A stretch of DNA of 64,000 bases. Origin: Candidatus Methylomirabilis sp. (lineage in GTDB: Bacteria > Methylomirabilota > Methylomirabilia > Methylomirabilales > Methylomirabilaceae). The DNA lies in contig NZ_JAQUOY010000007.1 of assembly GCF_028716865.1 (NCBI RefSeq), positions 1 through 64,000 on the forward strand, in the 5' to 3' direction. Each line of letters opens with the position of its first letter. Within the stretch, counting starts at the first letter, position 1. Shown one piece after another: positions 1 to 64,000 of this stretch. The position numbers were made by a program, and so were the translations under genes. The notes under the pieces were generated by a model. That model saw nothing but the letters and a program-made list of their open reading frames with translations. It had not been told where the DNA came from and did no database searches.

Positions 1-1
1 C

Positions 2-343
2 AGCTATGCCGTCGAGACCCTTCTGCTGCTGCTGTCACCCTTTGCGCCGCATCTGTGCGAGGAACTCTGGGAACGACTCGGTCGCAGCGGAAGCATCTTT
101 CACGCGGCCTGGCCGACCTACGACCCGGCTGTGATTACGGCCGAGGAGATTGTAGTGGTTATCCAGGTGGATGGAAAGCTTCGGAGCCGACTCTTCATGC
201 CCGCGGATGCCGACGAGAGCGCCATGCGTGAGACAGCCCTTGCGGACGAGCGGGTCAAGGGGTGGCTGGAGGATAGATCGATCCGGAAGGTGGTAGTGGT
301 GCCGAAGAAGCTGGTGAATATTGTAACCGGGGGAGTCCGATGA
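2..343 (+). CDS. leuS: leucyl-tRNA synthetase, C-terminal fragment
   Basis: The window opens inside this gene; the frame is open from base 2 and gives the last 113 residues. The product charges tRNA-Leu with leucine in the cytoplasm. Visible here are the end of the helical anticodon-binding domain (PFAPHLCEELWE) and the small C-terminal domain with IQVDGKLR and the terminal KKLVNIV, both typical of bacterial LeuS. The stop codon overlaps the next start as ATGA, so translation is probably coupled to lptE. The leuS-lptE-holA order is common in bacteria. The catalytic part lies outside the window. Confidence 0.93.
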   Translation, partial: SYAVETLLLLLSPFAPHLCEELWERLGRSGSIFHAAWPTYDPAVITAEEIVVVIQVDGKLRSRLFMPADADESAMRETALADERVKGWLEDRSIRKVVVVPKKLVNIVTGGVR

Positions 344-846
344 GAGCGATCGTGTGCGTGGCGGTACTCCTGGCGCTGGCCGGATGTGGCTATCGGCCAG
401 TAGGATCCGGGGAGGTGAGCGCGCTTCAGCCCTCCATCAGGACGATCAGCATCGGGACCCTCAAAAACCGAACGCTTCGTCCCACCATTCTATCGGCTCT
501 GAGAGATGCGCTGATTCGCAGGCTTGCAGCCGATGGCCGGATCCGAGTTGTGGAGGAGGGGGCCGATACCCTTTTGGAAGGGGCTATTGAAGGGTTTGGC
601 GAAGAGGCGCTGGCCTTCGATTCCAACGACATCGCCAAGCGCCTGCGACTGAGCATCTCGTTTTCCTTTACGGTGAAAAATCGGCTGGAGGATAAGGTGC
701 TCCTCCGAGACGGCGTTGCAGGCGTAGCCTACTACTTTACGGGAACAGGGGTCACAGCCACCAGGGCGGCCGAGGACGAGGCCACGCTTCGGGCAGTGGC
801 GGACCTCGCCGATCAGGTGGTCAGTCGGGTGCTGGACGGGGTGTGA
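340..846 (+). CDS. lptE: LPS-assembly lipoprotein LptE
   Basis: A 168-residue outer-membrane lipoprotein that would plug the LptD barrel and help insert lipopolysaccharide. It starts with a short signal peptide and a lipobox, Leu13-Ala14-Gly15-Cys16, followed by GYRPVG; the 'GCGYRP' start is characteristic of LptE. The rest is a typical LptE fold with the segment around IGTLKNRTLRP. It overlaps leuS by four bases and its stop overlaps the holA ATG. The presence of LptE implies a diderm cell with LPS. Family assignment is firm although LptE sequences diverge strongly. Confidence 0.87.
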   Translation: MRAIVCVAVLLALAGCGYRPVGSGEVSALQPSIRTISIGTLKNRTLRPTILSALRDALIRRLAADGRIRVVEEGADTLLEGAIEGFGEEALAFDSNDIAKRLRLSISFSFTVKNRLEDKVLLRDGVAGVAYYFTGTGVTATRAAEDEATLRAVADLADQVVSRVLDGV

Positions 847-1853
847 TGGGACGCTGGGTTACGAGGGGCCACTCTGTTGCCGAACAGGTCCGCAGAGGGG
901 AGGTTGCGCCCGTCTATTGTCTCTACGGGGAGGAGGAGTACCGTCGAGATCAGGCGCTCAACCAGCTTCTTGACGCATTGCTGACGGAAGGCGCGAGAGA
1001 CCTGAATCTCGATCAGATTCGACCTGGAGAGCCAGGGATGCCGTCGATCCTGGGGAGCGCTCGGACGTTGCCGTTTCTAGCGTCGCGTCGGGTGGTCCTG
1101 ATCCGAGGTGTCGAGGATCTCTCGAAGGAGCAGCAAGAGGATCTGCTCGCCTATCTGAACGATCCCTCTCCCACAAGCTGCCTTGTGCTGACGGGCAAGC
1201 GTCTTGATCTCAGAACCCGGTTGGCGGCGGCGATACAGAAGAAAGGGATACTCCTTCGCTTTGATCGCTTGGAGGCAGATTCCGTGAAGGAGTCGCTAAT
1301 GGCCACGGCCAAAGAGCAGGGTATACGGCTGCAGCCGGAAGCGATCAGCCTACTTATGGCCCTGGTGGGCGACGATTTTCGCCAGTTGATCTATAACGTA
1401 GAAAAGGCGGCGCTCTTTGTTGGAGAGCGCAAGGAGATCAGTGCGAAGGATATTGAAGCCTTGGTTGGTGAAACCCGAGTGCGATCGATCTTCCAACTGA
1501 CCGATGCCGTATCAGGCAGGGATCTGGATCTTGCCCTTCGTTGCCTGACGAGTCTGTTGGGGAGCGGGGAAGAGCCCCTGGCCGTCCTCGGGATGTTGGC
1601 TCGCCAGATCCGCCTGCTGATTCAGGCAAAAGCGCTTCAGGAGCAGGCGACCCCGGTGAGCAGGATGACTCACGTACTCGGCCTGCCGCCTCGCGTTGTC
1701 GCTGCCCTGGCGGAACATAGTGCCTCGCGTTCCTGGCAGCAGCTCACAGGCGCCATCCAGTCGCTCTCACGGGCCGACCTTGCCATCAAGACAGGAAAGG
1801 CTGAATCTCCTGTGGTCTTGAGCGGACTGGTCTGGGGCCTCTGCCGGGTGTGA
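846..1853 (+). CDS. holA: DNA polymerase III delta subunit
   Basis: A 335-residue clamp-loader subunit that opens the beta sliding clamp during replication. The N-terminal part has the HolA signature 'YCLYGEEEYRRDQAL' and the middle region 'TLPFLASRRVVLIRG'; the C-terminal part is the collar domain with 'GRDLDLALRCL' and 'ILGMLARQIRLL'-like segments. ATG at 846 overlaps the lptE stop; a GTG at 843 is an alternative one codon upstream. It is the last gene of the leuS-lptE-holA run and converges with rpsT, leaving only three bases between the two stop codons. Confidence 0.9.
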   Translation: MGRWVTRGHSVAEQVRRGEVAPVYCLYGEEEYRRDQALNQLLDALLTEGARDLNLDQIRPGEPGMPSILGSARTLPFLASRRVVLIRGVEDLSKEQQEDLLAYLNDPSPTSCLVLTGKRLDLRTRLAAAIQKKGILLRFDRLEADSVKESLMATAKEQGIRLQPEAISLLMALVGDDFRQLIYNVEKAALFVGERKEISAKDIEALVGETRVRSIFQLTDAVSGRDLDLALRCLTSLLGSGEEPLAVLGMLARQIRLLIQAKALQEQATPVSRMTHVLGLPPRVVAALAEHSASRSWQQLTGAIQSLSRADLAIKTGKAESPVVLSGLVWGLCRV

Positions 1854-1856
1854 GAC

Positions 1857-2129
1857 CTACGACGGCTGCGGGATGGCTTGGAGCTGGCGGGCGAGTCTTG
1901 ACTTATAGCGGGCCGCGGCGTTCTTGTGGATGAAGCCTTTGCCGGCGGCTCTGTCAATGAACGGCACGGCCTGTACGAATGCCTTCTCCGCAGCATTCCG
2001 GTCCTGCCCCTCTATCCCCGCTCGTACCTTCTTGATTACTGTCTTTAGACTACTCTTTGCCGCGCGATTGCGCAACCGTCGCTTCAGGCTTTGTCTCATG
2101 TGCTTCTGCGCCGACTTGGTTATTGGCAT
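1857..2129 (-). CDS. rpsT: 30S ribosomal protein S20
   Basis: A 90-residue, Lys/Arg-rich protein that binds the 5' domain of 16S rRNA. The sequence begins MPITKSAQKHMRQSLKRR and contains KAFVQAVPFIDRAAGKGFIHKNAAARYKSRL, which is diagnostic for S20. A strong ribosome binding site (AAAGGAG) lies about 9 bases before the ATG. It is transcribed divergently from murJ and convergently with holA, the arrangement often seen for rpsT beside murJ or holA. Confidence 0.96.
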   Translation of the reverse strand: MPITKSAQKHMRQSLKRRLRNRAAKSSLKTVIKKVRAGIEGQDRNAAEKAFVQAVPFIDRAAGKGFIHKNAAARYKSRLARQLQAIPQPS

Positions 2130-2234
2130 CGTTCCGCTTCTCCTTTGTGGCGTGTTATGTCCACCCGGTACACGGGAGGGTAGATTGCGCCATTTATTAC
2201 AATGGAGCGGCGCTCATTTGTCAAGGAATTTCTG

Positions 2235-3806
2235 ATGGAGCAGGAACGTCCCGGAAAGATCGCGCGAGCGGCCGGCGTGGTGAGCGGAGCCACCCTGTTA
2301 AGCCGTATCCTTGGCTTTGTCCGTGATCTGATCATTGCCAGGGCGTTTGGAGCTGGAACCGCAACCGATGCCTTCTTTGCCGCCTTCCGTCTCCCCAATA
2401 TGTTGCGGGAACTGCTGGGGGAGGGGGCCCTCTCGGCGGCGTTCATCCCGGTCTTCACCGAATCGTTTACCACGCGTGGACGCGAAAGCGCCTGGCGATT
2501 GGCGTGGACTGTCTTAACCCTGCTGGCGCTGCTGCTCGTACTGGTCTCTATCGCCGGTATCGTGCTTGCGCCGTGGTTGATCCGGCTCATCGCCCCGGGA
2601 TTCCACGCCATCCCGTCAAAACTTGACCTTGCCGTCTATCTTACCCGGCTGATGTTCCCATACATCCTGTTTATCGGGGTGGCGGCGCTCTTCATGGCGA
2701 TTCTCAATTCGCAGGGTCACTTCGCTACCCCGGCGCTGTCGCCCAGCATGTTGAACATCGCCATGATCGGGTGCGCCCTGTATCTGACGCCCTATCTGGA
2801 CCCGCCTATCGTGGCGTTGGCCATCGGCGTCCTCATCGGGGGCGTTGCCCAGCTTCTGATTCAAATTCCAGAGGTGTGGAGACGTGGCATGGGCGCCCAC
2901 CGGAGTATCGATTTTGGCGACCCTGCCGTCGGGCGTATCTCACGTCTTATGGCGCCAGGGGTCGCGGGGCTGGCCATTACGCAGGTCAATGTTTTCGTCG
3001 GGACCTTGCTCGCTTCGCTGATGGGGGAGGGGGGGATCTCGGTTCTTTATTATGCCTTCCGATTGATCCAATTTCCGATCGGTGTCTTCGGTGTGGCGAT
3101 TGCCACGGCGGCCTTCCCCGCCATGGCGAGACAGGCGGCGAACCGTTCCCTTGGAGAGGTTGGGGCCACGGTGGCCTACGCGATCCGCCTTGTCCTCTTC
3201 GTCACGCTCCCATCGATGGTAGGCCTGATGGTGTTCAGGGTCCCGATCATCCAGCTTCTCTTCGAGCGGGGCGCATTTGATCGGACCGTCACCCTCGCAA
3301 CCGCTGAGGTCGTGTTGTTCTACGCCTTCGGGCTTGGGGCCTATGTGTCGAACCGCATCCTCGTGCCGGCCTTCTACTCGCTTCAGGATACGGCGACGCC
3401 GGTCAAGATCGGCATGGTGACCGTGATGGTCAACATTGTTTTTTCTCTTGTGCTGATGCGGCCCATGGGACTTGCAGGCCTGGCCCTGGCGACGACTCTG
3501 TCTTCCTTTGTAAACCTGGGGCTGCTGCTGGTCGCCCTGCGACGGCGTCTGGGGCAGCTTCACGGATTAGGCTTCCGCTCGGTCGCGCAGATAAGCGGGG
3601 CTGCCGCCGCAATGGCCCTGATTGCCTTATTGCTTATCTACCTCCGTGACCCGCTGACGATTGAACCGCTGCTTCGTCGCGTCGTAGTGCTCACCCTCGA
3701 GCTCGTGATAAGTTTTGCCGTCTTCCTTGCGGCCGCCGCCTGCATGGGTTCTGAGGAGTTGAGAGGTTTGTGGCGGGGGTTGATTGGCCGGAGGCGAAGG
3801 GTCTGA
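2235..3806 (+). CDS. murJ: lipid II flippase MurJ (MviN)
   Basis: A 523-residue inner-membrane protein of the MOP superfamily that flips lipid II to the periplasm for peptidoglycan synthesis. Signature segments near the N terminus are SRILGFVRDLIIARAFG, TDAFFAAFRLPN and LLGEGALSAAFIPVF. About 14 hydrophobic helices follow. I place the start at the ATG at 2235, which has AAGGAA seven bases upstream; an ATG at 2202 would add 11 residues without a good ribosome binding site. The next operon begins about 150 bases downstream. Confidence 0.93.
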   Translation: MEQERPGKIARAAGVVSGATLLSRILGFVRDLIIARAFGAGTATDAFFAAFRLPNMLRELLGEGALSAAFIPVFTESFTTRGRESAWRLAWTVLTLLALLLVLVSIAGIVLAPWLIRLIAPGFHAIPSKLDLAVYLTRLMFPYILFIGVAALFMAILNSQGHFATPALSPSMLNIAMIGCALYLTPYLDPPIVALAIGVLIGGVAQLLIQIPEVWRRGMGAHRSIDFGDPAVGRISRLMAPGVAGLAITQVNVFVGTLLASLMGEGGISVLYYAFRLIQFPIGVFGVAIATAAFPAMARQAANRSLGEVGATVAYAIRLVLFVTLPSMVGLMVFRVPIIQLLFERGAFDRTVTLATAEVVLFYAFGLGAYVSNRILVPAFYSLQDTATPVKIGMVTVMVNIVFSLVLMRPMGLAGLALATTLSSFVNLGLLLVALRRRLGQLHGLGFRSVAQISGAAAAMALIALLLIYLRDPLTIEPLLRRVVVLTLELVISFAVFLAAAACMGSEELRGLWRGLIGRRRRV

Positions 3807-3842
3807 GAGGGCTTAAGGGGTACCGTCCAGGGAAGATTTTCA

Positions 3843-3871
3843 TTGACGGTAAGAGGGGGATATGCTAGAAA
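3843..3871 (+). promoter_or_regulatory. possible sigma-70 promoter for ilvBNC
   Basis: A TTGACG hexamer (3843-3848) is followed after 17 bases by TAGAAA (3866-3871) in the murJ-ilvB gap. It is the best -35/-10 pair between the genes, but the -10 is weak. The start would lie upstream of the 3895-3926 hairpin, so the hairpin would be in the leader. Confidence 0.35.
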
Positions 3872-3894
3872 ATCTAAAGAAAAGCAGGTAGATA

Positions 3895-3926
3895 GGCTGA
3901 AGACTGAAGGCCTTTAGTCTTCAGCC
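3895..3926 (+). repeat. 11-bp perfect inverted repeat in ilvB leader, heptamer-repeat family
   Basis: The arms GGCTGAAGACT and AGTCTTCAGCC pair perfectly around a 10-base loop. There is no T-run, so it is not a standard terminator. The sequence also reads as 7-base units (AGGCTGA, AGACTGA, AGGCCTT, TAGTCTT, CAGCCTA). The flanking CAGGTAGATAGGCTGAAG recurs at 8418, marking it as a dispersed repeat; a role in ilv attenuation is possible but there is no visible leader peptide rich in Leu, Ile or Val. Confidence 0.7.
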
Positions 3927-3960
3927 TAAACGCCTGAGCGTGAATTGCGGGCAAGGAGAC

Positions 3961-5709
3961 ATGGTCATGAAATTGACGGGATCGGAGATATTGCTAAGGA
4001 GTCTGGTCGAGGAGGGCGTTGATACTGTCTTCGGTATGCCGGGCGGCGTGATCCTGCATACGTATGACGTGATGACCGATACCGCCGTTGCCTCGAAGAT
4101 CCGGCATATCCTCTGTCGCCATGAGCAGGGTGCGACGCATGCGGCAGAAGGGTACTATAAGGCCAGCGGCAAGGTGGGGACTGTCATGGTGACCTCCGGC
4201 CCCGGAGCCTGCAATACCATCACAGGGGTGACCGATGCGTTGCTGGATTCCATGGCCATCGTCGTCTTTACCGGTCAGGTCCCGACATCGGCCATGGGTT
4301 GCGACGCCTTTCAGGAGGCCGATGTCGTCGGTACCACGCGCACCTGTACCAAGCACAACTTCCTCGCCCTCAAGACCGAGGATATCCCACGGATCGTCAA
4401 GGAGGCCTACTACATCGCCCGCTCTGGTCGACCCGGGCCGGTGCTGGTGGACCTTCCGAAGAACGTGATTATGGGACGCGCAGAGTATCGCGGGCATCCG
4501 CAAGAGCTGAACATTCGCGGCTACAAGCCAACCACTCAAGGTCATGTCGGTCAGATCAAGCGAGCGGTCGAATTAATGAGAACCGCCAAGCGGCCGCTCA
4601 TATACGGGGGCGGGGGGATCATTCACTCGGAGGCGTACGAAGAGCTCCGTGAGTTGGTCGGCATAACCCAGATCCCGGTTGTGCTGACGTTGATGGGTTT
4701 AGGCGCCTTGGACACATCCGATCCGCGCTGGCTCGGCATGGTGGGGATGCACGGAACCTACTGGTCAAATATGGCAATGATTCACTGCGACCTGATGATC
4801 GCCATCGGGTCTCGATTTAGCGATCGGGTGACTGGGAGGCTGTCCGAATTCGGCAAGCAGTGCAAGATCATCCATATCGACATCGATCCGACCTCCATCA
4901 GAAAAACGGTGCATGTGGATGTTCCGATTGTGGGTGATGTTAAGCAGGTGCTGGGCGAGCTCAACAAAGCCGTTGGCCAGGTGGAACGAAACTGGGCCAA
5001 CGACTTTGAGGAGTGGTATGCTCAGATCGCGGAATGGAAGGCCAAACACCCGCTGCGGTATGGCCCGATGCAGGACGTGATCAAGCCGCAGTATGCCATC
5101 GATATGGTCTTTGAGGTCAGTGAGGACATGAACCCGATTGTCGCGACCGGCGTGGGCCAGCACCAGATGTGGGCGGCACAGCGCTATCGAGGTCACAGGC
5201 CGCGCCGATGGCTGACCTCAGGAGGCCTTGGGACGATGGGCTATGGATTCCCATCGGCTATGGGCGCCCAGGCGGCGTTCCCGAACGATTTAGTGATCTG
5301 CATCGATGGTGACGGCAGCTTCCAGATGACCAATCAGGACTTGATCACCTGCGTGGAGAATGATCTGCCCGTCAAGGTGGTGATCATCAACAACGGCTAT
5401 CTTGGGATGGTCCGGCAGTGGCAGGAACTCTTTTTTAACCGACGATATTCTCAAGTAGACCTGACGATTCAGCCGGACTTTGTGAAGCTCGCCGAGGCGT
5501 ATGGAGCGACCGGTCTTCGCGCCAAGCATCCGGATGAGGTCAAGCCCGTCCTGGAGAAGGCCTTCGCCGCGCCAGGACCGGTTATTGTGGACATCGTCAC
5601 AGAACGTGAAGAAAATTGTCTTCCCATGATTCCGCCCGGTGGAGCGATTAAGGATATTATCGACTACGGTGATCCGATTCCGGAGAAGCTGTTTCAAGGT
5701 CTGAGATGA
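3961..5709 (+). CDS. ilvB: acetolactate synthase, large catalytic subunit
   Basis: A 582-residue ThDP-dependent enzyme that condenses two pyruvates to acetolactate (or pyruvate with 2-oxobutyrate), the first common step of Val, Leu and Ile synthesis. The N-terminal ThDP PYR domain shows VFGMPGGVILHTYD and the catalytic Glu in CRHEQGATHAAEGY; the C-terminal domain has the ThDP/metal motif GDGSFQMTNQDL...NNGYLGMV. The start at 3961 is chosen because AAGGAG sits just upstream; a GTG at 3940 would extend it by 7 residues. It overlaps ilvN by four bases, so the two subunits are translationally coupled. Confidence 0.95.
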   Translation: MVMKLTGSEILLRSLVEEGVDTVFGMPGGVILHTYDVMTDTAVASKIRHILCRHEQGATHAAEGYYKASGKVGTVMVTSGPGACNTITGVTDALLDSMAIVVFTGQVPTSAMGCDAFQEADVVGTTRTCTKHNFLALKTEDIPRIVKEAYYIARSGRPGPVLVDLPKNVIMGRAEYRGHPQELNIRGYKPTTQGHVGQIKRAVELMRTAKRPLIYGGGGIIHSEAYEELRELVGITQIPVVLTLMGLGALDTSDPRWLGMVGMHGTYWSNMAMIHCDLMIAIGSRFSDRVTGRLSEFGKQCKIIHIDIDPTSIRKTVHVDVPIVGDVKQVLGELNKAVGQVERNWANDFEEWYAQIAEWKAKHPLRYGPMQDVIKPQYAIDMVFEVSEDMNPIVATGVGQHQMWAAQRYRGHRPRRWLTSGGLGTMGYGFPSAMGAQAAFPNDLVICIDGDGSFQMTNQDLITCVENDLPVKVVIINNGYLGMVRQWQELFFNRRYSQVDLTIQPDFVKLAEAYGATGLRAKHPDEVKPVLEKAFAAPGPVIVDIVTEREENCLPMIPPGGAIKDIIDYGDPIPEKLFQGLR

Positions 5710-6299
5710 GAGAGAAGACCAAGACGACACCGAAAGAGGTGAAGGCGCGTCATATCATCACCCTGCTCGTGGAGAATCACGCGGGCGTCCTCGCGCGCGT
5801 CGCCGCTCTTATTGCCGCAAAAGGGTACAACATCGATAGTCTCACCGTGGGGGAGACTATGGATCCATCCATCTCCCGGATGAGCCTCGTCGTGAGGGGC
5901 GACGACTCGGTGGTGGAGCAAGCGGTCAAGCAGCTCAATCGGCTCATTGACGTGATCCGTGTCACTGACCTGACCGGTGAGGAGTTTGTCGAACGGGAAC
6001 TTATGCTCGTGAAGGTGAAAGCCAAACCGGAGGCAAAGGCTGAGATCCTCCGGATCGCCGATATCTTTCGGGCCAAGGTGGTGGATGTGGCGCCCTTTTC
6101 GTACATGCTGGAGTTGACCGGCGCCGAGGATAAGTTGAACGCCTTTGTTGAACTTCTCAGGCCGTACGGCATTCAGGAGTTCGCGAGGACGGGCATGACG
6201 GTGATGACCAGAGGCAGCAAAGCGCTTGGCAAACAGACCGAAGAGATGTGGAAGGAACCGGACACGAAGAAGGTGGTTGGGCTCGTCGAGAAGGGATGA
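5706..6299 (+). CDS. ilvN: acetolactate synthase, small regulatory subunit
   Basis: A 197-residue partner of IlvB that confers valine feedback control. An N-terminal ACT domain is clear: [34 protein letters not shown]. The C-terminal half matches the ALS small-subunit C domain ([10 protein letters not shown]... [21 protein letters not shown]). It is slightly longer than the usual 160-170 residues owing to tails at both ends. The ATGA overlap with ilvB and 16-base spacing to ilvC indicate one operon. Confidence 0.95.
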
Positions 6300-6315
6300 G
6301 GGGGATGGAGGGCAG

Positions 6316-7320
6316 ATGACCAAGTTATATTATGACAAGGATGCTGACCTGAATCTGCTGGCGGGGAAGGCGATTGCCATCATGGGGTATGGAAGTCAAG
6401 GCCACGCCCATGCGCTCAATTTTAAAGACAGCGGTCTGGATGTGATCGTCGGCCTCTACCGGGGGAGCAAATCGTGGGACAAGGCCAAGGCTGATGGGCT
6501 GAAGGTCGCCACCTGCGAGGAGGCTGCGCAAAGCAGCGACATCATTATGATGCTGGTGCCCGATCAGACCCAGCGGCAGATTTACCAGGAGTCGATCGAG
6601 AAGGCGCTCACACCCGGGAAGACCCTGATGTTCGCCCATGGTTTCAATATTCACTTCCATCAAATCCTGCCTCCGCCCACCGTAGATGTGTCGATGATCG
6701 CGCCCAAGGCGCCAGGCCATCTCGTGCGCCAGGTCTTTACGGAAGGGGGCGGTGTTCCGGCGCTAGTAGCTGTCCATCAGGATGTATCGGGAAAGGCAAA
6801 AGCGACGGCCTTGGCCTATGCAAAAGGGATCGGGTGTACGAGAGCGGGTGTACTCGAGACGACCTTTCGCGAGGAGACTGAGACCGACCTGTTCGGCGAA
6901 CAGGCCGTCTTGTGCGGAGGGGCCTCCGCCCTGGTGAAGGCCGGATTTGAGACGTTGGTCAATGCCGGCTATCAGCCTGAGCTGGCCTACTTCGAATGCA
7001 TGCATGAGCTGAAGCTGATCGTCGACCTCTTCTATCGGGGCGGCCTGGCATACATGCGCTATTCGATCAGTGATACGGCAGAATATGGCGACTACAGCCG
7101 CGGCCCCCGCGTCGTGAATGAGCAGGTGAAGGCCGAGATGCGAAAGATCCTTGACGAGATTCAGACCGGCGCCTTCGCTCGGGAATGGATCCTAGAAAAC
7201 CAGGCCGGTAAACCCAGCTTTCTGGCCATGCGCAAGCAAGAGGCGGAGCATCCGATCGAGAAGGTAGGCAAGGAACTCCGGTCCATGATGTCCTGGATCA
7301 AAAAGCCAGACACTTACTAA
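6316..7320 (+). CDS. ilvC: ketol-acid reductoisomerase
   Basis: A 334-residue class I enzyme that isomerises and reduces acetolactate to dihydroxyisovalerate with NADPH and Mg. The Rossmann motif [13 protein letters not shown] and the region [17 protein letters not shown] mark cofactor binding; the C-terminal knotted domain carries the metal ligands in [10 protein letters not shown] and the helix [18 protein letters not shown] use the ATG at 6316 preceded by GGAGGG; an upstream in-frame ATG at 6226 lies inside ilvN and lacks homology. It ends the ilvBNC operon. Confidence 0.95.
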
Positions 7321-7356
7321 TCGATGCCTCAAGGGGTTAGTGCATACGGATCGAGT

Positions 7357-7408
7357 CAATGAACCGCCCCGCGGCTTGCCGCGGGGGATGAACCCCTAGT
7401 GGATTCAA
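7357..7408. repeat. dispersed hairpin repeat, copy 1
   Basis: After ilvC a GC palindrome (CCCCGCGG-cttg-CCGCGGGG) is followed by GGATGAACCCCTAGTGGATTCAA. A diverged copy with the same tail (AATGAACCTCCAGTGGATTC) lies at 33132-33186. This suggests a mobile or REP-like element of unknown type; no ORF accompanies either copy. Confidence 0.6.
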
Positions 7409-7448
7409 GCCGACGCCTATTCGAGCACGAGATAAGATGCAACACGAC

Positions 7449-7494
7449 AGGCCCTCGCCGCTGATGGGCAAACGGAGGCGAGGGCCTTTGTATT
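7449..7494 (+). terminator. rho-independent terminator after ilvC
   Basis: An 11-bp perfect stem AGGCCCTCGCC / GGCGAGGGCCT with a 17-base loop is followed by TTGTATTT. It stands about 130 bases after the ilvC stop and would end the ilvBNC transcript ahead of metF. Confidence 0.85.
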
Positions 7495-7544
7495 TAGCGG
7501 CCCCTTACAATCAGCTCGTGGTGCAAGGGTAGTAGCGAGGACGG

Positions 7545-8417
7545 ATGAAGATCGTCGACGTGTACGGTATAGGTAAATTCGGACTCTCCTTCGAGATATT
7601 CCCTCCCAAGACCGAGACCGGGGAGTCTCAGTTGTTCGCCGCCCTCGAGGCTCTTATGGCGCACCGCCCCTCCTTCGTGTCCTGCACCTATGGCGCCGCA
7701 GGATCGACTCAAGATAAAACCCTGGAGCTGACTACCAGGATCGGCAAGATATTCGGCGTGACCACCGCAGCCCACCGAACCTGTGTGGGATCGACCGTGG
7801 AGGAGATTCGGCAGTGGTTGAAGGAGGCCGTCGATCTTGGCATTGAGAACATTGTCGCCTTGCGCGGCGATCCCCCAAAGGGGCAGGTAGAGTTCAAGAA
7901 GTCCGAGGGCGGGCTTGCGTATGCCAATGAACTGGTGACGCTGATCCGGCAGGAGTTTCCCCACTTGAGTATTGCCGTCGCCGGCTATCCTGAAACACAT
8001 CAGGAGGCGCCAAGTCCTGCCGTCGATCTGGCGAACCTGAAGCGGAAGGTGAAAGCGGGCGCCGACGCCGTGCTCACCCAACTCTTCTATGACAATCGCG
8101 ATTTCTTCGAGTTTCGCCGGCGTTACGAAGAGGCCGGGATTACAGTGCCCCTGATTCCGGGTATCCTGCCGGTCGTCAACCTGGATCAGATTCAGCGTAT
8201 CACATCCATGTGCGGGGCCACGATACCGGTATCGTTTCTTGCCGAGCTGGAAGCAAATCGGGATGATCCTGATGGGCAGGCGAGCGTGGGGGTGCGATAC
8301 GCTATCCGGCAATGCCGCGAACTGCTTGATGCAGGTATCCCAGGCCTGCACTTTTACCTCCTCAATAAATCTGAAGCCACGTTCCAGATCCTGCAGGCAT
8401 TGAAGCTATCCAGATAA
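7545..8417 (+). CDS. metF: 5,10-methylenetetrahydrofolate reductase
   Basis: A 290-residue FAD enzyme that reduces methylene-THF to methyl-THF for methionine synthesis; in C1-metabolising bacteria it can also serve one-carbon flux. The TIM-barrel start FGLSFEIFPPKTETGE carries the catalytic Glu, and SCTYGAAGSTQDKTLE plus NIVALRGDPP are family signatures. The end VPGLHFYLLNKSEAT-like segment (IPGLHFYLLNKSEA) is also conserved. It stands alone between the ilvC terminator and miaA. Confidence 0.94.
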   Translation: MKIVDVYGIGKFGLSFEIFPPKTETGESQLFAALEALMAHRPSFVSCTYGAAGSTQDKTLELTTRIGKIFGVTTAAHRTCVGSTVEEIRQWLKEAVDLGIENIVALRGDPPKGQVEFKKSEGGLAYANELVTLIRQEFPHLSIAVAGYPETHQEAPSPAVDLANLKRKVKAGADAVLTQLFYDNRDFFEFRRRYEEAGITVPLIPGILPVVNLDQIQRITSMCGATIPVSFLAELEANRDDPDGQASVGVRYAIRQCRELLDAGIPGLHFYLLNKSEATFQILQALKLSR

Positions 8418-8450
8418 CAGGTAGATAGGCTGAAGGCTGAAGGCTTTTAG
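8418..8450. repeat. heptamer-type repeat after metF
   Basis: CAGGTAGATAGGCTGAAG matches 3885-3902, and the following bases read as 7-base units (AGGCTGA, AGGCTGA, AGGCTTT). It begins right after the metF stop and ends just before the miaA ribosome binding site. Confidence 0.7.
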
Positions 8451-8474
8451 GGGTAAAAAGGAGGCAGTAATCTC

Positions 8475-9428
8475 TTGAGTTCGGTGCCGCTTATTGTGCT
8501 GGTGGGTCCGACTGCGGTCGGGAAGTCATCTATGGCTCTCGCCGTAGCGGAGAGGGTAGGGGGCGAGATCATCGCGGCCGACTCGATGCAGGTCTATCGC
8601 GGTCTTGACATCGGGACAGCGAAGCCAAGCGCTGACGAGCAACGGCGCGTGCCGCACCACCTCTTGGACCTTGTAGAGCCTGACCAGCCTTTCACGGCGG
8701 CCGATTATGTGAGACTGGCCTCTGCCGCCATTGCCGACATTCGCGCTCGTGGGCGCCTCCCAATCATAGTGGGGGGAACAGGTCTCTATGTTCGTGCGCT
8801 CTTCCGTGGCCTGGTTGACGGACCGGGCGAGATGACCCCACTCAGAGAGACACTGTACCAGGAGGCCGCACGGGTAGGTAGTGTGACCCTTCACCAGCGG
8901 CTCGAGATCACCGACCCCGAGGCGGCTGCCGCGATCCATCCCAACGACCTCTTTCGGGTCGTGCGCGCGCTCGAGGTGGCGACCGTCAGTGGTCGTCCCC
9001 TCTCTGCCCTCAGAGTAGAGGGGCGCCGCAATCACAAACCGGTCCCCGGACTTGTGCTGAAATTCGGGCTTGAACGGAATCGTCAGGAGCTGTATCGCCG
9101 GATTGAGGCGAGGGTAGAAGCGATGATGACCCAGGGATTGTTGCGTGAGGTCCAGGATCTGCTCGATCGTGGCTACTGCCCTGCACTCAAACCGCTGCGA
9201 GCCATCGGGTACCGTCATATAATCGGGTACCTGAAGGGACAGATCCGCCTTGATGACGCCGTCGCGTCTCTCAAGCGCGATACGCGGCGGTATGCGAAAC
9301 GGCAGCTTACCTGGTTCCGTCACGAAGACGGGATTGAGTGGCTTCCTGTTGAAGGATCGATGCTGAGCGAGCGCGTGGTCCACTTGCTCGTCGAGCGAAT
9401 CGAGGCGGCATGGTCACAATCGATGTAG
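8475..9428 (+). CDS. miaA: tRNA dimethylallyltransferase
   Basis: A 317-residue enzyme that prenylates A37 of tRNAs reading codons that start with U. The P-loop GPTAVGKSSMALA, the DSMQVYRGLDIGTAKP segment and VGGTGLYVRAL are hallmark motifs; RAIGYRHIIGYLKG and RQLTWFRHE complete the pattern. Translation probably starts at a TTG (8475), ten bases after an excellent AAGGAGG; a GTG at 8484 is the alternative. It overlaps aroA by 19 bases. Confidence 0.94.
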   Translation: MSSVPLIVLVGPTAVGKSSMALAVAERVGGEIIAADSMQVYRGLDIGTAKPSADEQRRVPHHLLDLVEPDQPFTAADYVRLASAAIADIRARGRLPIIVGGTGLYVRALFRGLVDGPGEMTPLRETLYQEAARVGSVTLHQRLEITDPEAAAAIHPNDLFRVVRALEVATVSGRPLSALRVEGRRNHKPVPGLVLKFGLERNRQELYRRIEARVEAMMTQGLLREVQDLLDRGYCPALKPLRAIGYRHIIGYLKGQIRLDDAVASLKRDTRRYAKRQLTWFRHEDGIEWLPVEGSMLSERVVHLLVERIEAAWSQSM

Positions 9429-10735
9429 GACAAATGCGGGTGAACCCTGTCGGCTCGCTGAAAGGTGAGCTAACCCTTCCAGGCGACAAATCGATCACCC
9501 ATCGCGCGATCATCCTGGGCGCGCTGGCTGATGGGGTCAGCGAGATTACCGGCGCGCTTCAAAGCGATGACTGCCGTCATACCGCCAAGGCCTTGAGCAT
9601 GATGGGCGCCGCAGTTGAAGAGTTGGGCGGCGATCGGCTGCAGATTCGGGGAGGCGGGCTGCACGGCCTGAAGGAACCGGAGGAGGTCCTGGATCTCGGG
9701 AATTCAGGGACGACCATGAGGCTCCTGGCGGGGGTACTGGCGGCGCAGCCCTTCTTTTCCGTGCTCACGGGCGACCAGTATCTGCGCGCACGGCCGATGG
9801 CCAGGGTGGCGGTACCCCTAAGGTCGATGGGGGCAACAATTCTGGGTCGTGAAGACGGCAAATTTCCTCCCCTTGCCATCATGGGAACGCGTCTGAAGGC
9901 GATCGACTATGTTAGTCCGATCGCCAGCGCCCAGGTGAAGTCTGCGATCCTGCTGGCCGGGCTCTTTACGGAAGGGGAGACGACACTTACAGAGCCGTCT
10001 CTCTCTCGCGATCATACGGAGCGGATGTTCGAAGCGGTCGGCCTACCGATCTACCGCAACGGCTTAAGCCTCCGAGTCGCCGGCATCAAGAGGATCCCGG
10101 CGTTTCAGGTCGCTATTCCCGGCGACTTTTCAGCCGCTGCGTTCTTTATCGTCGCGGCCCTGGTGATTCCTGGGTCAGAGCTGACATTGCGAGGGGTGGG
10201 CGTCAATCCGACTCGAACCGGGCTGTTAGATGCGCTGCAGTCGATGGGTGCGGAGATCGAGTTGAGCGAGCGGCGGGTCATCTCCGGTGAGCCGGTTGCC
10301 GACCTCTTCGTCAGAAGTCAAACACTGCACGGGACTGAGGTGGCTGGGACCCTGATCCCCCGGATGCTTGATGAGATCCCGATATTTGCTGTTGCTGCGG
10401 CGCTCGCCGAGGGCGCTACCACTATACGGAATGCGACCGAACTCCGGGTCAAGGAAGTAGACCGGCTTGCTGCCCTTACCAAAGAGCTTCGTCGATTTGG
10501 CGTTCAGATTGAAGAGCGCCCCGATGGCTTGGTCCTTCAGGGGAATTCTTCACTCTCCGGATGTCACTGCGACAGTTGGGGAGATCATCGGATGGCGATG
10601 GCCTTGGCCGTAGCGGGTCTGGCGGCAAGAGGGAGCACCACCATCTCCGATTCATCCTGTGTCAGCAGCTCATTCCCGGATTTCTGGACACGGCTGGATG
10701 CCATCCTGCCTGGGGCAGCCGTCCCGTTAGCATAG
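9410..10735 (+). CDS. aroA: 3-phosphoshikimate 1-carboxyvinyltransferase (EPSP synthase)
   Basis: A 441-residue enzyme of the shikimate pathway that joins PEP to shikimate-3-phosphate. The active-site stretch LPGDKSITHRAIILGALADG, the LDLGNSGTTMRLLAG motif and DGDQYLRARPM-like GDQYLRARPMARV are present, with the C-terminal DHRMAMALAVAG. An alternative ATG at 9434 (MRVNPVGSL) is equally compatible with homologues. It sits in a miaA-aroA-cmk run, and cmk-rpsA follow as in many bacteria where aroA, cmk and rpsA are linked. Confidence 0.94.
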   Translation: MVTIDVGQMRVNPVGSLKGELTLPGDKSITHRAIILGALADGVSEITGALQSDDCRHTAKALSMMGAAVEELGGDRLQIRGGGLHGLKEPEEVLDLGNSGTTMRLLAGVLAAQPFFSVLTGDQYLRARPMARVAVPLRSMGATILGREDGKFPPLAIMGTRLKAIDYVSPIASAQVKSAILLAGLFTEGETTLTEPSLSRDHTERMFEAVGLPIYRNGLSLRVAGIKRIPAFQVAIPGDFSAAAFFIVAALVIPGSELTLRGVGVNPTRTGLLDALQSMGAEIELSERRVISGEPVADLFVRSQTLHGTEVAGTLIPRMLDEIPIFAVAAALAEGATTIRNATELRVKEVDRLAALTKELRRFGVQIEERPDGLVLQGNSSLSGCHCDSWGDHRMAMALAVAGLAARGSTTISDSSCVSSSFPDFWTRLDAILPGAAVPLA

Positions 10736-10745
10736 TGGGTCACAC

Positions 10746-11474
10746 ATGTGGGACACAAGAAATAGCGATCAATTGAGAAGAACGAAGGACTGCCTTATCA
10801 TTGCCATCGACGGGCCCGTAGGAGCGGGCAAAAGTACGGCGGCGCGCCTGCTCGCCAAGCGGCTGGGGTACCGTTATGTCGACAGCGGGGCCATGTATCG
10901 CGCGCTGTCATGGAAGGCGCTACAGGCAGGTCTTGACCTGAACGATGAGCAATGCCTGCGGCGGTTGGCCGATGAAACCAGCATTGCCCTCGAACCTGCC
11001 GATGATCGAGAACTGATTCTTGTCGATGGACAGGAGGTCAGCCGACAGATCAGGGAGCGCGAGGTGGAACAGGCGTCTTCGAAGGTCTCTATCCATCCGA
11101 GCGTTCGTTCTGTGATGGTGGCGCACCAGCGACGAATGGCAGCCCAGGGCGGGGTCGTGATGGACGGGCGTGATATCGGTACGGTGGTCTTTCCGGACGC
11201 TGATGTGAAGTTTTATCTCACGGCTCGTTTAGAAGTGCGGGCGAGACGTCGTCACCTTGAGATACAGGCTGCGGGAGCGACTCGAGGGGTGGATGAGCTG
11301 GCCGAGGAGATCAAGGCGCGAGATGCAAGAGATATGGGGCGGCGCGCCTCGCCACTCCGAAAGGCCGACGAGGCTGTGACGATCGATACAAGCGATTCAT
11401 CCCTTTCTCAGGTTGTTGATGCAATGGAAGAGGAGATCAGACGGAAGCTCGCCGCCGCACAAGGCTTTACGTGA
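10746..11474 (+). CDS. cmk: cytidylate kinase
   Basis: A 242-residue kinase that phosphorylates CMP and dCMP. The P-loop AIDGPVGAGKST, YVDSGAMYRALSW and the segment VVMDGRDIGTVVFPDADVKFYL are diagnostic; the C-terminal lid has ARDARDMGRRASPL. The exact start is uncertain: ATG 10746 lacks a clear ribosome binding site, and a TTG at 10773 or an unusual start nearer the P-loop cannot be excluded. It follows aroA by 10 bases. Confidence 0.92.
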   Translation: MWDTRNSDQLRRTKDCLIIAIDGPVGAGKSTAARLLAKRLGYRYVDSGAMYRALSWKALQAGLDLNDEQCLRRLADETSIALEPADDRELILVDGQEVSRQIREREVEQASSKVSIHPSVRSVMVAHQRRMAAQGGVVMDGRDIGTVVFPDADVKFYLTARLEVRARRRHLEIQAAGATRGVDELAEEIKARDARDMGRRASPLRKADEAVTIDTSDSSLSQVVDAMEEEIRRKLAAAQGFT

Positions 11475-11519
11475 GTGCCCTGACTTTTTTCTTGCCTTTC
11501 CGGGAGATAATCCTATATT

Positions 11520-12260
11520 ATGACTCTTGCTCCTTTTCGGGATCTTTCTCTCAAAAAGGCGATTGCCTATTTCGTCTTTAACCTGGGTCGCCTTTTGTGC
11601 CTCGTCATTGCGAAGGTTGCGTTCCGCCTCCATGTCGAGGGGGAGGAGTGTATTCCCAGTACGGGACCGGTGATCCTGGCGGCGAATCACGTGAGCTTCA
11701 TAGATCCCGTCATCATTATGGTCTCGGTTCGGCGCCCGGTCCGTTTCATGGCTAAAAAGGAGTTGTTTCGTTCTCCCTTGTTTGGTTGGCTGCTTCGGCA
11801 ATTCGGTACTTTTCCAATCGATCGGAACCGAATCAATCTGCAGGCCTTTAAGCAGGCGACCTCATTTTTGGAAGCAGGAGAGGTCGTGGCAATGTTTCCT
11901 GAAGGGACGCGCGGAGATGGAATTGAGTTGCGGCCTGCCAAGCCTGGTATCGGACTGATTGCGGTGCGAACGGGCGCGCCGGTGGTTCCAGTGCTACATC
12001 GGGGAACGGAGAAGGTGCTCCCCAGAGGCGCATGGTTTCCCAGACCGCATCGAATCGTTATAAAGTTTGGGACGCCATTGCGGTTTTCCGATGCACAAAT
12101 GGGGAAAAGACAAAACCAAGCCGAGATGTTCAGTCAGACGATCATGGAGAAGATCGCCGCTCTTAAGAGGTGGCCAGAGAGCGGTTCTCGATCAGGAGAC
12201 GATCGGACGTACGTTACGGGAGACGCTATGCCGACAGAGAAGCGAGGAATCAATGAGTGA
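11520..12260 (+). CDS. plsC: 1-acyl-sn-glycerol-3-phosphate acyltransferase
   Basis: A 246-residue membrane-associated acyltransferase that makes phosphatidic acid from lysophosphatidic acid. The catalytic HX4D motif appears as NHVSFIDP and the substrate motif as MFPEGTRGDG, in the usual order. A hydrophobic N-terminal segment precedes them. The last 25-30 residues after KIAALKRW are a nonconserved tail. A TTGCCT-N16-TATATT pair (11493-11520) overlaps the start codon and may be an internal promoter. It lies between cmk and rpsA, a conserved arrangement. Confidence 0.9.
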   Translation: MTLAPFRDLSLKKAIAYFVFNLGRLLCLVIAKVAFRLHVEGEECIPSTGPVILAANHVSFIDPVIIMVSVRRPVRFMAKKELFRSPLFGWLLRQFGTFPIDRNRINLQAFKQATSFLEAGEVVAMFPEGTRGDGIELRPAKPGIGLIAVRTGAPVVPVLHRGTEKVLPRGAWFPRPHRIVIKFGTPLRFSDAQMGKRQNQAEMFSQTIMEKIAALKRWPESGSRSGDDRTYVTGDAMPTEKRGINE

Positions 12261-12305
12261 GCGTAAAGAGGAAGAGCATCTTATCGAAGGGAGGAACTAA
12301 AGGGT

Positions 12306-14042
12306 ATGATGTCTGAGACGGACAAGGTGGAAGAGGCTGTTTACACATCGATGGACGAACTGGATCGTGAGCTTCACGCCCAGGAGCACCCCCAGGAGTT
12401 GGTTGATCTGTACGCCGAGAGCATGCGGGAAATCACAGAGGGGGAGATCGTCAGGGGGACCGTGCTGGAGATCAGGAACGATATGGTCCTGATCGACATC
12501 GGCTACAAGTCTGAAGGGGCTATACCCATTAAGGAGTTCCAGGCGCCCTCTGGAGAAATCACGGTCAAGGTTGGCGATACTGTCGATGTCTATTTGGAGC
12601 AGAAAGAGGATAGCGACGGCCTCATTGTCCTCTCGAGAGAGAAGGCGGAGAAGACCAAGATCTGGGATGATATTCGCCGGGCTTATGAGAAGGGCGAAGT
12701 CATCAATGGAATGATTCTGGGTCGCACGAAAGGCGGCCTGACAGTAGATATTGGCGTGAGGGCCTTTCTCCCCGGTTCCCAAGTTGATCTGCGGCCTGTC
12801 CGCGACCTCGACAGGTTGATCGGGAAAAGCTTCCCGATGAAGGTGATAAAGTTAAACCAGCGTCGAGGCAATATCGTATTGTCCCGGCGGGAATTGCTTG
12901 AGGAAGAGCGGCGAACCCTCAAGGAGAGGACGTTGCAATCGTTGGAAGAGGGAAAGGTCATACGAGGCAAGGTCAAAAATATTACTGAGTACGGCGCGTT
13001 CATCGACCTCGGAGGGCTGGACGGCCTGCTTCATATCACCGATATGTCCTGGGGCCGCGTCGGTCATCCTTCCGAACTTTTTGCTGTCGGCGACGAGATC
13101 GAGGTCGTTGTCCTTAAGTTTGATCGGGCGGCGGAACGGGTATCCCTTGGCCACAAGCAGCGCTTGAAGGACCCTTGGGAGGATGTGGATCAGCGGTTTC
13201 CTGTCGGCTCGCGCGTTCGCGGTAAAGTGGTAAGCTTGACCGACTATGGCGCCTTCGTTGAACTTGCCGAGGGGATCGAGGGGCTGGTTCATATCTCCGA
13301 GATGTCCTGGACGCAGCGCGTCAAACACCCCTCTAAGGTCGTGACTGTTGGAGACTCTGTAGAGGTTGTAGTTTTGGATGTGGACAAGGTCAACAAACGA
13401 ATCTCTCTGGGAATTCGCCAGATCGAACCCAACCCATGGTTGTCGATCGAGGAAAGCTACCCGGTGGGGACGCGGGTCGAAGGGACCGTCAGAAACCTTA
13501 CCGACTTCGGCGCATTCGTTGAGTTGAACGAGGGGATAGATGGACTGATTCACGTGTCCGACATGTCCTGGACTAAGCGAGTCCGCCATCCTTCTGAGAT
13601 CTTGAAGCGAGGGGATAAAGTTGAGGCGGTTGTCTTACATACCGATAAGACGAATCGTCGAATCTCCCTCGGCCTCAAGCAGAGCCAGCCGGATCCCTGG
13701 CAATCTACCGTCCTCGATAAGTACCGCGTAGGTATGGATGTGAAGGCCAAGGTGGTTCGTCTGACCGATTTCGGGGCGTTCGTCGAATTGGAAGACGGGG
13801 TGGAGGGGCTCCTCCATATCTCCGAACTGAGCCACGAACGGGTCGCTAAGCCGGAGGACATCGTCTCTATCGACCAAGAGCTGACTCTCAGGATCATCAA
13901 GTTGGACGCCAACGAACGCAAGCTGGGGCTGAGTCTTCGCGCCTACCAGGATAGCCAGGACGCCCAGGACAATCCAACCGACCAGGTCTCCTCCGATCAG
14001 CGTCCCTCAGATCAGCAGGAAGAGGAAACCGCCGGCGCGTAA
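12306..14042 (+). CDS. rpsA: 30S ribosomal protein S1
   Basis: A 578-residue RNA-binding protein that brings mRNA to the 30S subunit. Six S1 domains of about 70 residues follow one another, beginning near residues 45, 130, 215, 300, 385 and 470; the last four carry the classic pattern (TDYGAFVEL..GIEGLVHISEMSW). The C-terminal 35 residues are low-complexity and rich in Asp, Gln and Ser. Two ATGs (12306, 12309) follow the ribosome binding region. Position after cmk/plsC agrees with many genomes. Confidence 0.95.
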   Translation: MMSETDKVEEAVYTSMDELDRELHAQEHPQELVDLYAESMREITEGEIVRGTVLEIRNDMVLIDIGYKSEGAIPIKEFQAPSGEITVKVGDTVDVYLEQKEDSDGLIVLSREKAEKTKIWDDIRRAYEKGEVINGMILGRTKGGLTVDIGVRAFLPGSQVDLRPVRDLDRLIGKSFPMKVIKLNQRRGNIVLSRRELLEEERRTLKERTLQSLEEGKVIRGKVKNITEYGAFIDLGGLDGLLHITDMSWGRVGHPSELFAVGDEIEVVVLKFDRAAERVSLGHKQRLKDPWEDVDQRFPVGSRVRGKVVSLTDYGAFVELAEGIEGLVHISEMSWTQRVKHPSKVVTVGDSVEVVVLDVDKVNKRISLGIRQIEPNPWLSIEESYPVGTRVEGTVRNLTDFGAFVELNEGIDGLIHVSDMSWTKRVRHPSEILKRGDKVEAVVLHTDKTNRRISLGLKQSQPDPWQSTVLDKYRVGMDVKAKVVRLTDFGAFVELEDGVEGLLHISELSHERVAKPEDIVSIDQELTLRIIKLDANERKLGLSLRAYQDSQDAQDNPTDQVSSDQRPSDQQEEETAGA

Positions 14043-14084
14043 CGCATAAGCCGACTGGAAGCCTAGCAGGGGCCGAGCGGGGCG

Positions 14085-14957
14085 ATGAAACGGACTTGGT
14101 TGGTCGTCAGTCTGGCGGTGTTCGTCAGCGTGCTCGTCCTTTTCAGCCTTGCCTTCTCGCTCGGTAGATGGGAGCGGTTGGGCGGAAGTAAGGTTGCGCT
14201 GATCACGGTCGAAGGCGTCATCCTGGATTCAAAGGAGGTGATCGAGCAACTTGAAAAATATCGAGCAAACCCGTCCGTGAAGGCCATTGTCCTCAGGATC
14301 AACAGTCCGGGTGGCGGGGTTGCCCCCTCTCAAGAGATCTATGAAGAGGTCCTCAAGACCCGCCAGGCCGACAAGAAACCTGTCGTTGCCTCCTTGGGGA
14401 GCGTTGCTGCGTCGGGTGGATATTATGTTGCGAGCGCGACGGATCTTATTGTGGCCAATCCCGGCTCTATCACTGGAAGCATAGGCGTGCTGCTCCAGAT
14501 TCCAAACTTTTCCGGCCTTTTGCAAAAAATCGGGGTGAAGTCGGTGGTCGTCAAGAGCGGCCAGCACAAGGATCTCGCCTCTCCCACCCGCGAGATGACC
14601 GATGCCGAGCGCCAGATCCTTCAGGGGATGCTGGACGATGTGCACAACCAGTTCATCGATGTGGTCGCCAAGGGCAGGCAAATAGATCGTAAGAAGGTCG
14701 AGGCAATAGCTGACGGGCGGATTTTCAGCGGGCGAGAAGCACAATCACTTGGCCTGGTAGACCATCTTGGTAATCTTCAGGACGCAATTGATCGGGCGGG
14801 AACTCTAGCTGGGATCCGCGGGAAACCGACAGTCATCCAGGAGCGGAAGCGGGGACTTTTTCTTATTGATCTACTACGTGGTAGCTTGAGTCTGTTTGAC
14901 ATTGATCTGCCGATCCATCCACCCTCAACCCTCTCTGTCAACTATCTTCTCTGGTGA
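14085..14957 (+). CDS. sppA: signal peptide peptidase SppA (S49 family)
   Basis: A 290-residue membrane-anchored serine protease that degrades cleaved signal peptides in the periplasm. One N-terminal transmembrane helix (residues 5-25) is followed by a single S49 domain. The motif RINSPGGGVAPSQEI and the catalytic Ser in LGSVAASGGYYVAS are visible, with NPGSITGSIGV downstream; the general-base Lys is expected about 50 residues later (KSGQHKDLASP). The length matches the short, single-domain bacterial SppA rather than the 600-residue E. coli form. Confidence 0.92.
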   Translation: MKRTWLVVSLAVFVSVLVLFSLAFSLGRWERLGGSKVALITVEGVILDSKEVIEQLEKYRANPSVKAIVLRINSPGGGVAPSQEIYEEVLKTRQADKKPVVASLGSVAASGGYYVASATDLIVANPGSITGSIGVLLQIPNFSGLLQKIGVKSVVVKSGQHKDLASPTREMTDAERQILQGMLDDVHNQFIDVVAKGRQIDRKKVEAIADGRIFSGREAQSLGLVDHLGNLQDAIDRAGTLAGIRGKPTVIQERKRGLFLIDLLRGSLSLFDIDLPIHPPSTLSVNYLLW

Positions 14958-15016
14958 TTGAACCGTACCAACTTACTGGGCCGATGCAATTGCCGAATGC
15001 GGAGGAGTTACCTGTC

Positions 15017-15298
15017 ATGACGAAGGCCGACTTGGTTGAATTAGTTGCTGCCCAAGTGCGTCTGACCAAAAAGGATACTGAAGTTGTCATTGATACCATC
15101 CTCGAAAGCATCTCAAAGGCGCTGGCTTCAAACGATGACGGGAAGGTGGAACTCCGTGGCTTCGGGAGCTTTCGCACCAGGCAACGGCGCGCACGGCAAG
15201 GTCGCAATCCCCAAAGTGGCGATGCAGTCCACGTTCCTCCGAAGCGAATCCCCTTCTTTAAGCCTGGCAAGGAATTAAGACGGCTCATCGACAGCTAG
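15017..15298 (+). CDS. HU/IHF-family DNA-binding protein
   Basis: A 93-residue nucleoid protein that bends DNA as a dimer. It starts MTKADLVELVAAQV and contains VELRGFGSFRTRQRRARQGRNPQ and the intercalating arm end VHVPPKRIPFFKPGKELR; the RNPQSGD type arm and its place after rpsA/sppA favour the IHF-beta (IhfB) subgroup, but HU cannot be excluded. The ATG at 15017 has GGAGGAG nine bases upstream; a GTG at 14954 would overlap the sppA end and add 21 unconserved residues. Confidence 0.9.
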   Translation: MTKADLVELVAAQVRLTKKDTEVVIDTILESISKALASNDDGKVELRGFGSFRTRQRRARQGRNPQSGDAVHVPPKRIPFFKPGKELRRLIDS

Positions 15299-15628
15299 TC
15301 GTGGTCGTGAACGATTCTGGTACGCCTGTGAAGGGTAGACGCTGCGGGAGTCCTTCCAACCTTTATCGATCGTCTAGCATTCTAAGCAAATGTTGGTTTC
15401 ATATAGGGCCGTCCCTCTCAGCATTGATGAGTTCTGTAAAGGGTGCCTTCGCGGCCAGCCGGCTCGATTTCGCGGATTTGATTAACTGCCATGATCCCGT
15501 TGCAGTAAAAAGATCTTGCGGCGGTCAAGATGCGATGTTAAATTTAGTTTGAAGAAACCGATGCCGATTCCTGCCGGCATCGATAAGAGGCCGAACGTTC
15601 TAAGCAAGACAAGATAGGTTGCTGCCTG
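15299..15628. other. gene-free interval with one hairpin
   Basis: No convincing gene. An open frame at 15301-15552 (83 codons) has no ribosome binding site and no recognisable motif. A perfect 8-bp stem CGATGCCG / CGGCATCG with an 8-base loop lies at 15559-15582 without a T-run; it may be a leader or weak terminator ahead of the HIT gene. Confidence 0.5.
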
Positions 15629-16120
15629 ATGGAATCGCTGTGGGCGCCATGGAGAATGGCTTATGTGGAAAATGCCTGGCTTTCATCAAGCTGTATATTC
15701 TGTGAAACAGCATCAACTCAGCAGGACGAAAAGAACTTTATCCTGTATCGTGGCCAGTCCGTCTTCATCCTGATGAATCTGTATCCATACAATCCTGGAC
15801 ATGTCATGATTGCTCCATATCGGCATGTCGATGATCTCAACAAGCTGACTGCAGCAGAGCAGCTCGAGCTTATCCAAGAGGCCGCGAGAAGCACATCGCT
15901 TTTGCGTCAGACCATGAATCCGGATGGGTTCAACCTCGGCATGAATCAGGGAAAGGCTGCAGGGGCCGGTGTTGAAGATCATCTGCACCTACATATTGTG
16001 CCGCGTTGGAACGGGGACACCAATTTTATGCCTATCGTGGCTGCAACGAAGGTCATCCCCGAAGAACTGGCTGCAACCCATCGGAAACTCGCCCCCATCT
16101 TCCGTGAGACTCAGAAATGA
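15629..16120 (+). CDS. HIT-family nucleotide hydrolase/phosphorylase
   Basis: A 163-residue histidine-triad protein, probably of the AP4A phosphorylase-like branch. The start [14 protein letters not shown] and zinc-type motif CIFCET are typical of this branch, as is [15 protein letters not shown]. The catalytic triad reads [11 protein letters not shown] near residue 112. It would hydrolyse dinucleoside polyphosphates or AMP conjugates; the exact substrate cannot be read from sequence. The stop lies eight bases before the next start, suggesting cotranscription. Confidence 0.9.
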
Positions 16121-16127
16121 GGAGAGC

Positions 16128-16616
16128 ATGATGCTCATTAAGATGACAGTACGCGGTATTGCGCTGGATCCGATCACGAATATGCCGATTGTGATCCTGA
16201 AGGATCCGGAGGAGAGCCGCGCCCTTCCGATATGGGTTGGAATCTTTGAAGCGAATGCTATTGCACTCGAACTCGAAAAGGTATCGACGCCTCGACCGAT
16301 GACCCACGACCTACTTAAAAATATCCTGGATGGACTGGGCATCACCGTTCAGCAGATTACCGTCAATGACCTGAAAGAGAATACGTTCTATGCAACCATC
16401 GACCTGAATTACAACGGTAGCGTCGTCAGTATCGACTCCAGGCCGAGCGATGCCATTGCATTGGCTCTCCGCACGAACGCCCCGATCTTTGTCGCCGAAA
16501 ACGTCGTAGCGCAAGCTAAGAACATCGAGGTCTCAGAAGAGAAAGAAGAAACGGACAAATGGAAAGAGTGGCTTGAGAATCTTAAACCGGAAGATTTTGG
16601 CAAATACAAGATGTGA
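16128..16616 (+). CDS. bifunctional nuclease domain protein (DUF151)
   Basis: A 162-residue protein of the BFN/DUF151 family. It begins [26 protein letters not shown] and shows the family motifs [26 protein letters not shown] and [12 protein letters not shown]. Family members from plants and Thermotoga have RNase and DNase activity or stability functions; the cellular role in bacteria is unclear. ATG at 16128 follows TGAGGAGA. A longer frame from 15969 is the out-of-frame shadow of the HIT gene. Confidence 0.9.
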
Positions 16617-16814
16617 ATTACGATTTTCCCTGATCCTACCTTAATATTCCTCACCGTTTCTTCCTGCCAGGATTGATCTGCGACGCAATAAGTTCCGATT
16701 ACACACTGATAACGTCACGTGAGCAAGTAGCAGAAGGAAAGGCTGTAGACCCCGGTCTCCAATGAGGGCGACCTACACCAGACCCTGTGTTTCCAACGGC
16801 AATACTCGGGTTGA

Positions 16815-16829
16815 AAGAGGATCCCTCTT
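16815..16829 (-). terminator. short hairpin at the bfr stop codon
   Basis: On the minus strand AAGAGG-gat-CCTCTT overlaps the bfr stop codon and is followed by a short T-run. It could act as a weak terminator for bfr; the stem is only 6 bp. Confidence 0.35.
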
Positions 16830-17304
16830 AGCTCTTCTCGTTCATCTGCTCTGCCAGGTAGTTCTCATACCCTAACTCGCTGATCCTGTGGAGTTGCGTC
16901 TCGATCCACCCTACATGACGTTCTTCATCCACAGTGATGCGCTCGAGTAACTCTCGGCTTCCGTTGTCTTGAAGCTCGATGCAGAGCTGCACACCAGGGT
17001 TCAGGATTTGGAGCGCGGCCATCTCCAGTGCGAGATCGTTCTCCAACTGCTGCCGGACGTTGCGGCCGATCGCAAGCTGATCAAACTCGGAGATATGTGG
17101 GATCCCGTCAAGGAACAGAATACGCTCGACGATCTTGTCGGCATGTTTCATCTCCTCAATCGATTCCTCGAGGATCGCCTTGGCCAGGACCTGATAACCC
17201 CAGCCTTCACACATTTTAGAGTGCAGAAAGTACTGATTGATCCCGGTTAACTCTTTCCGGAGCACGCGGTTCAACAGCTCGATGATCTGCGGATGTCCTT
17301 GCAT
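16828..17304 (-). CDS. bfr: bacterioferritin
   Basis: A 158-residue subunit of the 24-mer iron-storage shell, oxidising Fe(II) at a dinuclear centre. All ferroxidase ligands are present at canonical positions: Glu18, Glu51, His54, Glu94, Glu127 and His130. The haem ligand Met52 is also present (IEEMKHADK), so this is a haem-binding Bfr. Length equals the family norm. GAGGAG precedes the ATG. It is a single gene converging with the DUF151 gene. Confidence 0.96.
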   Translation of the reverse strand: MQGHPQIIELLNRVLRKELTGINQYFLHSKMCEGWGYQVLAKAILEESIEEMKHADKIVERILFLDGIPHISEFDQLAIGRNVRQQLENDLALEMAALQILNPGVQLCIELQDNGSRELLERITVDEERHVGWIETQLHRISELGYENYLAEQMNEKS

Positions 17305-17420
17305 CTGATCTCCTCGCTTAGAAGGTAAGGGTTGGTGAAATCACGCAGTCAAGAATACTGATCACTATGAGCCTAATAACCTCGCGATATTCGCATGATG
17401 GGTCGGGTGCGGAGGGGGTC

Positions 17421-19193
17421 TTATGTACTCTTCAAGAAGTCTCGCGCTTCTTCGTAGGCGGGATCGATCTCCAGGGCGCGCCTGGCGCAACGAACGGCCC
17501 CGCTGCTATCGCCCAATTCCCTCAGGCAGGCAGCCTTCTGGAGCCATGCCTCTTTGTAATTACTGTCGTAGCGGAGCGCCTCATTGAGACAGGTGATCGC
17601 GGCGGAGTAACGTTTCTGGCTAAAGAGGCAGGACCCCTTGCAGTACCAGGCCTCCAGGAGCTTGCTTGGGTCCTTCAGCTCTTTGATTGCTCGGTCGAAC
17701 ATCTCGACTGCGCAATCGAACTCTTGCACGTGCATCAGAGCCTTTCCGTTACCCAGAATAGTGTCCCCGTTGAGGAAGCTATGAGGTCCAACCCCCTTTT
17801 GGGCAGCGATCCCTGTGGCAGGCGGTACGGCGAGAGCAAGATACGATTCGCCCTTCATGGAAAAAAACAGATCCTCAGCACTTGCCGCCTTGGCCGTTAT
17901 TCGGTAGAGGTGGCCCCGCACACCTTTGTGGCGGAGCATCTCATCGAAGCGACTATCCTGCACATCGTTGGCGTATCGGAGAAGCAGGTTGGCGAAGAGC
18001 TTGCTGAGGTGTTGGCTCCGGAGCCGCTCCTTCTCTGGGCTGGGCAGGGGACGGCGTTCCATCTCATACGAGGTAGAGAGAAACTCATCGAGGGGCGCAA
18101 ATAGGGCGTAGGAAAGGGCTGAAGGAGAGACCGCCAGGAACCTCGGAAGCCAGCCTCTTTCCTCTTCGGAGAGCTTCAGGTGAAACCGTCCCTCCAAATA
18201 GGAAAGTAGGCCGGCAACCAGCATCTGGACTGCAAAGTTCGAGCGGAGGAACTTGAACCGCTGAGAGCTATCGAGGAACTGGCGAGCAAGACTGAGGAAG
18301 ACAGCGAATTCCGGCTTGATGGAATAGCGATTAAATCGCCACCGCGGCTGACCGGCCGGCTCTGCGATGAGGAACCCTTCATCAAGAAGCTCCTGCATGA
18401 CCTCTCGAAGATCGCTCAAAGGTTCTTTAGTGTCCCGCGACAGGAATTCGATGTTCTTCAATCCGGATTCCGCCAGGGTAAGGAGGACCTTTTCCCTGGC
18501 TTGCAAGTTTAGAGGGCGCTTACCCTTGAGCGAGCCGTCCAGCCGCTTGATGGAAGAGGCTACACGAGGGGAGACCGGCGATCCGTAGGCATCGACTACC
18601 GCGTATGCAGCCCCTTTTTTGGCTTCAATTCGGAAAGTCCAGTAGAACCTTCCACTCAAAAAGATAAGGTTGCCTGTCCCAAGCCTTGCCATAACTCGAC
18701 TCTCGATCGCATGGATAATGTGATCGGGAGAGGCGACCAGCTTTGCACGTCGAAGCAGGGCGCATATCTTATCAACTCCGAACAGGTGATAGTCGCCCTT
18801 CGCAGAGGCATCCAGGTGCAACAACCAGTTTCGAGCAGTTGGGTGAAATCCGGAAAGAGAAAAGCAGATGCCGGTTAGGTCCTTGTCCCGGTGACGCGCC
18901 TGCATATAGCGTCTATGGACCACCTGTAGCTCACGCGGGCGAATCTCATGAGCGATAGTGCAGCCATAGCAATGCAGTCGGTGAGCGTTAGAACGGTGGC
19001 GGGCCTTTACGTCAACGGCAAGTCGGATTGAGGAAAGCTTGGAATGAAAATCGGTGTAGTCGAGTTCGTCGAGGAGGTCTTCTATGAGCTGCGCTAAGGC
19101 GAGCGCCTTCTCTTTGTTCGATCCAGCCAGGATCTTTATGCCGATCGCCTCAGATGGCGATTTCGCTTGAGTCCTAGGCTGTTTTGGTGCCAC
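17421..19193 (-). CDS. orphan protein: degenerate PD-(D/E)XK-like domain, middle region, C-terminal TPRs
   Basis: 590 residues from a GTG start; I do not recognise a named family. Residues about 30-165 follow the layout of Mrr-like restriction-endonuclease domains (LIEDLLDELDY...DVKARHR...LSGFHPTARNWL...LFGVDKICALL). The expected E-C-K catalytic strand reads H-C-Y-G-C, so nuclease activity is doubtful and Cys75/Cys78 may have another use. Residues 230-300 could be a winged helix (QAREKVLLTLAESGL). Three TPR units occupy residues about 480-590. It is monocistronic; the upstream gap is AT-rich, unlike its surroundings. A regulatory or scaffold role is only a guess. Confidence 0.75.
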   Translation of the reverse strand: MAPKQPRTQAKSPSEAIGIKILAGSNKEKALALAQLIEDLLDELDYTDFHSKLSSIRLAVDVKARHRSNAHRLHCYGCTIAHEIRPRELQVVHRRYMQARHRDKDLTGICFSLSGFHPTARNWLLHLDASAKGDYHLFGVDKICALLRRAKLVASPDHIIHAIESRVMARLGTGNLIFLSGRFYWTFRIEAKKGAAYAVVDAYGSPVSPRVASSIKRLDGSLKGKRPLNLQAREKVLLTLAESGLKNIEFLSRDTKEPLSDLREVMQELLDEGFLIAEPAGQPRWRFNRYSIKPEFAVFLSLARQFLDSSQRFKFLRSNFAVQMLVAGLLSYLEGRFHLKLSEEERGWLPRFLAVSPSALSYALFAPLDEFLSTSYEMERRPLPSPEKERLRSQHLSKLFANLLLRYANDVQDSRFDEMLRHKGVRGHLYRITAKAASAEDLFFSMKGESYLALAVPPATGIAAQKGVGPHSFLNGDTILGNGKALMHVQEFDCAVEMFDRAIKELKDPSKLLEAWYCKGSCLFSQKRYSAAITCLNEALRYDSNYKEAWLQKAACLRELGDSSGAVRCARRALEIDPAYEEARDFLKST

Positions 19194-19322
19194 CCTCGAT
19201 AACCCTCCTCATACGACGAGTCCCTATTGACTAACTTTTTATTATTTTTTTAACATAAGGAGCCTCAAAGGTCAAGCGAGAAGTTGTTTTCTTAGTAAAT
19301 AGTAGCTTAGAATCCTCTTAGA

Positions 19323-19352
19323 TTGACAATTCCGGAGGGATCATGGTATGTA
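19323..19352 (+). promoter_or_regulatory. candidate sigma-70 promoter for moaD-moaE
   Basis: TTGACA (19323-19328), 18-base spacer, TATGTA (19347-19352) in an AT-rich gap of 240 bases between the divergent TPR gene and moaD. It leaves a leader of about 75 bases before moaD. No Moco riboswitch fold is evident. Confidence 0.5.
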
Positions 19353-19434
19353 TGAAGGGATGTTTAAAAAAGAATAATTACTAGAAACCGCATTAGATAT
19401 GATCTGTAACCTAATATGAAATAAGGATAATATT

Positions 19435-19689
19435 ATGAATGTCCAAATACGATGTTTCGCGGCCGTTCGTGAGATTGTCGGGGTCAGTGAACTGGTCGTT
19501 GATCTGCCTGAGGGGAGCACGCTTATTCAGCTCATAAGTCGGCTTCAAGGCCAGTTCCCGCGATTACAGGGGTTAACTGGATCGCTTCTGTTTTCAGTCA
19601 ACCGCGAGTATGCTTCTCCTGATACGAGGTTGGCAGCGGGGGATGAGGTTGCCTTAATCCCCCCTGTGAGCGGAGGAACCGATGTTTGA
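19435..19689 (+). CDS. moaD: molybdopterin synthase sulfur-carrier subunit
   Basis: An 84-residue beta-grasp protein (MNVQIRCFAAVREIVGV... DEVALIPPVSGG) that carries sulfur as a C-terminal thiocarboxylate for molybdopterin synthesis. The conserved Gly-Gly is not terminal: three residues (Thr-Asp-Val) follow before the stop, because the frame runs eight bases into moaE. A free Gly-Gly end is normally required for adenylation, so trimming may be needed. It is translationally coupled to moaE; the other moa genes are not in this window. Confidence 0.88.
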   Translation: MNVQIRCFAAVREIVGVSELVVDLPEGSTLIQLISRLQGQFPRLQGLTGSLLFSVNREYASPDTRLAAGDEVALIPPVSGGTDV

Positions 19690-20104
19690 AATCACCGATC
19701 AGCCGCTTTCGCTTGAGCCGCTTGTAAGTGCCGTGAAACAGTCAAGCTCTGGGGCCGTCGCGACCTTCCTCGGCATAGTGCGAGAGCAGTCACGAGGCCG
19801 ACAGGTCCGCTATTTGGAGTACGAAGCCTACCGGGAGATGGCGATTTCCAAGATGCGCGAGATTACCGATGAGATCCACCAGAAATGGAAGGTGGACAAG
19901 ATCGCCATGATGCACCGGATCGGCCGTCTGCAGATCGGTGAGGCGAGCGTCGCCATCGCCGTATCTGCCCCTCACCGTCACGAGGCGCTCACCGCTTGCG
20001 CCTACGCGATCGATCGCCTGAAAGAGGTTGTCCCGATCTGGAAGAAAGAGGTCTGGACGGATGGCGAGGAGTGGGCCGGCCCAGGAACCTGCGAACACCG
20101 CTGA
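19682..20104 (+). CDS. moaE: molybdopterin synthase catalytic subunit
   Basis: A 140-residue subunit that transfers sulfur from MoaD to precursor Z. Typical motifs are GAVATFLGIVREQSRGR, YLEYEAYREMA, HRIGRLQIGEASVAIAVSAPHR and the catalytic Lys region PIWKKEVWTDGEEW. It overlaps moaD by eight bases. Together the two genes form the large synthase heterotetramer and imply molybdoenzymes elsewhere in the genome. Confidence 0.95.
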   Translation: MFEITDQPLSLEPLVSAVKQSSSGAVATFLGIVREQSRGRQVRYLEYEAYREMAISKMREITDEIHQKWKVDKIAMMHRIGRLQIGEASVAIAVSAPHRHEALTACAYAIDRLKEVVPIWKKEVWTDGEEWAGPGTCEHR

Positions 20105-20112
20105 TTTTCCAC

Positions 20113-21903
20113 TCAGGTTCGATAGTCCTCAGCCTCGATGATGCGTCTGGCGATGGCCCTTCGCAGGCGGGTAGTGTTGACAGGCGTGTAACGGGTCAAC
20201 TTCTTCAGGGCGGCAAGCTGAGTCCAGAGGGTATCGCCTTCCTCCATTGAGGCCAGGCCCTCCTTGGCCAGCAGGTCGATCCGGGCGAAAGCGTTGTTGA
20301 GGTAGACCTTGACCATATCCGATTTCGCTTCTGCCGCGCCTTCTCCATCCCGCTCTGTCGACTTCAGTGCGCGGAGCAGCGCGCTCTCCATGGCAAACAG
20401 CTCGATCACCAGATCACTCAGCACCCCGAGGATCTCCTGCTCATCTGCAAGTCGCTCGCGATACTTCTGGGCGGCGGATCCAGAGACCATCAACGCAATC
20501 TTCTTCGCTAACTGAAGCAGCCGGATCTGTTCACCAAGTGGGCCCGTGGGTGCCTCCTCTTGACTTGGACTGTAGCTGAGTAGATCTGCCAGCAGCTTCT
20601 GGGTCGCCATGAAGAGCAGCAGGCGTCCCTGCAGCGCCCGCCGGAGGAACGTCGTAGGAATCAACAATCGGTTGATTTCGTTGGTTCCCTCGAAGAGTCG
20701 GTTGATCCTGGCATCCCGATAGATCCGCTCGGCCGGAAAGTCCGCGATGTAGCCGTAGCCGCCGAAAATCTGGACGGTTTCGTCAGCGACGTAGTCGAGG
20801 GCCTCAGAGGCATAGACTTTGTTGATGGAGCACTCAACGGCGTACTCTTCAACTCCCTTGGCGGTATCGAGTCCGGCTCGCTCGTCCTCCTGGTCGATGG
20901 CTGATACGATCCGCTCGATCAGGCCGGCAGTCCGATAGGCCATTGACTCGGCGACATAGGTCCGGATCGCCATCTCGGCCAGCTTTTTCTGGATGAGGCC
21001 GAACGAGGCGATAGGTTGTCCGAATTGTGTGCGCTGCTTCGCATACCTGACCGCCTCGCGCAGAGCCAGTTTGCAGACACCCAGGCAGCCGGCCCCAAGC
21101 TTGAGCCGGCCGATGTTCAACAGGTCGAAGGCGACCTTGTGTCCCCTGCCGATCTCATAGAGAAGGTTCTCCACGGGGACCCTCGCATTCTCCAGGACCA
21201 CGCTCCTGGTGGAGGTCCCCTTGATTCCCATCTTTTTTTCTTCCGGTCCCAGGCTGACGCCGGGCGTGTCCTTGTCGATGATAAAGGCGGTGAACTTGTC
21301 CCCGTCCACCTTGGCGTAGGTGACGTACAGATCGGCAAAGGCGGCGTTCGTGATGAACTGTTTCGTGCCGTTCAGGATGTAGGACTTTCCGTCAGGCGAG
21401 AGGACTGCCTTGGTTTTGGCGCTGAGCGCATCAGAGCCGGAACCCGGCTCCGTAAGCGCATAGGAGCCGATCTTGGCCCCGGTGGCGAGGAGCGGCAGGT
21501 AGCGGGCCTTCTGCTCGGCATTGCCGAACCATGCGATCGGGAGCGACCCGATTCCCGAGTGGTCCAACAGCGAGATGGCAAACGAGCCACCCTCACTTAT
21601 CTGTTCGGCGATGACTGTGGAGGTGGTCAGGTCCAGCCCCAGGCCGCCGTACCTGGTCGGGATATCCACCGACAGCAGCCCCAGCTCCCCTGCCTTCTTG
21701 AAGAGCTGAAGCGTTACGTCCCAGTCCTGGTGCTCGATCTGCTCGGCCTTGGGCTTGACCTCGGCCTCGATGAACTCCCGTGTCAGCTTCCGCATCATCT
21801 GCTGTTGCTCACTCAGATCTTCAGGCGTAAAGACCTCTTGAGGAGGTGTCTCGCGGATGAGAAAGCTGCCGCCCGCAACGAGTTCATTCTTTGCCGTCGT
21901 CAT
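20113..21903 (-). CDS. fadE: acyl-CoA dehydrogenase, long two-domain type
   Basis: A 596-residue flavoenzyme that introduces the alpha-beta double bond into acyl-CoA. The ACAD core has ALTEPGSGSDALSAKT, KMGIKGTSTRSVVLE, and the FAD/substrate region RIYRDARINRLFEGTNEINRLLI, whose Glu (EGTNE) is the catalytic base as in VLCAD-type enzymes. A C-terminal helical extension of roughly 180 residues also matches the VLCAD/ACAD9 class. The ATG at 21903 has GGAGGA seven bases upstream; a TTG at 21918 is less likely. It is the last gene of fadN-fadA-fadE. Confidence 0.92.
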   Translation of the reverse strand: MTTAKNELVAGGSFLIRETPPQEVFTPEDLSEQQQMMRKLTREFIEAEVKPKAEQIEHQDWDVTLQLFKKAGELGLLSVDIPTRYGGLGLDLTTSTVIAEQISEGGSFAISLLDHSGIGSLPIAWFGNAEQKARYLPLLATGAKIGSYALTEPGSGSDALSAKTKAVLSPDGKSYILNGTKQFITNAAFADLYVTYAKVDGDKFTAFIIDKDTPGVSLGPEEKKMGIKGTSTRSVVLENARVPVENLLYEIGRGHKVAFDLLNIGRLKLGAGCLGVCKLALREAVRYAKQRTQFGQPIASFGLIQKKLAEMAIRTYVAESMAYRTAGLIERIVSAIDQEDERAGLDTAKGVEEYAVECSINKVYASEALDYVADETVQIFGGYGYIADFPAERIYRDARINRLFEGTNEINRLLIPTTFLRRALQGRLLLFMATQKLLADLLSYSPSQEEAPTGPLGEQIRLLQLAKKIALMVSGSAAQKYRERLADEQEILGVLSDLVIELFAMESALLRALKSTERDGEGAAEAKSDMVKVYLNNAFARIDLLAKEGLASMEEGDTLWTQLAALKKLTRYTPVNTTRLRRAIARRIIEAEDYRT

Positions 21904-21920
21904 CTGATCCTCCTCCAACC

Positions 21921-23105
21921 CTATACCCTCTCAAAAATGCCTGCGGCGCCCATCCCCCCGCCGATGCACATCGTGACCATCCCATAGCGGGCGTTTCGTC
22001 GATGCATTTCGTACAACAGCGTGGCCGTCAGTTTCGTTCCGGTGCATCCGAGCGGATGACCCAGGGCGATCGCGCCGCCGTTGACGTTTACCCGAGGAGT
22101 AGGGAGCTTCAGCTCCCTGATGACGGCAAGGGCCTGAGCGGCAAACGCCTCATTCAACTCGATCAGGTCGATCTGGTCAAGGGTAAGGCCGGCGAGCTTG
22201 AGCGTTCTGGGGATCGCCTCGACCGGTCCGATTCCCATGAGATCCGGCGGCACGCCCGCGACGGCGAAGGCTCGGAAGATAGCAAGCGGCTGTAGCCCTA
22301 ACCGTTCCGCCTTTTTCCGCGACATCACTAACACCGCGGCCGCGCCGTCGCTGGTCTGCGACGAGTTGCCTGCCGTGACGGTACCGCTCTTGTGAAAGAC
22401 CGGCTGGAGTCTGGCGAGCGCCTCGGCAGAGGTATCGTACCGGACCCCCTCGTCGGTATCGAAGATCACCTCATCCGTGGCGATACGCGGCGCACCCTCC
22501 CCACGGAATGTCTTCTTCACAACGGTGAGGGGGACGATCTCGTCCTTGAATCGTCCCTCCCGGATGGCGGCTGCCGCCTTGAGGTGGCTCTGCAGCGCGA
22601 AGCCATCCTGCTCCTCTCGGCTCACCTGATACGTGCGGGCGAGATTTTCGGCGCTGTTCCCCATCGAGATATAGACAGCCGGATACTGTTCTGCGAGGTA
22701 CGGATCGGGCGCGTACGTATTCCCGCTCATCGGGACTAGGCTCATGCTCTCGGCCCCGCCGGCAATGATGACGTCGGCAAAGCCGGCCATGATCCGCTCG
22801 GCCGCCAGCGCGATGGTTTGGAGCCCGGAGGAACAGAAGCGGTTGACCGTCTGCCCGGGGACGGTGTACGGCAGCCCCGCCCGCAGCGCCGCGACCCTCG
22901 CCATGTTCATGCCCTGTTCGGCCTCCGGGAAGGCGCAGCCGATAATGACATCCTCGACCTCTTGCGGGTTGAGTCCAGGCACCCGCTTCATCAGGTCGGC
23001 GATTACGGTAGCCGCCATTGCGGTAGGAGGTGTGGCGCTGAGCGTCCCGCGCGGCGCCTTGCCCACCGCCGTTCTTACCGCCGCCACAATCACTGCTTCT
23101 CGCAT
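21921..23105 (-). CDS. fadA: acetyl-CoA acyltransferase (thiolase)
   Basis: A 394-residue thiolase that cleaves 3-ketoacyl-CoA to acetyl-CoA in beta-oxidation. The nucleophilic Cys is in [15 protein letters not shown], the His in [14 protein letters not shown] and the second Cys in [14 protein letters not shown]. The ATG at 23105 (MREAVIVAA) follows GGGAGT; an upstream start at 23126 would add seven residues. It lies between fadN and fadE with gaps of 17 and 31 bases, so the three are one transcript. Confidence 0.95.
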
Positions 23106-23136
23106 CTGCTTACTCCCGAACCCCAACCCCTATTCT

Positions 23137-25545
23137 TCAGTTCCTCAGCGGCTTGCCCGTCTTCAGCATATGCTGTATACGTTCCTGGGACTTCCGTTCA
23201 CCGCACAGACTGAGAAACGCCTCCCGCTCCAGATCCAGGAGATGCGCCTCGCTGACCAAGGTCCCTGGTACCACATCGCCGCCGGCCAGGACATTGGCCA
23301 GCTTCCTGGCGATCCGCTCGTCATGATCGCTGATGTAGCCCCCACACTTCATATTATACAACTGCGTGTCGGCTACGGCGATGGCGCGCGTCCCCAGAAC
23401 CTTGATGTCATCTCTTGGCTGGGGCGGGGTGTACCCTTGGGCGACCAGCCCAAGCGCTACCTGCTTCGCCTCGTGCAGTAGGCGATCCTGATTTATTGAA
23501 AACGTATCGGCCGACCTGAGGTAGCCGAGTCGCTGCGCATCCTTCGCGCTGGTTGAGACCTTGGCGAAGGCGATCGTTTCGAAGGCATAGCGGAAAAACG
23601 GCAGCAGATCCACCTCGGCCCCTTCCGGGATCCCTTCCAGGCTTCGGAGCAGCATCTCCTTGCAGCCGCCTGCGGCCGGGATCAGCCCGACGCCTACCTC
23701 CACGAGCCCGATGTAGGTTTCGGCGGCGGCGCGGATCCGCGCGGTGTGCAGACAGATCTCGCAGCCCCCGCCGAGCGTCATGGAAAATGGGGCCGCTACC
23801 ACCGGCTTCTCGAAACACTTGAGCGCCATGTCGGCATCCTGGAAGGCCCGTATCATCAGCTCGATGTCGTCCCAGTTCTCCTCCTGCGCCTCAAAGAGGA
23901 GGGCCATCAGGTTCGCGCCGACACAGAAGTGTCTTCCCTGATTCCCGATGACGAGGGCATCGAATCGCTCGGCGCAAAGCTGCAGGCTCGTCCGTATCAT
24001 CTGAAGAATATCAGGGCCGATGGCGTTGTTCTTGGAGTGGAACTGCAGGCAGGCGACCCCATCTCCCAGGTCGACCAGCGATGCGCCGGAATTGCGAGTA
24101 ACCACCTGTTGCTGCTCATGCAGCGTCTGGAGATGAATGATCCCAGGTCGCGCCGAGATCTCAACCTGTTCGGCTGTCCCGAGGTCAAAGGCGTACTGCC
24201 GTCCTGCCTCCCGGCGGTAGAAGCTCTCGGCGCCGCTTTGAAGCAGCGCGGTCACCAGCGGGGGAAGTGTCTTGCCCTCTTGTGCCATTCGGGCGCTCGC
24301 CTTTTTGATTCCCAGGGCATCCCAGAGCTCGAACGGCCCAAGCTCCCAGCCGAAGCCCAGCTTCATGGCCTGGTCCACACTGCCGATGTCGTCAGCGATC
24401 TCAGGGATTCGATCTGCAGCGTAGAGCAGGGTCTCGCGTAAGAGCTGCCACACGTAACGACCGGCGCGGTCATCGGCATAGGCCAGCGCACGGAGTCGCT
24501 CCACGGGCTCCTCGATCCCCTGGACCATGTCGAGTGAGGGGAAGGCCACCGGCCGCTGCTGCCGGTACTCCATCGTCTTGTAATCAAGGACCAGGATCTC
24601 GCTGCCTTCGGTCCCTTTGATTCGCTTGTAGAACCCTTGGCCGGCCTTCTCGCCCAACCAGCCGCGCTTCACCAGCTCTGACAGGAATGGCGGAATAGTA
24701 TAGGCCGGTCGCTCCTGATCATCTGAGAGAGCCTCGGCGATATTGGTGGCAATGTGTACGACCGTATCGAGGCCGACGAGATCGGCGGTTCGAAATGTGG
24801 CGGTCTTGGGGTGACCGATGGCACTGCCGGTAAGCCGGTCAACCTCCTCGATCGAGTAGTCGCCCCCCACCATGAGTCGCATGGCGGTAAAGAGGCCGAA
24901 GGCGGCGATCCGGTTGGCGATAAAGTTCGGAGTATCCTTAGCGAAGACGATCCCCTTGCCAAGCCTCCGTTCCGCGAAGGCAGCCAGCCCTTGCATCACC
25001 TCTGGCAGTGTCTCTGGGCCGGGGATCAGTTCCAGGAGCTTCATGTACCGCGGGGGGTTAAAGAAGTGCGTGCCCAGAAAGTGAAGTCGGAAATCGACAG
25101 ACCGCCCCTCCGCGAGGCGTCGGATCGAGATCCCTGAGGTGTTGCTGCTGATAAGACTTCCCGGTCTACGGTGGGCGTCAACCTTGGCAAAGAGCGCCTG
25201 CTTGGCCTCAAGTCGCTCAGGCACCGCCTCGATAATCCAGTCGGCTTGAGACAGCCACTCGAGATGGTCTTCGATATTTCCGATAGTGATCAGGCGGGCG
25301 TCTTTGGGCGAAAAGAAAGCGGGTGGAGAAGCCTTGAGGGCGGCCTCAAGACCTTTGGCCGCAAAGCGATTGCGGAACGCGGGACTTTCCCTGGTCAGCC
25401 CCTTACGCCGATCTTCCTCGGTCAGTTCGGGCGGCACGATGTCAAGCAGGAAGGTGGGGATACCGGCATTCGCAAGATGGGCAGCAATCCCACTCCCCAT
25501 CACCCCCGCGCCCAGTACTGCCGCACGCCTGATAGCTGATGACAT
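23137..25545 (-). CDS. fadN: 3-hydroxyacyl-CoA dehydrogenase / enoyl-CoA hydratase fusion
   Basis: An 802-residue bifunctional beta-oxidation enzyme with the dehydrogenase first and the hydratase last, the order of Bacillus FadN (YusL) and opposite to E. coli FadB. The NAD fold reads VLGAGVMGSGIAAHLANAG; the dehydrogenase signature is FLGTHFFNPPRYMKLLELI. The crotonase-like half holds GRHFCVGANL and PFSMTLGGGCEICLHTARI. GGAGGT precedes the ATG. With fadA and fadE behind it, this copies the fadNAE operon and provides a full saturated fatty-acid beta-oxidation cycle. Confidence 0.94.
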   Translation of the reverse strand: MSSAIRRAAVLGAGVMGSGIAAHLANAGIPTFLLDIVPPELTEEDRRKGLTRESPAFRNRFAAKGLEAALKASPPAFFSPKDARLITIGNIEDHLEWLSQADWIIEAVPERLEAKQALFAKVDAHRRPGSLISSNTSGISIRRLAEGRSVDFRLHFLGTHFFNPPRYMKLLELIPGPETLPEVMQGLAAFAERRLGKGIVFAKDTPNFIANRIAAFGLFTAMRLMVGGDYSIEEVDRLTGSAIGHPKTATFRTADLVGLDTVVHIATNIAEALSDDQERPAYTIPPFLSELVKRGWLGEKAGQGFYKRIKGTEGSEILVLDYKTMEYRQQRPVAFPSLDMVQGIEEPVERLRALAYADDRAGRYVWQLLRETLLYAADRIPEIADDIGSVDQAMKLGFGWELGPFELWDALGIKKASARMAQEGKTLPPLVTALLQSGAESFYRREAGRQYAFDLGTAEQVEISARPGIIHLQTLHEQQQVVTRNSGASLVDLGDGVACLQFHSKNNAIGPDILQMIRTSLQLCAERFDALVIGNQGRHFCVGANLMALLFEAQEENWDDIELMIRAFQDADMALKCFEKPVVAAPFSMTLGGGCEICLHTARIRAAAETYIGLVEVGVGLIPAAGGCKEMLLRSLEGIPEGAEVDLLPFFRYAFETIAFAKVSTSAKDAQRLGYLRSADTFSINQDRLLHEAKQVALGLVAQGYTPPQPRDDIKVLGTRAIAVADTQLYNMKCGGYISDHDERIARKLANVLAGGDVVPGTLVSEAHLLDLEREAFLSLCGERKSQERIQHMLKTGKPLRN

Positions 25546-25556
25546 CGGACCTCCGA

Positions 25557-25652
25557 GCCCCCTTCACCTTCATCCTCTCCCCCCAGGTGGGGAGAGGAAT
25601 GTTTTGATGCCCCTCGCCCCCCTCTGGGGGAGAGGGCGTGGGTGAGGGGGAT
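25557..25652. repeat. GC-rich intergenic inverted repeat
   Basis: Two adjacent hairpins, CCTCTCCCC...GGGGAGAGG (25574-25597) and a CCCTCGCCCCC...GGGGGAGAGGG unit (about 25610-25635), sit upstream of fadN. The CTCACCC/CCCTCTCCC composition is typical of dispersed intergenic repeats in environmental bacteria. It may block read-through between fadN and the divergent antitoxin gene. Confidence 0.65.
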
Positions 25653-25822
25653 TTTCTAAGCAAAGAGTACTGAACAGGCCAAAGGTTGTAAAGGCGAATT
25701 ATCCAGCATTACTTTTTCTCGTTGACAACCCACCAAATGGGAGGGATATGTAATGCGAGTAAATTGCCAGCGGGTTTCTCCCCATTAGGCGCAAACCATA
25801 GAGAGTGAACACGGAGGGTAAC

Positions 25823-26050
25823 ATGCTTAACTTAGCTGAGATCCTCAAGGACGCCATGAGCCTAGACGTCCATGATCGTGCCGCTTTGGCGGAAAGACTT
25901 TTGGCCAGCCTGGAAGAGTTGAGCGAGGAAGAAGCGGAGCGCCTGTGGGCAGAGGAAGCGCAAAGGCGGCTGGATGAGTACCGCGCAGGCCGTGCTAAGG
26001 CGGTTCCGGCCGAAAAGGTCCACAAACAAGCGGAAAGACTTTTCCGGTGA
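25823..26050 (+). CDS. addiction-module antitoxin (TIGR02574/PF09720-like)
   Basis: A 75-residue acidic protein, MLNLAEILKDAMSLDVHDRAALAERLLASLEE, typical of the small antitoxins that pair with RelE/ParE toxins. The central part is Glu/Ala-rich helix. I choose ATG 25823 because the family starts at this point; an ATG at 25805 would add six residues. Its stop overlaps the toxin start (GTGA), the hallmark of a type II module. Confidence 0.82.
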   Translation: MLNLAEILKDAMSLDVHDRAALAERLLASLEELSEEEAERLWAEEAQRRLDEYRAGRAKAVPAEKVHKQAERLFR

Positions 26051-26352
26051 CGTCTGTCAGGTACCACGAGGCAGCCGAGGACGAGTTGCTGCACGAGATC
26101 GGCTACCTCGAACTCCGAGCTAACGGGTTGGGGCGACGGTTCTTTGCCGAGGTTCGGAGGACCGAGAAGCTCATCTCACAATTTCCAGAATCGGCCGAGG
26201 AGATTCGACCGGGCATCCGGAAGCGTATACTCCAGAAGTTTCGGTATTCGCTCATCTACTCAATTGAGGAGGACGTTTTACTCATCCTGGCGGTGGCTCA
26301 CCACAGCCGTCGACCGGGTTATTGGGTTGGTCGTATCAGCAGTGGGATGTAA
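26047..26352 (+). CDS. RelE/ParE-family toxin
   Basis: A 101-residue basic protein with the ParE/RelE pattern: VRYHEAAEDELLHEIGYLE, FFAEVRRTEKLISQFPESAEEIRPG, then IRKRILQKFRYSLIYSIEEDVLLILAVAHHSRRPGYW. Such toxins act on gyrase (ParE) or ribosome-bound mRNA (RelE); the HHSRRPGYW end is common in ParE-like members of this antitoxin pairing. GTG start, overlapping the antitoxin by four bases. Confidence 0.85.
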   Translation: MTSVRYHEAAEDELLHEIGYLELRANGLGRRFFAEVRRTEKLISQFPESAEEIRPGIRKRILQKFRYSLIYSIEEDVLLILAVAHHSRRPGYWVGRISSGM

Positions 26353-26482
26353 AAACCTGAGGGTGGCAGCTAATAACCGGGTGGAGTTTGGCGTTCGCAA
26401 AGCTCGCGCGGCTTACTCAAAACCTTAGACCTCAGAGGGGTATCGCGTGATCTGTAGGCTCGGTAAAAAAGACCGAAGTCGA

Positions 26483-26512
26483 GTAGGTCGGGTTAGCGCA
26501 GCGTAACCCGAC
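26483..26512 (+). repeat. REP palindrome, copy 1 (upstream of RAYT)
   Basis: GTAGGTCGGGTTAGCGCAGC followed by GTAACCCGAC: an imperfect palindrome with arms GTCGGGTTA / TAACCCGAC. Same-orientation copy at 39830-39859 and inverted copies at 27074 and 27175. It ends eight bases before the transposase start, the classic REP-RAYT arrangement. Confidence 0.88.
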
Positions 26513-26519
26513 GAAACCA

Positions 26520-27061
26520 ATGCGATACCGGCGCGCATTCATTCCAGGCGGCTCGTTCTTCTTCACCGTGGTGACGGCGCAACGCCGGCCGCTCTTTGCG
26601 TCTGTGGATGCGGTCGCGGTGTTACGAGCGGCATTTCGCGCGGTGCGTACATCTCGCCCTTTCGAGGTGGACGCAATCGTGGTGCTGCCCGATCATCTGC
26701 ATTGCATCTGGACGCTGCCGCCGGGCGACGCCGACTTTGCGACGCGCTGGCGGCTTATCAAGACGTGGTTCACCAAGCACTGTGACCCGGCAATACGCAC
26801 CGAGACGAATCGCGTACGGACAGCGAAACAGGAACAGGCGGTATGGCAGCAGCGCTACTGGGAGCACGTGCTCCGGGACGAAGTCGATGTCATTCGACAT
26901 GTGGAGTATGTGCATTTCAACCCGGTCAAACATGGGCTTGTACCATCGGCGATGGGGCGTGGCCATATTCCAGCTTTCGCCGGTATTATGTTGAGGCGGG
27001 GGTATATCCCGCGGATTGGGGACAGGGTGCGATGGATTTCGAGGGGGTGGGGCAGGAATGA
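26520..27061 (+). pseudogene. REP-associated tyrosine transposase (RAYT), frameshifted
   Basis: An IS200-like single-strand transposase that recognises REP hairpins. The N-terminal part is intact: FIPGGSFFFTVVTAQRRPLF, LPDHLHCIWTLP (the HUH-type His pair) and the tyrosine helix QQRYWEHVLRDEVD, then YVHFNPVKHGLV. After that the frame loses similarity, while another frame continues WPYSSFRRYYVEAGVYPADWG to a stop at 27059-27061. One indel between about 26948 and 26968 therefore splits the gene; uncorrected, the first frame runs to 27167. Either a true pseudogene or a sequencing error. Flanked by REP palindromes. Confidence 0.85.
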
Positions 27062-27073
27062 GGCAATCGGATT

Positions 27074-27103
27074 GTCGGGTTACGCTGGGCTAACCCGACC
27101 TAC
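27074..27103 (-). repeat. REP palindrome, copy 2 (inverted)
   Basis: GTCGGGTTACGCTGGGCTAA then CCCGACCTAC; it is the inverse of the copy at 26483 and lies 13 bases after the repaired end of the RAYT gene. Confidence 0.88.
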
Positions 27104-27174
27104 GATGCTGCGGTCGCATGAAATGAGCGGTCAGGAGACCAGCCGGAGAGATAGGTACACCCGCTGACAGACTT

Positions 27175-27204
27175 GTCGGGTTACGCTACGCTAACCCGAC
27201 CTAC
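27175..27204 (-). repeat. REP palindrome, copy 3 (inverted)
   Basis: GTCGGGTTACGCTACGCTAA then CCCGACCTAC, same orientation as copy 2, about 70 bases further on, 16 bases from the UPF0182 stop codon. Confidence 0.88.
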
Positions 27205-27220
27205 AATACCGCAATACTGG

Positions 27221-29935
27221 TTACTTACCGGCGCGGGTGCGGAGTTCCTTCAGCGCCGACTCGAGCCGCTTAACCTCTTCGCCGTAGCCGGCGAAGTTGC
27301 CCTGCCGAAGCAGGTCCTGTGCCCGCGTGTAATGGTCGTAGGCGCGAGCCGCCAGCGCCTTAAGTGAGCTGTCAACCTGTGGGATGGCGGCTGCGCCAGG
27401 CGGAATCATGGCCGTGACGGGTCCCCTTGCCGCGCCGCCAAAGACTTTGGCCAGAGCGGCGTCGAGGCTCTCTTCCATGGCGATCTGGCTCCCATGCGCG
27501 ACGATGATCCGCTTCAGTTCAGGAAGCGACCCTTTCTCAGCCGCCAGGTAGAGCGGCTGGACGTAGAGCAGCGACCGCTCGATCGGGATGGCCAACATGC
27601 TGCCTCGGATTACGGTAGAGCCGCGTTGGCTCCAAAGCGAGAGCTGCTGCGAGATAAAGGAATCCTGGTCGATACGGGCGTTGATCTGTCTCGGGCCGTA
27701 GACCAGCTTTGCCTTGGGGAAGTTGAAGGCGGTGAGCTTCCCGTAGTGCGGCGGGTCGCTGCGGGCCGCGATCCAGGCAATCATGTTGTCTTTCTTATTC
27801 GGCGTGAACGGCAAGAGGAGGATAAACTCTTCCTTCGTCTCGCCTGGAAGCCGCATGATGGTGTAGTACGGCTCCATCTCAGCGGGGATGCTCCAGAGAT
27901 CTTCTTTGTTGTAAAAGACCTGGGGGTCCTGCATGTGGTAGGTGCTGTAGAGCCTGGCCTGGATGTTGAACATCCCTTGCGGATAGCGAAGATGGGTCTT
28001 CAGATCGTCCGGCATCGCCTCGAGCGGTTGAAAGAGTCCAGGGAATGCCCGGTCGTAGACCTTGATCACCGGATCGGTGGGATCGGCCAGGTAGAAGCTG
28101 AGACTTCCGTTGTAGGCGTCCACCACCACCTTGACTGAGTTACGGATATAGTTGCCCACGCCGCGGATCGGTTCGGAGTACGGGTACATATTCGAGATGG
28201 TGTAGGCGTCGATGATCCAGAACAGACGGCCGTCCCGAGCGATGACCAGATACGGATCCCGGTCGAAGTGTAAAAAGGGCGCCGCCTTCTGGACTCGCTC
28301 AGAGATCTGTCGGTGATACATGATCCGGCTGTCCAACGTCAGGTCTTGCGAGAGGAGGATCTTGAGCGTCCCGAAGCGGGTGGCGAACAGGAGTTTTCGT
28401 CCAAGGGACGTGAGCGGCACGCCCCCCTCACCGGTGTAGGTGCTATAGACGTTCTTGTCACCCGAGGGGTAATCCAGTTCCTGGGCTTGCGTCTTGACGA
28501 TGACGTAGTCGTTGGCGAGCTCGCTGAAATAGATCTCCGGGCGCGTAACCTTGATCGGCGTGGTTGAGACAGGCGGGATGTCCTTGATTAGGAACTCCGG
28601 CAGCCCCTCCGGGGTGACCCGGTTCACGGGCCCGAGGACGACCCCGTAGCCGTGGGTAAAGATCAGATGCTCATTGATCCAACTCCGGCCGGGAAGATGT
28701 TCATACGACATCTCTCTGGCCGAGAGCATGACCTGCCGATACTCGCCGTCGATCTTGTACCGGTCGTTGTCCACGTCCACGAATTTATAATAGGTCCGGA
28801 TCTCCTGGAGCTGGCCGTACGTCGTCAGCAGTGGACGGTGATCCCAGAGCCGGATGTTCTTGATCGTCAGATCGTTGCGCCGCAGGTCCTCCCGGGTCAG
28901 GGTTTCCTCCGCCGGAAACTCTCGCTCGTCGATCCGGTCAAGTCCGTACGCCTGGCGGGTGAAGCGAATGTTGTGGGTGATGTAGGGACTCTCGGCAACG
29001 ATCTCGTTCGGGACGACGCGAAAGCGCTGGATGAAGCCGGGATACAGACCTTGGCCGATGACGCTGGCAACGACCAGCATGCCGAGGCCGACCAGGACCA
29101 ATCTCCAGCCGCGCTGGAAGATTTGGGCCATGCAGAGGATAGCGACAAAGATGGCCAGGATCGTGAGAAAGTTGAGGGCCGGGAGGTTGGCGTTGATGTC
29201 GCTATAGCCGGCGCCGAAGACCATTCCGCGAGGGGAGTAGAGGAGCTGGTAGGTGTCGAGCCGGTAACCAACGGCCTTAATCAGGAACAGTAATGCGCCG
29301 AGCACGAGCAGATGCGCCCTCGGCAGCCGGGCAATGATGGGTCCCCGAGCCGTGATCTGTATGCCCCGGAAGAGAAGATAGGTCAGGGTGGTCACCAAGA
29401 GGGTCAGGCCGACCGAGGTGATCAGCCAACTGTACAGAAAAGAGTAGAAGGGGAGTTGGAAAACATAGAAGCCGACGTCCGTCTGAAAGATCGGATCCGA
29501 AATACCGAAGGGTAACGCGTGGGCAAAGCGGATGTAACTCTCCCACTCGGCGGCCCCACGGAATGCCGAGAGAACTCCAAGTCCGAGGGCGCCGGGGATC
29601 AACAGTCGGCGGAAGTACGGTTCGATCACCAGGCGGCTGGGGAGGCCGAACCGATCCTCCACCTCAAGGAGGACATCGGTGGCCGTAAATCGGCTGGCCA
29701 GGAACAGGTTCACGTACACCAGGACCGCAAAGGCCAGGCCGAATGCGATGGCGAGCGTCAGTTGCGTCGTGAGGATCGTCAGGAAGACCTTGGGAAGCTT
29801 CACCTCCTGGAACCAGAGCCAGTCAGAGTAGAAGGGAACCGTCTGACTTCCAACCGCTAAGACGACCAGTAAGAGCAGCAGAAGAGCGATCTGTCTGCCC
29901 TTGAGATCTGAATCGCTTCCACTGGGTTGCGCCAT
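27221..29935 (-). CDS. UPF0182 family membrane protein
   Basis: A 904-residue protein of the UPF0182 (COG1615) family, function unknown. The first third contains about seven hydrophobic helices (for example ALLLLLLVVLAVG and FLYSWLITSVGLTLLVTTLTYLLF). The remaining two thirds form the conserved extracytoplasmic domain with NIRLWDHRPLLTTYGQLQEIRTYYKF and GYGVVLGPVNRVTPEGLPEFLIKDIPP. The end has a short coiled-coil-like helix. A clear AGGGGAG precedes the ATG. Length is at the family norm. No operon partner. Confidence 0.9.
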   Translation of the reverse strand: MAQPSGSDSDLKGRQIALLLLLLVVLAVGSQTVPFYSDWLWFQEVKLPKVFLTILTTQLTLAIAFGLAFAVLVYVNLFLASRFTATDVLLEVEDRFGLPSRLVIEPYFRRLLIPGALGLGVLSAFRGAAEWESYIRFAHALPFGISDPIFQTDVGFYVFQLPFYSFLYSWLITSVGLTLLVTTLTYLLFRGIQITARGPIIARLPRAHLLVLGALLFLIKAVGYRLDTYQLLYSPRGMVFGAGYSDINANLPALNFLTILAIFVAILCMAQIFQRGWRLVLVGLGMLVVASVIGQGLYPGFIQRFRVVPNEIVAESPYITHNIRFTRQAYGLDRIDEREFPAEETLTREDLRRNDLTIKNIRLWDHRPLLTTYGQLQEIRTYYKFVDVDNDRYKIDGEYRQVMLSAREMSYEHLPGRSWINEHLIFTHGYGVVLGPVNRVTPEGLPEFLIKDIPPVSTTPIKVTRPEIYFSELANDYVIVKTQAQELDYPSGDKNVYSTYTGEGGVPLTSLGRKLLFATRFGTLKILLSQDLTLDSRIMYHRQISERVQKAAPFLHFDRDPYLVIARDGRLFWIIDAYTISNMYPYSEPIRGVGNYIRNSVKVVVDAYNGSLSFYLADPTDPVIKVYDRAFPGLFQPLEAMPDDLKTHLRYPQGMFNIQARLYSTYHMQDPQVFYNKEDLWSIPAEMEPYYTIMRLPGETKEEFILLLPFTPNKKDNMIAWIAARSDPPHYGKLTAFNFPKAKLVYGPRQINARIDQDSFISQQLSLWSQRGSTVIRGSMLAIPIERSLLYVQPLYLAAEKGSLPELKRIIVAHGSQIAMEESLDAALAKVFGGAARGPVTAMIPPGAAAIPQVDSSLKALAARAYDHYTRAQDLLRQGNFAGYGEEVKRLESALKELRTRAGK

Positions 29936-29975
29936 CGTTGCTCCCCTGTTCTGCTGCTTCCTTTCGGAAGGAAAG

Positions 29976-31208
29976 CTAGATGAGTTGGAGTGCCCGCCCC
30001 GCCTCGGCCAGAGTGGTCAGCGCGGTATCCAGATCTGCCTTGGTGTGCGAGGCCGCCACAGTGAGCCGGATCCGTTCGGTCCCGCGCGGCACGGCAGGGT
30101 AGCGGATCCCCTGAGCAAAGACACCGCGGTCCAGAAGTTCCTGACAGAAGCGCATGGCGATCTCAGGCTCTCCCACCATCAGAGGGATAATCTGGGTCCC
30201 GCTCTCGCTCACGTCAAATCCAACATCGCGCAGACCTGCCCGAATGTACCGGGTGTTATCCCACAGCCGTTGCCGCAGTTCCGGCTCTTGTTCCACGATG
30301 GTGAGTGCCTCGATTACGGTTGCCGGCACCGCAGGCGGCAGCGCGCAGGTAAAGATAAAGGGTCTCGCCCGGTTGATCAGGTACTCGATGACGGTGCGGC
30401 TCCCGACCACGTAGGCCCCGAAGCCGCCGAGCGCTTTGGCGAGGCTTCCGGTCTCGATGTCGATCCGGCCCAGCACGCCCGTCGCCTCGGCGGTCCCGCG
30501 CCCGGTCTCACCCAGCACGCCGATGCCATGGGAGTCGTCCACCATCGTCATGCAGTCGTAGCGTTCCGCCAGTCCGACGATCTCTCCAAGGGGCGCGACA
30601 TCCCCATCCATACTGTAGAGGCCGTCGACCACGATGAGCCGTCGTCCGGCGGAGACCTCTCGTTTTAACAGTCGCTCCAAGGCAGTGAGGTCGTTGTGCG
30701 GGAAGATTCGAACCTGAGCTCGCGACAGGCGACAGCCGTCAACGATGCTGGCATGATTCAGCGCATCGCTGAACACCACGTCCTGTGAGTCCATCAGAGC
30801 AGAGATGACACCCAGGTTGGCCTGGTACCCGGTGCTGAACAGGAGGGCGGCCTCGGCCTGTTTGAAGCGGGCAAGCCGTTCCTCCAGTTGGGGATAGAGA
30901 TCGTAGTTACCCGAGATCAGACGGGCAGAGGCGGCGCCGCAGCCGTACCGCAGGGTAGCCTGGCAGGCGGCCTCTTTCAGTCGCGGGTGGCAGGCCAGGC
31001 CAAGATAGTCGCTTCCGGCAAGGTGGATCACCTCCCTACCGTCTACGTGAATCCGTGGGCCTTGTGGACCGTCGACCTGTCTGAGCCAGCGGTACTGGCC
31101 CTCGATCTTCAGATCGTCCAGTCCCTGCTGAAGCGACTGAGTCATATCTCGACGCAGACGTGGATCGTCACAGGTTGGCAGTACCGTGGTTTCCTCGGCG
31201 GAGATCAT
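29976..31208 (-). CDS. bioF: 8-amino-7-oxononanoate synthase (alpha-oxoamine synthase family)
   Basis: A 410-residue PLP enzyme; by family it condenses pimeloyl-ACP/CoA with alanine in biotin synthesis. Motifs: SDYLGLACHPRL, GYQANLGVISAL, DDSHGIGVLGETGRGTAE, and the PLP Lys in GSLAKALGGFGAYVVGS. The close paralogue glycine C-acetyltransferase (kbl) cannot be fully excluded because no other bio gene is adjacent, but the GFGAYVVGS segment favours BioF. ATG 31208 has almost no leader after the predicted promoter; ATG 31145 (MTQSLQQGL) is a credible alternative. Confidence 0.82.
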   Translation of the reverse strand: MISAEETTVLPTCDDPRLRRDMTQSLQQGLDDLKIEGQYRWLRQVDGPQGPRIHVDGREVIHLAGSDYLGLACHPRLKEAACQATLRYGCGAASARLISGNYDLYPQLEERLARFKQAEAALLFSTGYQANLGVISALMDSQDVVFSDALNHASIVDGCRLSRAQVRIFPHNDLTALERLLKREVSAGRRLIVVDGLYSMDGDVAPLGEIVGLAERYDCMTMVDDSHGIGVLGETGRGTAEATGVLGRIDIETGSLAKALGGFGAYVVGSRTVIEYLINRARPFIFTCALPPAVPATVIEALTIVEQEPELRQRLWDNTRYIRAGLRDVGFDVSESGTQIIPLMVGEPEIAMRFCQELLDRGVFAQGIRYPAVPRGTERIRLTVAASHTKADLDTALTTLAEAGRALQLI

Positions 31209-31217
31209 TATCCGGAC

Positions 31218-31246
31218 ATTATAGAGGAAGCGTGACAGGTGAGCAA
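31218..31246 (-). promoter_or_regulatory. sigma-70 promoter for bioF
   Basis: On the minus strand TTGCTC (31241-31246), a 17-base spacer and a perfect TATAAT (31218-31223). Transcription would begin within a few bases of the ATG at 31208, giving either a nearly leaderless message or use of the downstream ATG at 31145. Confidence 0.6.
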
Positions 31247-31274
31247 CCGGAACCGGCGGCAGGGCGCCTGGCGG

Positions 31275-32990
31275 CTATCGATCGCGGTAGGCGTGCGTGG
31301 CGTACTCGTGGATCATCCTATCTGTATTGAAGAAAGAGGCGTTGAGCGCAATAGTAAATCGCATCACCTCCGCCCATCGGGTGGGGTCGAGGTAGTAGAG
31401 AGGCAGGATCGTGTCCTCCAGCTTACAGTAGAGTTCCTCTGCGTCCTTGTCATCTCGCCTCTCGACTACTGTTCCGTTGTCTCGAGAACCGATAGCCCAG
31501 CCCGTCACCCCTTCCACAAGCACTTCCAGCCACCAGCCGTCGAGCACGCTGAGGCTCGGCACCCCGTTGTGGGCCGCCTTCATCCCGCTGGTGCCGGATG
31601 CTTCATATGGCGGCTGTGGCGTATTCAGCCAGAGGTCCGCGCCTGAGGTGAGCAACAGGCCCAGCTCCATATCGTAGTTGGGCAGGTAGGCGATCTTGAC
31701 CTCAGGCGCCAGCTCTTTCGCCCAGTGGAATATTTTTTGAATGAGCGCCTTTCCCTCTTCATCCTTGGGATGCGCTTTTCCGGAAAAGATCACCTGCAAC
31801 GGGCCGCGCTGGACCGAAATACGCCTGAGCCGCTCCGGATCAAAAAAAAGGAGATCCGGGCGCTTGTAGGACGTCGCCCTCCGTGCGAAGCCTATGGTGA
31901 AGGTATGCTGGTCGAAGGCCGCGTTGGCCGTTCTGTTGACTTCTCTAATCAGCAACTGCTTTGCCTCGTCATGGGCCTGCCGAATGGCATCGAGGGGAAT
32001 GCCGAGGGCATACCGCAGGCAGAAGCTATCCTCTCGCCAATCCGGGGTGTACCGATCATACAGGGCGCGAAATGCCGGGGCGGTCCAGGTGGCGGAATGC
32101 ACGCCGTTAGTGATGGAGTCGATGGGGAGGTTCGGGAACATGGTACGTGACACCTCGCCGTGTCGTTTGGTCACCCCGTTGACATAATTGCTCAGATGGA
32201 GTCCGACACATGTCATATTGAGCGAGCCGTTACAGCAACTGAGGGGTTGTGTGAGAGTTTGTAACGCCTTCCAGTGGTCCGCATCCAAGATGCGTTGGGC
32301 CAGATCGAGGGGGAACTGATCGTGGCCGGCGGGAAGCGGCGTGTGAGTCGTGAAGACACAGAGGCGCTTCACCTGATCGATGGCGTCTTCCGCCTGCTGG
32401 GGCGTCTGTTTGAGCGCCTCAGCCAATAGTTCCAGAGCCAGCAGGGCGGCATGGCCTTCGTTCATGTGGAACCTGAAGACCCGGGTGTACCCCATCACCC
32501 GCAGTATGCGTACACCGCCCACACCGAGAATGACCTCCTGGCACAGGCGATACCGCTGATCACCGCCATACAGGTAGTTGGTCAGCGTACGGTCATAGGG
32601 ATCGTTGCAGGGCAGATCAGTATCCAACAGTAACACTGGAACGACGGTACCCGATACCCCGGTAATCAGATATTGCCATGCGCGTACGGTAACCTGTCGT
32701 CCTTCGACCTCCACCTGGCATGTACCGTCCGTGAGGTGGAGGAATTGATCTATAGGCCATGCTGCAGGCTCCTCATGTTGGCGCCCCTCTTCATCGAGCT
32801 GTTGAGAAAAGTAGCCCTTTCGATATAGCAGCGTCACACCGACCATGGACAGCCCCAGGTCGGCCGCGCTGCGCAGCGTATCGCCCGCCAATACGCCAAG
32901 CCCTCCGCTGTAGGTGGGCAGAGGGCTTTCGAGTGCGACCTCCATAGAGAAGTAGGCGATAGTTCGCGGCGCGAGTTTCTCAACTTTCAT
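31275..32990 (-). CDS. glgP: alpha-glucan phosphorylase, short form
   Basis: A 571-residue GT35 enzyme that releases glucose-1-phosphate from glycogen or maltodextrin. It belongs to the short bacterial/archaeal type, about 250 residues shorter than E. coli GlgP. The start IAYFSMEVALESPLPTYSGGLGVLAGDTLRSAADLG, FHMNEGHAALLALELL, TTHTPLPAGHDQF and the PLP-lysine motif EASGTSGMKAAHNGV are all present. ATG 32990 fits homologues; a TTG at 33020 would add 10 residues. Flanked by bioF and a repeat-containing gap. Confidence 0.93.
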   Translation of the reverse strand: MKVEKLAPRTIAYFSMEVALESPLPTYSGGLGVLAGDTLRSAADLGLSMVGVTLLYRKGYFSQQLDEEGRQHEEPAAWPIDQFLHLTDGTCQVEVEGRQVTVRAWQYLITGVSGTVVPVLLLDTDLPCNDPYDRTLTNYLYGGDQRYRLCQEVILGVGGVRILRVMGYTRVFRFHMNEGHAALLALELLAEALKQTPQQAEDAIDQVKRLCVFTTHTPLPAGHDQFPLDLAQRILDADHWKALQTLTQPLSCCNGSLNMTCVGLHLSNYVNGVTKRHGEVSRTMFPNLPIDSITNGVHSATWTAPAFRALYDRYTPDWREDSFCLRYALGIPLDAIRQAHDEAKQLLIREVNRTANAAFDQHTFTIGFARRATSYKRPDLLFFDPERLRRISVQRGPLQVIFSGKAHPKDEEGKALIQKIFHWAKELAPEVKIAYLPNYDMELGLLLTSGADLWLNTPQPPYEASGTSGMKAAHNGVPSLSVLDGWWLEVLVEGVTGWAIGSRDNGTVVERRDDKDAEELYCKLEDTILPLYYLDPTRWAEVMRFTIALNASFFNTDRMIHEYATHAYRDR

Positions 32991-33360
32991 AGATCTGTTG
33001 TTCCCCTCCTCACCGCCCAAAGGTGCGGTGTCATATCGACGTTACATCCCAACGCCAGTCACTCAACTTTATTATAATACTATCATATCTACCGGTTTTT
33101 TGCAGTAATTAGATGTCCTCCCTGTCTTATGAAATGAACTACCCCTCAACAAGTCGCGGGGAATGAACCTCCAGTGGATTCAACAACAGGAGGTGCGGCC
33201 TCTGAAGTTTATTGTCGGTGACCCTGGTGATTTGACTCCGTGTCGGGGTCACGATATGATGAAGCCATGGCGCGATGCTTCGAAGGAGTTATGACGGATC
33301 TGCTGGGGAAGGGGCAGCCGGAAGGGGCGGAGTTGTTGTTGAAGGGTAAGGAGGAATGCC
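32991..33360. other. gene-free interval with dispersed repeat copy 2
   Basis: The stretch next to glgP is AT-rich (33060-33115). At 33132-33186 lies a diverged copy of the 7357-7408 repeat, sharing AATGAAC, GCGGGG and ATGAACC.CCAGTGGATTCAA. Nothing coding is supported; an open frame at 33240-33425 overlaps the next gene and has no motif. Confidence 0.55.
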
Positions 33361-33618
33361 ATGCCGGAGATGAAGGTAGGTTACGTCAACGAGTATTTCG
33401 CCAAAGTGGGAGTAGCCGGAATTGAGATCACCGAAGGTTATTTGGTGGTGGGTGATACCATCCGCTTTAAGGGCCACACGACGGATTTTATCCAGCGGGT
33501 GGACTCGATCCAACTTGAACACCAGTCTCTCCAGCGAGCGGAACCGGGCCAGGTGATCGGGGTCAAGGTGCGCGAGCGCGTCCGCCTGCACGATCAGGTC
33601 TTCAAGGTCACAACGTAG
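33361..33618 (+). CDS. small EF-Tu domain-II-like protein
   Basis: An 85-residue single-domain protein, MPEMKVGYVNEYFAKVGVAGIEITEGYLVVGDTIRFKG..., which matches the beta-barrel (domain II) of translational GTPases without any GTPase domain. Such stand-alone translation-factor-like proteins occur in archaea and assorted bacteria with unknown role. The ATG follows AAGGAGGAAT. No operon partner is visible; the next gene is 228 bases away. Confidence 0.78.
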   Translation: MPEMKVGYVNEYFAKVGVAGIEITEGYLVVGDTIRFKGHTTDFIQRVDSIQLEHQSLQRAEPGQVIGVKVRERVRLHDQVFKVTT

Positions 33619-33715
33619 AGAACGGTCGCCAGTCGGAAATATCCCGCACTGCCAAGCCGCACCAATACTGCCTTAACTTGTTATCCAGCGTTATGCTTCG
33701 GCGGCAAAAAAGGAA

Positions 33716-33756
33716 TTGACATTTTAATTGAATCGCATAAGTATGTAAGCGCTTAC
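33716..33756 (+). promoter_or_regulatory. promoter with palindromic TetR-type operator
   Basis: TTGACA (33716-33721), 17-base spacer containing ATTGAAT and CGCATAAG, AAGTAT (33739-33744). Immediately downstream is the perfect 12-bp palindrome GTAAGCGCTTAC (33745-33756), which would cover the transcription start. This is a natural operator for the TetR regulator encoded 90 bases further on, so the tetR-pump operon is probably autoregulated. Confidence 0.68.
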
Positions 33757-33791
33757 TTGTGTCATGATGAGGGTCAGAAACGAAGCGATCG

Positions 33792-33834
33792 AAATCCCCC
33801 CAACCCCATTTTGTAAAGGGGGCGAGGGGGATTT
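33792..33834. repeat. dispersed AATCCCCC hairpin repeat, copy 1
   Basis: Imperfect hairpin AATCCCCC...CCATTTTGTAAAGG...GGGGGATT directly before the tetR start. A relative lies at 39283-39326. The AAATCCCCC/TTTTG.AAAGG core is a widespread intergenic repeat of environmental bacteria. Confidence 0.7.
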
Positions 33835-33846
33835 AGAGGAGCCAGG

Positions 33847-34449
33847 ATGGGAGCGCGTCTGAGTGCTGAAGAACGCCGGGAGCAGATTGTCGAGGTGGCG
33901 GTGGAGCTGTTTTCTCGGAAAGGGTTCAGAGGGACCAGAACGCGCGAGATTGCTGAGACTGCCGGCATCAGCGAGGCGATGATCTACAGGCACTTTGCGA
34001 CGAAGCGCGAGCTGTATTCCGCGATCATCGAGGCGAAGTCGGTGACGGAGGAGTTGCTGGCGAGCGCAGCGGCAGCCGCCAAAAGGAAAGACGACGCCGG
34101 CGTCCTGCGGGCGCTAGGCCTGAAGATGATCGAGCAGACGGAGGCCGACCCAAGCCTCATGCGACTCCTGCTGTTCAGTGCGCTCGAAGGGCATGAGCTC
34201 TCCGAGATCTTCTTTGAATCCCGGGTCAAAAGGCTGCACGAGTTTCTGAGCAGCTACATCCGAGGACGGATCAAGGAGGGACGGTTCCGCTCGATCGATG
34301 CGCTGGTTGTCGCCCGCGGGTTCATCGGGATGATCGTCCATTATTTACTGATCCATAAGCTGTTCGGCGTCAAACGCCCGCCTCGCTCCTCACCGGAAGA
34401 GGTTGTCGAGCAGTTCGTATCGATTTTTCTAAAGGGGATTGAGCAATGA
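33847..34449 (+). CDS. TetR-family transcriptional regulator
   Basis: A 200-residue repressor. The helix-turn-helix is clear at residues 10-55 (REQIVEVAVELFSRKGFRGTRTREIAETAGISEAMIYRHFATKRELY). The C-terminal ligand domain ends FVSIFLKGIEQ. Its stop overlaps the start of the membrane-fusion gene (ATGA), so it is the first gene of an efflux operon. The palindrome at 33745-33756 is its likely operator. The inducing ligand is unknown. Confidence 0.92.
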   Translation: MGARLSAEERREQIVEVAVELFSRKGFRGTRTREIAETAGISEAMIYRHFATKRELYSAIIEAKSVTEELLASAAAAAKRKDDAGVLRALGLKMIEQTEADPSLMRLLLFSALEGHELSEIFFESRVKRLHEFLSSYIRGRIKEGRFRSIDALVVARGFIGMIVHYLLIHKLFGVKRPPRSSPEEVVEQFVSIFLKGIEQ

Positions 34450-35666
34450 GATACCACCTCCTGCCCAGAGGCATTGGGCTCTCGCTGCTTCTGCTGCTGC
34501 CCCTCTTGGGATGTTCGCGGGAGCAGGCTGCGAACAGCGCCCCTACGGCGAAGGAGCAGAGTATTGCGATCACGGTGGGCCCCGTCGAGGCTAGGGATGT
34601 GATGCGACGCGTAGAGGTTGTCGGTACCCTCGAAGCCGACGAAGAGGTGATGGTCTACGCCCAGGTGTCGGGGCCTGTGGACAAGATCTTGGTTGACCTG
34701 GGTGACCGTGTGAGGGCAGGGCAGCCGCTGCTTCAGATTAACCAGGCTGACTTTCAGTTGCAGGTTCAAAAGGCTGAGGCGATCCTCCAGCAAACACGGA
34801 CACGACTGGGCGCGCTGGATGGCAGAGATATACTATCCGACGACCAGCAGCCGGTCGTTCGCCAGGCCAAGGCCAACTATGATGACGCCGCCTTGTGGTA
34901 CGAGCGGATGCAGAACCTGTACAAGGAAGGGGCCGTCTCACGCAACGACGTTGATACGGCGATGGCGAAGCGCGACGCCCTGAAGGCAGCGCTTGACAAC
35001 GCGCTGGGTCAGGTACGGGCGCTTCGGGACCAACTCAGGGAGCAACAGGCGGCGCTGGATCTCGCCCGTCGAAACCTCCAGTACACGGTGATCCGAGCGC
35101 CCATCGATGGCTCCATCAAAGAGCGGGACGTGTCCGCCGGCCAGTACATCGCCGGCGGCAGCATGCAGAATACCAAGCTGCTGACCCTCGTCCGTGACGA
35201 TCCCCTAAAGCTGAAGGCGTCGGTGCCGGAGCGATTCCAGGGACAGATCCGGCCTGGCCAGGAGGTGAAGGTTCAGGTTGAGGCCTATCCAGGCCGCGAA
35301 TTCAGCGGGACGGCAAAGCGGGTCGGCCCGGCCGTCTTTACCGACACTCGGACATTTCCGATCGAGGCTAGAGTGCCCAACCGCGAGGGGCTGTTAAAGC
35401 CGGGCTCCTTCGCCAAGGCGCGGGTTGAGATCCGGCTTGACCGCGGCATTCCCTTTATCCCGGAGGAGGCCGTCTATTATTTCGTAGGGGTCACCAAGGC
35501 GTTCGTAGTCAAGGACGGTGTCGCCCAAGAGCGACAGATCACGGTCGGCGAGCGCCAGGACGGACTGGTTGAGATCGTTGAGGGACTTCAACCTGGGGAG
35601 CAGGTAGCTACCTCGCGCCTGAGTCAACTGTCCGGCGGCGCAACGGTTCAGGTGGTCGCGAAATAA
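34446..35666 (+). CDS. RND efflux periplasmic adaptor lipoprotein
   Basis: A 406-residue membrane-fusion protein. The signal peptide ends with a lipobox LLGC (Cys23), so it is probably anchored by lipid. The barrel-sandwich half 'MVYAQVSGPVDKILVDLGDRVRAGQPLLQI', a coiled-coil hairpin (residues about 100-205, containing KANYDDAALWYERMQNLYKEGAVS) and 'YTVIRAPIDGSIKERDVSAGQYI' follow in normal order. It overlaps tetR and stands four bases before the transporter. No outer-membrane channel gene is nearby, so a shared TolC is inferred. Confidence 0.92.
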   Translation: MRYHLLPRGIGLSLLLLLPLLGCSREQAANSAPTAKEQSIAITVGPVEARDVMRRVEVVGTLEADEEVMVYAQVSGPVDKILVDLGDRVRAGQPLLQINQADFQLQVQKAEAILQQTRTRLGALDGRDILSDDQQPVVRQAKANYDDAALWYERMQNLYKEGAVSRNDVDTAMAKRDALKAALDNALGQVRALRDQLREQQAALDLARRNLQYTVIRAPIDGSIKERDVSAGQYIAGGSMQNTKLLTLVRDDPLKLKASVPERFQGQIRPGQEVKVQVEAYPGREFSGTAKRVGPAVFTDTRTFPIEARVPNREGLLKPGSFAKARVEIRLDRGIPFIPEEAVYYFVGVTKAFVVKDGVAQERQITVGERQDGLVEIVEGLQPGEQVATSRLSQLSGGATVQVVAK

Positions 35667-35670
35667 ACCC

Positions 35671-38600
35671 ATGTCCTTAATTGAAATCTGCGTCAAGCGG
35701 CCTGTCTTCGCCACGATGCTCATTATCTCCCTCGTGGTCATGGGACTGGCGTCCTTCCGGGAGCTAGGGCTCGATGTCTTTCCCAAGGTCGATATGCCCA
35801 CCGTCACGATCACGACGAGGCTGGAAGGCGCGAGCCCGGAGGAGATCGAGAGCAACATCACGAAGCGGATCGAGGAAGCCGTCAACACGATCAACGGGAT
35901 CGACGAACTGCGGTCGACCACCATCGAGGGGCAGTCCCAGGTCTTTGTGACGTTTGTCCTGGAGCGCAAGATCGACGAGGCGGCCAACGATGTCCGGGAG
36001 AAGGTGGCGGCGGTCGTCTCGGCGTTTCCCCAGGGGACCGAGGCCCCGGCGATCGAGAAGTTCGACCCCGACGCGGCTCCGATCATGGCGATTGTCGTCT
36101 CGGGCAAGCGCTCGGCCCGCGAGATTACGGAACTCGCCGACAAGAAGATCAAGCGGCAGCTCGAAACCGTCAAGGACATCGGGGCAGTCACCCTTGTCGG
36201 CGACCGGAAGCGGGAGATCCAGCTTGTCGTGGATCCCCACCGCCTCGAGGCCTACAACCTCTCGATCCAACAGGTCAAAGCGGCTGTCCAGCGTCAGAAC
36301 GTTGAGATCCCTGGAGGCAACATCACCTGGCAGACGCGGGAGCAGGGGCTTCGGACGTTGGGGCGGATCGAGCGGGCTGAGGATTGGGGCGACCTGATCG
36401 TGGCGGATTATAAGGGTGCCCCAGTCCGGATTCGAGACATCGGCGCCGCGCTGGACGGCGAAGAGGAGCCCCGCACCCTCTCCCGCCTTGACGGCAAGAA
36501 CGCCGTCTCCCTCCTGGTCCAGAAGCAGTCCGGGACCAACACCGTGGCCGTCGTCGAGCGAGTCAAGGCGAAGCTTCAAGAGATCGCACAGACCGTGCCG
36601 CCGGATGTCAAGTTCCAGGTGGTGCGCGACATGTCGCGATTCATCAAGCGCTCGATCGCAGAGGTGGAGGAGCACCTGATGCTGGGTGGGCTGCTGGCCA
36701 GCCTCATCGTGGCCTTCTTCATCGGGCGCCTCGTGCGACGGGAACAGGTCGTCCTGGGCGCACTGTTGGCGGGTCTCACCCTGGCGTTCTTCTATGGCGA
36801 TCCGGAGCTGTTACTCACGGTCGTGGTCGGGTCGATTGTCGTTACCGTCATCCTCTTCCTTTCAACCGCTCGCCTTCGGCCCGCCTTCATCGCCGCGATC
36901 TCGATCCCGGCTTCGATCATCGCCACCTTCACCATCATGCGTATAGCCGGCTTTACCCTGAACAATCTCACGATGCTGGGTCTCTCCCTCTCCACCGGTA
37001 TCGTCATTGACGACGCCATCATCGTACTCGAGAATATCTTCCGCCACATTGAGGAGGAACATCGTCCCCCGATGGAGGCGGCGGTGACCGGCGCCAAGGA
37101 GATTGTCCTGGCAGTCATGGCCACGACCCTCTCGCTGGTGGTCATCTTCCTCCCTGTCGCCTTCATGGGGGGGCTCGTGGGACGGTTCTGGAACAGCTTT
37201 GGCCTGACGGCGACCTTCGCCATCCTCGTCTCGTTGCTGGTAGCGTTCACCCTGACCCCGATGCTCTCCGCCCGGATGCTGAAGCCTGTGGTGAGCTCGG
37301 TCGAACCATCGGAGGAGTTCGGCGAAGGCCATGATGGACACCGAGCGCACGATCAAGGATCCAAGGCGACGCGCGTCTATGCCTTTCTGGAGCGCCACTA
37401 CGATCGGCTCCTCGTCTGGTGCCTGAACCACCGGGCTGTTGTCCTGCTGCTGGCCGTGTTCCTGTTGCTCTCAACCGTCCTCATCGGCAGGCTGATGAAA
37501 CCGGATTTCGTTGTTGATGACGACATGAGCGAATTCGAGGTCATCGTCGAGACGCCGCCCGGCTCCTCACTCGACCGGAGCGACAGGATCCTTCAGCGGC
37601 TTGAGGCCGATCTGAAGACCATCCCTGAGGTGGAGCACCTGTTCACCAGCATCGGGGTGCAAGGGAAGGATCGGGCCAACATTACCGATGCCTCGATCTA
37701 TGTGGGACTCACGCACCTGAGGCAGCGGACACGCTCGCAGCAGGCGATCATGCAGGAGGTCCGACAGATGTTCAGGACCCATCCGGACCTGAGAATCAGC
37801 GTGCAGCAGATCGGGTTGATCTCGGGGGGCGGCTTCAAGCAGACCCCGTTCAACCTCGTGCTGCGTGGCCCTGACCTGCAGCAGCTCGATGGCTACGCCC
37901 AGGCCCTCATCAAACGCCTCACTGCCATCCCCGGGTTCGTAGACGTAGACACCAGCCAGGCCCAGCGGCGACCCGAGGTCCAGGTCCAGATCGATCGGCA
38001 GAAGGCGTCCGATCTTGGGATCAGGGCGGAGGATGTCGCGCTCACGCTCCGGACGATGGTGGGTGGGGAGAAGGTCGGTTTCTACCGGGAGGGAGGGGAG
38101 CAGTACGACGTCCGCCTGCGACTCAAGGACGACTACCGGAAAGATGCGTCCGTCATCTCGGCCCTGACGGTGCCGACCGTTACCGGCAGGCTGGTGAAGC
38201 TGAACAATATCGTAAGACTCAACCCGGGACGGGCGCCGGCGCAGATCGACCGCTATGCCCAGGAGCGACAGATTACAGTCCAGGCGAACCTCCACCAGAT
38301 GGCGCTGGGGGAGGCGACCGCCCAGGCCGATGCGGCCATCAAGGCGATAGCGATGTCTCCCGGCTACTCGACCGCGTACCTTGGCCGCGGCAAGTTGATG
38401 GCCGAGGCGTTCTACAACTTCGCGATTGCCTTTGTCCTCTCCATCGCGTTCATCTATATTGTCCTCGCGGCCCAGTTCGAGAGCTTCATCCACCCGATCA
38501 CCATCATGGTCTCAATGTTCCTGTCGATCCCCTTCGGTCTTGTGAGCCTCTTGGCTGCAGGTCAGACCCTGAATATCTATAGCGTCATGGGGTTATTCCT

Positions 38601-38973
38601 TCTCATGGGAGTCGTCAAGAAGAATGCGATCCTCCAGGTGGACTTCACGAATGTGTTGCGCGGGAGAGGTAAGCCGCGCTACGAGGCGCAATTGGAGGCC
38701 GACCGCGCGAGGCTTCGGCCGATCCTCATGACGACGCTCGCCATTATTGCCGGAATGCTGCCGGTTGCCTTAGGCAAGGGCGACGGTGCTGCCTCCCGAG
38801 CCTCACTTGCCACGGCCGTCGTCGGCGGGCAGACCCTCTGCCTCCTGATCACGCTGCTGGTGACCCCGGTCATCTACTCGTACTTCGACGATCTCCGCGG
38901 GCTCCGGATCGTCTCGTGGCTGTACGAGTTCCGACTTCGGACGTGGTTGCAGGACGGCAAAGAGAGGGTCTAG
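35671..38973 (+). CDS. RND efflux transporter (HAE1 type) with an extra hydrophobic insert
   Basis: An 1100-residue inner-membrane pump of the AcrB/MexB superfamily. N-terminal 'CVKRPVFATMLIISLVVMGLASF', the TM4 proton-relay pair GIVIDDAIIVLEN and the two periplasmic porter repeats are present. It is about 50-70 residues longer than usual. After the second helix (LGGLLASLIVAFFIG, about residue 340) an extra 45 residues with two more hydrophobic stretches (GALLAGLTLAFFYG, LLLTVVVGSIVVTVILF) come before RPAFIAAISIPASII. A second, polar insert rich in Glu, His and Gly lies near residue 555. Substrate unknown. Confidence 0.9.
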   Translation: MSLIEICVKRPVFATMLIISLVVMGLASFRELGLDVFPKVDMPTVTITTRLEGASPEEIESNITKRIEEAVNTINGIDELRSTTIEGQSQVFVTFVLERKIDEAANDVREKVAAVVSAFPQGTEAPAIEKFDPDAAPIMAIVVSGKRSAREITELADKKIKRQLETVKDIGAVTLVGDRKREIQLVVDPHRLEAYNLSIQQVKAAVQRQNVEIPGGNITWQTREQGLRTLGRIERAEDWGDLIVADYKGAPVRIRDIGAALDGEEEPRTLSRLDGKNAVSLLVQKQSGTNTVAVVERVKAKLQEIAQTVPPDVKFQVVRDMSRFIKRSIAEVEEHLMLGGLLASLIVAFFIGRLVRREQVVLGALLAGLTLAFFYGDPELLLTVVVGSIVVTVILFLSTARLRPAFIAAISIPASIIATFTIMRIAGFTLNNLTMLGLSLSTGIVIDDAIIVLENIFRHIEEEHRPPMEAAVTGAKEIVLAVMATTLSLVVIFLPVAFMGGLVGRFWNSFGLTATFAILVSLLVAFTLTPMLSARMLKPVVSSVEPSEEFGEGHDGHRAHDQGSKATRVYAFLERHYDRLLVWCLNHRAVVLLLAVFLLLSTVLIGRLMKPDFVVDDDMSEFEVIVETPPGSSLDRSDRILQRLEADLKTIPEVEHLFTSIGVQGKDRANITDASIYVGLTHLRQRTRSQQAIMQEVRQMFRTHPDLRISVQQIGLISGGGFKQTPFNLVLRGPDLQQLDGYAQALIKRLTAIPGFVDVDTSQAQRRPEVQVQIDRQKASDLGIRAEDVALTLRTMVGGEKVGFYREGGEQYDVRLRLKDDYRKDASVISALTVPTVTGRLVKLNNIVRLNPGRAPAQIDRYAQERQITVQANLHQMALGEATAQADAAIKAIAMSPGYSTAYLGRGKLMAEAFYNFAIAFVLSIAFIYIVLAAQFESFIHPITIMVSMFLSIPFGLVSLLAAGQTLNIYSVMGLFLLMGVVKKNAILQVDFTNVLRGRGKPRYEAQLEADRARLRPILMTTLAIIAGMLPVALGKGDGAASRASLATAVVGGQTLCLLITLLVTPVIYSYFDDLRGLRIVSWLYEFRLRTWLQDGKERV

Positions 38974-39002
38974 GGTAAAAGAGTTGGGGATGAGGGGCGA
39001 AG

Positions 39003-39284
39003 ATGGAACTGACGCGGCGGCAGGAGATCATGGCGATGCTACGGGATGGCGAATGGACGCTGGACGAGCTGGCCAGGAATTTCGTAGTGCCCAAGAAGGT
39101 GATCATCGATGACCTCGAGCATATCGCTCGCTCCGTCCCAAAGCCCTTTCGCCTGCAGATCCATCCACCGACCTGCGAGGGGTGCGGCTACCGCTTCAAG
39201 GGTCGGACAAAATTCAACGATCCGTCTCGCTGTCCAATGTGCAAAAACGAACACCTTCGTTCCCAACGATTCCGGATCGAATAA
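39003..39284 (+). CDS. winged-helix/zinc-ribbon regulator (COG3357-like)
   Basis: A 93-residue predicted transcriptional regulator. Residues 1-45 form a winged helix (RRQEIMAMLRDGEWTLDELARNFVVPKKVIIDDLEHI); residues 57-82 form a zinc ribbon with Cys pairs CEGCGYRF and CPMCKNE. The same compact protein is found in archaea and scattered bacteria. It starts 30 bases after the pump gene and may be in the same transcript; its targets are unknown. Confidence 0.85.
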   Translation: MELTRRQEIMAMLRDGEWTLDELARNFVVPKKVIIDDLEHIARSVPKPFRLQIHPPTCEGCGYRFKGRTKFNDPSRCPMCKNEHLRSQRFRIE

Positions 39285-39326
39285 ATCCCCTCTCGCCCCC
39301 TTTTGTCAAAGGCGGGTTGAGGGGAT
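39283..39326. repeat. dispersed AATCCCC hairpin repeat, copy 2
   Basis: AAATCCCCTCTCGCCCCC, TTTTGTCAAAGG and GGGTTGAGGGGAT form a hairpin related to the one at 33792-33834. It begins at the stop codon of the zinc-ribbon regulator and could terminate the pump operon. Confidence 0.7.
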
Positions 39327-39351
39327 GTGGAGCGAGGTAGCGCAAAAAACT

Positions 39352-39379
39352 TTGATACTGCGGGGGAACTTCCTATAAT
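39352..39379 (+). promoter_or_regulatory. strong sigma-70 promoter for queF
   Basis: TTGATA (39352-39357), 16-base spacer, consensus TATAAT (39374-39379). The predicted start lies about 8 bases before the queF ATG, so the message has a very short leader and no room for a preQ1 riboswitch. Confidence 0.72.
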
Positions 39380-39393
39380 GGCGGATAATCGCT

Positions 39394-39759
39394 ATGCCGA
39401 CACAGCCGTCGAAAGCACTTGAGGCGTTTCCTAATCCTGAGCCAGGGCGCGACTACGAGATCCAGATGACGTGTCCTGAGTTTACCTGCCTCTGCCCGAA
39501 GACCGGCCAGCCTGACTTTGCGACCCTCACGCTCACCTATGTCCCGGACCGGTTGTGTATCGAGTTGAAATCGCTCAAACTCTATCTGTGGTCCTTCCGG
39601 AATGAGGGCCACTTCCACGAGGCGGTGACAAACCGGATTCTGGACGACCTTGTCAAAGCCTGTCAACCCCGCTTCATGAAGCTGGTCGCTGACTTTTACG
39701 TTCGCGGCGGCATCCACACCATCATTACCGTCACGCATCAAGTGAGCGACCGTCGCTGA
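39394..39759 (+). CDS. queF: NADPH-dependent 7-cyano-7-deazaguanine reductase
   Basis: A 121-residue unimodular QueF that reduces preQ0 to preQ1 in queuosine synthesis. The active-site segment [19 protein letters not shown] carries the nucleophilic Cys (Cys34), and [19 protein letters not shown] is the QueF family motif. Length and single-domain form match the Bacillus type. It has its own promoter and no que neighbours. Confidence 0.95.
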
Positions 39760-39829
39760 CCTTTGCAGTCGGCCATCGGTTGCGAGACCGTATCACTTCT
39801 GTCCCTTCCTTCGAAAATAGCAGTCAGTC

Positions 39830-39859
39830 GTAGGTCGGGTTAGCGTAGCGTAACCCGAC
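39830..39859 (+). repeat. REP palindrome, copy 4
   Basis: GTAGGTCGGGTTAGCGTAGC then GTAACCCGAC, nearly identical to the RAYT-flanking copy at 26483, 12.6 kb away from the transposase gene. It shows that the element has dispersed. Confidence 0.88.
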
Positions 39860-39987
39860 AACTCATTCGACTTGCCTCTCCCAAGGATTTCGCTCCCGCC
39901 CTTCATGCTCTACATCACCAACAACAGCGAAAGCGACATCAGAACCCGCGTCAGCGTTATTGATCGCATAAGAGCGTTAGAAAACAT

Positions 39988-40017
39988 TTGACATAACATG
40001 ATTGAATATCCTATGGT
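39988..40017 (+). promoter_or_regulatory. promoter of the TonB receptor-kinase operon
   Basis: TTGACA (39988-39993), 18-base spacer containing GATTGAAT, TATGGT (40012-40017). A GATCGCATAAGAG motif lies 25 bases upstream. The same two motifs recur near the promoters at 33716 and 45622. The leader to the ATG at 40254 is about 230 bases; I see no recognisable riboswitch in it. Confidence 0.6.
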
Positions 40018-40253
40018 TCTTTCCCCCTGGCTAATATTTATTGGTGGCTTCGAGAATAAAATGCCGGAGCCTTCAGCGGTCCATGTCAGGTAGGACATCT
40101 ATTAAATCAGGTCCTGATAGACGGCGGTCCTTCAATCGAAGGATAGTGTCAGGTTATTGCGCTAACGCGGCGAGCTGGGGAGTGAGCATGACCGGGGACA
40201 ACCGGATGCTGTGCGAGCGTGCCGGTCTCTGGACGTTCCTGAGGAGCGAGCTG

Positions 40254-42269
40254 ATGGCAAGAGTCGTCTGGACCCTTGTGCTGACGTGGGGCCTGATCGT
40301 CGTGTTGGATCACGCTTCCGCTCAGGCCCAGCAACCTCCACCTGACCTGACAGAGCTCTCGCTCGAACAGTTGATGAGCGTCGAGATCACGTCGGTTTCC
40401 AAGCGGGAGGAGCGCCTGTGGGAGAGCGCCGCGGCCGTCTCTGTCATTACCGGAGAAGATATCCGCCGCGCAGGGGTCAAGAGCATCCCGGAGGCGTTGC
40501 GCCTGGTGCCTGGCCTCCAGGTGGCCCAGTTCGGTTCAAACCGATGGGCCATCTCGGCTCGCGGTTTCAATGCTACTTTTTCGAATAAGCTTCTGGTCCT
40601 CATAGATGGGCGGACCGTTTACACACCGCTGTTCGCCGGGGTCTTCTGGGACGTACAGGACACCCTTCTTGAAGATGTCGATCGGATCGAGGTCATCCGC
40701 GGACCTGGCGGGACTCTCTGGGGCGCGAATGCGGTCAACGGCGTGATCAACGTCATTACCAAACAGGCGAAGGCGACCCAGGGAAGCTACCTCGAGGTTG
40801 GCGGTGGGAGCGAGGAACGCGGGTTTGTGGGGACGCGCTACGGTGGGCGGGTAGGGGACGATCTCTTCTATCGGGGCTACTTCAAGTATGCGAATCACGA
40901 CAACCTGGTGACCGCTACCGGCAAGGAGGCCGCCGATGACTGGAGGACATATCGGGGCGGCTTCCGGCTTGACTGGGCGCCTTCCACCCGCGATGCGCTG
41001 ACGGTTCAGGGTGACCTGTATAAGGGCGATTTCGGCCAGACGCTTGCAATCCCCTCCCTCACCCCCCCCTTCTCGGAAACCCCCACCAGCCGGGACGACT
41101 TTGCGGGGGGCAATCTCCTCACACGCTGGAAACATAAGACGGCTGATCGTACTGAGACCACCCTGCAGTTTTACTACGACCGGACCCATCGGAACGAGTT
41201 GCTGTTCCACGAGATGAGGGATACGGTCGATCTTGAGCTTCAGCACCGCTTCCCCATCGGGGCGCGCCACGATCTGATCTGGGGCGTGGGGACGCGCGTG
41301 ACGATCGATAGCATCGACAACAGCGCCTCGCTGGTTTTCACGCCGACGCGTCGAACTGATCATCTGGTAAGCGGATTCGTCCAGGACCAGATCACCCTGA
41401 TCCCGGAGCGACTGACACTCACCCTCGGGTCGAAGTTCGAGCAAAACTCCTACTCCGGCTTCGAGGCCCAGCCGAACGCCCGATTACTGTACGCTCCCAA
41501 CGATTGGAATCGGGTGTGGGCGGCGATCTCGCGGGCGGTCAGGACACCCGCCCGATTCGAACGGGATGTCCAGACCAACGTCGCCGCGTTTCCCGGCCCC
41601 GGTGGACTGACGACGCTCGTCCAAACATCGGGTAACTCCGACTTTGCCTCTGAGGAACTGCTCGCGTTTGAGCTGGGTTACCGGGTGCAGCCGGTCGAGT
41701 GGCTCTCGGTCGATCTGGCCGGCTTCTACACGATCTACGACAACCTGAGGACGTCCGAACCTGGCGCTCCTACCCTTGCGACAGGCGTAAGCCCCCCCCA
41801 CATCGTGCAACCCTTCATGCTCGATAACCGGATGTCCGGCAATACGTATGGTGTCGAGATCGCCAGCACCTGGCAGCCTCTGAGCTTCTGGCGGCTGCAC
41901 CTCAACTACTCCTATCTCATGATCGAACTCCACCCGGATCCGACCAGTGTCGAGCCGATAGCCGATGAACGACGTTCGCCGCGCCATCAGGTACAGGCGC
42001 GCTCTCTCCTGGATCTCCCCTGGCATCTTCAGTTTGATGCGTCGGCCTTCTTTGTCGATCGACTGCCCGAGCTGGCCCCCTCTGTTCCAAGCTACCTGCG
42101 ACTCGACCTCCGCCTTGGGTGGCGTCCGACCAAGACGTTCGATCTGAGTCTGGTCGGCCAGAACCTCCTGGACAACCGACATCCGGAGTGGGGTGGCATC
42201 TTCGGTGTTCCTGTCAGACCTGTAGAGGTCCAGCGCAGCGGCTATGTGCAGGCCACCTGGCGGTTCTAA
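40254..42269 (+). CDS. TonB-dependent outer-membrane receptor
   Basis: A 671-residue outer-membrane receptor. A signal peptide (ARVVWTLVLTWGLIVVLDHASAQA) is followed by the plug domain (SVSKREERLWESAAAVSVITGEDIRRAGVKSIPEALRLVPGLQVAQ... RGFNATFSNKLLVLIDGR... RIEVIRGPGGTLWGANAVNGVINVITK) and a 22-strand barrel ending in Phe (QATWRF). I prefer ATG 40254, which has GAGGAG seven bases upstream, over upstream starts. It overlaps no gene but is four bases from the YfiR-like gene, so it probably senses or imports the ligand signalled by the kinase downstream. Confidence 0.92.
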   Translation: MARVVWTLVLTWGLIVVLDHASAQAQQPPPDLTELSLEQLMSVEITSVSKREERLWESAAAVSVITGEDIRRAGVKSIPEALRLVPGLQVAQFGSNRWAISARGFNATFSNKLLVLIDGRTVYTPLFAGVFWDVQDTLLEDVDRIEVIRGPGGTLWGANAVNGVINVITKQAKATQGSYLEVGGGSEERGFVGTRYGGRVGDDLFYRGYFKYANHDNLVTATGKEAADDWRTYRGGFRLDWAPSTRDALTVQGDLYKGDFGQTLAIPSLTPPFSETPTSRDDFAGGNLLTRWKHKTADRTETTLQFYYDRTHRNELLFHEMRDTVDLELQHRFPIGARHDLIWGVGTRVTIDSIDNSASLVFTPTRRTDHLVSGFVQDQITLIPERLTLTLGSKFEQNSYSGFEAQPNARLLYAPNDWNRVWAAISRAVRTPARFERDVQTNVAAFPGPGGLTTLVQTSGNSDFASEELLAFELGYRVQPVEWLSVDLAGFYTIYDNLRTSEPGAPTLATGVSPPHIVQPFMLDNRMSGNTYGVEIASTWQPLSFWRLHLNYSYLMIELHPDPTSVEPIADERRSPRHQVQARSLLDLPWHLQFDASAFFVDRLPELAPSVPSYLRLDLRLGWRPTKTFDLSLVGQNLLDNRHPEWGGIFGVPVRPVEVQRSGYVQATWRF

Positions 42270-42272
42270 CCT

Positions 42273-42848
42273 GTGATCAGGCGGCGGCCTCTCCTTACAC
42301 GCATTCTGCTGGTCTGCCTGTTGCTGATGGCAAGCAGCGTGGATGGGATGCTCCCCATCAGGATTACCCACGCCCAGCCATCGCCCATTGAATATCAGGT
42401 CAAGGCGGCCTTTCTCTATCAGTTCTTTAAATTCGTCGAGTGGCCCCCGCAGGCGTTCCATGCCACCAACCAGACTATCTGCATCGGAGTGGTTGATGGG
42501 GGGCCCATGGCGAGCGCGCTTCAGTCCGTTGAGGGCAAGGAGGCCAAGGGCCGCCGAGTCGTCGTCAAACGGTTTAAGGAACCGGAGGAGCTGGAATTCT
42601 GCCATATTCTGTTCATCAGCTCCGGGATGGAAGACCGCATGGCGGAGATTCTGGATCGGCTGAAGGGGACAAGCACGTTGACGGTCAGTGATATCGACGG
42701 GTTTGCCAGGCGCGGCGGGATGATCAACTTCATCACGGTCGAGAACAAGATCCAGTTCGAGATCAACGTCGAGGCCGCCGAGCGGGCGAAGCTGCAGATC
42801 AGCTCGCATCTGCTCAGGCTGGCGCGAATCGTATCGGGGGGACGCTGA
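42273..42848 (+). CDS. YfiR-like periplasmic protein (DUF4154)
   Basis: A 191-residue secreted protein with signal peptide (residues 1-34) and the YfiR family pattern IEYQVKAAFLYQFFKFVEWPPQAF, VVKRFKEPEELEFCHILFISS, TVSDIDGFARRGGMINFI and a terminal INVEAAERAKLQISSHLLRLARIV. In Pseudomonas YfiR restrains a diguanylate cyclase whose periplasmic part is CHASE8-like. Here the adjoining gene is a histidine kinase with a similar periplasmic part. GTG start four bases after the receptor. Confidence 0.9.
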   Translation: MIRRRPLLTRILLVCLLLMASSVDGMLPIRITHAQPSPIEYQVKAAFLYQFFKFVEWPPQAFHATNQTICIGVVDGGPMASALQSVEGKEAKGRRVVVKRFKEPEELEFCHILFISSGMEDRMAEILDRLKGTSTLTVSDIDGFARRGGMINFITVENKIQFEINVEAAERAKLQISSHLLRLARIVSGGR

Positions 42849-42849
42849 G

Positions 42850-44412
42850 ATGCGCCTGTTCCGGGATGTCCCCATCCAGAAAAAGCTGAGGCGCATCACC
42901 ATGCTGACCACCAGCGTCGCGCTCTTATTGACCGGCGTGGCCCTTGTCGTCTATGAGTTAGTGGCCTACCGCTCTGTTATGACCCGCGAGATGATGAGTT
43001 TGGCTGACGTCATCGGAGCGAACAGCGCAGCCGCCCTTACATTCAACGATCCAAAGGCCGCGGAAGAGACGCTGTCCGCATTGCGGAAGGACTCTCGGAT
43101 CACGTTCGCGGCCATCTACACGAAGGAGGGGAAGGTCTTTGCTGTGTACCGGCGCCAACTGTTAGAGGAGGACGCGATTCCGGTTGCGCCCCTCGCAGAT
43201 GGAAGTACAATAGAGCGAGGGCGCCTGATCGTGTCTCATTCGATCATCCTCGACCAGGAGAAGATCGGAACACTGTACATCCAGGCCGACACGCAAGAGG
43301 CGTATGCTCGCCTGCGAGTCAGCGCCATGATCATTCTTGGCGTGCTGTTGGCCTCCTCGCTGGTGGCGCTGTTCCTGGCTTCAAGACTCGAGGGCGTGAT
43401 CTCTCAGCCGGTTCTGAGCCTTGCGCATACGGCAGCCATTGTGTCGGAGATGCAGGACTATTCGGTCCGGGTCGCCGGATCCGGTCAGGATGAACTGGGT
43501 CAACTGATCGATGGGTTCAACGAGATGTTGACACAGGTTCAGCGACGCGATATCGCCCTTCAGGAAGCGCGCGACCGACTCGAGGTCACGGTCGAAGAGC
43601 GCACACGAGAGCTGCAAGAGGCGAAACAGCGAGCCGAGGAGGCCTCTCGCCATAAGTCGTTATTCCTGTCCAATATGTCTCACGAACTCCGAACACCATT
43701 GAACTCTATCATCGGCTTTGCCTCGCTGCTTCAGGACCCTGCCGTCAGTTCCCTGAGCGAGAAAGAGATACGGTTCGCGAGGCATATTGTCATGAGTGGG
43801 GAGCACCTCCTTGCCCTGATTAATGATCTCCTTGACCTCTCCAAAGTTGAGGCGGGCAAGCTGGTTCTTCAACTCCACCCATTCCCTCTTCGGGAGGCTA
43901 TCGAGGCGGCCATCTACGCCATTCGCCCGCAGGCCGAGCAGAAGCAACAGGTCCTCGAACTCTCGATGGACGACCCCATGCCGGTCATCAAGGCGGACGC
44001 CACCCGCTTCAGGCAGATCCTCTACAACCTCCTTTCCAATGCCGTCAAGTTTACTCCAGCGGGCGGGCGGATCACCGTTACGGCAAAGATGGTTTCGAGC
44101 TCACAACCCAAAACCCTAGACCCTAAACCCTATACCCTCGACCCCGGCGATTTCGTGGAGATCGCCGTAGCCGATACCGGGATCGGGATCAAGCGCGAGG
44201 ACCTCGCCAGACTCTTCCAGGTGTTCACCCAGCTTGAATCCGCCCTTACCAAGCAGTTCCAGGGTACTGGCCTTGGCCTGGCGCTGACGAAGCAACTCGT
44301 CGAGATGCATGGAGGATCGATCCGGGCGGAATCAGAGGGGGAAGGTCGAGGCAGTACCTTTACCGTCCGGCTTCCCCTACCCTCCCAAGAGCGTCCAGAG
44401 ACGGGGGGATGA
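42850..44412 (+). CDS. sensor histidine kinase, CHASE8-HAMP-HisKA-HATPase
   Basis: A 520-residue membrane kinase. Helices near residues 18-40 and 160-180 enclose a CHASE8-type periplasmic domain (LADVIGANSAAALTFNDPKAAEETLSALRKDSRITFAAIYTKEGKVFAVY). HAMP and a coiled coil lead to the phospho-His in FLSNMSHELRTPLNSIIGF. The HATPase holds VADTGIGI and GTGLGLALTKQLV. Inside the HATPase a 56-base stretch of exact 7-base units (44092-44147) adds about 18 Ser/Pro/Asp/Thr-rich residues. It probably passes a YfiR-controlled signal to the receiver one base downstream. Confidence 0.9.
   Translation: MRLFRDVPIQKKLRRITMLTTSVALLLTGVALVVYELVAYRSVMTREMMSLADVIGANSAAALTFNDPKAAEETLSALRKDSRITFAAIYTKEGKVFAVYRRQLLEEDAIPVAPLADGSTIERGRLIVSHSIILDQEKIGTLYIQADTQEAYARLRVSAMIILGVLLASSLVALFLASRLEGVISQPVLSLAHTAAIVSEMQDYSVRVAGSGQDELGQLIDGFNEMLTQVQRRDIALQEARDRLEVTVEERTRELQEAKQRAEEASRHKSLFLSNMSHELRTPLNSIIGFASLLQDPAVSSLSEKEIRFARHIVMSGEHLLALINDLLDLSKVEAGKLVLQLHPFPLREAIEAAIYAIRPQAEQKQQVLELSMDDPMPVIKADATRFRQILYNLLSNAVKFTPAGGRITVTAKMVSSSQPKTLDPKPYTLDPGDFVEIAVADTGIGIKREDLARLFQVFTQLESALTKQFQGTGLGLALTKQLVEMHGGSIRAESEGEGRGSTFTVRLPLPSQERPETGG
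44092..44147. repeat. in-frame heptamer array in histidine kinase (8 units)
   Basis: Eight consecutive 7-base units: GTTTCGA, GCTCACA, ACCCAAA, ACCCTAG, ACCCTAA, ACCCTAT, ACCCTCG, ACCCCGG. The central five are telomere-like ACCCTNN. The reading frame stays open. A 49-base array sits at the homologous place in the kinase at 54776. Confidence 0.85.
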
Positions 44413-44413
44413 T

Positions 44414-44788
44414 ATGACACCAGAGAAGATTCTTGTGGTGGAAGATCACCCGCTGAACCGGGAGTTAGTAGTCATCGCTCTGCAAGCGCGCGGGTATACC
44501 GTCCTTGAGGCGGAGGATGGCTTTGGACTGGTGGAGCGGGTCAAGGCCGAGCGGCCGGCCCTTATCATCATGGACCTGCAGCTTCCACGAATCGATGGTT
44601 TTACCCTTACTCAGCAGTTGAAGACCGATGCGGAGACGCGGGATATTCCTGTTCTAGCCGCCAGCGCCTTTGCCAAGCCTGAAGACCAGGCGCGGGCGCT
44701 GGAAATTGGCTGTGCAACCTTCCTAGCCAAGCCCCTCAATCTAACAGTCCTTTTTGAGACCGTCGCCGGACTTCTGCGCAGGGCGTGA
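44414..44788 (+). CDS. single-domain response regulator
   Basis: A 124-residue CheY-like receiver. Phosphoacceptor Asp in LIIMDLQLPRIDGF, acidic pair in VVEDH and the Lys in FLAKPLN. There is no output domain, so it must act by protein contact or in a phosphorelay. It starts one base after the kinase stop and is therefore its likely partner. Confidence 0.93.
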   Translation: MTPEKILVVEDHPLNRELVVIALQARGYTVLEAEDGFGLVERVKAERPALIIMDLQLPRIDGFTLTQQLKTDAETRDIPVLAASAFAKPEDQARALEIGCATFLAKPLNLTVLFETVAGLLRRA

Positions 44789-44887
44789 AGGGTGGAGAAG
44801 CGCCCCTTCAGTGCGAGGTTGACGGATCCCGGTCGATTCTCTAGGATGGGAAATAGGGGAATAATCACCGAATCAGGAGGTGTCAGG

Positions 44888-45127
44888 GTGAAAACTTATC
44901 TTTTTCGAGTGGAGTTGCAACAGGAACAGGATGAGCGCTGGAGCGTGTGGATCCCAGCCCTCGCAGGTCTGGCAAGCTGGGGCCATACAAAAGAAGAAGC
45001 TCTGCGAAATATCCAGGACGCGGCGGAAGCCTATGTGGAGGACATGATTGAAGCGGGAGACCCGATCCCCCTCGAAGCGGGGCAGGTCGATGTTATTGAA
45101 CGACCGGCAGTGGCCATTACCGTATGA
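44888..45127 (+). CDS. hicB: HicB-family antitoxin
   Basis: A 79-residue protein with the partial RNase H-like fold of HicB (FRVELQQEQDERWSVWIPALAGLASWGHTKEEALRNIQDAAEAYVEDMIEAG). No C-terminal DNA-binding domain is present. GTG start with CAGGAGGT about ten bases upstream. The stop overlaps the hicA start (ATGA). Antitoxin-first order is common for this type. Confidence 0.88.
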   Translation: MKTYLFRVELQQEQDERWSVWIPALAGLASWGHTKEEALRNIQDAAEAYVEDMIEAGDPIPLEAGQVDVIERPAVAITV

Positions 45128-45363
45128 TCGAAGAGCTAAAGAGCGTCGCTGTCCGGAAGCTGATCCGGGCGCTGGAGCGCGACGGCTTTGTGTATCGACG
45201 ACTCAAAGGTAGCCAGCGGATTTATCGGCATCCAGACGGTCGGCGAGTAGTCATCCACTACCACCACGGCGGAGACACGCTACCGGCCGGTACGCTCCAG
45301 CAACTCCTCGCAGCGGCCAACTGGAATAATGCCACCCTTCGTCGCCTCGGTTTAATCAAGTAG
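45124..45363 (+). CDS. hicA: HicA-family mRNA interferase
   Basis: A 79-residue dsRBD-like toxin (LIRALERDGFVYRRLKGSQRIYRHPDGRRVVIHYHHGGDTLPAGTLQQLL). In characterised HicA toxins the catalytic His lies in G-S-H; here the sequence is G-S-Q, so activity may be reduced or rely on the nearby His residues. It overlaps hicB by four bases. Confidence 0.88.
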   Translation: MIEELKSVAVRKLIRALERDGFVYRRLKGSQRIYRHPDGRRVVIHYHHGGDTLPAGTLQQLLAAANWNNATLRRLGLIK

Positions 45364-45713
45364 GTTCTTCAACACAAGCTCACTGTCGTAGGAACCGCCG
45401 CAGTATTCGTACCCTCATTACCGTCGCGCAGAAGCCCAACAGTCGCGGGTTCACCCTTCCCTGCCTTTCGCTATTCGCCAACGAACGCGCCATTTGGCCA
45501 GCGTACTATATTGTTTACATGACTTAAGTCAGATGTAGAAGTGTAGTATATAACTGCTTTATGGATGATCTAACTGTTCATAGAGATAGCGATACTCTAT
45601 AGACCGCATAAGAAATAATAGTTGACAATACGATTGAATAAGGTAGTATTACTCACTTATTGAGGCTTCATCCGTCGATAAGACTCATCGGTTGTCCTTC
45701 ACCAGGGTGGCGC
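45364..45713. other. AT-rich regulatory interval before the chemosensory operon
   Basis: No gene. From about 45505 the base composition turns AT-rich against a GC-rich background. It holds a perfect palindrome TGACTTAAGTCA (45520-45531), an inverted repeat ATAGAG...CTCTAT (45580-45600), an ACCGCATAAGA motif (45603) and a promoter at 45622-45649. This looks like a control region for cheW onward. Confidence 0.6.
45622..45649 (+). promoter_or_regulatory. promoter of the chemosensory operon
   Basis: TTGACA (45622-45627), 16-base spacer with GATTGAAT, TAGTAT (45644-45649). The spacer word and the upstream CCGCATAAG match the promoters at 39988 and 33716, which suggests shared control. Confidence 0.6.
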
Positions 45714-46214
45714 ATGGCGATGAATTGTGGCCCGGTGGATCATGCCGTTCAGAGTCCAGTGATCACGTTGATCGTCTTCGACATCGATGGGCAGCGCTAT
45801 GCCTTGCCGCTGCACGATGTTGAGCGGGTCTTGCCGATGGTCGCGGTATCGCCGCTGCCGCAGGCCCCGGCGGTGGTCCTCGGCGTGATGAACCTCCATG
45901 GTCAGGTGATTCCGGTCCTCGACCTCCGGCGCCACTTTGGCCTGCCCATTCGCGACTACGGTCTGACTGCCCGCCTGCTGGTGATCCGGACTTCCCGCCG
46001 AATCCTGACCTTGGCGGTCGATGAGGTGTTGGGGGTGAGGGAGATTGCGCAGGAGACCATCACCAGGCCGGACGCGCTCCTCTCCGGGATCGGTCACGTG
46101 GCTGGAATCGTCACGCTCGCCGACGGCCTCCTCTTCATCCACGATGTGGAAGCGTGCCTCTCGCTGGATGAAGAACAACGCCTCACGACAGCCTTGGAAG
46201 GGATAGGGGTATGA
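45714..46214 (+). CDS. cheW: CheW-like coupling protein 1
   Basis: A 166-residue CheW domain (ITLIVFDIDGQRYALPLHDVERVLPMVAVSPLPQAPAVVLGVMNLHGQVIPVLDLRRHFGLP). It links receptor to kinase in a chemosensory array. Two possible starts, ATG 45714 and ATG 45720; a TTG at 45660 would extend it. The stop overlaps cheR (ATGA), the first junction of a six-gene operon. Confidence 0.92.
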   Translation: MAMNCGPVDHAVQSPVITLIVFDIDGQRYALPLHDVERVLPMVAVSPLPQAPAVVLGVMNLHGQVIPVLDLRRHFGLPIRDYGLTARLLVIRTSRRILTLAVDEVLGVREIAQETITRPDALLSGIGHVAGIVTLADGLLFIHDVEACLSLDEEQRLTTALEGIGV

Positions 46215-47620
46215 GACTGTCGGAGGAGTTGTGCCTTCAGGCGCAGGCGCTCATTGCCGGCCGTTTGGGTCTGGACTTCTCCAAAGGACGCCAAGCCGAC
46301 TTAGAGCGGGGTCTCGTCCAAGCCTGTCAAACCTCATCCGTCTCCGCGCCGGAGACGTATCTGGCCCGGCTCGCGACCTTGCCGGATGAGAGCGCAGAGT
46401 GGAGGCGGCTGGCGAGCCACCTGACCGTGGGCGAGACCTATTTCTTCCGCGATCGCGCCCTCTTCGAGGCGTTGGAGCAGCACGTTCTCCCATCGCTTAT
46501 TACCGGCCGCCGGACGGAGAGACACTTCCGGCTCCGGCTCTGGAGCGCCGGATGCGCGACCGGAGAAGAGCCTTACTCTCTCGCCATTCTGCTGGATCGT
46601 CTACTCCCCGATCTCTCCGACTGGGCCATCACAATCCTGGCCACCGACATCAATCCTGACGCTCTTGAGGCAGCCCGGCGAGGATGCTACCGGGAATGGT
46701 CCTTCCGGGAGACTCCTCAGTGGCTTCGCGACCGCTATTTCCACCGCCGGAGCGCGGAGACGTTCGAGATGGATCCAAGGATTCGGCGGATGGTCACCTT
46801 TGCGCCACTCAACCTGGCCAAGGATGGCTATCCGGGCGTGGTGACCAACACGAGCGCCATGGACCTGATCCTGTGCCGCAACGTGCTGATGTACTTCACC
46901 CGTGAGGCTCAACAGGCGGCTGCGGCCTTACTCGAACGGGCGCTGGTAAAGGAAGGATGGCTGGCGGTGAGCCCTGCCGAGGCGTCAGCCGAACTCTACC
47001 GCCCGTTGGTGACTGTCACGTTCCCCGCCGCCATCCTTTACCGGAAAGGGGAAGGCTTCGCCGCTACTCTTCCGCTTTCCAGCTTCAGCTTCGCTCCGGA
47101 AGCGGATGGCGGGTGGCGGGTGGCAGACAGCCCGATACCGGAGCCACGGCACATGGAGCAAGCGGATCCGCCTATGCTCTCGGCAGCAAAGCCAACCGAG
47201 GCGTCGCCAGAAACGCCATCCGATCTCCATCGCGCCCAGGCCCTGGCTGACCAAGGTAAGCTCGAGGCGGCTCGCGAGCTGTGCGAGGCCGCGCTGACGC
47301 GGGATTGCCTGGACCCTGAGGCGCACCTGCTGCTGGCCGCAGTCTGTCATGAGCGAGGAGACATCCCGTCGGCTCTGGAAGCCCTTCGGCGGGCCATCTA
47401 CCTGGCCCCGGACTCCGCCGCCGCCCACTTTCTTCTGGGCAGCCTCCTCCTGCGGCAGGGACAGCGCAAGCGGGGGCGGCGCTCGATGGAGACCGTCGTG
47501 AGCCTGCTGAATTCCATCCCGCGCGATGAGACAGTGGCGGGCGGCGGCGGCCTGACCGCCGGCCGGCTGCTTGAGACGGCCAGGGCGTATCTGGAGATGG
47601 TTGAAGCGGGGGTTGGGTGA
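46211..47620 (+). CDS. cheR: CheR methyltransferase with C-terminal TPRs
   Basis: A 469-residue protein. The N-terminal 270 residues are a SAM-dependent receptor glutamate methyltransferase (HLTVGETYFFRD, LWSAGCATGEEPYSLAILL, ILATDINPDALEAAR, MDLILCRNVLMYF). A linker from about residue 295 carries an in-frame heptamer array; three TPR-like repeats follow (AQALADQGKLEAARELCEAAL; LLLAAVCHERGDIPSALEALRRAIYLAPDSAAAHFLLG). TPR-bearing CheR is typical of non-flagellar chemosensory systems. Overlaps cheW by four bases. Confidence 0.93.
   Translation: MRLSEELCLQAQALIAGRLGLDFSKGRQADLERGLVQACQTSSVSAPETYLARLATLPDESAEWRRLASHLTVGETYFFRDRALFEALEQHVLPSLITGRRTERHFRLRLWSAGCATGEEPYSLAILLDRLLPDLSDWAITILATDINPDALEAARRGCYREWSFRETPQWLRDRYFHRRSAETFEMDPRIRRMVTFAPLNLAKDGYPGVVTNTSAMDLILCRNVLMYFTREAQQAAAALLERALVKEGWLAVSPAEASAELYRPLVTVTFPAAILYRKGEGFAATLPLSSFSFAPEADGGWRVADSPIPEPRHMEQADPPMLSAAKPTEASPETPSDLHRAQALADQGKLEAARELCEAALTRDCLDPEAHLLLAAVCHERGDIPSALEALRRAIYLAPDSAAAHFLLGSLLLRQGQRKRGRRSMETVVSLLNSIPRDETVAGGGGLTAGRLLETARAYLEMVEAGVG
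47102..47136. repeat. in-frame heptamer array in cheR linker (5 units)
   Basis: GCGGATG, GCGGGTG, GCGGGTG, GCAGACA, GCCCGAT. It encodes part of the Gly/Trp/Arg-containing linker between the methyltransferase and TPR parts. Confidence 0.7.
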
Positions 47621-47663
47621 TGGGGGATGGGGGACTGAAAGCTGATGACCGATGGCTGATCGC
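47608..47663. repeat. heptamer array across the cheR stop and cheW2 start
   Basis: Eight 7-base units: GGGGGTT, GGGTGAT, GGGGGAT, GGGGGAC, TGAAAGC, TGATGAC, CGATGGC, TGATCGC. The array supplies the cheR stop codon (TGA in unit 2) and the cheW2 ATG (in unit 7). It joins the G-rich and the GCTGA-type unit families in one tract. Confidence 0.75.
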
Positions 47664-48257
47664 TTAAATTGGCAAACGGCCTACTTGCGGCTGGAGCAAG
47701 CACGCCGAACTCTGGAAGCCGGCAGGAATCCGCTCCCTGAAGAGGTCAAGCGAATCTTGAGGGACCGGGCTCAAGCACTGGCCAAGCCCTTGGCGGAGGT
47801 CCGAACCCCCGCAGAGGCGCTCGATTTGCTGGTCTTCTCGCTTCCGGGGGAGCGGTACGGCATTGAGACGGCTCACGTCCGGGGAGTGATTTCCCTCCGG
47901 GATCTGACGTCTGTGCCGTGCACGCCGCCGGTCATTCTCGGCGTTGTCAACTACCGGGGGCGCATCCTGCCGGTCCTGGACCTCCGAGGGCTGTTCAAGC
48001 TGCCTGGGCAAGGCATCACCGAGGGGGGCCGCGTTGTGGCGGTGGAGGCTGGAGGGATGACGTTCGGGATCTCCGCCGACGCCGTGGCAGGGACCATCCG
48101 GGTGGCGGCTCACGAGATCGCGCTCTCTCCGGTGACCCTCAGCGCCGGTCGCCATGCCTGCATCCGAGGTATTACGGGAGAAATGATCGCGGTCCTGGAC
48201 CTGGAGGCGCTGGCTCGTGATCCGCGGATCGTCGTCAACGAAGAGGTCGGTGGCTAG
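47652..48257 (+). CDS. cheW: CheW-like coupling protein 2, with N-terminal extension
   Basis: A 201-residue protein. A 50-residue helical extension (TAYLRLEQARRTLEAGRNPLPEEVKRILRDRAQALAKP) precedes a CheW domain (LLVFSLPGERYGIETAHVRGVISLRDLTSVPCTPPVILGVVNYRGRILPVLDLRGLF). The extension resembles those of CheW proteins in alternative (ACF-type) chemosensory clusters. Its ATG lies inside a heptamer repeat; no good ribosome binding site is seen. Precedes the MCP gene by 26 bases. Confidence 0.9.
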   Translation: MADRLNWQTAYLRLEQARRTLEAGRNPLPEEVKRILRDRAQALAKPLAEVRTPAEALDLLVFSLPGERYGIETAHVRGVISLRDLTSVPCTPPVILGVVNYRGRILPVLDLRGLFKLPGQGITEGGRVVAVEAGGMTFGISADAVAGTIRVAAHEIALSPVTLSAGRHACIRGITGEMIAVLDLEALARDPRIVVNEEVGG

Positions 48258-48283
48258 GAGAGCGTCATGGATAGGAGAGTGCC

Positions 48284-49759
48284 ATGAAATGGACAGTGGG
48301 GCAGCGAATTACGGTCGGGTATACGGTGATTCTGGTGCTCCTTGTGGTGGTGGCCGGAGTGGGGTACATTGCCCTCTCCCATACCGCTGAAACGTTCGAG
48401 ACGGTGATCCACGCCCAGGAGAGAGATCTGGGGGCCGTGCGGAGGGCGGACGGCGCCATCGAGACGGCAAATCTTAGTTTCCTCCGTTACCTCCTCGTGG
48501 CGGACAAAAGAATCCTCAAGGATTTTGAGGAGGCGATCGCCGAGGCCCGCCGAGTCATGACAGAGTTACGGGATCAGGCTGCCATTGCAGAACTGAAGAC
48601 CGGCTGGGGAGAGACGCTCAACCTCCTGAACGTCTGGGAAGAAGCAGCTCGGTCCTCGATGGCGGCCCAGGGGGCTGGTCGTCACGCTGACGCACTTCGC
48701 ATACGTGCAGACCGGGTCCTACCCGTCCGGCAGCAGCGGGATGCCCTGGTCGCCCGCCTCGTTGAATTGCAAAGCGCTCGTACGAGAGAGGTCGCGCGAT
48801 CAGCGGGTGCCGGGGCATCGCGGGCATTGTGGGCGATGCTCATCGTCTCAGGAGTCGCTCTCGCCTCCGGAGTTGTCATCGCCTGGGGGTTGACGCGCTC
48901 GATCACCGGCCCCCTGCGCCAAACGATCGGTACCCTGGCCTCCGCGTCCTCAGAGATCGTGGCGGCAACGACGCAGCAGGCTTCGGGGACAGCGGAAGAG
49001 GCGACGGCGGTTCAGGAGACCTCCACGACGGTGGATGAAGTGAAGCAGACGGTGCAGGTGGCGGCGCAGAAGGCGCGAGGGGTGGCCGACGCCGCGCAGA
49101 AGACCGCGATGGTTTCCCAGGACGGACGGCGAGCCGTGGAGGAGAGCATCAAGGGGATGCAGGAGGCAAAAGAACGGATGGAGACTATCGCCGAGCGGAT
49201 TTTGGCCCTGAGCGAGCAGGGACAGGCCATCGGCGAAATCATCGCCAGCGTTAATGACCTTGCTGAACAGTCGAACCTTCTGGCCGTGAACGCCGCCATC
49301 GAGGCAGCCAAGGCCGGGGAAGCCGGGAAGGGCTTTGCCGTGGTCGCGGCCGAGGTCAAGGCGCTGGCCGAGCAGTCCAAGCAGGCGACGGCACAGGTAC
49401 GGGGGATCCTGAACGAGATCCAGCGGGCGACGCAGGCGGCGGTGATGGCGGCCGAGCAGGGCGTCAAGGCCTCGGAGGCCGGGGTCGGCGTGGCAGGCCG
49501 AGGCGGCGAGGCTATCCGGCTCCTGGCCGAGAGCCTGACCGAGTCCGCCCAGGCGGCCCAGCAGATCGTGGCCTCGGCGCAGCAACAGGTAGCGGGGATG
49601 GATCAAGTAGCGCTGGCCATGCAGAATATCCAGCAGGCCTCCACCCAGAACATGGCTTCGACGCGACAGGTGGAACAGGCCGCCCGGGCCCTGAACGAGC
49701 TGGCCGGAGGGCTCAAGGGGCTCGTCGGGGCTTCGGGCAATGGGCGGAGAGCCGGGTAA
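48284..49759 (+). CDS. methyl-accepting chemotaxis protein
   Basis: A 491-residue transmembrane receptor. TM1 near residues 10-32, a four-helix-bundle periplasmic domain (residues about 33-180, [39 protein letters not shown]), TM2 near 183-205, then a short HAMP-like link. The signalling tip reads [42 protein letters not shown]. Repeated Glu/Gln pairs mark methylation helices. It is the only receptor in the cluster and is likely methylated by the neighbouring CheR. Confidence 0.94.
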
Positions 49760-49774
49760 CAGAGAGTGTCAGCG

Positions 49775-51982
49775 ATGGCGAATCAAGAGAACGACTTCAA
49801 GGCCCGGCTGCTGGTTACGTTCCGGACGGAGGCCGAGGAGCATCTTCAGGCCCTTACGGCGAACCTGCTGGCGCTGGACCGCGGGTTGCCGCCTGCCGAG
49901 ATGCGCGAGGTCGTTGAGGCGACGTTCCGGGAGGTCCACACGCTGAAGGGAGCCGCGCGCTCCGTCAGCCTGAGGGACGTGGAGACCCTCTGCCAGGCGT
50001 GTGAGTCGGTGCTGAGCCGAGCCACACGCGGTCAGCTTATCCTGAGCCAGCCGATCCTGAATCGCCTCCAGGAAGCGGTCGATGGCGTCGCCTGCCTCTT
50101 GGCAGGCAGCGCCGATTCGACGGTGCTGCCTGACCTGATCCGATGCCTCGAGGAAGCGGCGAATGGAGCAGGGGTCAGGGGCCACCCCCCACCCCCCACC
50201 TCCCCGCTCCCGTTTCACTCCTCATCCCCTGCTTCAACCCCCATTCCCCACACGGATAGCGTCCGGCTCGACACGTCTAAACTGGACGCCTTGCTCCTCC
50301 AGGCGGAAGACCTTCTGGTCCCAAAGCTCGCCGCCGAAGAGCGAGTCCGCGAAGCCCGGGCCCTGATCGAGGCGCTGAGGCGGGTGACAGGGGATGGGGG
50401 TCGGGGGTTAGGGGTTAGGGATCAGAGTCCAACCCCCTTCCCCCATCCCCCAACCCCCGCACTTCGGATGTTGCAGGCCCAGGCTGAGGATCTGCTTCGC
50501 CATCTTGCCGGCGATCAGCGGACCATCAGCAGGGCGGTGGATGGCCTGCATGAAGAGCTGCGGCGGACGAGGCTCACGCCCAGCTCAACCGTCCTGGACC
50601 TTTTCCCGCGAATGGTCCGTGATTTAGCGCGAACCCACGGTAAAGAGATTGAGTGGGTGGCCTATGGGGCCGACCTGAAGGTGGACCGGAAGGTCTTGGA
50701 AGCGATGAAGGAGCCGTTGATCCATCTCGTGCGAAATGCCATCGACCACGGGATCGAAACGCCTGAAGTCAGGGTAGAGGCGGGTAAGTCAGGTCGAGGG
50801 CGCGTGACGGTGACCATCAGTTCGCTGGAGGGAGGTCGCATCGAGATTCGCGTCGAGGACGATGGGGGAGGGATTGACCTGGGCCGAGTAAAGGCGGCGG
50901 CGGTCCGGGCTCGCCTCCTGACCGCCGAGGCGGCGGAGGTATTGACGGGCGACCAAACCCTGGACCTTATCTTTCGCTCCGGTCTCAGTACCAGCCCCAT
51001 CGTGACCGATCTCTCAGGTCACGGCTTGGGTCTGGCCATCGTGAAGGAGCGGGCGGAGCGTCTGGGAGGCCAGATCCGGATAGAGACACGGGCAGGGGCG
51101 GGGACGACGGTGCGAACGATCCTCCCCGCGACGATCACGACGTTCCGGGGCCTTTTGGTCCAGGCGGGCGGGCAGCCCTTTCTGCTTCCCACCGAGGCCG
51201 TCAAGCAAGCGATCCGCATCGCACATGATGCGATCGAGCACGTGGAGGGGCGCGAAGCGATCCGCTGGAACGGTCAACCGCTTTTCATCGCCCGTCTCAG
51301 CGGACTGCTCGGACTTTCTCAGGAGCAGGGGTCAGGGACCATCCCCCATCCCCCATCCCCCAACCCTCCGCTCTTGTGCGTCATCGTGACATCCGGCGAG
51401 GCGCAGGTGGGGCTTCTGGTCGAAGACATCCTGGGGGACCGGGAGGTACTGGTGAAGGAGATCGGGCCCCCGCTCGTCCGGGTCAAGAACGTCGCTGCGG
51501 CGGGCCTCCTGGGAACCGGCCAGGTGGTGCTGATCCTCCGTCCCGCGGATCTCCTGAGGTCGACTCAGGAGATTACTCGTCCACCGGCGGAAGCTGTCGC
51601 ATACGAGGAAAAAGACCGTCAGCCGGTCCTGCTTGTGGTGGACGATTCCATCACCACCCGGACGATGGAGAAGAACCTCCTGGAGGCGGCGGGCTATCAG
51701 GTAAAGGTGGCAGTGGATGGAATGGAGGCCTGGACACTCCTCAACACCGAGGAGTTTGATCTTGTCGTCTCCGACGTGGATATGCCGCGAATGGACGGCT
51801 TTGATCTGACAACCCGGATCAGGGCCGATCGGAAGCTGTCTGAACTTCCGGTAGTCCTGGTGACCGCGCTGGAGTCTCGAGAAAATAAGGAACGGGGAAT
51901 TGAGGTTGGTGCGAACGCGTATATCCTCAAGTCAAGTTTTGACCAATCGAGCCTCTTAGAGTTTATCCGCCGGCTGGTGTGA
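49775..51982 (+). CDS. cheA: hybrid CheA histidine kinase with C-terminal receiver
   Basis: A 735-residue kinase: Hpt domain with phospho-His55 (FREVHTLKGAARS), HATPase/P4 (LIHLVRNAIDHGIETP, VEDDGGGIDLGRV, SGHGLGLAIVKE), CheW-like P5, and a C-terminal receiver (LLVVDDSITTRTMEKNLLEAAGY, VVSDVDMPRMDGFDL). The P2 substrate-docking domain is absent. Three heptamer arrays encode the two Pro/Ser-rich linkers and a loop in P5. ATG 49775 follows AGAGAG; a GTG at 49766 is the alternative. CheA-REC fusions occur in ACF/Wsp-like systems. Confidence 0.93.
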   Translation: MANQENDFKARLLVTFRTEAEEHLQALTANLLALDRGLPPAEMREVVEATFREVHTLKGAARSVSLRDVETLCQACESVLSRATRGQLILSQPILNRLQEAVDGVACLLAGSADSTVLPDLIRCLEEAANGAGVRGHPPPPTSPLPFHSSSPASTPIPHTDSVRLDTSKLDALLLQAEDLLVPKLAAEERVREARALIEALRRVTGDGGRGLGVRDQSPTPFPHPPTPALRMLQAQAEDLLRHLAGDQRTISRAVDGLHEELRRTRLTPSSTVLDLFPRMVRDLARTHGKEIEWVAYGADLKVDRKVLEAMKEPLIHLVRNAIDHGIETPEVRVEAGKSGRGRVTVTISSLEGGRIEIRVEDDGGGIDLGRVKAAAVRARLLTAEAAEVLTGDQTLDLIFRSGLSTSPIVTDLSGHGLGLAIVKERAERLGGQIRIETRAGAGTTVRTILPATITTFRGLLVQAGGQPFLLPTEAVKQAIRIAHDAIEHVEGREAIRWNGQPLFIARLSGLLGLSQEQGSGTIPHPPSPNPPLLCVIVTSGEAQVGLLVEDILGDREVLVKEIGPPLVRVKNVAAAGLLGTGQVVLILRPADLLRSTQEITRPPAEAVAYEEKDRQPVLLVVDDSITTRTMEKNLLEAAGYQVKVAVDGMEAWTLLNTEEFDLVVSDVDMPRMDGFDLTTRIRADRKLSELPVVLVTALESRENKERGIEVGANAYILKSSFDQSSLLEFIRRLV
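50170..50212. repeat. in-frame heptamer array 1 in cheA linker
   Basis: Two G-rich units (AGGGGTC, AGGGGCC) then C-rich units (ACCCCCC, ACCCCCC, ACCTCCC, CGCTCCC). It encodes the His/Pro-rich segment just after the Hpt domain. Confidence 0.75.
50389..50458. repeat. in-frame heptamer array 2 in cheA, G-rich/C-rich inverted pair
   Basis: Units AGGGGAT, GGGGGTC, GGGGGTT, AGGGGTT, AGGG; ten-base spacer; units AACCCCC, TTCCCCC, ATCCCCC, AACCCCC. The two arms are complementary. Five runs of three or more G on one strand could form a G-quadruplex. The frame stays open across it. Confidence 0.85.
51327..51368. repeat. in-frame heptamer array 3 in cheA P5 domain
   Basis: AGGGGTC, AGGGACC, ATCCCCC, ATCCCCC, ATCCCCC, AACCCTC: six exact 7-base units, encoding a Gly/Pro/Ser loop inside the CheW-like domain. 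Confidence 0.82.
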
Positions 51983-51985
51983 AGC

Positions 51986-52024
51986 AGGGGTCGGGGGCTG
52001 GGGGATAGGGGTTGGGGGTTAGGG
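51986..52024. repeat. heptamer array between cheA and cheB
   Basis: AGGGGTC, GGGGGCT, GGGGGAT, AGGGGTT, GGGGGTT, AGGG. It begins four bases after the cheA stop and ends 14 bases before the cheB ATG; its six G-runs make a G-quadruplex possible in the coding-strand mRNA. Confidence 0.82.
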
Positions 52025-52038
52025 AGCGCGGAGGATGC

Positions 52039-53115
52039 ATGATTCGGATACTTGTAGCGGACGATTCAGCGACGGTGCGGGAGTACCTTGCCTTTTTGCT
52101 TGACCAGGATCCTGCGCTTCAGGTTGTTGGCAAAGCCCGGGACGGCCTGGACGCCCTGGAGCAGGCCGAACGGCTCAAACCCGACGTGATCGTGATGGAC
52201 GTCCATATGCCGCGAATGAACGGCTACGAGGCGACCCGGCAGATCATGGAGCGTGTTCCCACGCCTATCGTGATGGTCAGCGCCAGCTCCACCCGCTATG
52301 AAGCGGCCACAGCCTTTGAGGCCCTCAAGGCGGGCGCCTTAACGGTGGTTGAGAAGCCTACCGGCCAGGATCATCCGACGCAGGCCGAGAGCGTCCGGCG
52401 GCTTGTGCAGACCGTGAAGCTTATGGCGGAGGTGAAGGTAATCCGGCGATGGCCACGGACCAGGGATTGGGGGTCTGGTGTCAGGGATCGTGGTCTCATA
52501 TCCGAGTTACCCTCCCCCAGTCCCAGACCCTTGGCCCCTGGTTCCCAGAAGATCAGACTCATCGCAATCGGCGGGTCCACCGGCGCGCCTCAGGTGATCA
52601 ATGACATCCTGGCAAGGCTACCCCGCGAGCTCGGGGCGCCTATCCTCATCGTGCAACATATCGCGCCGGGGTTTACAGGGGGGTTTGCCGACTGGCTCGC
52701 CCAGGGGACTCGCCTTGCGGTAAAGCTGGCCGAGTCGGGGGAAGCGACCCGGCCCGGCACTGTCTACCTTGCGCCGGAGGGCTTTCAGACGGGGATCACG
52801 ACGGAGGGCCGGATTCGGTTGACGAGGGAGTCGGCCGAGGAGGGTTTCTGTCCATCGGCTTCCTATCTCTTTCAGTCAGTGGCAGAGGCCTATGGCCGAT
52901 CCGCTATCGGTATCCTCATGACCGGGATGGGGCGGGACGGCGCGGCGGGTCTCAAGCGACTTCGGGAGGCGGGTGGGGTGACGATCGCCCAGGATGAGGA
53001 GAGTTGCGTCATTTTCGGGATGCCACAAGAGGCGATTCGCCAGGGGGCGGTCGAGCATGTGCTCTCCCCGGAGCAGATCGTGGGAGCGATCCGCTCTCTG
53101 GTAAACCACGGCTAG
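52039..53115 (+). CDS. cheB: CheB protein-glutamate methylesterase
   Basis: A 358-residue response regulator that demethylates or deamidates receptors. Receiver with Asp in VIVMDVHMPRMNGYE; catalytic Ser in GGSTGAPQ, His in IVQHIAPGFTGGFADWL, and Asp in MTGMGRDGAAGL. The linker (about residues 140-172) is encoded by heptamer units. The ATG at 52039 has GGAGG six bases upstream; an ATG at 52012 would translate part of the G-rich array. It closes the cheW-cheR-cheW-mcp-cheA-cheB set. Confidence 0.94.
   Translation: MIRILVADDSATVREYLAFLLDQDPALQVVGKARDGLDALEQAERLKPDVIVMDVHMPRMNGYEATRQIMERVPTPIVMVSASSTRYEAATAFEALKAGALTVVEKPTGQDHPTQAESVRRLVQTVKLMAEVKVIRRWPRTRDWGSGVRDRGLISELPSPSPRPLAPGSQKIRLIAIGGSTGAPQVINDILARLPRELGAPILIVQHIAPGFTGGFADWLAQGTRLAVKLAESGEATRPGTVYLAPEGFQTGITTEGRIRLTRESAEEGFCPSASYLFQSVAEAYGRSAIGILMTGMGRDGAAGLKRLREAGGVTIAQDEESCVIFGMPQEAIRQGAVEHVLSPEQIVGAIRSLVNHG
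52462..52545. repeat. in-frame heptamer array in cheB linker
   Basis: G-rich units AGGGATT, GGGGGTC, TGGTGTC, AGGGATC, GTGGTCT; then, after about a dozen bases, C-rich units ACCCTCC, CCCAGTC, CCAGACC, CTTGGCC. The arms are partly complementary and encode the receiver-methylesterase linker. Confidence 0.75.
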
Positions 53116-53127
53116 GAGGTCACGATC

Positions 53128-55101
53128 ATGGAACGTAGGATTCTCGTCGTGGAGGATAGCCCGACGCAGGCCGAGCGCGTCCGCTTCCTGCTGGAGCGGG
53201 AGGGCTACCGGGTTGAAATGGCCACAAATGGCTGCGAGGGGCTGCGCCATGTTCAGTCGGCGCCCCCGGATCTCATCGTCTCTGACGTCGTCATGCCCGA
53301 GATGGACGGGTACGCCTTCTGTCGGGCAGTGAAGTCGCGCGAGCAGTACAAGCGAATCCCGTTCGTCCTCCTCACGGAACGAAAGACGCCGCTCGATATC
53401 CTCAAAGGTCTGGAGCATGGCGCCGATAACTTTATTACAAAGCCGTTCGAAGACGACTACCTGTTGGAGCGGATCCGGCGGATTTTTGAGCATCTGGAAT
53501 TTCGGAAAGGGGGCCAGCTTGATGTGGAGGTCGCTGTCCGTGCGGGCGGTCGGGAAATCATCATCTCGCCTGACAAACAGCAGATTATCGAGCTCCTCTT
53601 TGCCAGCTTTGAAGAGATTTGCGCCTTGAACGGTCAACTCGCCGAGTCGAAGAAAAGCCTGGAGCACTATTCGAAGGATCTGGAGGCAAAGGTCCTGGAG
53701 CGTACCCGGCAGCTTCAGCGCCAGCGAGAGATGCTGCAGGCCTTGTATCAGGCGAGCTTGGAGATCCAGGCGCCTCTGGAATTACAGGAGCGACTCGATC
53801 GTCTCCTTCAGACCGCTCAGACGGTGTTAGAGATGGATCGTGTCAATATCCTGCTTGCCGACCTAGAGGGGCGTGAGTTGCGGGCAGTGGCCAGTCTTGG
53901 AATGGAGGGGCCCCTCGCGGCGATTCGTGTCCCGATTGGACCGGCAGGAGGCGCACTGGCTGCGGCCTACCGCACCCAGCAGATGATTACCTCGGATGGC
54001 CGAGCATCCCTCCCGGAGCTACTCCGTCTCCAGCCGCCGTATGACCAGATCGAGGCCTTTAGTTCGCCGGTTTTTGCGATCGCGCCCCTGGTGGTGCAAG
54101 GGCAGGCGATTGGAGTCTTTGCGGGGGACCGAAAGTACAGTCTCCGCCCTCTCGACCCCTCTACGCAAGAGCTGTTTCAGCTCTTTGCGACCCAGGCTGC
54201 CCTTGCGATCGAGCATGTGCGACTCTATGAGGTGCAGTGCATGGCAGCCGTCCAGTTGGAGGCGAAGGTGGAGGAACGGACGCGCGAGCTCAACGAGGCG
54301 CTTCGCCGCGTTGAAATGATGTCCCAGCACAAATCGCAGTTCCTCGCCAACATGTCGCATGAACTGCGGACACCGCTCAACAGCATCCTGGGCTTCGCGG
54401 AGCTGCTGCAGGATCCGCAGTTCGAACCCATCACGACCAAGCAGGGCCGCTACCTCAGCCACATCCACTCGAGCGGCCAACACCTGCTCGCCCTCATCAA
54501 CGACCTCCTCGATCTCTCCAAGGTCGAGGCGGGACGGCTGGAGCTGCGGCCCGAGACGTTCCTGCTGGCCGAGGCCCTGACAGCCGCGCTCGAATCCTTC
54601 CGGGTGCAGGTCGACACAAAGGGGGTGACACTCACGGTGCATGCAGACCAAGCTCCGACCAGCCTGGTGGCCGACCCGCTCCGCGTGAAGCAGATGCTCT
54701 ACAACCTGATCAGCAACGCTGTCAAGTTCACCCCCGCAGGTGGCGCCATTACGGTCACCGCGAAGATGGTTTCGCGTTCCGAGTCCGGAGTTTCGAGTTC
54801 ACAACCCGAAACCCTCGACTCCGGCGATTTCGTAGACATTGCCGTCTCGGATACCGGCATCGGGATCAAGGCGGAGGATCTGAGTCGGCTCTTCCAGGAG
54901 TTTACCCAGCTCGATAGTTCCTTCGCCAAGCCGCAGCAGGGGACCGGCCTGGGGCTTGCCCTGACCAAACGCCTGGTCGAGCTGCACGGCGGGACCATCA
55001 CCGTAACCTCGCCCGGCCAAGGCCAGGGCAGCACCTTCACCATTACCTTGCCCCTGCGGCCGCCCGGGACGGAAGGGCGCATCCAGGCGCATGAGGCATG
55101 A
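53128..55101 (+). CDS. REC-GAF-HisKA-HATPase sensor kinase
   Basis: A 657-residue soluble kinase with an N-terminal receiver (ILVVEDSPTQAERVRFLLEREGY, LIVSDVVMPEMDGY), a coiled coil, a GAF domain (residues about 215-365, LQERLDRLLQTAQTVLEMDRVNILLADLEGRELRAVAS) and a kinase core (phospho-His in FLANMSHELRTPLNSILGF; VSDTGIGI; GTGLGLALTKRLV). The kinase core is close to that of the kinase at 42850, so one arose by duplication. It includes a 49-base heptamer array at the same point. It has GGAGGT 10 bases before the ATG and probably links CheA output to the next receiver. Confidence 0.92.
   Translation: MERRILVVEDSPTQAERVRFLLEREGYRVEMATNGCEGLRHVQSAPPDLIVSDVVMPEMDGYAFCRAVKSREQYKRIPFVLLTERKTPLDILKGLEHGADNFITKPFEDDYLLERIRRIFEHLEFRKGGQLDVEVAVRAGGREIIISPDKQQIIELLFASFEEICALNGQLAESKKSLEHYSKDLEAKVLERTRQLQRQREMLQALYQASLEIQAPLELQERLDRLLQTAQTVLEMDRVNILLADLEGRELRAVASLGMEGPLAAIRVPIGPAGGALAAAYRTQQMITSDGRASLPELLRLQPPYDQIEAFSSPVFAIAPLVVQGQAIGVFAGDRKYSLRPLDPSTQELFQLFATQAALAIEHVRLYEVQCMAAVQLEAKVEERTRELNEALRRVEMMSQHKSQFLANMSHELRTPLNSILGFAELLQDPQFEPITTKQGRYLSHIHSSGQHLLALINDLLDLSKVEAGRLELRPETFLLAEALTAALESFRVQVDTKGVTLTVHADQAPTSLVADPLRVKQMLYNLISNAVKFTPAGGAITVTAKMVSRSESGVSSSQPETLDSGDFVDIAVSDTGIGIKAEDLSRLFQEFTQLDSSFAKPQQGTGLGLALTKRLVELHGGTITVTSPGQGQGSTFTITLPLRPPGTEGRIQAHEA
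54776..54824. repeat. in-frame heptamer array in second histidine kinase (7 units)
   Basis: GTTCCGA, GTCCGGA, GTTTCGA, GTTCACA, ACCCGAA, ACCCTCG, ACTCCGG. It lies at the position homologous to the 44092-44147 array but with different unit number and content. Confidence 0.85.
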
Positions 55102-55469
55102 CAATGAGTGCTGCGACGATCCTCGTGGTCGAAGATGACCCGGCCAATCGGGAACTGATGGTTGGGCTGCTTGAGAGCCAGGGCTACCAGGTGTGCCAGG
55201 CGGCGGATGGCTACACGGCCATTGCGCTGGCGCGGGCCGAACGGCCGAGACTCATCCTGATGGACCTCGGACTTCCCGGTCTCGATGGCGTGCAGACTAC
55301 GCAGCGCCTCAAGGCCGATCCTGTGGCGGGGTCAATTCCGATCGTGGTCGTAACGGCCCACGCCCACGCAGGGGAGCCCCTGGCGAGAGCCGCCGGATGT
55401 GATGCCTACCTTACCAAGCCAATCAACATCCCGATACTGCTTAAGACAGTCGCCCGCCTGATTGCCTGA
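55098..55469 (+). CDS. single-domain response regulator
   Basis: A 123-residue receiver (ILVVEDDPANRELMVGLLESQGY, LILMDLGLPGLDGV, and Lys in YLTKPINIP). Start ATG 55098 overlaps the kinase stop (ATGA); ATG 55104 is also possible. It lacks an output domain and resembles DivK-type receivers. It is the last gene of the signalling island. Confidence 0.93.
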   Translation: MTMSAATILVVEDDPANRELMVGLLESQGYQVCQAADGYTAIALARAERPRLILMDLGLPGLDGVQTTQRLKADPVAGSIPIVVVTAHAHAGEPLARAAGCDAYLTKPINIPILLKTVARLIA

Positions 55470-55497
55470 ACCCACCTACCCTTTCAGCAGCCAGGAT

Positions 55498-55950
55498 CTA
55501 ATCACCGCTTACAATCAGAATATCCAGCTCAGAGATGCGTGTGAGCTGGCTGTCGTTCCCTATAAAACCGGTGGCGCCCGCTTCGATGGAGGTCGCCACC
55601 AGGATGGCATCGGGTGTTTTCAGTTGGTATTTGGCGCGAAGCTGGGCGCCCAGATCGGCGATCCCGATCGATAACTCGATCCATTGGAGGTGAGGGTAGG
55701 TTGTGAGGAGGACATAGAACTGATTGACAAGCTCGTCATTGTTCTGTCGGTAGGGTTGCACCAGAACCTCAAGAAGAGAGAGTGTGGAACAAATTCCGGT
55801 ATTGCGTCCTGCTTCAATCGATCTGAGTATCTTCTCAGTTAATCGATGATACTCCGGGTGTTCCTCGATGAGGTAGATCAGGAGATTTGAGTCCAGCCCG
55901 ACTCTGGGATGCCTTCGCAGGAAGCCCTCGAGGCGTTGGGCGCTTACCAC
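55498..55950 (-). CDS. PIN-domain toxin (VapC-like)
   Basis: A 150-residue PIN ribonuclease. Acidic residues of the active site appear in GLDSNLLIYLIEEHPEY, CSTLSLLEVLVQPY and the C-terminal KTPDAILVATSIEAGATGFIGNDSQLTRI. It overlaps the AbrB-type antitoxin by seven bases and ends 28 bases from the receiver gene, which it faces. Confidence 0.88.
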   Translation of the reverse strand: MVSAQRLEGFLRRHPRVGLDSNLLIYLIEEHPEYHRLTEKILRSIEAGRNTGICSTLSLLEVLVQPYRQNNDELVNQFYVLLTTYPHLQWIELSIGIADLGAQLRAKYQLKTPDAILVATSIEAGATGFIGNDSQLTRISELDILIVSGD

Positions 55951-56162
55951 GCACGGCGTTCCTTTGCCAGATACTCGGAAGCGTAGAGTCCGCGGCCCTT
56001 ACCCGCAAGAGCCTTTGCATAACTTTTGGGTTTGGGCCACAAGAGGGTAATCCCTCCTTTGACGACAACCACGAGTTCATCGCCTCCTTTGACCCCCATT
56101 GCCTCGCGCGCTTCTTTGGGAAGGACGATCTGGTTTTTTGTAGAGAGTTTGATAGAAGGCAT
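55944..56162 (-). CDS. AbrB/MazE-type antitoxin (VapB-like)
   Basis: A 72-residue swapped-hairpin DNA-binding protein, MPSIKLSTKNQIVLPKEAREAMGVKGGDELVVVVKGGITLLWPKP, with a C-terminal tail that would wrap the toxin. GGAGGAG region upstream of the ATG. It forms an operon with the PIN toxin. Confidence 0.88.
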   Translation of the reverse strand: MPSIKLSTKNQIVLPKEAREAMGVKGGDELVVVVKGGITLLWPKPKSYAKALAGKGRGLYASEYLAKERRAW

Positions 56163-56270
56163 TGGCTCCTCCAGAGGTTGATATTGACTTTACTTTATCA
56201 CGAAAGGTAAAGCGATGCAACACGCCTACGAACAATTTCATCAGGACGCTGCGTGAGCTGCAAGCAGGAA

Positions 56271-57304
<1,034 letters not shown>

Positions 57305-57312
57305 GGTGGGAT

Positions 57313-58266
57313 ATGATCCTGGTGACGGGCGCCGGGGGGTTCGTTGGCGCCCATCTGCTCAAGCGACTCACGGCGCTCGGCTTGCCGGTCCGGGCGCTGG
57401 TCCGACGCGGGACGGATGGCGGACGTTTGCGCCGGATAGCCGGGTCGCTCTGTCGGTCGGCGAGAGCCGATACTGCGTCGCTGAAGAGCGCGATGCAAGG
57501 AGTCGAGCAGGTGATCCACCTCGCCGGGATATTCCGCGAAAGCGGGAAGGAGAGTTTTGACGCGGTTCATCAGGAGGGAACTCGTCGGCTCATGGAGGCG
57601 GCGCGGGAGGCGAAGATCCGACATGTGGTGTATGTCAGTGCCCTCGGCGCGGCCCCCGACCGGATCTATCCGTTTGTGCGCAGCAAGTGGTTGGGTGAAG
57701 GAGAGGTGCGGAAGAGTGGAGTACCGTTTACGATTCTTCGCCCATCACTCTTGTTTGGCGCGGGGGACCATTTCCTGACACCGCTCTCGAGGTTGCTGAG
57801 GTCGAGTCCGTATGCCGTTATTCCAGGGTACGAACCGCTGCGATGCCAGCCGCTGTGGGTAGGCGATCTGGTCTCCTGTCTGGTGAAGACAATAGAGAGT
57901 GGGGTGGGGAAAGGCGAAACGATTGCCCTGGCGGGACCGGCGCAGATCTCTTATGAAGGGGTGGTGGATCTGGTGCAAGAGGAGCTTGGAGCTCGCCGAC
58001 CAAAGATTCTGCTGCCCCTTCCCCTGGCCGCAACACTGACGCTTCTGCTCGAGCGGGTGATGACGGCGCCCCCGCTCACGACCGGCGTGCTCGACATCTG
58101 GCGTCTGGGCGCCATCACAGCCAGAGATACCGTGCAGAAGGCGTATGGTGTTACACCCATGCCCCTTGCTGAGGGGGCTCGCTACCTCCTTTCATCCGGC
58201 GGACCACCGAGCCGACGCGGGGCCCGCAGAGAGCGAGCAGCGACTCCGAATCGTTCCATCTCATGA
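57313..58266 (+). CDS. atypical short-chain dehydrogenase / NAD(P)-dependent epimerase-like protein
   Basis: A 317-residue Rossmann protein: MILVTGAGGFVGAHLLKRLTALGLPVRALVRR, VIHLAGIFRES and VVYVSALGA; the catalytic YxxxK is replaced by a FVRSKWLGE segment, as in the NDUFA9-like/complex-I-associated atypical SDRs. These bind NADP and often modify quinones, lipids or sugars. The C-terminal 25 residues are Arg-rich and nonconserved. Overlaps the cytochrome gene by four bases. Confidence 0.85.
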   Translation: MILVTGAGGFVGAHLLKRLTALGLPVRALVRRGTDGGRLRRIAGSLCRSARADTASLKSAMQGVEQVIHLAGIFRESGKESFDAVHQEGTRRLMEAAREAKIRHVVYVSALGAAPDRIYPFVRSKWLGEGEVRKSGVPFTILRPSLLFGAGDHFLTPLSRLLRSSPYAVIPGYEPLRCQPLWVGDLVSCLVKTIESGVGKGETIALAGPAQISYEGVVDLVQEELGARRPKILLPLPLAATLTLLLERVMTAPPLTTGVLDIWRLGAITARDTVQKAYGVTPMPLAEGARYLLSSGGPPSRRGARRERAATPNRSIS

Positions 58267-59585
58267 AACGGCTTCTCCTGTATAGTGCAGTGGTGAGCGC
58301 ATCCCTGGGGCTTTCGGTTGGAGCATGGGCAGTGAGCGACCCGCCGCCGACAGCCGATGACCAAGCCCAGATCGAGTTCCTCAAGCGCCATTGGCAGACG
58401 CCCATCCCGCTTCAAGGCAGGCCGCCCGCCCATTTCTCGCCGATGGAGGCATCGCTTGACGCGGAAGGTTGCGCCGTCTGCCATCGAGCTCAGTACGAGG
58501 ACTGGGGCAGCAGCCTGCACAGCAAAAGCATGGGGCCAGGGGTGAGAGGCCAGACAATGGAGTTGATCCATGACGATCCCAAGACGGCGCTCCGCTGCTA
58601 CGGTTGCCATGCCCCTCTCACCGAGCAACAGGAAAAGAGCGTGGATACAGGCAGCCGCCCCTCTATTTTTAAGAGGCATCGCACCTTTTTGGCGTCGCCG
58701 CCTGGCGTTCCGCCGAACGAGGCCGACGCCGCATTGAAGTTGAAGAGGAATCACGCCTTTTCGGCCTCGCTGCAGCAAAAGGGTCTGGCCTGTGCCGGGT
58801 GTCATGTCCGGGGGCACCAGCGCTTCGGGCCGCCGAAACGAGACGGCTCGCTTGAGAATGCCGCTCCGGCGGCCCAGCTTCCCCACGGTGGCGCGATCAG
58901 GACGGCGGCCTTTGAGCGAGCTGAGTTCTGCAAAGGGTGTCACCAGTTCGAGCGGGACGGGTATGCGCTGAACGGCAAGCTGCTCGAAAACACCTATAAT
59001 GAATGGAAAGAAGGGCCGTATGCGCAGGACGGCAAGACCTGCCAGAGCTGCCACATGCCGGAGCGGCGGCATCTATGGCGGGGGATCCATGATCCTGAGA
59101 TGGTCAAGCACGGAGTGTCCGTCCACCTTGCGCTGGACAAGGCGCGCTACCAGGTCGGCGAGCAAGTGCGCGCTGAGATCACACTGGCCAATACCGGTGT
59201 TGGGCATCACTTCCCCACCTACGTGACGCCGAAGATCGTGATCCGATGGGAGTTGGTCGATGCGGACGGCAAGCGGGTGAATGAGAGCATGCAAGAGGAA
59301 CGGATCGGACGAGAGGTTACGCTTGACCTGACGCAAGAACTCTTCGACACCAGGATTGCGCCTGGTAAGAGTCACGCCGTTCGCTATGCGCGAACCATCG
59401 ACCGGACGGGGCTCACGCTACGCGCCTCCGTCGTCGTGGTGCCTGACGACTTTTACATTCAGTTCTTCGAGGCGGTGCTGCCCAAGGCGAAGACACATGA
59501 AGCCAAGGCCCTACTTGAGCAGGCCATCCGCGAGGGCCGCGCACGCTCTTTTTCCCTCTTCACGCAGAGTGTGGTAATTTCGTGA
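58263..59585 (+). CDS. periplasmic pentahaem cytochrome c
   Basis: A 440-residue exported protein with signal peptide (residues 1-23, ending GAWA) and five CxxCH haem-binding motifs: CAVCH, CYGCH, CAGCH, CKGCH and CQSCH, all in the first 270 residues. The C-terminal 160 residues form a beta-rich domain (VRAEITLANTGVGHHFPTYVTPKIVIRWELVDADGKRV). It is related to multihaem cytochromes of the c554/hydroxylamine-oxidoreductase neighbourhood. An electron-transfer role in the periplasm is likely; partners are unknown. Confidence 0.9.
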   Translation: MKRLLLYSAVVSASLGLSVGAWAVSDPPPTADDQAQIEFLKRHWQTPIPLQGRPPAHFSPMEASLDAEGCAVCHRAQYEDWGSSLHSKSMGPGVRGQTMELIHDDPKTALRCYGCHAPLTEQQEKSVDTGSRPSIFKRHRTFLASPPGVPPNEADAALKLKRNHAFSASLQQKGLACAGCHVRGHQRFGPPKRDGSLENAAPAAQLPHGGAIRTAAFERAEFCKGCHQFERDGYALNGKLLENTYNEWKEGPYAQDGKTCQSCHMPERRHLWRGIHDPEMVKHGVSVHLALDKARYQVGEQVRAEITLANTGVGHHFPTYVTPKIVIRWELVDADGKRVNESMQEERIGREVTLDLTQELFDTRIAPGKSHAVRYARTIDRTGLTLRASVVVVPDDFYIQFFEAVLPKAKTHEAKALLEQAIREGRARSFSLFTQSVVIS

Positions 59586-59595
59586 GACAGCGAAT

Positions 59596-59632
59596 AGCTC
59601 ATAGCTGAGGGCTGAAAGCTGACAGCTTATTA
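59596..59632. repeat. heptamer array before hpnR
   Basis: ATAGCTC, ATAGCTG, AGGGCTG, AAAGCTG, ACAGCTT: five 7-base units between the cytochrome gene and hpnR. It ends shortly before the GGAGGAG ribosome binding site. Confidence 0.75.
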
Positions 59633-59645
59633 GCGGAGGAGTGCA

Positions 59646-61148
59646 GTGAAAGTCCTGTTGGTGCATCCAAGTTCCTTGATGTATGCTGAGATCTTCCTCC
59701 GGCTTGAGCCGCTGGGGCTGGAGCGGGTGGCTCAGGCCGCCAGAATGGCGGGCCACGAGGTCAGGCTCTTTGACCTTCAGGTCTTTCACCGTCAGGACTA
59801 CCTGCAAGAGCTCCGCGACTTTCACCCGCAGACCGTTGGCTTTTCGCTGAACTTTTTAGCCAATCTTCCGGAGGTGGTGGAACTGGCAAAGGAGACCAAA
59901 CGCCTCCTCCCCACCTGCTTTGTCTTTGTCGGAGGCCATAGCGCGTCCTTTATCCCGCAGGAGCTTCTCGATCATGCGGAGGGCGCTATTGACTGCATCG
60001 TGCGCGGAGAAGGGGAGCCGATCATGCCGTCCCTGCTGGATGCCATCCTGGATGGAGGACTCGAAACGCTTCCAGGGGTGGTGACAGCCCACGGCGTTGG
60101 CCCCCCGCCGCTGATGCTCCACGACTTGGACCGCACGTTGCCGGCGCGAGACCTTGCCCGCAGACGGCACAAATACTTTATCGGGGTCCTGGATCCCTGT
60201 GCCTCGATTGAGTTTACCCGCGGCTGCCCCTGGGACTGCTCGTTTTGCAGCGCGTGGACCTTTTACGGTCGAAGCTACCGCAAGGTCTCTCCCGAGGTGA
60301 TAGGGGAGGATCTGGCCAGGATGCAGGAGCCCAATGCCTTCTTAGTCGACGATGTGGCCTTCATCCATCCGGAGGACGGGATGGCGATCGGCCGGGAGAT
60401 CGAGCGTCGGGGGATCCGCAAGCAGTATTACCTGGAGACCCGGTGTGATGTGTTGCTCCGCAATCAGGAGGTCTTTGCCTACTGGAAGCGTCTCGGGCTT
60501 CGGTACATGTTCCTCGGCCTGGAGGCCCTCGACGAGGAAGGGTTGAAGGCGATTCGGAAGCGGGCCACGCCCAGCGAGAACTTTCAGGCCCTGGAGGTGG
60601 CGCGGAGGCTGGGATTTACCGTGGCCCTCAACATCATCGCCGATTCGGGATGGGACGAAGAGAGGTTTCGAATCGTTCGCGAGTGGGCCGCCGGTGTCCC
60701 CGAGATCGTCCACCTGACCGTGAATACCCCATACCCCGGGACGGAGACCTGGCACACAGAGTCGAGGAAGCTGACCTCCCTCGACTACCGGCTGTTCGAC
60801 GTCCAACATGCCGTCCTGCCGACGACGCTTCCTCTGAAGCAGTTCTATGAAGAGCTGGTCAAGACCCAGGCGGTCTTGAATCGCAAGCACCTGGGCTGGG
60901 CCGCGGTCCGGGGGACCTTCTCCACCGCCTCCAGCTTGCTTCTACAGGGTCAGACGAACTTCGTTCGGATGCTCTGGAAGTTCCCGCGAGTCTACAATCC
61001 GGAGCGGCAGTACGGTGACCACTTTAAAGAGATGACGTATGCGTTGACCCCGCCGCCGGATAAGCAGGCTGTCAAGCCGACGCAGGCCAAGCTCTTCGTT
61101 CATGCTCCAGCGGCCGCCGGGCAGCGAACGGCACAGGCTGAGGGGTGA
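59646..61148 (+). CDS. hpnR: hopanoid C-3 methylase (B12-binding radical SAM)
   Basis: A 500-residue enzyme that methylates hopanoids at C-3 with SAM and cobalamin. The start MKVLLVHPSSLMYAEIFLRLEPLGLERVA and the B12-binding domain are followed by the radical SAM cluster motif Cys194-x3-Cys198-x2-Cys201 (EFTRGCPWDCSFCSAWTFYGRSYRKVSPEV). This agrees strongly with HpnR by family memory; other B12-radical SAM enzymes share only the general fold. GGAGGAG precedes the GTG at 59646. Methanotrophs, including NC10, are known to make 3-methylhopanoids. Confidence 0.83.
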   Translation: MKVLLVHPSSLMYAEIFLRLEPLGLERVAQAARMAGHEVRLFDLQVFHRQDYLQELRDFHPQTVGFSLNFLANLPEVVELAKETKRLLPTCFVFVGGHSASFIPQELLDHAEGAIDCIVRGEGEPIMPSLLDAILDGGLETLPGVVTAHGVGPPPLMLHDLDRTLPARDLARRRHKYFIGVLDPCASIEFTRGCPWDCSFCSAWTFYGRSYRKVSPEVIGEDLARMQEPNAFLVDDVAFIHPEDGMAIGREIERRGIRKQYYLETRCDVLLRNQEVFAYWKRLGLRYMFLGLEALDEEGLKAIRKRATPSENFQALEVARRLGFTVALNIIADSGWDEERFRIVREWAAGVPEIVHLTVNTPYPGTETWHTESRKLTSLDYRLFDVQHAVLPTTLPLKQFYEELVKTQAVLNRKHLGWAAVRGTFSTASSLLLQGQTNFVRMLWKFPRVYNPERQYGDHFKEMTYALTPPPDKQAVKPTQAKLFVHAPAAAGQRTAQAEG

Positions 61149-61202
61149 ACAAGAGGTTGCAAGACAGGGTTTCAACAGGTTAATGAGCCTGTCCAGCAAA
61201 CC

Positions 61203-61291
61203 CCCGTTCATGCTTCGACGGGCTCAGCACGAACGGGAAAAGGTCAATGTATTCAATACCCATTCCGTTCACCCTGAGCGTGTCGAAGGGT
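61203..61291. repeat. dispersed inverted repeat TTCGAC...GTCGAA
   Basis: The left arm CGTTCATGCTTCGACGGGCT..CACGAACGGG pairs with the right arm CCGTTCACCCTGAGCGTGTCGAAGGG. This is a common dispersed intergenic repeat in environmental genomes. A partial copy lies near 63830 (GAGCCTGTCGAAGCGC...CAGGCTC). Confidence 0.72.
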
Positions 61292-61335
61292 CCATGAGAG
61301 TTTGCAGGATAGGCTCTAATGAGGAGGAATAGCAC

Positions 61336-62547
61336 GTGAAGAGGCAATTCATTGCGTTTGCGGTCGTGACGCTGCTGGCTGCCGGGCTGGCTTTGAGCTC
61401 TGAATGGTTCATGAGCCACGACCACTGGTATGCCAAGGAGCCGGAAAAGGACTTCGCTCTCGCCAGGCTCATCGCCGATATTCGGACGTCCACGTCGCAG
61501 TATCAGGATCTGAAACAGGCCCAAGCGGATGGCTATGTGCAGATATCGGGGAATGTGCCGTTAGAAGGCTATAATTTTCGTAAGGCAGGGAACACGCAAT
61601 TTGATTATCATCACCCTTCCACGCTCCTCTACGCGCAAAGAGAAGGGCGCTGGCAACTGGTTGGGCTGAAGTATATCGCCTCGGGAGTCCGTCCCGCTAA
61701 GACCCCGTTTCAGGGGATCGATTGGGAGCGGAGCTTGGCGATCTGCCGTTATGCGGACTGGCAGGAATTTCGATCGCCCTCCCAAGAAGCCTGCCCGAAG
61801 GTTCACCCTGAAACAAAGAGCGCGTTCACTGTCTGGTATCCGGACACGTGGGTCATCCGTCTCTGGATCTGGTATCCGAATCCGTACGGGTTGTTCGCCG
61901 GCATGAACCCTCTTCTGGCGCCGTTCGATGATCACATGATCCCGCCGGACGAAGCAGGAAGCTGGGAGACGTGGAAAGCGCATACGGAGTTCTCGAACTT
62001 TAACCATCACTTTTCCGGATGGTTGGTGCTCGTCATGGGGATGGCGATGACAGGCTCCGCCCTCTGGGGAGGTCAGAAGTCCAGGTATGCTCATTTGTGG
62101 CCGATGCTGACGCTTGGCGTAGCGCTCTTTATCCTGTACCGAAGCGACCCGGAGTATTGGCCGTTCGGCCCACGGACGCTGACGGAGCTCCTGGGTGACC
62201 GGGAGGCGATTGAGCACAAGCTTTCCGGGATCATCGTGCTCGCCATGGGATCCGTGGAATGGCTGCGGGCACGCCGCATACTCTCTCACTGGATATGGGG
62301 AATGATCTTTCCCTGGCTTGCCATCATGGGTGGAGTGACCCTGTTATTCCATCTGCATCCGATCAGCAACTTCAACTACGTCGGGCGAACCAATTCACCT
62401 CACACGACCGAGGGGGTCACCGCGATCCTTGCCGGCATGACGTATCTCATAGGATCGCTGGGGATTATGAAACAACGTTGGTGGGGCTTGGTTCCGGCTC
62501 TCTTCGTGATCCTGATGGGCGTCCAGCTTATCGTCTACATCGAATAG
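61336..62547 (+). CDS. membrane protein with histidine-rich helices, unknown function
   Basis: A 403-residue protein; I do not recognise a named family. A signal-anchor (residues 5-22) leads to an extracytoplasmic domain (about 30-190; DYHHPSTLLYAQREGRWQLVGLKYIASGV). The C-terminal half has five or six helices carrying His: FNHHFSGWLVLVMG, EHKLSGIIVLAMG, VTLLFHLHPISNFNYVGRTNSPHTTEG. Paired His in helices suggest metal or haem binding, similar in style to copper-resistance CopD proteins; this is inference. GTG start after GAGGAGG; convergent with the SRPBCC gene. Confidence 0.7.
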   Translation: MKRQFIAFAVVTLLAAGLALSSEWFMSHDHWYAKEPEKDFALARLIADIRTSTSQYQDLKQAQADGYVQISGNVPLEGYNFRKAGNTQFDYHHPSTLLYAQREGRWQLVGLKYIASGVRPAKTPFQGIDWERSLAICRYADWQEFRSPSQEACPKVHPETKSAFTVWYPDTWVIRLWIWYPNPYGLFAGMNPLLAPFDDHMIPPDEAGSWETWKAHTEFSNFNHHFSGWLVLVMGMAMTGSALWGGQKSRYAHLWPMLTLGVALFILYRSDPEYWPFGPRTLTELLGDREAIEHKLSGIIVLAMGSVEWLRARRILSHWIWGMIFPWLAIMGGVTLLFHLHPISNFNYVGRTNSPHTTEGVTAILAGMTYLIGSLGIMKQRWWGLVPALFVILMGVQLIVYIE

Positions 62548-62568
62548 AGTAGAAGCGACGCGCGAGTC

Positions 62569-63201
62569 CTATTTCTTCTTCTTCCACGTTCCGTCGGATT
62601 CGGTGCGCCGCTTCAGGCTCAACAGCGCGTTCGACAAGTCTTTTTTAATCATCATATCTTCCACGAATCTGGGGATAAACATGCCGCTGTCCAAGCTCGT
62701 TGTATATCGAAGCATAGTCCTACCATGGCCGTACGGGAGAAACTCCCAGGTACCGAACGTCTCCGCGATGTCGTGTTTCCTCGATTTATCCAGCGTCCAG
62801 CTCACTGTTTGCTGCTCAGGTTTGAAAATCAGATCGATCGTATAAACGATCACGCCAAGCGGAACGTGAACCGTCTCGGTAACCTTCATGGTGCCTTGGG
62901 TTTTTTCAAGGACCTCAACCTTCTCAAGCCGCGGCATAAATTCGCTGAACGTATGATAGTTCAACATGACCGCCCACACGGCCTCTGGTGGCCTGTTGAT
63001 GACGCAGTAGGCTTTGATTCTGGCGCTGCTCGTGCCGTCCTCAGCGGGATGGTCTTTTGCCTTCAGCACCACGCCGCCCTTTTCCATCCTGATTAATTCA
63101 CCGGCCGTAAGTCCGCTGGTCGCGGACTCACCGGCCCCGAAAGAGGCCGTCGGAAGCAGGAATACGAACGCGGCAAATACGAAGGGGATGACCTTGGCCA
63201 T
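62569..63201 (-). CDS. exported SRPBCC (START/polyketide-cyclase-like) protein
   Basis: A 210-residue protein with a signal peptide (residues 1-21, ending SFGA) and one SRPBCC helix-grip domain (AYCVINRPPEAVWAVMLNYHTFSEFMPRLEKVEVLEK... LGVIVYTIDLIFKPEQQTVSWTLDKSRKHDIAETFGTWEFLPYGHGRTMLRYTTSLDSG). Such domains bind hydrophobic ligands such as lipids or quinones. I choose the ATG at 63201. It lies 32 bases after the thioredoxin-like selenoprotein gene, probably one transcript. Confidence 0.83.
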   Translation of the reverse strand: MAKVIPFVFAAFVFLLPTASFGAGESATSGLTAGELIRMEKGGVVLKAKDHPAEDGTSSARIKAYCVINRPPEAVWAVMLNYHTFSEFMPRLEKVEVLEKTQGTMKVTETVHVPLGVIVYTIDLIFKPEQQTVSWTLDKSRKHDIAETFGTWEFLPYGHGRTMLRYTTSLDSGMFIPRFVEDMMIKKDLSNALLSLKRRTESDGTWKKKK

Positions 63202-63233
63202 ATGTGGCACGTCAAAGAGCCTCCAGGGAGCGT

Positions 63234-63581
63234 CTAGCGAAGCAATTGCTCGTAGGTCGCCGAGTCAAAGCCGACCATGAGCGTGCGACCCTTCCGGAGG
63301 GTCGGGGCTCGCAGGTTTCCGGTCGGTCCCAGCAGGAGCGCCAGGAGTTGCGCCCTGTCCGGCTTGTCTTTCCGCAGGTCAACATAGATAAGCTTCTGCC
63401 CTTTCGTTGCGTAGATCTCGTCTACCTCTCGGACCAGTGCGAGCGCTTCCTTGTCCTTCAGGGTCTTTTTCTTTGCATCCACCTCTAACGCAATTTCGAT
63501 ACGATGTTTCGCAAGAAACTCTTGCGACTTGGCGCAGCTCTTTCACCCGGGGCGGTGGTACCTCCAATCGATTCGTCCCAT
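63234..63581 (-). CDS. thioredoxin/ArsC-like selenoprotein with UxxC active site (recoded TGA)
   Basis: Translated through one TGA (63543-63545) as selenocysteine, the gene gives 115 residues: MGRIDWRYHRPG-Sec13-KSC16-AKSQEFLAKHRIEIALE..., then VDAKKKTLKDKEALALVREVD, RAQLLALLLGPTGNLRAPTLRKGRTLMVGFDSATYEQLLR. Both sides of the TGA read as one thioredoxin/ArsC-like domain, with Sec taking the first Cys of a CxxC. The ATG at 63581 has GGAGGAG six bases upstream. A standard caller would start at the internal GTG (63482) and lose the active site. It should act as a thiol-disulfide or peroxide-type redox protein; substrate unknown. It requires SelA/B/C/D elsewhere. Confidence 0.82.
63509..63527 (-). 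promoter_or_regulatory. candidate bacterial SECIS stem-loop
   Basis: On the coding strand TCGCAAGA-GTT-TCTTGCGA: a perfect 8-bp stem with a GUU triloop. It begins 15 bases after the TGA and its loop lies 23 bases after it, within the distance expected for bacterial SECIS elements. A G and a U stand in the apical loop, as SelB recognition requires in E. coli. Confidence 0.75.
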
Positions 63582-63963
63582 TGAGATCTCCTCCATTATG
63601 CCAGCACGGTACGTACAGACGGTCCAGGCCGCGCACTCACAGGTCTCGCTGAGAGGGTGCTTACCTAACAGCGGCTCTGGGTTCACCTGACCATCGCTTT
63701 GATTTCCACCCCCCATCTTGTCGGATACCCGAATTGTGTGCAAGGAGAAAGTGCTCAACTTCCGACCGAGGGGCAAGCGAAGCCATAGATGCTGAGCTAT
63801 CAACTCCCGGCATGAAGAAGAAATAATAGATGAGCCTGTCGAAGCGCAATAAGGAATCTGCGGGGCAGGCTCAGATAGCTTTGATAAAGGACTTGCGTAT
63901 TTGCGAGCCATTGTGTAATTTCATCACTTAAGTAATCTGACGTCAACCCCTACTGAGGTCCGT
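63582..63963. other. gene-free interval before the last gene
   Basis: Nothing coding is supported. A run of possible minus-strand codons (63661-63849) has no motif or ribosome binding site. Near 63830-63880 a partial GAGCCTGTCGAAG...CAGGCTC repeat occurs, related to the one at 61203. The selenoprotein promoter must lie here but I cannot single it out. Confidence 0.45.
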
Positions 63964-64000
63964 ATGTTCGCATCGCCTGGTCCGTTCGTTCTGCAGATCG
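63964..64000 (+). CDS. lgt: possible start of prolipoprotein diacylglyceryl transferase (lgt)
   Basis: The window ends 12 codons into an open frame, MFASPGPFVLQI, which resembles the N terminus of Lgt (F.sPGP....iG). GAGGT lies about seven bases upstream. The fragment is too short for a firm call. Confidence 0.35.
   Translation, partial: MFASPGPFVLQI

Follow-up and report, generated by a model that had tools for sequence, protein, structure and literature searches.

Selenoproteins related to the arsenate reductase ArsC are already on record. A protein with a UxxC motif was reported as "Arsenate reductase 2" in the 2008 Global Ocean Sampling study (PMC2398784), and an "Arsenate reductase-like protein, UxxC" selenoprotein was named in a 2022 review (PMC9312934). 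A 2026 review (PMC13188914), which cites the 2008 study, includes the UxxC selenoprotein family together with its NF041106 model. Both reviews also contain an arsenate reductase ArsC selenoprotein form with a UxxS motif. The use of selenocysteine (Sec) in the phylum Methylomirabilota is likewise already known, since one of its genomes was predicted to hold 63 selenoprotein genes (PMC13188914).

The locus described here lies in a 64,000-nucleotide stretch of DNA from Candidatus Methylomirabilis sp., called the window below, for which a preliminary description had proposed an unannotated selenoprotein of the thioredoxin/ArsC type. The same description had suggested that the family was undescribed as a selenoprotein in this lineage. 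This was not borne out, as the protein matches the NF041106 model with 143.5 bits and the family appears in all three papers (PMC9312934, PMC13188914, PMC2398784).

Gene structure and family assignment

The reading frame starts with an ATG at 63581–63579 on the minus strand, continues for 11 more codons to a TGA at 63545–63543, and then runs for 102 codons to a TAG at 63236–63234. When the TGA is translated as Sec, the product (MGRIDWRYHRPGUKSCAKSQEFLAKH...) has 115 residues. The coordinates in the preliminary description proved to be exact, and its single in-frame TGA within one continuous frame, giving Sec13-x-x-Cys16, and its start preceded by GGAGGAG were both confirmed (Table 1). The core GGAGG is also present in most of the same-genus relatives compared. 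The expectation that ordinary gene callers would begin at an internal GTG agreed with the list of open reading frames (ORFs), which contains the corresponding 82-residue ORF. Among further TGA read-through candidates within the window, listed by length, none was convincing.

Table 1. Positions of the features of the predicted selenoprotein gene in the window.
Feature	Position	Strand	Remarks
Predicted selenoprotein gene, NF041106 ArsC family (seleno)protein	63234..63581	minus	115 codons including Sec13; translation with TGA = U
Ribosome-binding site GGAGGAG	63588..63594	minus	6 nt spacing to ATG; seen in sequence
TGA codon 13, predicted Sec, UxxC position 1	63543..63545	minus	TGA at 92/100 loci, Cys codon at 8/100
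TGC codon 16, Cys16, second residue of UxxC	63534..63536	minus	Cys in 53/54 aligned sequences
SECIS-like hairpin	63509..63527	minus	RNA folding and comparison; GUU loop at 63519–63517, 23 nt after UGA
Signature GPTGNLRAP, residues 85–93	63303..63329	minus	8/9 residues invariant; Thr87 in 53/54
Internal GTG ORF, 82 aa, without active site	63234..63482	minus	ORF list; expected from an ordinary gene caller

The translated protein matched NCBIfam NF041106 (ArsC_rel_Se_1; cut-off 85 bits) over model positions 1–107 of 107, corresponding to residues 4–110, and scored 135.8 bits against the same model in a six-frame search of the genome. The first position of UxxC, which is Sec or Cys in this family, is the TGA codon here. 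The Pfam ArsC model matched with 25.5 bits (cut-off 24). AlphaFold2 modeled the product as one intact domain with a mean pLDDT of 94.5 and a β-hairpin at residues 55–68. Residue 13 falls between strand 1 (residues 6–9) and helix 1 (residues 14–25) of the model, where such folds place their active site. The closest solved structures, by both sequence and fold, were Spx and YffB/ArsC-related proteins, at ≈20% identity and a TM score of ≈0.55. The thioredoxin-like, ArsC-type fold proposed at the outset is thus supported by NF041106, by Pfam ArsC and by the Spx/ArsC-type nearest structures.

Invariant positions in 54 aligned sequences were Tyr8, Arg10, residue 13 (Sec or Cys), Gly61, the stretch Gly-Pro-x-Gly-Asn-Leu-Arg-Ala-Pro at 85–93, in which Ala92 is followed by a proline, and Gly104. 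Residue 60 is Lys in the window protein and Arg in six of the 54.

Reading of the TGA codon

In the homologue alignment, no codon other than TGA, TGC or TGT occurred at position 13 in 100 loci, a count that includes the window itself and has a few contigs present twice. The alternation between TGA and Cys codons is far beyond chance. The loci came from Methylomirabilota, Acidobacteriota, Planctomycetota, Melainabacteria/Cyanobacteriota, Zixiibacteriota, Calditrichota, Nitrospinota and other phyla. Within the phylum of the window, a six-frame genome search with NF041106 gave 35 matches above cut-off, each with exactly one TGA. The genome of the window carries the machinery for Sec insertion: tRNA-Sec, selA, selB and selD were each found over cut-off, tRNA-Sec at 67.4 bits (gathering score 47) and with the anticodon TCA (UCA) according to ARAGORN. 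The selD gene itself (L097, G000:C3:103676-104599) has one TGA in frame, so that the selenophosphate synthetase is probably a selenoprotein too.

Coding constraint appears to act on both sides of the TGA. The 12 codons that precede it differed by only 1–5 codon changes among close relatives, with a conserved start, and the 100 nt before the ATG differed at 36–72 positions, compared without realignment.

In bacteria, a SECIS element is a stem-loop just 3′ of the UGA, with a small loop and a G within the first two loop positions. The hairpin downstream of codon 13 has this geometry. Its single-sequence z-score was modest (−1.6), so the comparison of related sequences has to carry the case for a SECIS element. 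Of the stem cells in 84 distinct Sec sequences, 85% were paired, compared with 57% (sd 1%) after synonymous recoding, counts that are inflated by kinship among the sequences, and the mean hairpin energy was −8.5 kcal/mol compared with −3.5 (sd 0.3) kcal/mol. When the 3′ arm was slid along the sequence, pairing dropped to 26–62%. The pair at offsets 17/31 was retained in 82 of the 84 sequences as G-C, C-G, A-T, T-A or wobble, a two-sided covariation, and the G that opens the loop was invariant. In the eight Cys genes, the hairpin was gone, with 44% pairing and a mean of −1.5 kcal/mol, no better than after recoding. Neither this contrast nor the compensatory changes depend on kinship alone. We interpret the hairpin as a Sec-specific, covarying SECIS-like element with a predicted role in decoding. 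An Rfam scan of the window gave no match at gathering score.

UGA codon 13 is predicted to be read as Sec here, almost certainly. The selenoprotein and UxxC reading of the preliminary description is supported by the homologues, the machinery, the hairpin, the coding constraint and the structure model. Cys- and Sec-homologues align across the TGA, as it had anticipated, and none of selA, selB, selD and tRNA-Sec is missing from the genome. The sequencing error that it had named as a possible refutation is excluded by the recurrence of the TGA in many independent genomes.

Relatives, gene neighborhood and a second ArsC-like group

The nearest relatives were found in genomes of the same genus, several of them at 82–85% identity, including Ca. 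Methylomirabilis oxygeniifera (L009) at 85%. The gene in another same-genus genome (G025; L115), whose assembly is a single contig of 2,752,854 bases, was 80% identical. No relative was found in phage records.

In a 94-row tree, which has few columns, is weakly resolved and has an arbitrary root, the Cys forms needed two state changes, and seven of the eight lay within one Melainabacteria-centered group, suggesting that Sec is the prevailing state and Cys a local one. Seven of the eight Cys-form genomes still had selB over cut-off, so the change to Cys did not come after the Sec machinery had been lost. The Cys relatives with selB but without the hairpin are L026, L027, L035, L041, L062, L080 and L086. 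Among Sec-form genomes, selB was over cut-off in 22 of the 24 sampled; the remaining two, G106 (L015) and G119 (L058), are draft metagenome assemblies, and the absence of selB there may reflect incompleteness. The second Cys of the motif was missing in two Sec-type relatives, L073:5001-5345 (UxxS) and L053:2437-2775 (UxxR), hinting at a one-selenol mechanism, at decay of the gene, or at a sequencing error or misreading.

No neighbor family was seen to recur across phyla. FolC/NUDIX/TPR genes occurred mostly at Obscuribacterales-type loci, ThiG at six Planctomycetota loci and an epimerase at a few loci. Gene neighborhood was rejected as a clue to function or substrate, the groups seen being lineage-specific. 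The window's own neighbors were not found beside the gene in same-genus relatives. The selenoprotein gene is followed after 23 nt, also on the minus strand, by a Polyketide_cyc2 (START-like) gene with a hydrophobic, signal-like start (62569–63210). By tblastn, no match to it was found near the selenoprotein gene in any fetched relative, including those of the same genus (flanks of ≈1.5 kb), and we therefore make no claim of an operon. A B12-binding radical SAM protein is encoded on the plus strand at 59646–61148 and is followed by a gene for a 403-residue membrane protein (61336–62547), which had no Pfam match over cut-off. A promoter and terminator scan gave no usable signal.

Among the matches in the phylum that fell below the NF041106 cut-off, ≈35 genes formed another ArsC-like group, almost all of them carrying a single TGA. 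Members such as L120–L136 and L138 (for example, L122 at G082:C49:16937-17245) have a pattern close to LYN..GUPTC..AREFLS...LVHEDG.LRVPV...GDLLVRGYTEELY and a strong post-TGA hairpin of their own, of the GCGAGGGAGTTTCTCTCGC type. Four members were scanned, and none was over any NCBIfam cut-off (best 57.7 bits vs 85); the group may be an unmodeled Sec subfamily. It is present in two genomes of the window's genus, G023 and G029, and the phylum-wide NF041106 search gave no member of it in the genome of the window.

Candidate function and comparison with known systems

We are highly confident in assigning the gene as a predicted NF041106 selenoprotein, ArsC/Spx-like and with a thioredoxin/glutaredoxin fold, in which Sec13 and Cys16 would act as a reductase pair. 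With the hairpin, which starts ≈15 nt downstream, as their guide, tRNA-Sec and SelB would decode UGA codon 13, and the protein is probably cytosolic. In the proposed mechanism, the Sec13 selenolate would attack an oxidized substrate. This substrate might be a disulfide, either in a protein or of low molecular mass, or else a sulfenate or an oxyanion adduct. The intermediate would then be resolved by Cys16 as a Se–S bond, and the Sec13–Cys16 bond would be re-reduced by thioredoxin or by a low-molecular thiol. The candidate activity is most likely that of a selenol-based reductase working through this bond; the substrate and reductant are guesses, since the gene neighborhood gives no lead. In light of the two relatives without a second Cys, resolution by Cys16 may not be shared by all members. 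It is possible, and we suggest it only tentatively, that the enzymatic activity would be new for the ArsC fold. The protein would then be a reductase that depends on Sec and has an anion or disulfide site of its own, made up of the invariant Arg10, Lys/Arg60 and GPTGNLRAP, with an insert β-hairpin, and it would be encoded by a stand-alone gene across many phyla.

If the TGA were instead a true stop, a sequencing error or the mark of a decaying gene, either the 82-residue GTG ORF or nothing would be made. The only observation in favor of this is that a plain gene caller yields that ORF. The same TGA is found across many phyla, and each of the 35 matches above cut-off in the phylum has it. The frame and the hairpin are conserved across it, and a truncated product would lack strand 1, helix 1 and the active site of the AlphaFold2 model. 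We give this explanation a negligible probability; the recurrence of the TGA in unrelated genomes led us to reject a sequencing error or a pseudogene.

With the TGA read as Sec, the protein might still be a genuine ArsC enzyme that reduces arsenate, is coupled to glutaredoxin or thioredoxin and uses Sec as its nucleophile, or it might be an Spx-like transcription regulator that binds RNA polymerase and uses Sec as a redox switch. The catalytic residues of ArsC are Arg60, Arg94 and Arg107, in the numbering of the plasmid R773 enzyme. At these places, which were located via the Spx alignment and not by direct alignment with R773, the 54 sequences have residue 60, Lys in the window protein, an invariant Ala92 and an invariant Gly104. 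The arsenate reductase model TIGR00014 had no match at E values up to 1, and no arsenic gene was among the most frequent neighbor families. Pfam ArsC, just over its cut-off, and the name "arsenate reductase-like" in the 2026 review (PMC13188914) favor an arsenate reductase. The replaced arginines and the unmatched TIGR00014 suggest that "arsenate reductase" is the name of a fold and not of a function here; lacking the catalytic arginines, the protein is predicted not to be a classical arsenate reductase, and we regard such an activity as unlikely. The case for Spx is that Spx chains were the best matches in the PDB by sequence and fold. The fold match was loose, however (TM ≈0.55, rmsd 6–7.5 Å), residues 55–68 are modeled as a β-hairpin, and Ala occupies the place of Spx Arg92 throughout the 54 sequences. 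The Spx/MgsR model TIGR01617 gave 38.2 bits against a cut-off of 75.05; by model score, the protein is not an Spx, and we consider a regulator of this kind quite improbable.

The selenol-based reductase that we favor can be placed among known systems. Spx/MgsR (TIGR01617; PDB 1z3e, 6gho) shares with it the ArsC-type thioredoxin fold, a CxxC at the matching position, a Leu-Arg ahead of a proline-containing turn and a Val-Gly-Phe/Tyr close to the end; it differs in having Cys at the Sec position and Arg92 at the place of Ala, and the window protein reaches only half of its model cut-off, matches its fold loosely and has the β-hairpin at 55–68. ArsC (TIGR00014) has the Pfam family, the general fold and a nucleophile where helix 1 begins in common with the window protein, which does not match TIGR00014 and has Lys, Ala and Gly at the catalytic arginine positions. 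In the UxxS selenoprotein form of ArsC, the second active-site residue is Ser, whereas it is Cys here. The Uxx-star glutaredoxin-like selenoproteins (NF041212, NF041114) are also small Sec proteins with a glutaredoxin-type β–α start; the window protein scored 16 bits against the NF041212 cut-off of 66, and, unlike them, has an ArsC-type insert and a second Cys.

The gene is an example, in Methylomirabilis-type methane oxidizers, of a short selenoprotein that ordinary gene callers truncate, and the covariation, the Sec-specific wobble conservation and the Cys/Sec pairs add evidence that NF041106 is a genuine, widespread Sec family. The window protein matches that model from end to end, with UxxC in the same place and no notable difference, and is a member of the family. 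It is a well-supported new example of a recorded selenoprotein family, not a new system.

Follow-up and report, generated by a model that had tools for sequence, protein, structure and literature searches.

A putative bacterial SECIS element in an ArsC/Spx-fold selenoprotein gene of an NC10 genome

The window analyzed here (64,000 nucleotides of a Candidatus Methylomirabilis sp. contig, NZ_JAQUOY010000007.1) carries, on its minus strand, a reading frame interrupted by a TGA codon and, shortly past that codon, a perfect hairpin. This raises the question of whether the hairpin is a bacterial SECIS (bSECIS) element, which would allow the TGA to be read as selenocysteine (Sec), or a by-product of the encoded peptide. 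From sequence comparison, we consider that the hairpin is very probably the bSECIS element of an ArsC/Spx-fold selenoprotein gene (family NF041106) in this NC10 (Methylomirabilis-type) genome.

The selenoprotein gene and its product

The coding sequence, with the TGA read as Sec, spans positions 63234 to 63581 of the minus strand, as delimited by the match to NF041106, a Shine-Dalgarno-like site, and the N termini of the relatives, and it ends with a TAG stop codon (63236 to 63234). The ATG at 63581 is the likely start and is preferred to an alternative in-frame ATG further upstream, at 63596, because a Shine-Dalgarno-like GGAGGAG (63588 to 63594, minus strand; its role is presumed from the sequence) lies 6 nt upstream of it and because the relatives mostly start with M(A/G)xVDW. 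The read-through frame counts 120 residues, or 115 from the likelier start. On the evidence of the alignment and of the relatives, the in-frame TGA (63543 to 63545, minus strand) is the Sec codon for the first residue of a UxxC motif (UKSC), and this Sec is aligned to the first Cys of the CxxC motif of Spx.

The NCBIfam family NF041106, "ArsC family (seleno)protein," is matched along its full profile (1 to 107 of 107), with 143.3 bits against a cut-off of 85 and with the TGA falling where the family has Cys, while the match of the protein to Pfam ArsC (25.3 versus 24 bits) indicates distant ArsC-fold similarity only. The AlphaFold2 model (mean pLDDT of 92.8) places the Sec immediately ahead of helix 1 (residues 19 to 30), and the product would be a thioredoxin-fold protein of about 115 residues whose UxxC redox motif opens that helix. 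Judging only from the motif and the fold, it is most likely a thiol/selenol oxidoreductase. The modeled fold appears to be shared with Spx/MgsR and ArsC, which are thioredoxin-fold proteins with a CxxC motif; however, the top PDB matches of the model, which are Spx structures, reach TM-scores of only ~0.5, and the protein scores 38 bits against the cut-off of 75.05 of TIGR01617 (Spx/MgsR regulator).

The protein family is already catalogued. PMC13188914 lists NF041106 as the selenoprotein "Arsenate reductase-like protein, UxxC," citing its reference 61 for it, and the 2008 ocean survey (PMC2398784) had already reported "Arsenate reductase 2" (cd03032), likewise with UxxC, which we infer to be the same family. 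The full-length match above the curated cut-off, the UxxC motif, and the Sec/Cys pairs among relatives are all common to the window protein and to NF041106, and nothing sets the former apart; the window gene is a well-supported ordinary instance of the family.

The next downstream gene, for an SRPBCC/polyketide_cyc2-like protein (62569 to 63210, minus strand), begins 23 nt past the selenoprotein stop codon. A conserved gene neighborhood was sought as a hint of function, but in the relatives neither the SRPBCC gene nor the membrane genes seen in the window lie beside the selenoprotein gene. Elsewhere in the window, we noticed a gene for the hopanoid C-3 methylase HpnR (59646 to 61148; 880 bits, cut-off of 650) and, by eye, intergenic palindromic repeat copies (GTTCRTGCTGAGCCTGTCGAAG-like) beside genes, at 61195 to 61310 and around 63830.

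Geometry of the hairpin and its fit to the published model

On the minus strand, the TGA is followed by 15 nt and then by TCGCAAGA-GTT-TCTTGCGA (63527 to 63509). The 5' arm (63520 to 63527) is delimited by sequence, RNA folding, and covariation; the apical loop GTT (63517 to 63519) lies 23 nt past the TGA; and the 3' arm (63509 to 63516), delimited by sequence and codon usage, holds the constrained Leu codon CTT. The initial annotation had described a perfect 8-bp stem with a GTT loop, 23 bases from the TGA, and both the stem, with eight of eight Watson-Crick pairs around a 3-nt loop, and the distance proved exact. Alternatively, the apex can be drawn as a pentaloop on 7 bp, the GU being that of an A-G-U-U-U pentaloop pattern. 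When 48 nt were folded, the same hairpin occurred in both the minimum free energy (MFE) and the centroid structures (-13.6 kcal/mol; z of -2.1).

As PMC13188914 (Fig 2A) restates it, the Zhang and Gladyshev model of the bSECIS element calls for an apical loop of 3 to 9 nt on an upper stem of 4 to 16 bp, a G within the first two loop positions followed mostly by G or U, a spacing of 16 to 37 nt between the UGA and the apical loop, and an MFE of -7.5 kcal/mol or lower. The window hairpin lies within all four constraints, with its loop and stem sizes, its GUU loop, its 23-nt spacing, and the -9.3 kcal/mol obtained when its 19 nt are folded alone; the SECIS reading first drawn from spacing and loop composition agrees with the published model and is supported by the relatives. 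The bSECIS element of Escherichia coli fdhF is a long hairpin; in comparison, that of the window shows no obvious bulged nucleotide in its upper stem, and its lower helix is short and variable.

As a lone sequence, the window hairpin is suggestive, and it is the relatives that make its identity as a bSECIS element secure. Perfect hairpins with 8-bp stems and 3-nt loops occur three times in the window, versus zero to four times in base-shuffled copies. At least 8 Watson-Crick pairs in bSECIS geometry follow 5 of the 2158 TGA triplets of the window, a number that rises to 58 (2.7%) if G-U pairs are allowed, and a stem of at least 4 bp with a loop G in range follows 65% of them. When codons were redrawn from window usage without changing the protein, a stem of at least 8 bp with a loop G in the 16-to-37 range arose in 0.95% of cases. 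For the window gene alone, the MFE did not differ significantly from that of synonymous shuffles (P = 0.18), because the MFE blends in alternative folds. Since minimal geometry is so common, the original contention that the fit held independently of the protein argument was overstated, and comparison is decisive.

Conservation and codon constraint among relatives

We scanned 60 related genomes and found NF041106 above the cut-off in 28, all of which present exactly one in-frame TGA, at the same codon; the nearest named relatives are Candidatus Methylomirabilis/NC10 genomes. One scan of species genomes yielded 80 loci (Methylomirabilota, Acidobacteria, Planctomycetota, and others), and a Planctomycetota sample of 392 genomes gave matches above the cut-off in 80, most of which were retrieved. 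After removal of identical genes, the first sample consisted of 86 Sec and 6 Cys genes. The hairpin was present at an offset of 22 to 23 in all 86 distinct Sec genes, versus 21.8 expected from synonymous choice, and in none of the 6 Cys genes; in the wider sample, it was present in 123 of 154 distinct Sec genes and in 0 of 16 Cys homologues. These counts are of phylogenetically related sequences and not of independent events. Retention of the hairpin by Cys homologues, which the initial annotation had named as a finding that would speak against its reading, was thus not observed. The core conserved across relatives is a stem of 6 to 7 bp (GCAAGR...YCUUGC plus an outer C-G pair), so that the 8-bp stem stands for the window gene and not for the family: the eighth pair, U-A, hinges on a local Ser codon, at the place of which most relatives have ACG.

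It could be argued that the hairpin is a coding by-product without any role as RNA, the conserved peptide Q-E/G-F-L-A happening to be encoded by a palindrome-like sequence; indeed, synonymous random coding alone reproduces the canonical hairpin at a rate of about 25% per Sec gene. We consider this explanation very improbable, given not only the unbroken presence of the hairpin in the 86 Sec genes but also the constraint on the codons themselves. In particular, 84 of 85 genes use CTT for Leu28, which is encoded in the 3' arm, versus a 7.7% share of CTT among the other Leu codons of the same genes, and all 24 genes with a GC3 above 0.85 use it as well. Codon entropy is 0.09 bits at L28, whereas L95 and L106, which are just as conserved, reach about 1.95 bits. 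The compensatory stem changes that had been proposed as a check also occur. Triloop-type hairpins of the near clade are closed by A-U in 28 sequences and by G-C in 15 (pair 23-27), a swap that ties a Glu-to-Gly change to the change of the Phe codon from TTT to TTC. Other clades retain the hairpin with different residues: in the tetraloop type of the Planctomycetota (e.g., GCCCAGG-AGUU-CCUGGGC, GGCGAUG-AGUU-CAUCGCC, and UGCGGAU-AGUU-AUCUGCA), five of the seven stem pairs show both-sided changes, 86.9% of cells are paired versus 22 to 50% when the stem is slid, and none of 500 shuffles attained the observed covariation score (0.406, versus 0.159 for shuffled data). Furthermore, the Cys forms drop the hairpin, usually together with the residues encoding it (KTVAFLAE, KTAAFLEE, and KKMDAFLE). 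Even where QGFLA was retained, in the Cys form L136, synonymous drift removed the loop G and one stem pair (GGG became GGC and CTT became CTC, giving GCAAGG-CUU-CCUCGC); L136 comes from a genome without SelB. The Cys homologues, together with the constrained codons, thus lead us to reject coding constraint as the only origin.

An ordinary stop codon or a sequencing error, with the gene being two short open reading frames or a pseudogene, would agree with the fact that translation table 11 yields only a fragment (63234 to 63482) for the distal part. This is less probable still, since the same codon is TGA in the 28 relatives above the cut-off and in 154 distinct genes from the wider sample, protein conservation among relatives runs past the TGA to the C terminus, and the genome has a complete Sec machinery, with SelA, SelB, SelD, and tRNA-Sec all above their cut-offs. 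Of these, SelD carries an in-frame TGA of its own (GAGUACK). As a separate observation, a second bSECIS-like hairpin, GGCCCAG-GUG-CUGGGCC, the loop of which starts with GU, occurs 33 nt past the TGA of that SelD gene (L048, contig C3 of genome G000).

Across genomes, all 40 of the Sec genomes tested have SelB, versus 2 of 10 Cys-only genomes, and among genomes with a readable Sec/Cys state, SelA was found in 16 of 17 with Sec (the exception being the metagenome-assembled genome L079) and in 3 of 6 with Cys. The Cys form and Sec machinery occur together in five genomes (SelA in L070, L078, and L097; SelB in G255 and G270), and the hairpin is absent there, so that its loss tracks the codon and not the loss of the machinery. 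A role as transcription terminator, attenuator, or recombination site, which a perfect inverted repeat might suggest, is just as remote as a misread stop codon, given that no T-run follows the hairpin, that it sits within a conserved reading frame, that its presence follows Sec versus Cys and the presence of SelB, and that an Rfam search around it, of little power for so short a hairpin, returned no family match.

The comparisons thus show a conserved RNA hairpin that lies at fixed spacing, is under selection, and is tied to Sec. If the hairpin acts as a bSECIS element, the GU-containing mRNA loop, held on a stem of 6 to 8 bp 23 nt past the UGA, would be bound by the C-terminal domain of SelB, which would bring Sec-tRNA(UCA), and the UGA would then be read as Sec rather than as a stop; these steps follow by analogy from the known mechanism of SelB.

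A divergent Planctomycetota clade and the meaning of the signal

Retention with Sec and loss with Cys, a further bSECIS criterion, describes the family except for the 31 of 154 Sec genes that have no canonical loop-GU hairpin, all in the wider Planctomycetota sample (L156, L160-L162, L166-L171, L173, L177-L178, L182-L183, L189-L194, L197-L199, L201, L203, L205, L208-L209, and L213-L214). Sec homologues without any hairpin had also been named at the outset as evidence against the SECIS reading; the canonical form is indeed missing here, but these genes appear to have another hairpin. They are of the TSCKRxDAFLEGRDVT type (e.g., L190, L183, L167, and L192) and mostly show a hairpin that is longer, is often bulged, and bears its pyrimidine-rich loop about 24 to 31 nt past the TGA, as in L190 (GCGUUCCG-AC-GCCUUC-CUU-GAAGGC-CGGGACGU). 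Their degree of structure exceeds expectation, with a mean synonymous-shuffle z of -1.69, versus -0.61 for the control part of the same genes and -1.16 for the canonical genes, and SelB was found in all 30 divergent-group genomes tested. RNAalifold gave no consensus on the ungapped alignment of this group, and a hand-written bulged hairpin paired 61.5% of cells versus 37 to 52% when slid, which is suggestive only. It is possible to hypothesize, tentatively and with slightly less than even confidence, that this clade kept the TGA and SelB and swapped the loop-GU hairpin for a distinct class of bSECIS element, SelB having presumably changed to match. If this were true, the insertion signal would have changed kind within one orthologous selenoprotein family.

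Two further observations concern the surroundings of the family. A sister group that scores below the cut-off of NF041106 (L030, at 553 to 858, L031, and L215), of the EGU-PTCVEVREFL type, shares the TGA and has a hairpin, the apex of which in L030 and L031 reads GG-AGUU-CC. Genome G165 appears to hold both Sec (TGA) and TGA-free copies of the family (L190 and L145, on contigs C5 and C12).

By comparative evidence, the analysis confirms that an NC10 methane oxidizer encodes a selenoprotein together with the signal for Sec insertion. Moreover, it presents a clean case in which an RNA signal dictates codons and even residues, with QEFLA and the CTT Leu codon being kept only while Sec is kept, and we suggest that the family could serve as a natural set for studies of the coevolution of SECIS elements and SelB.
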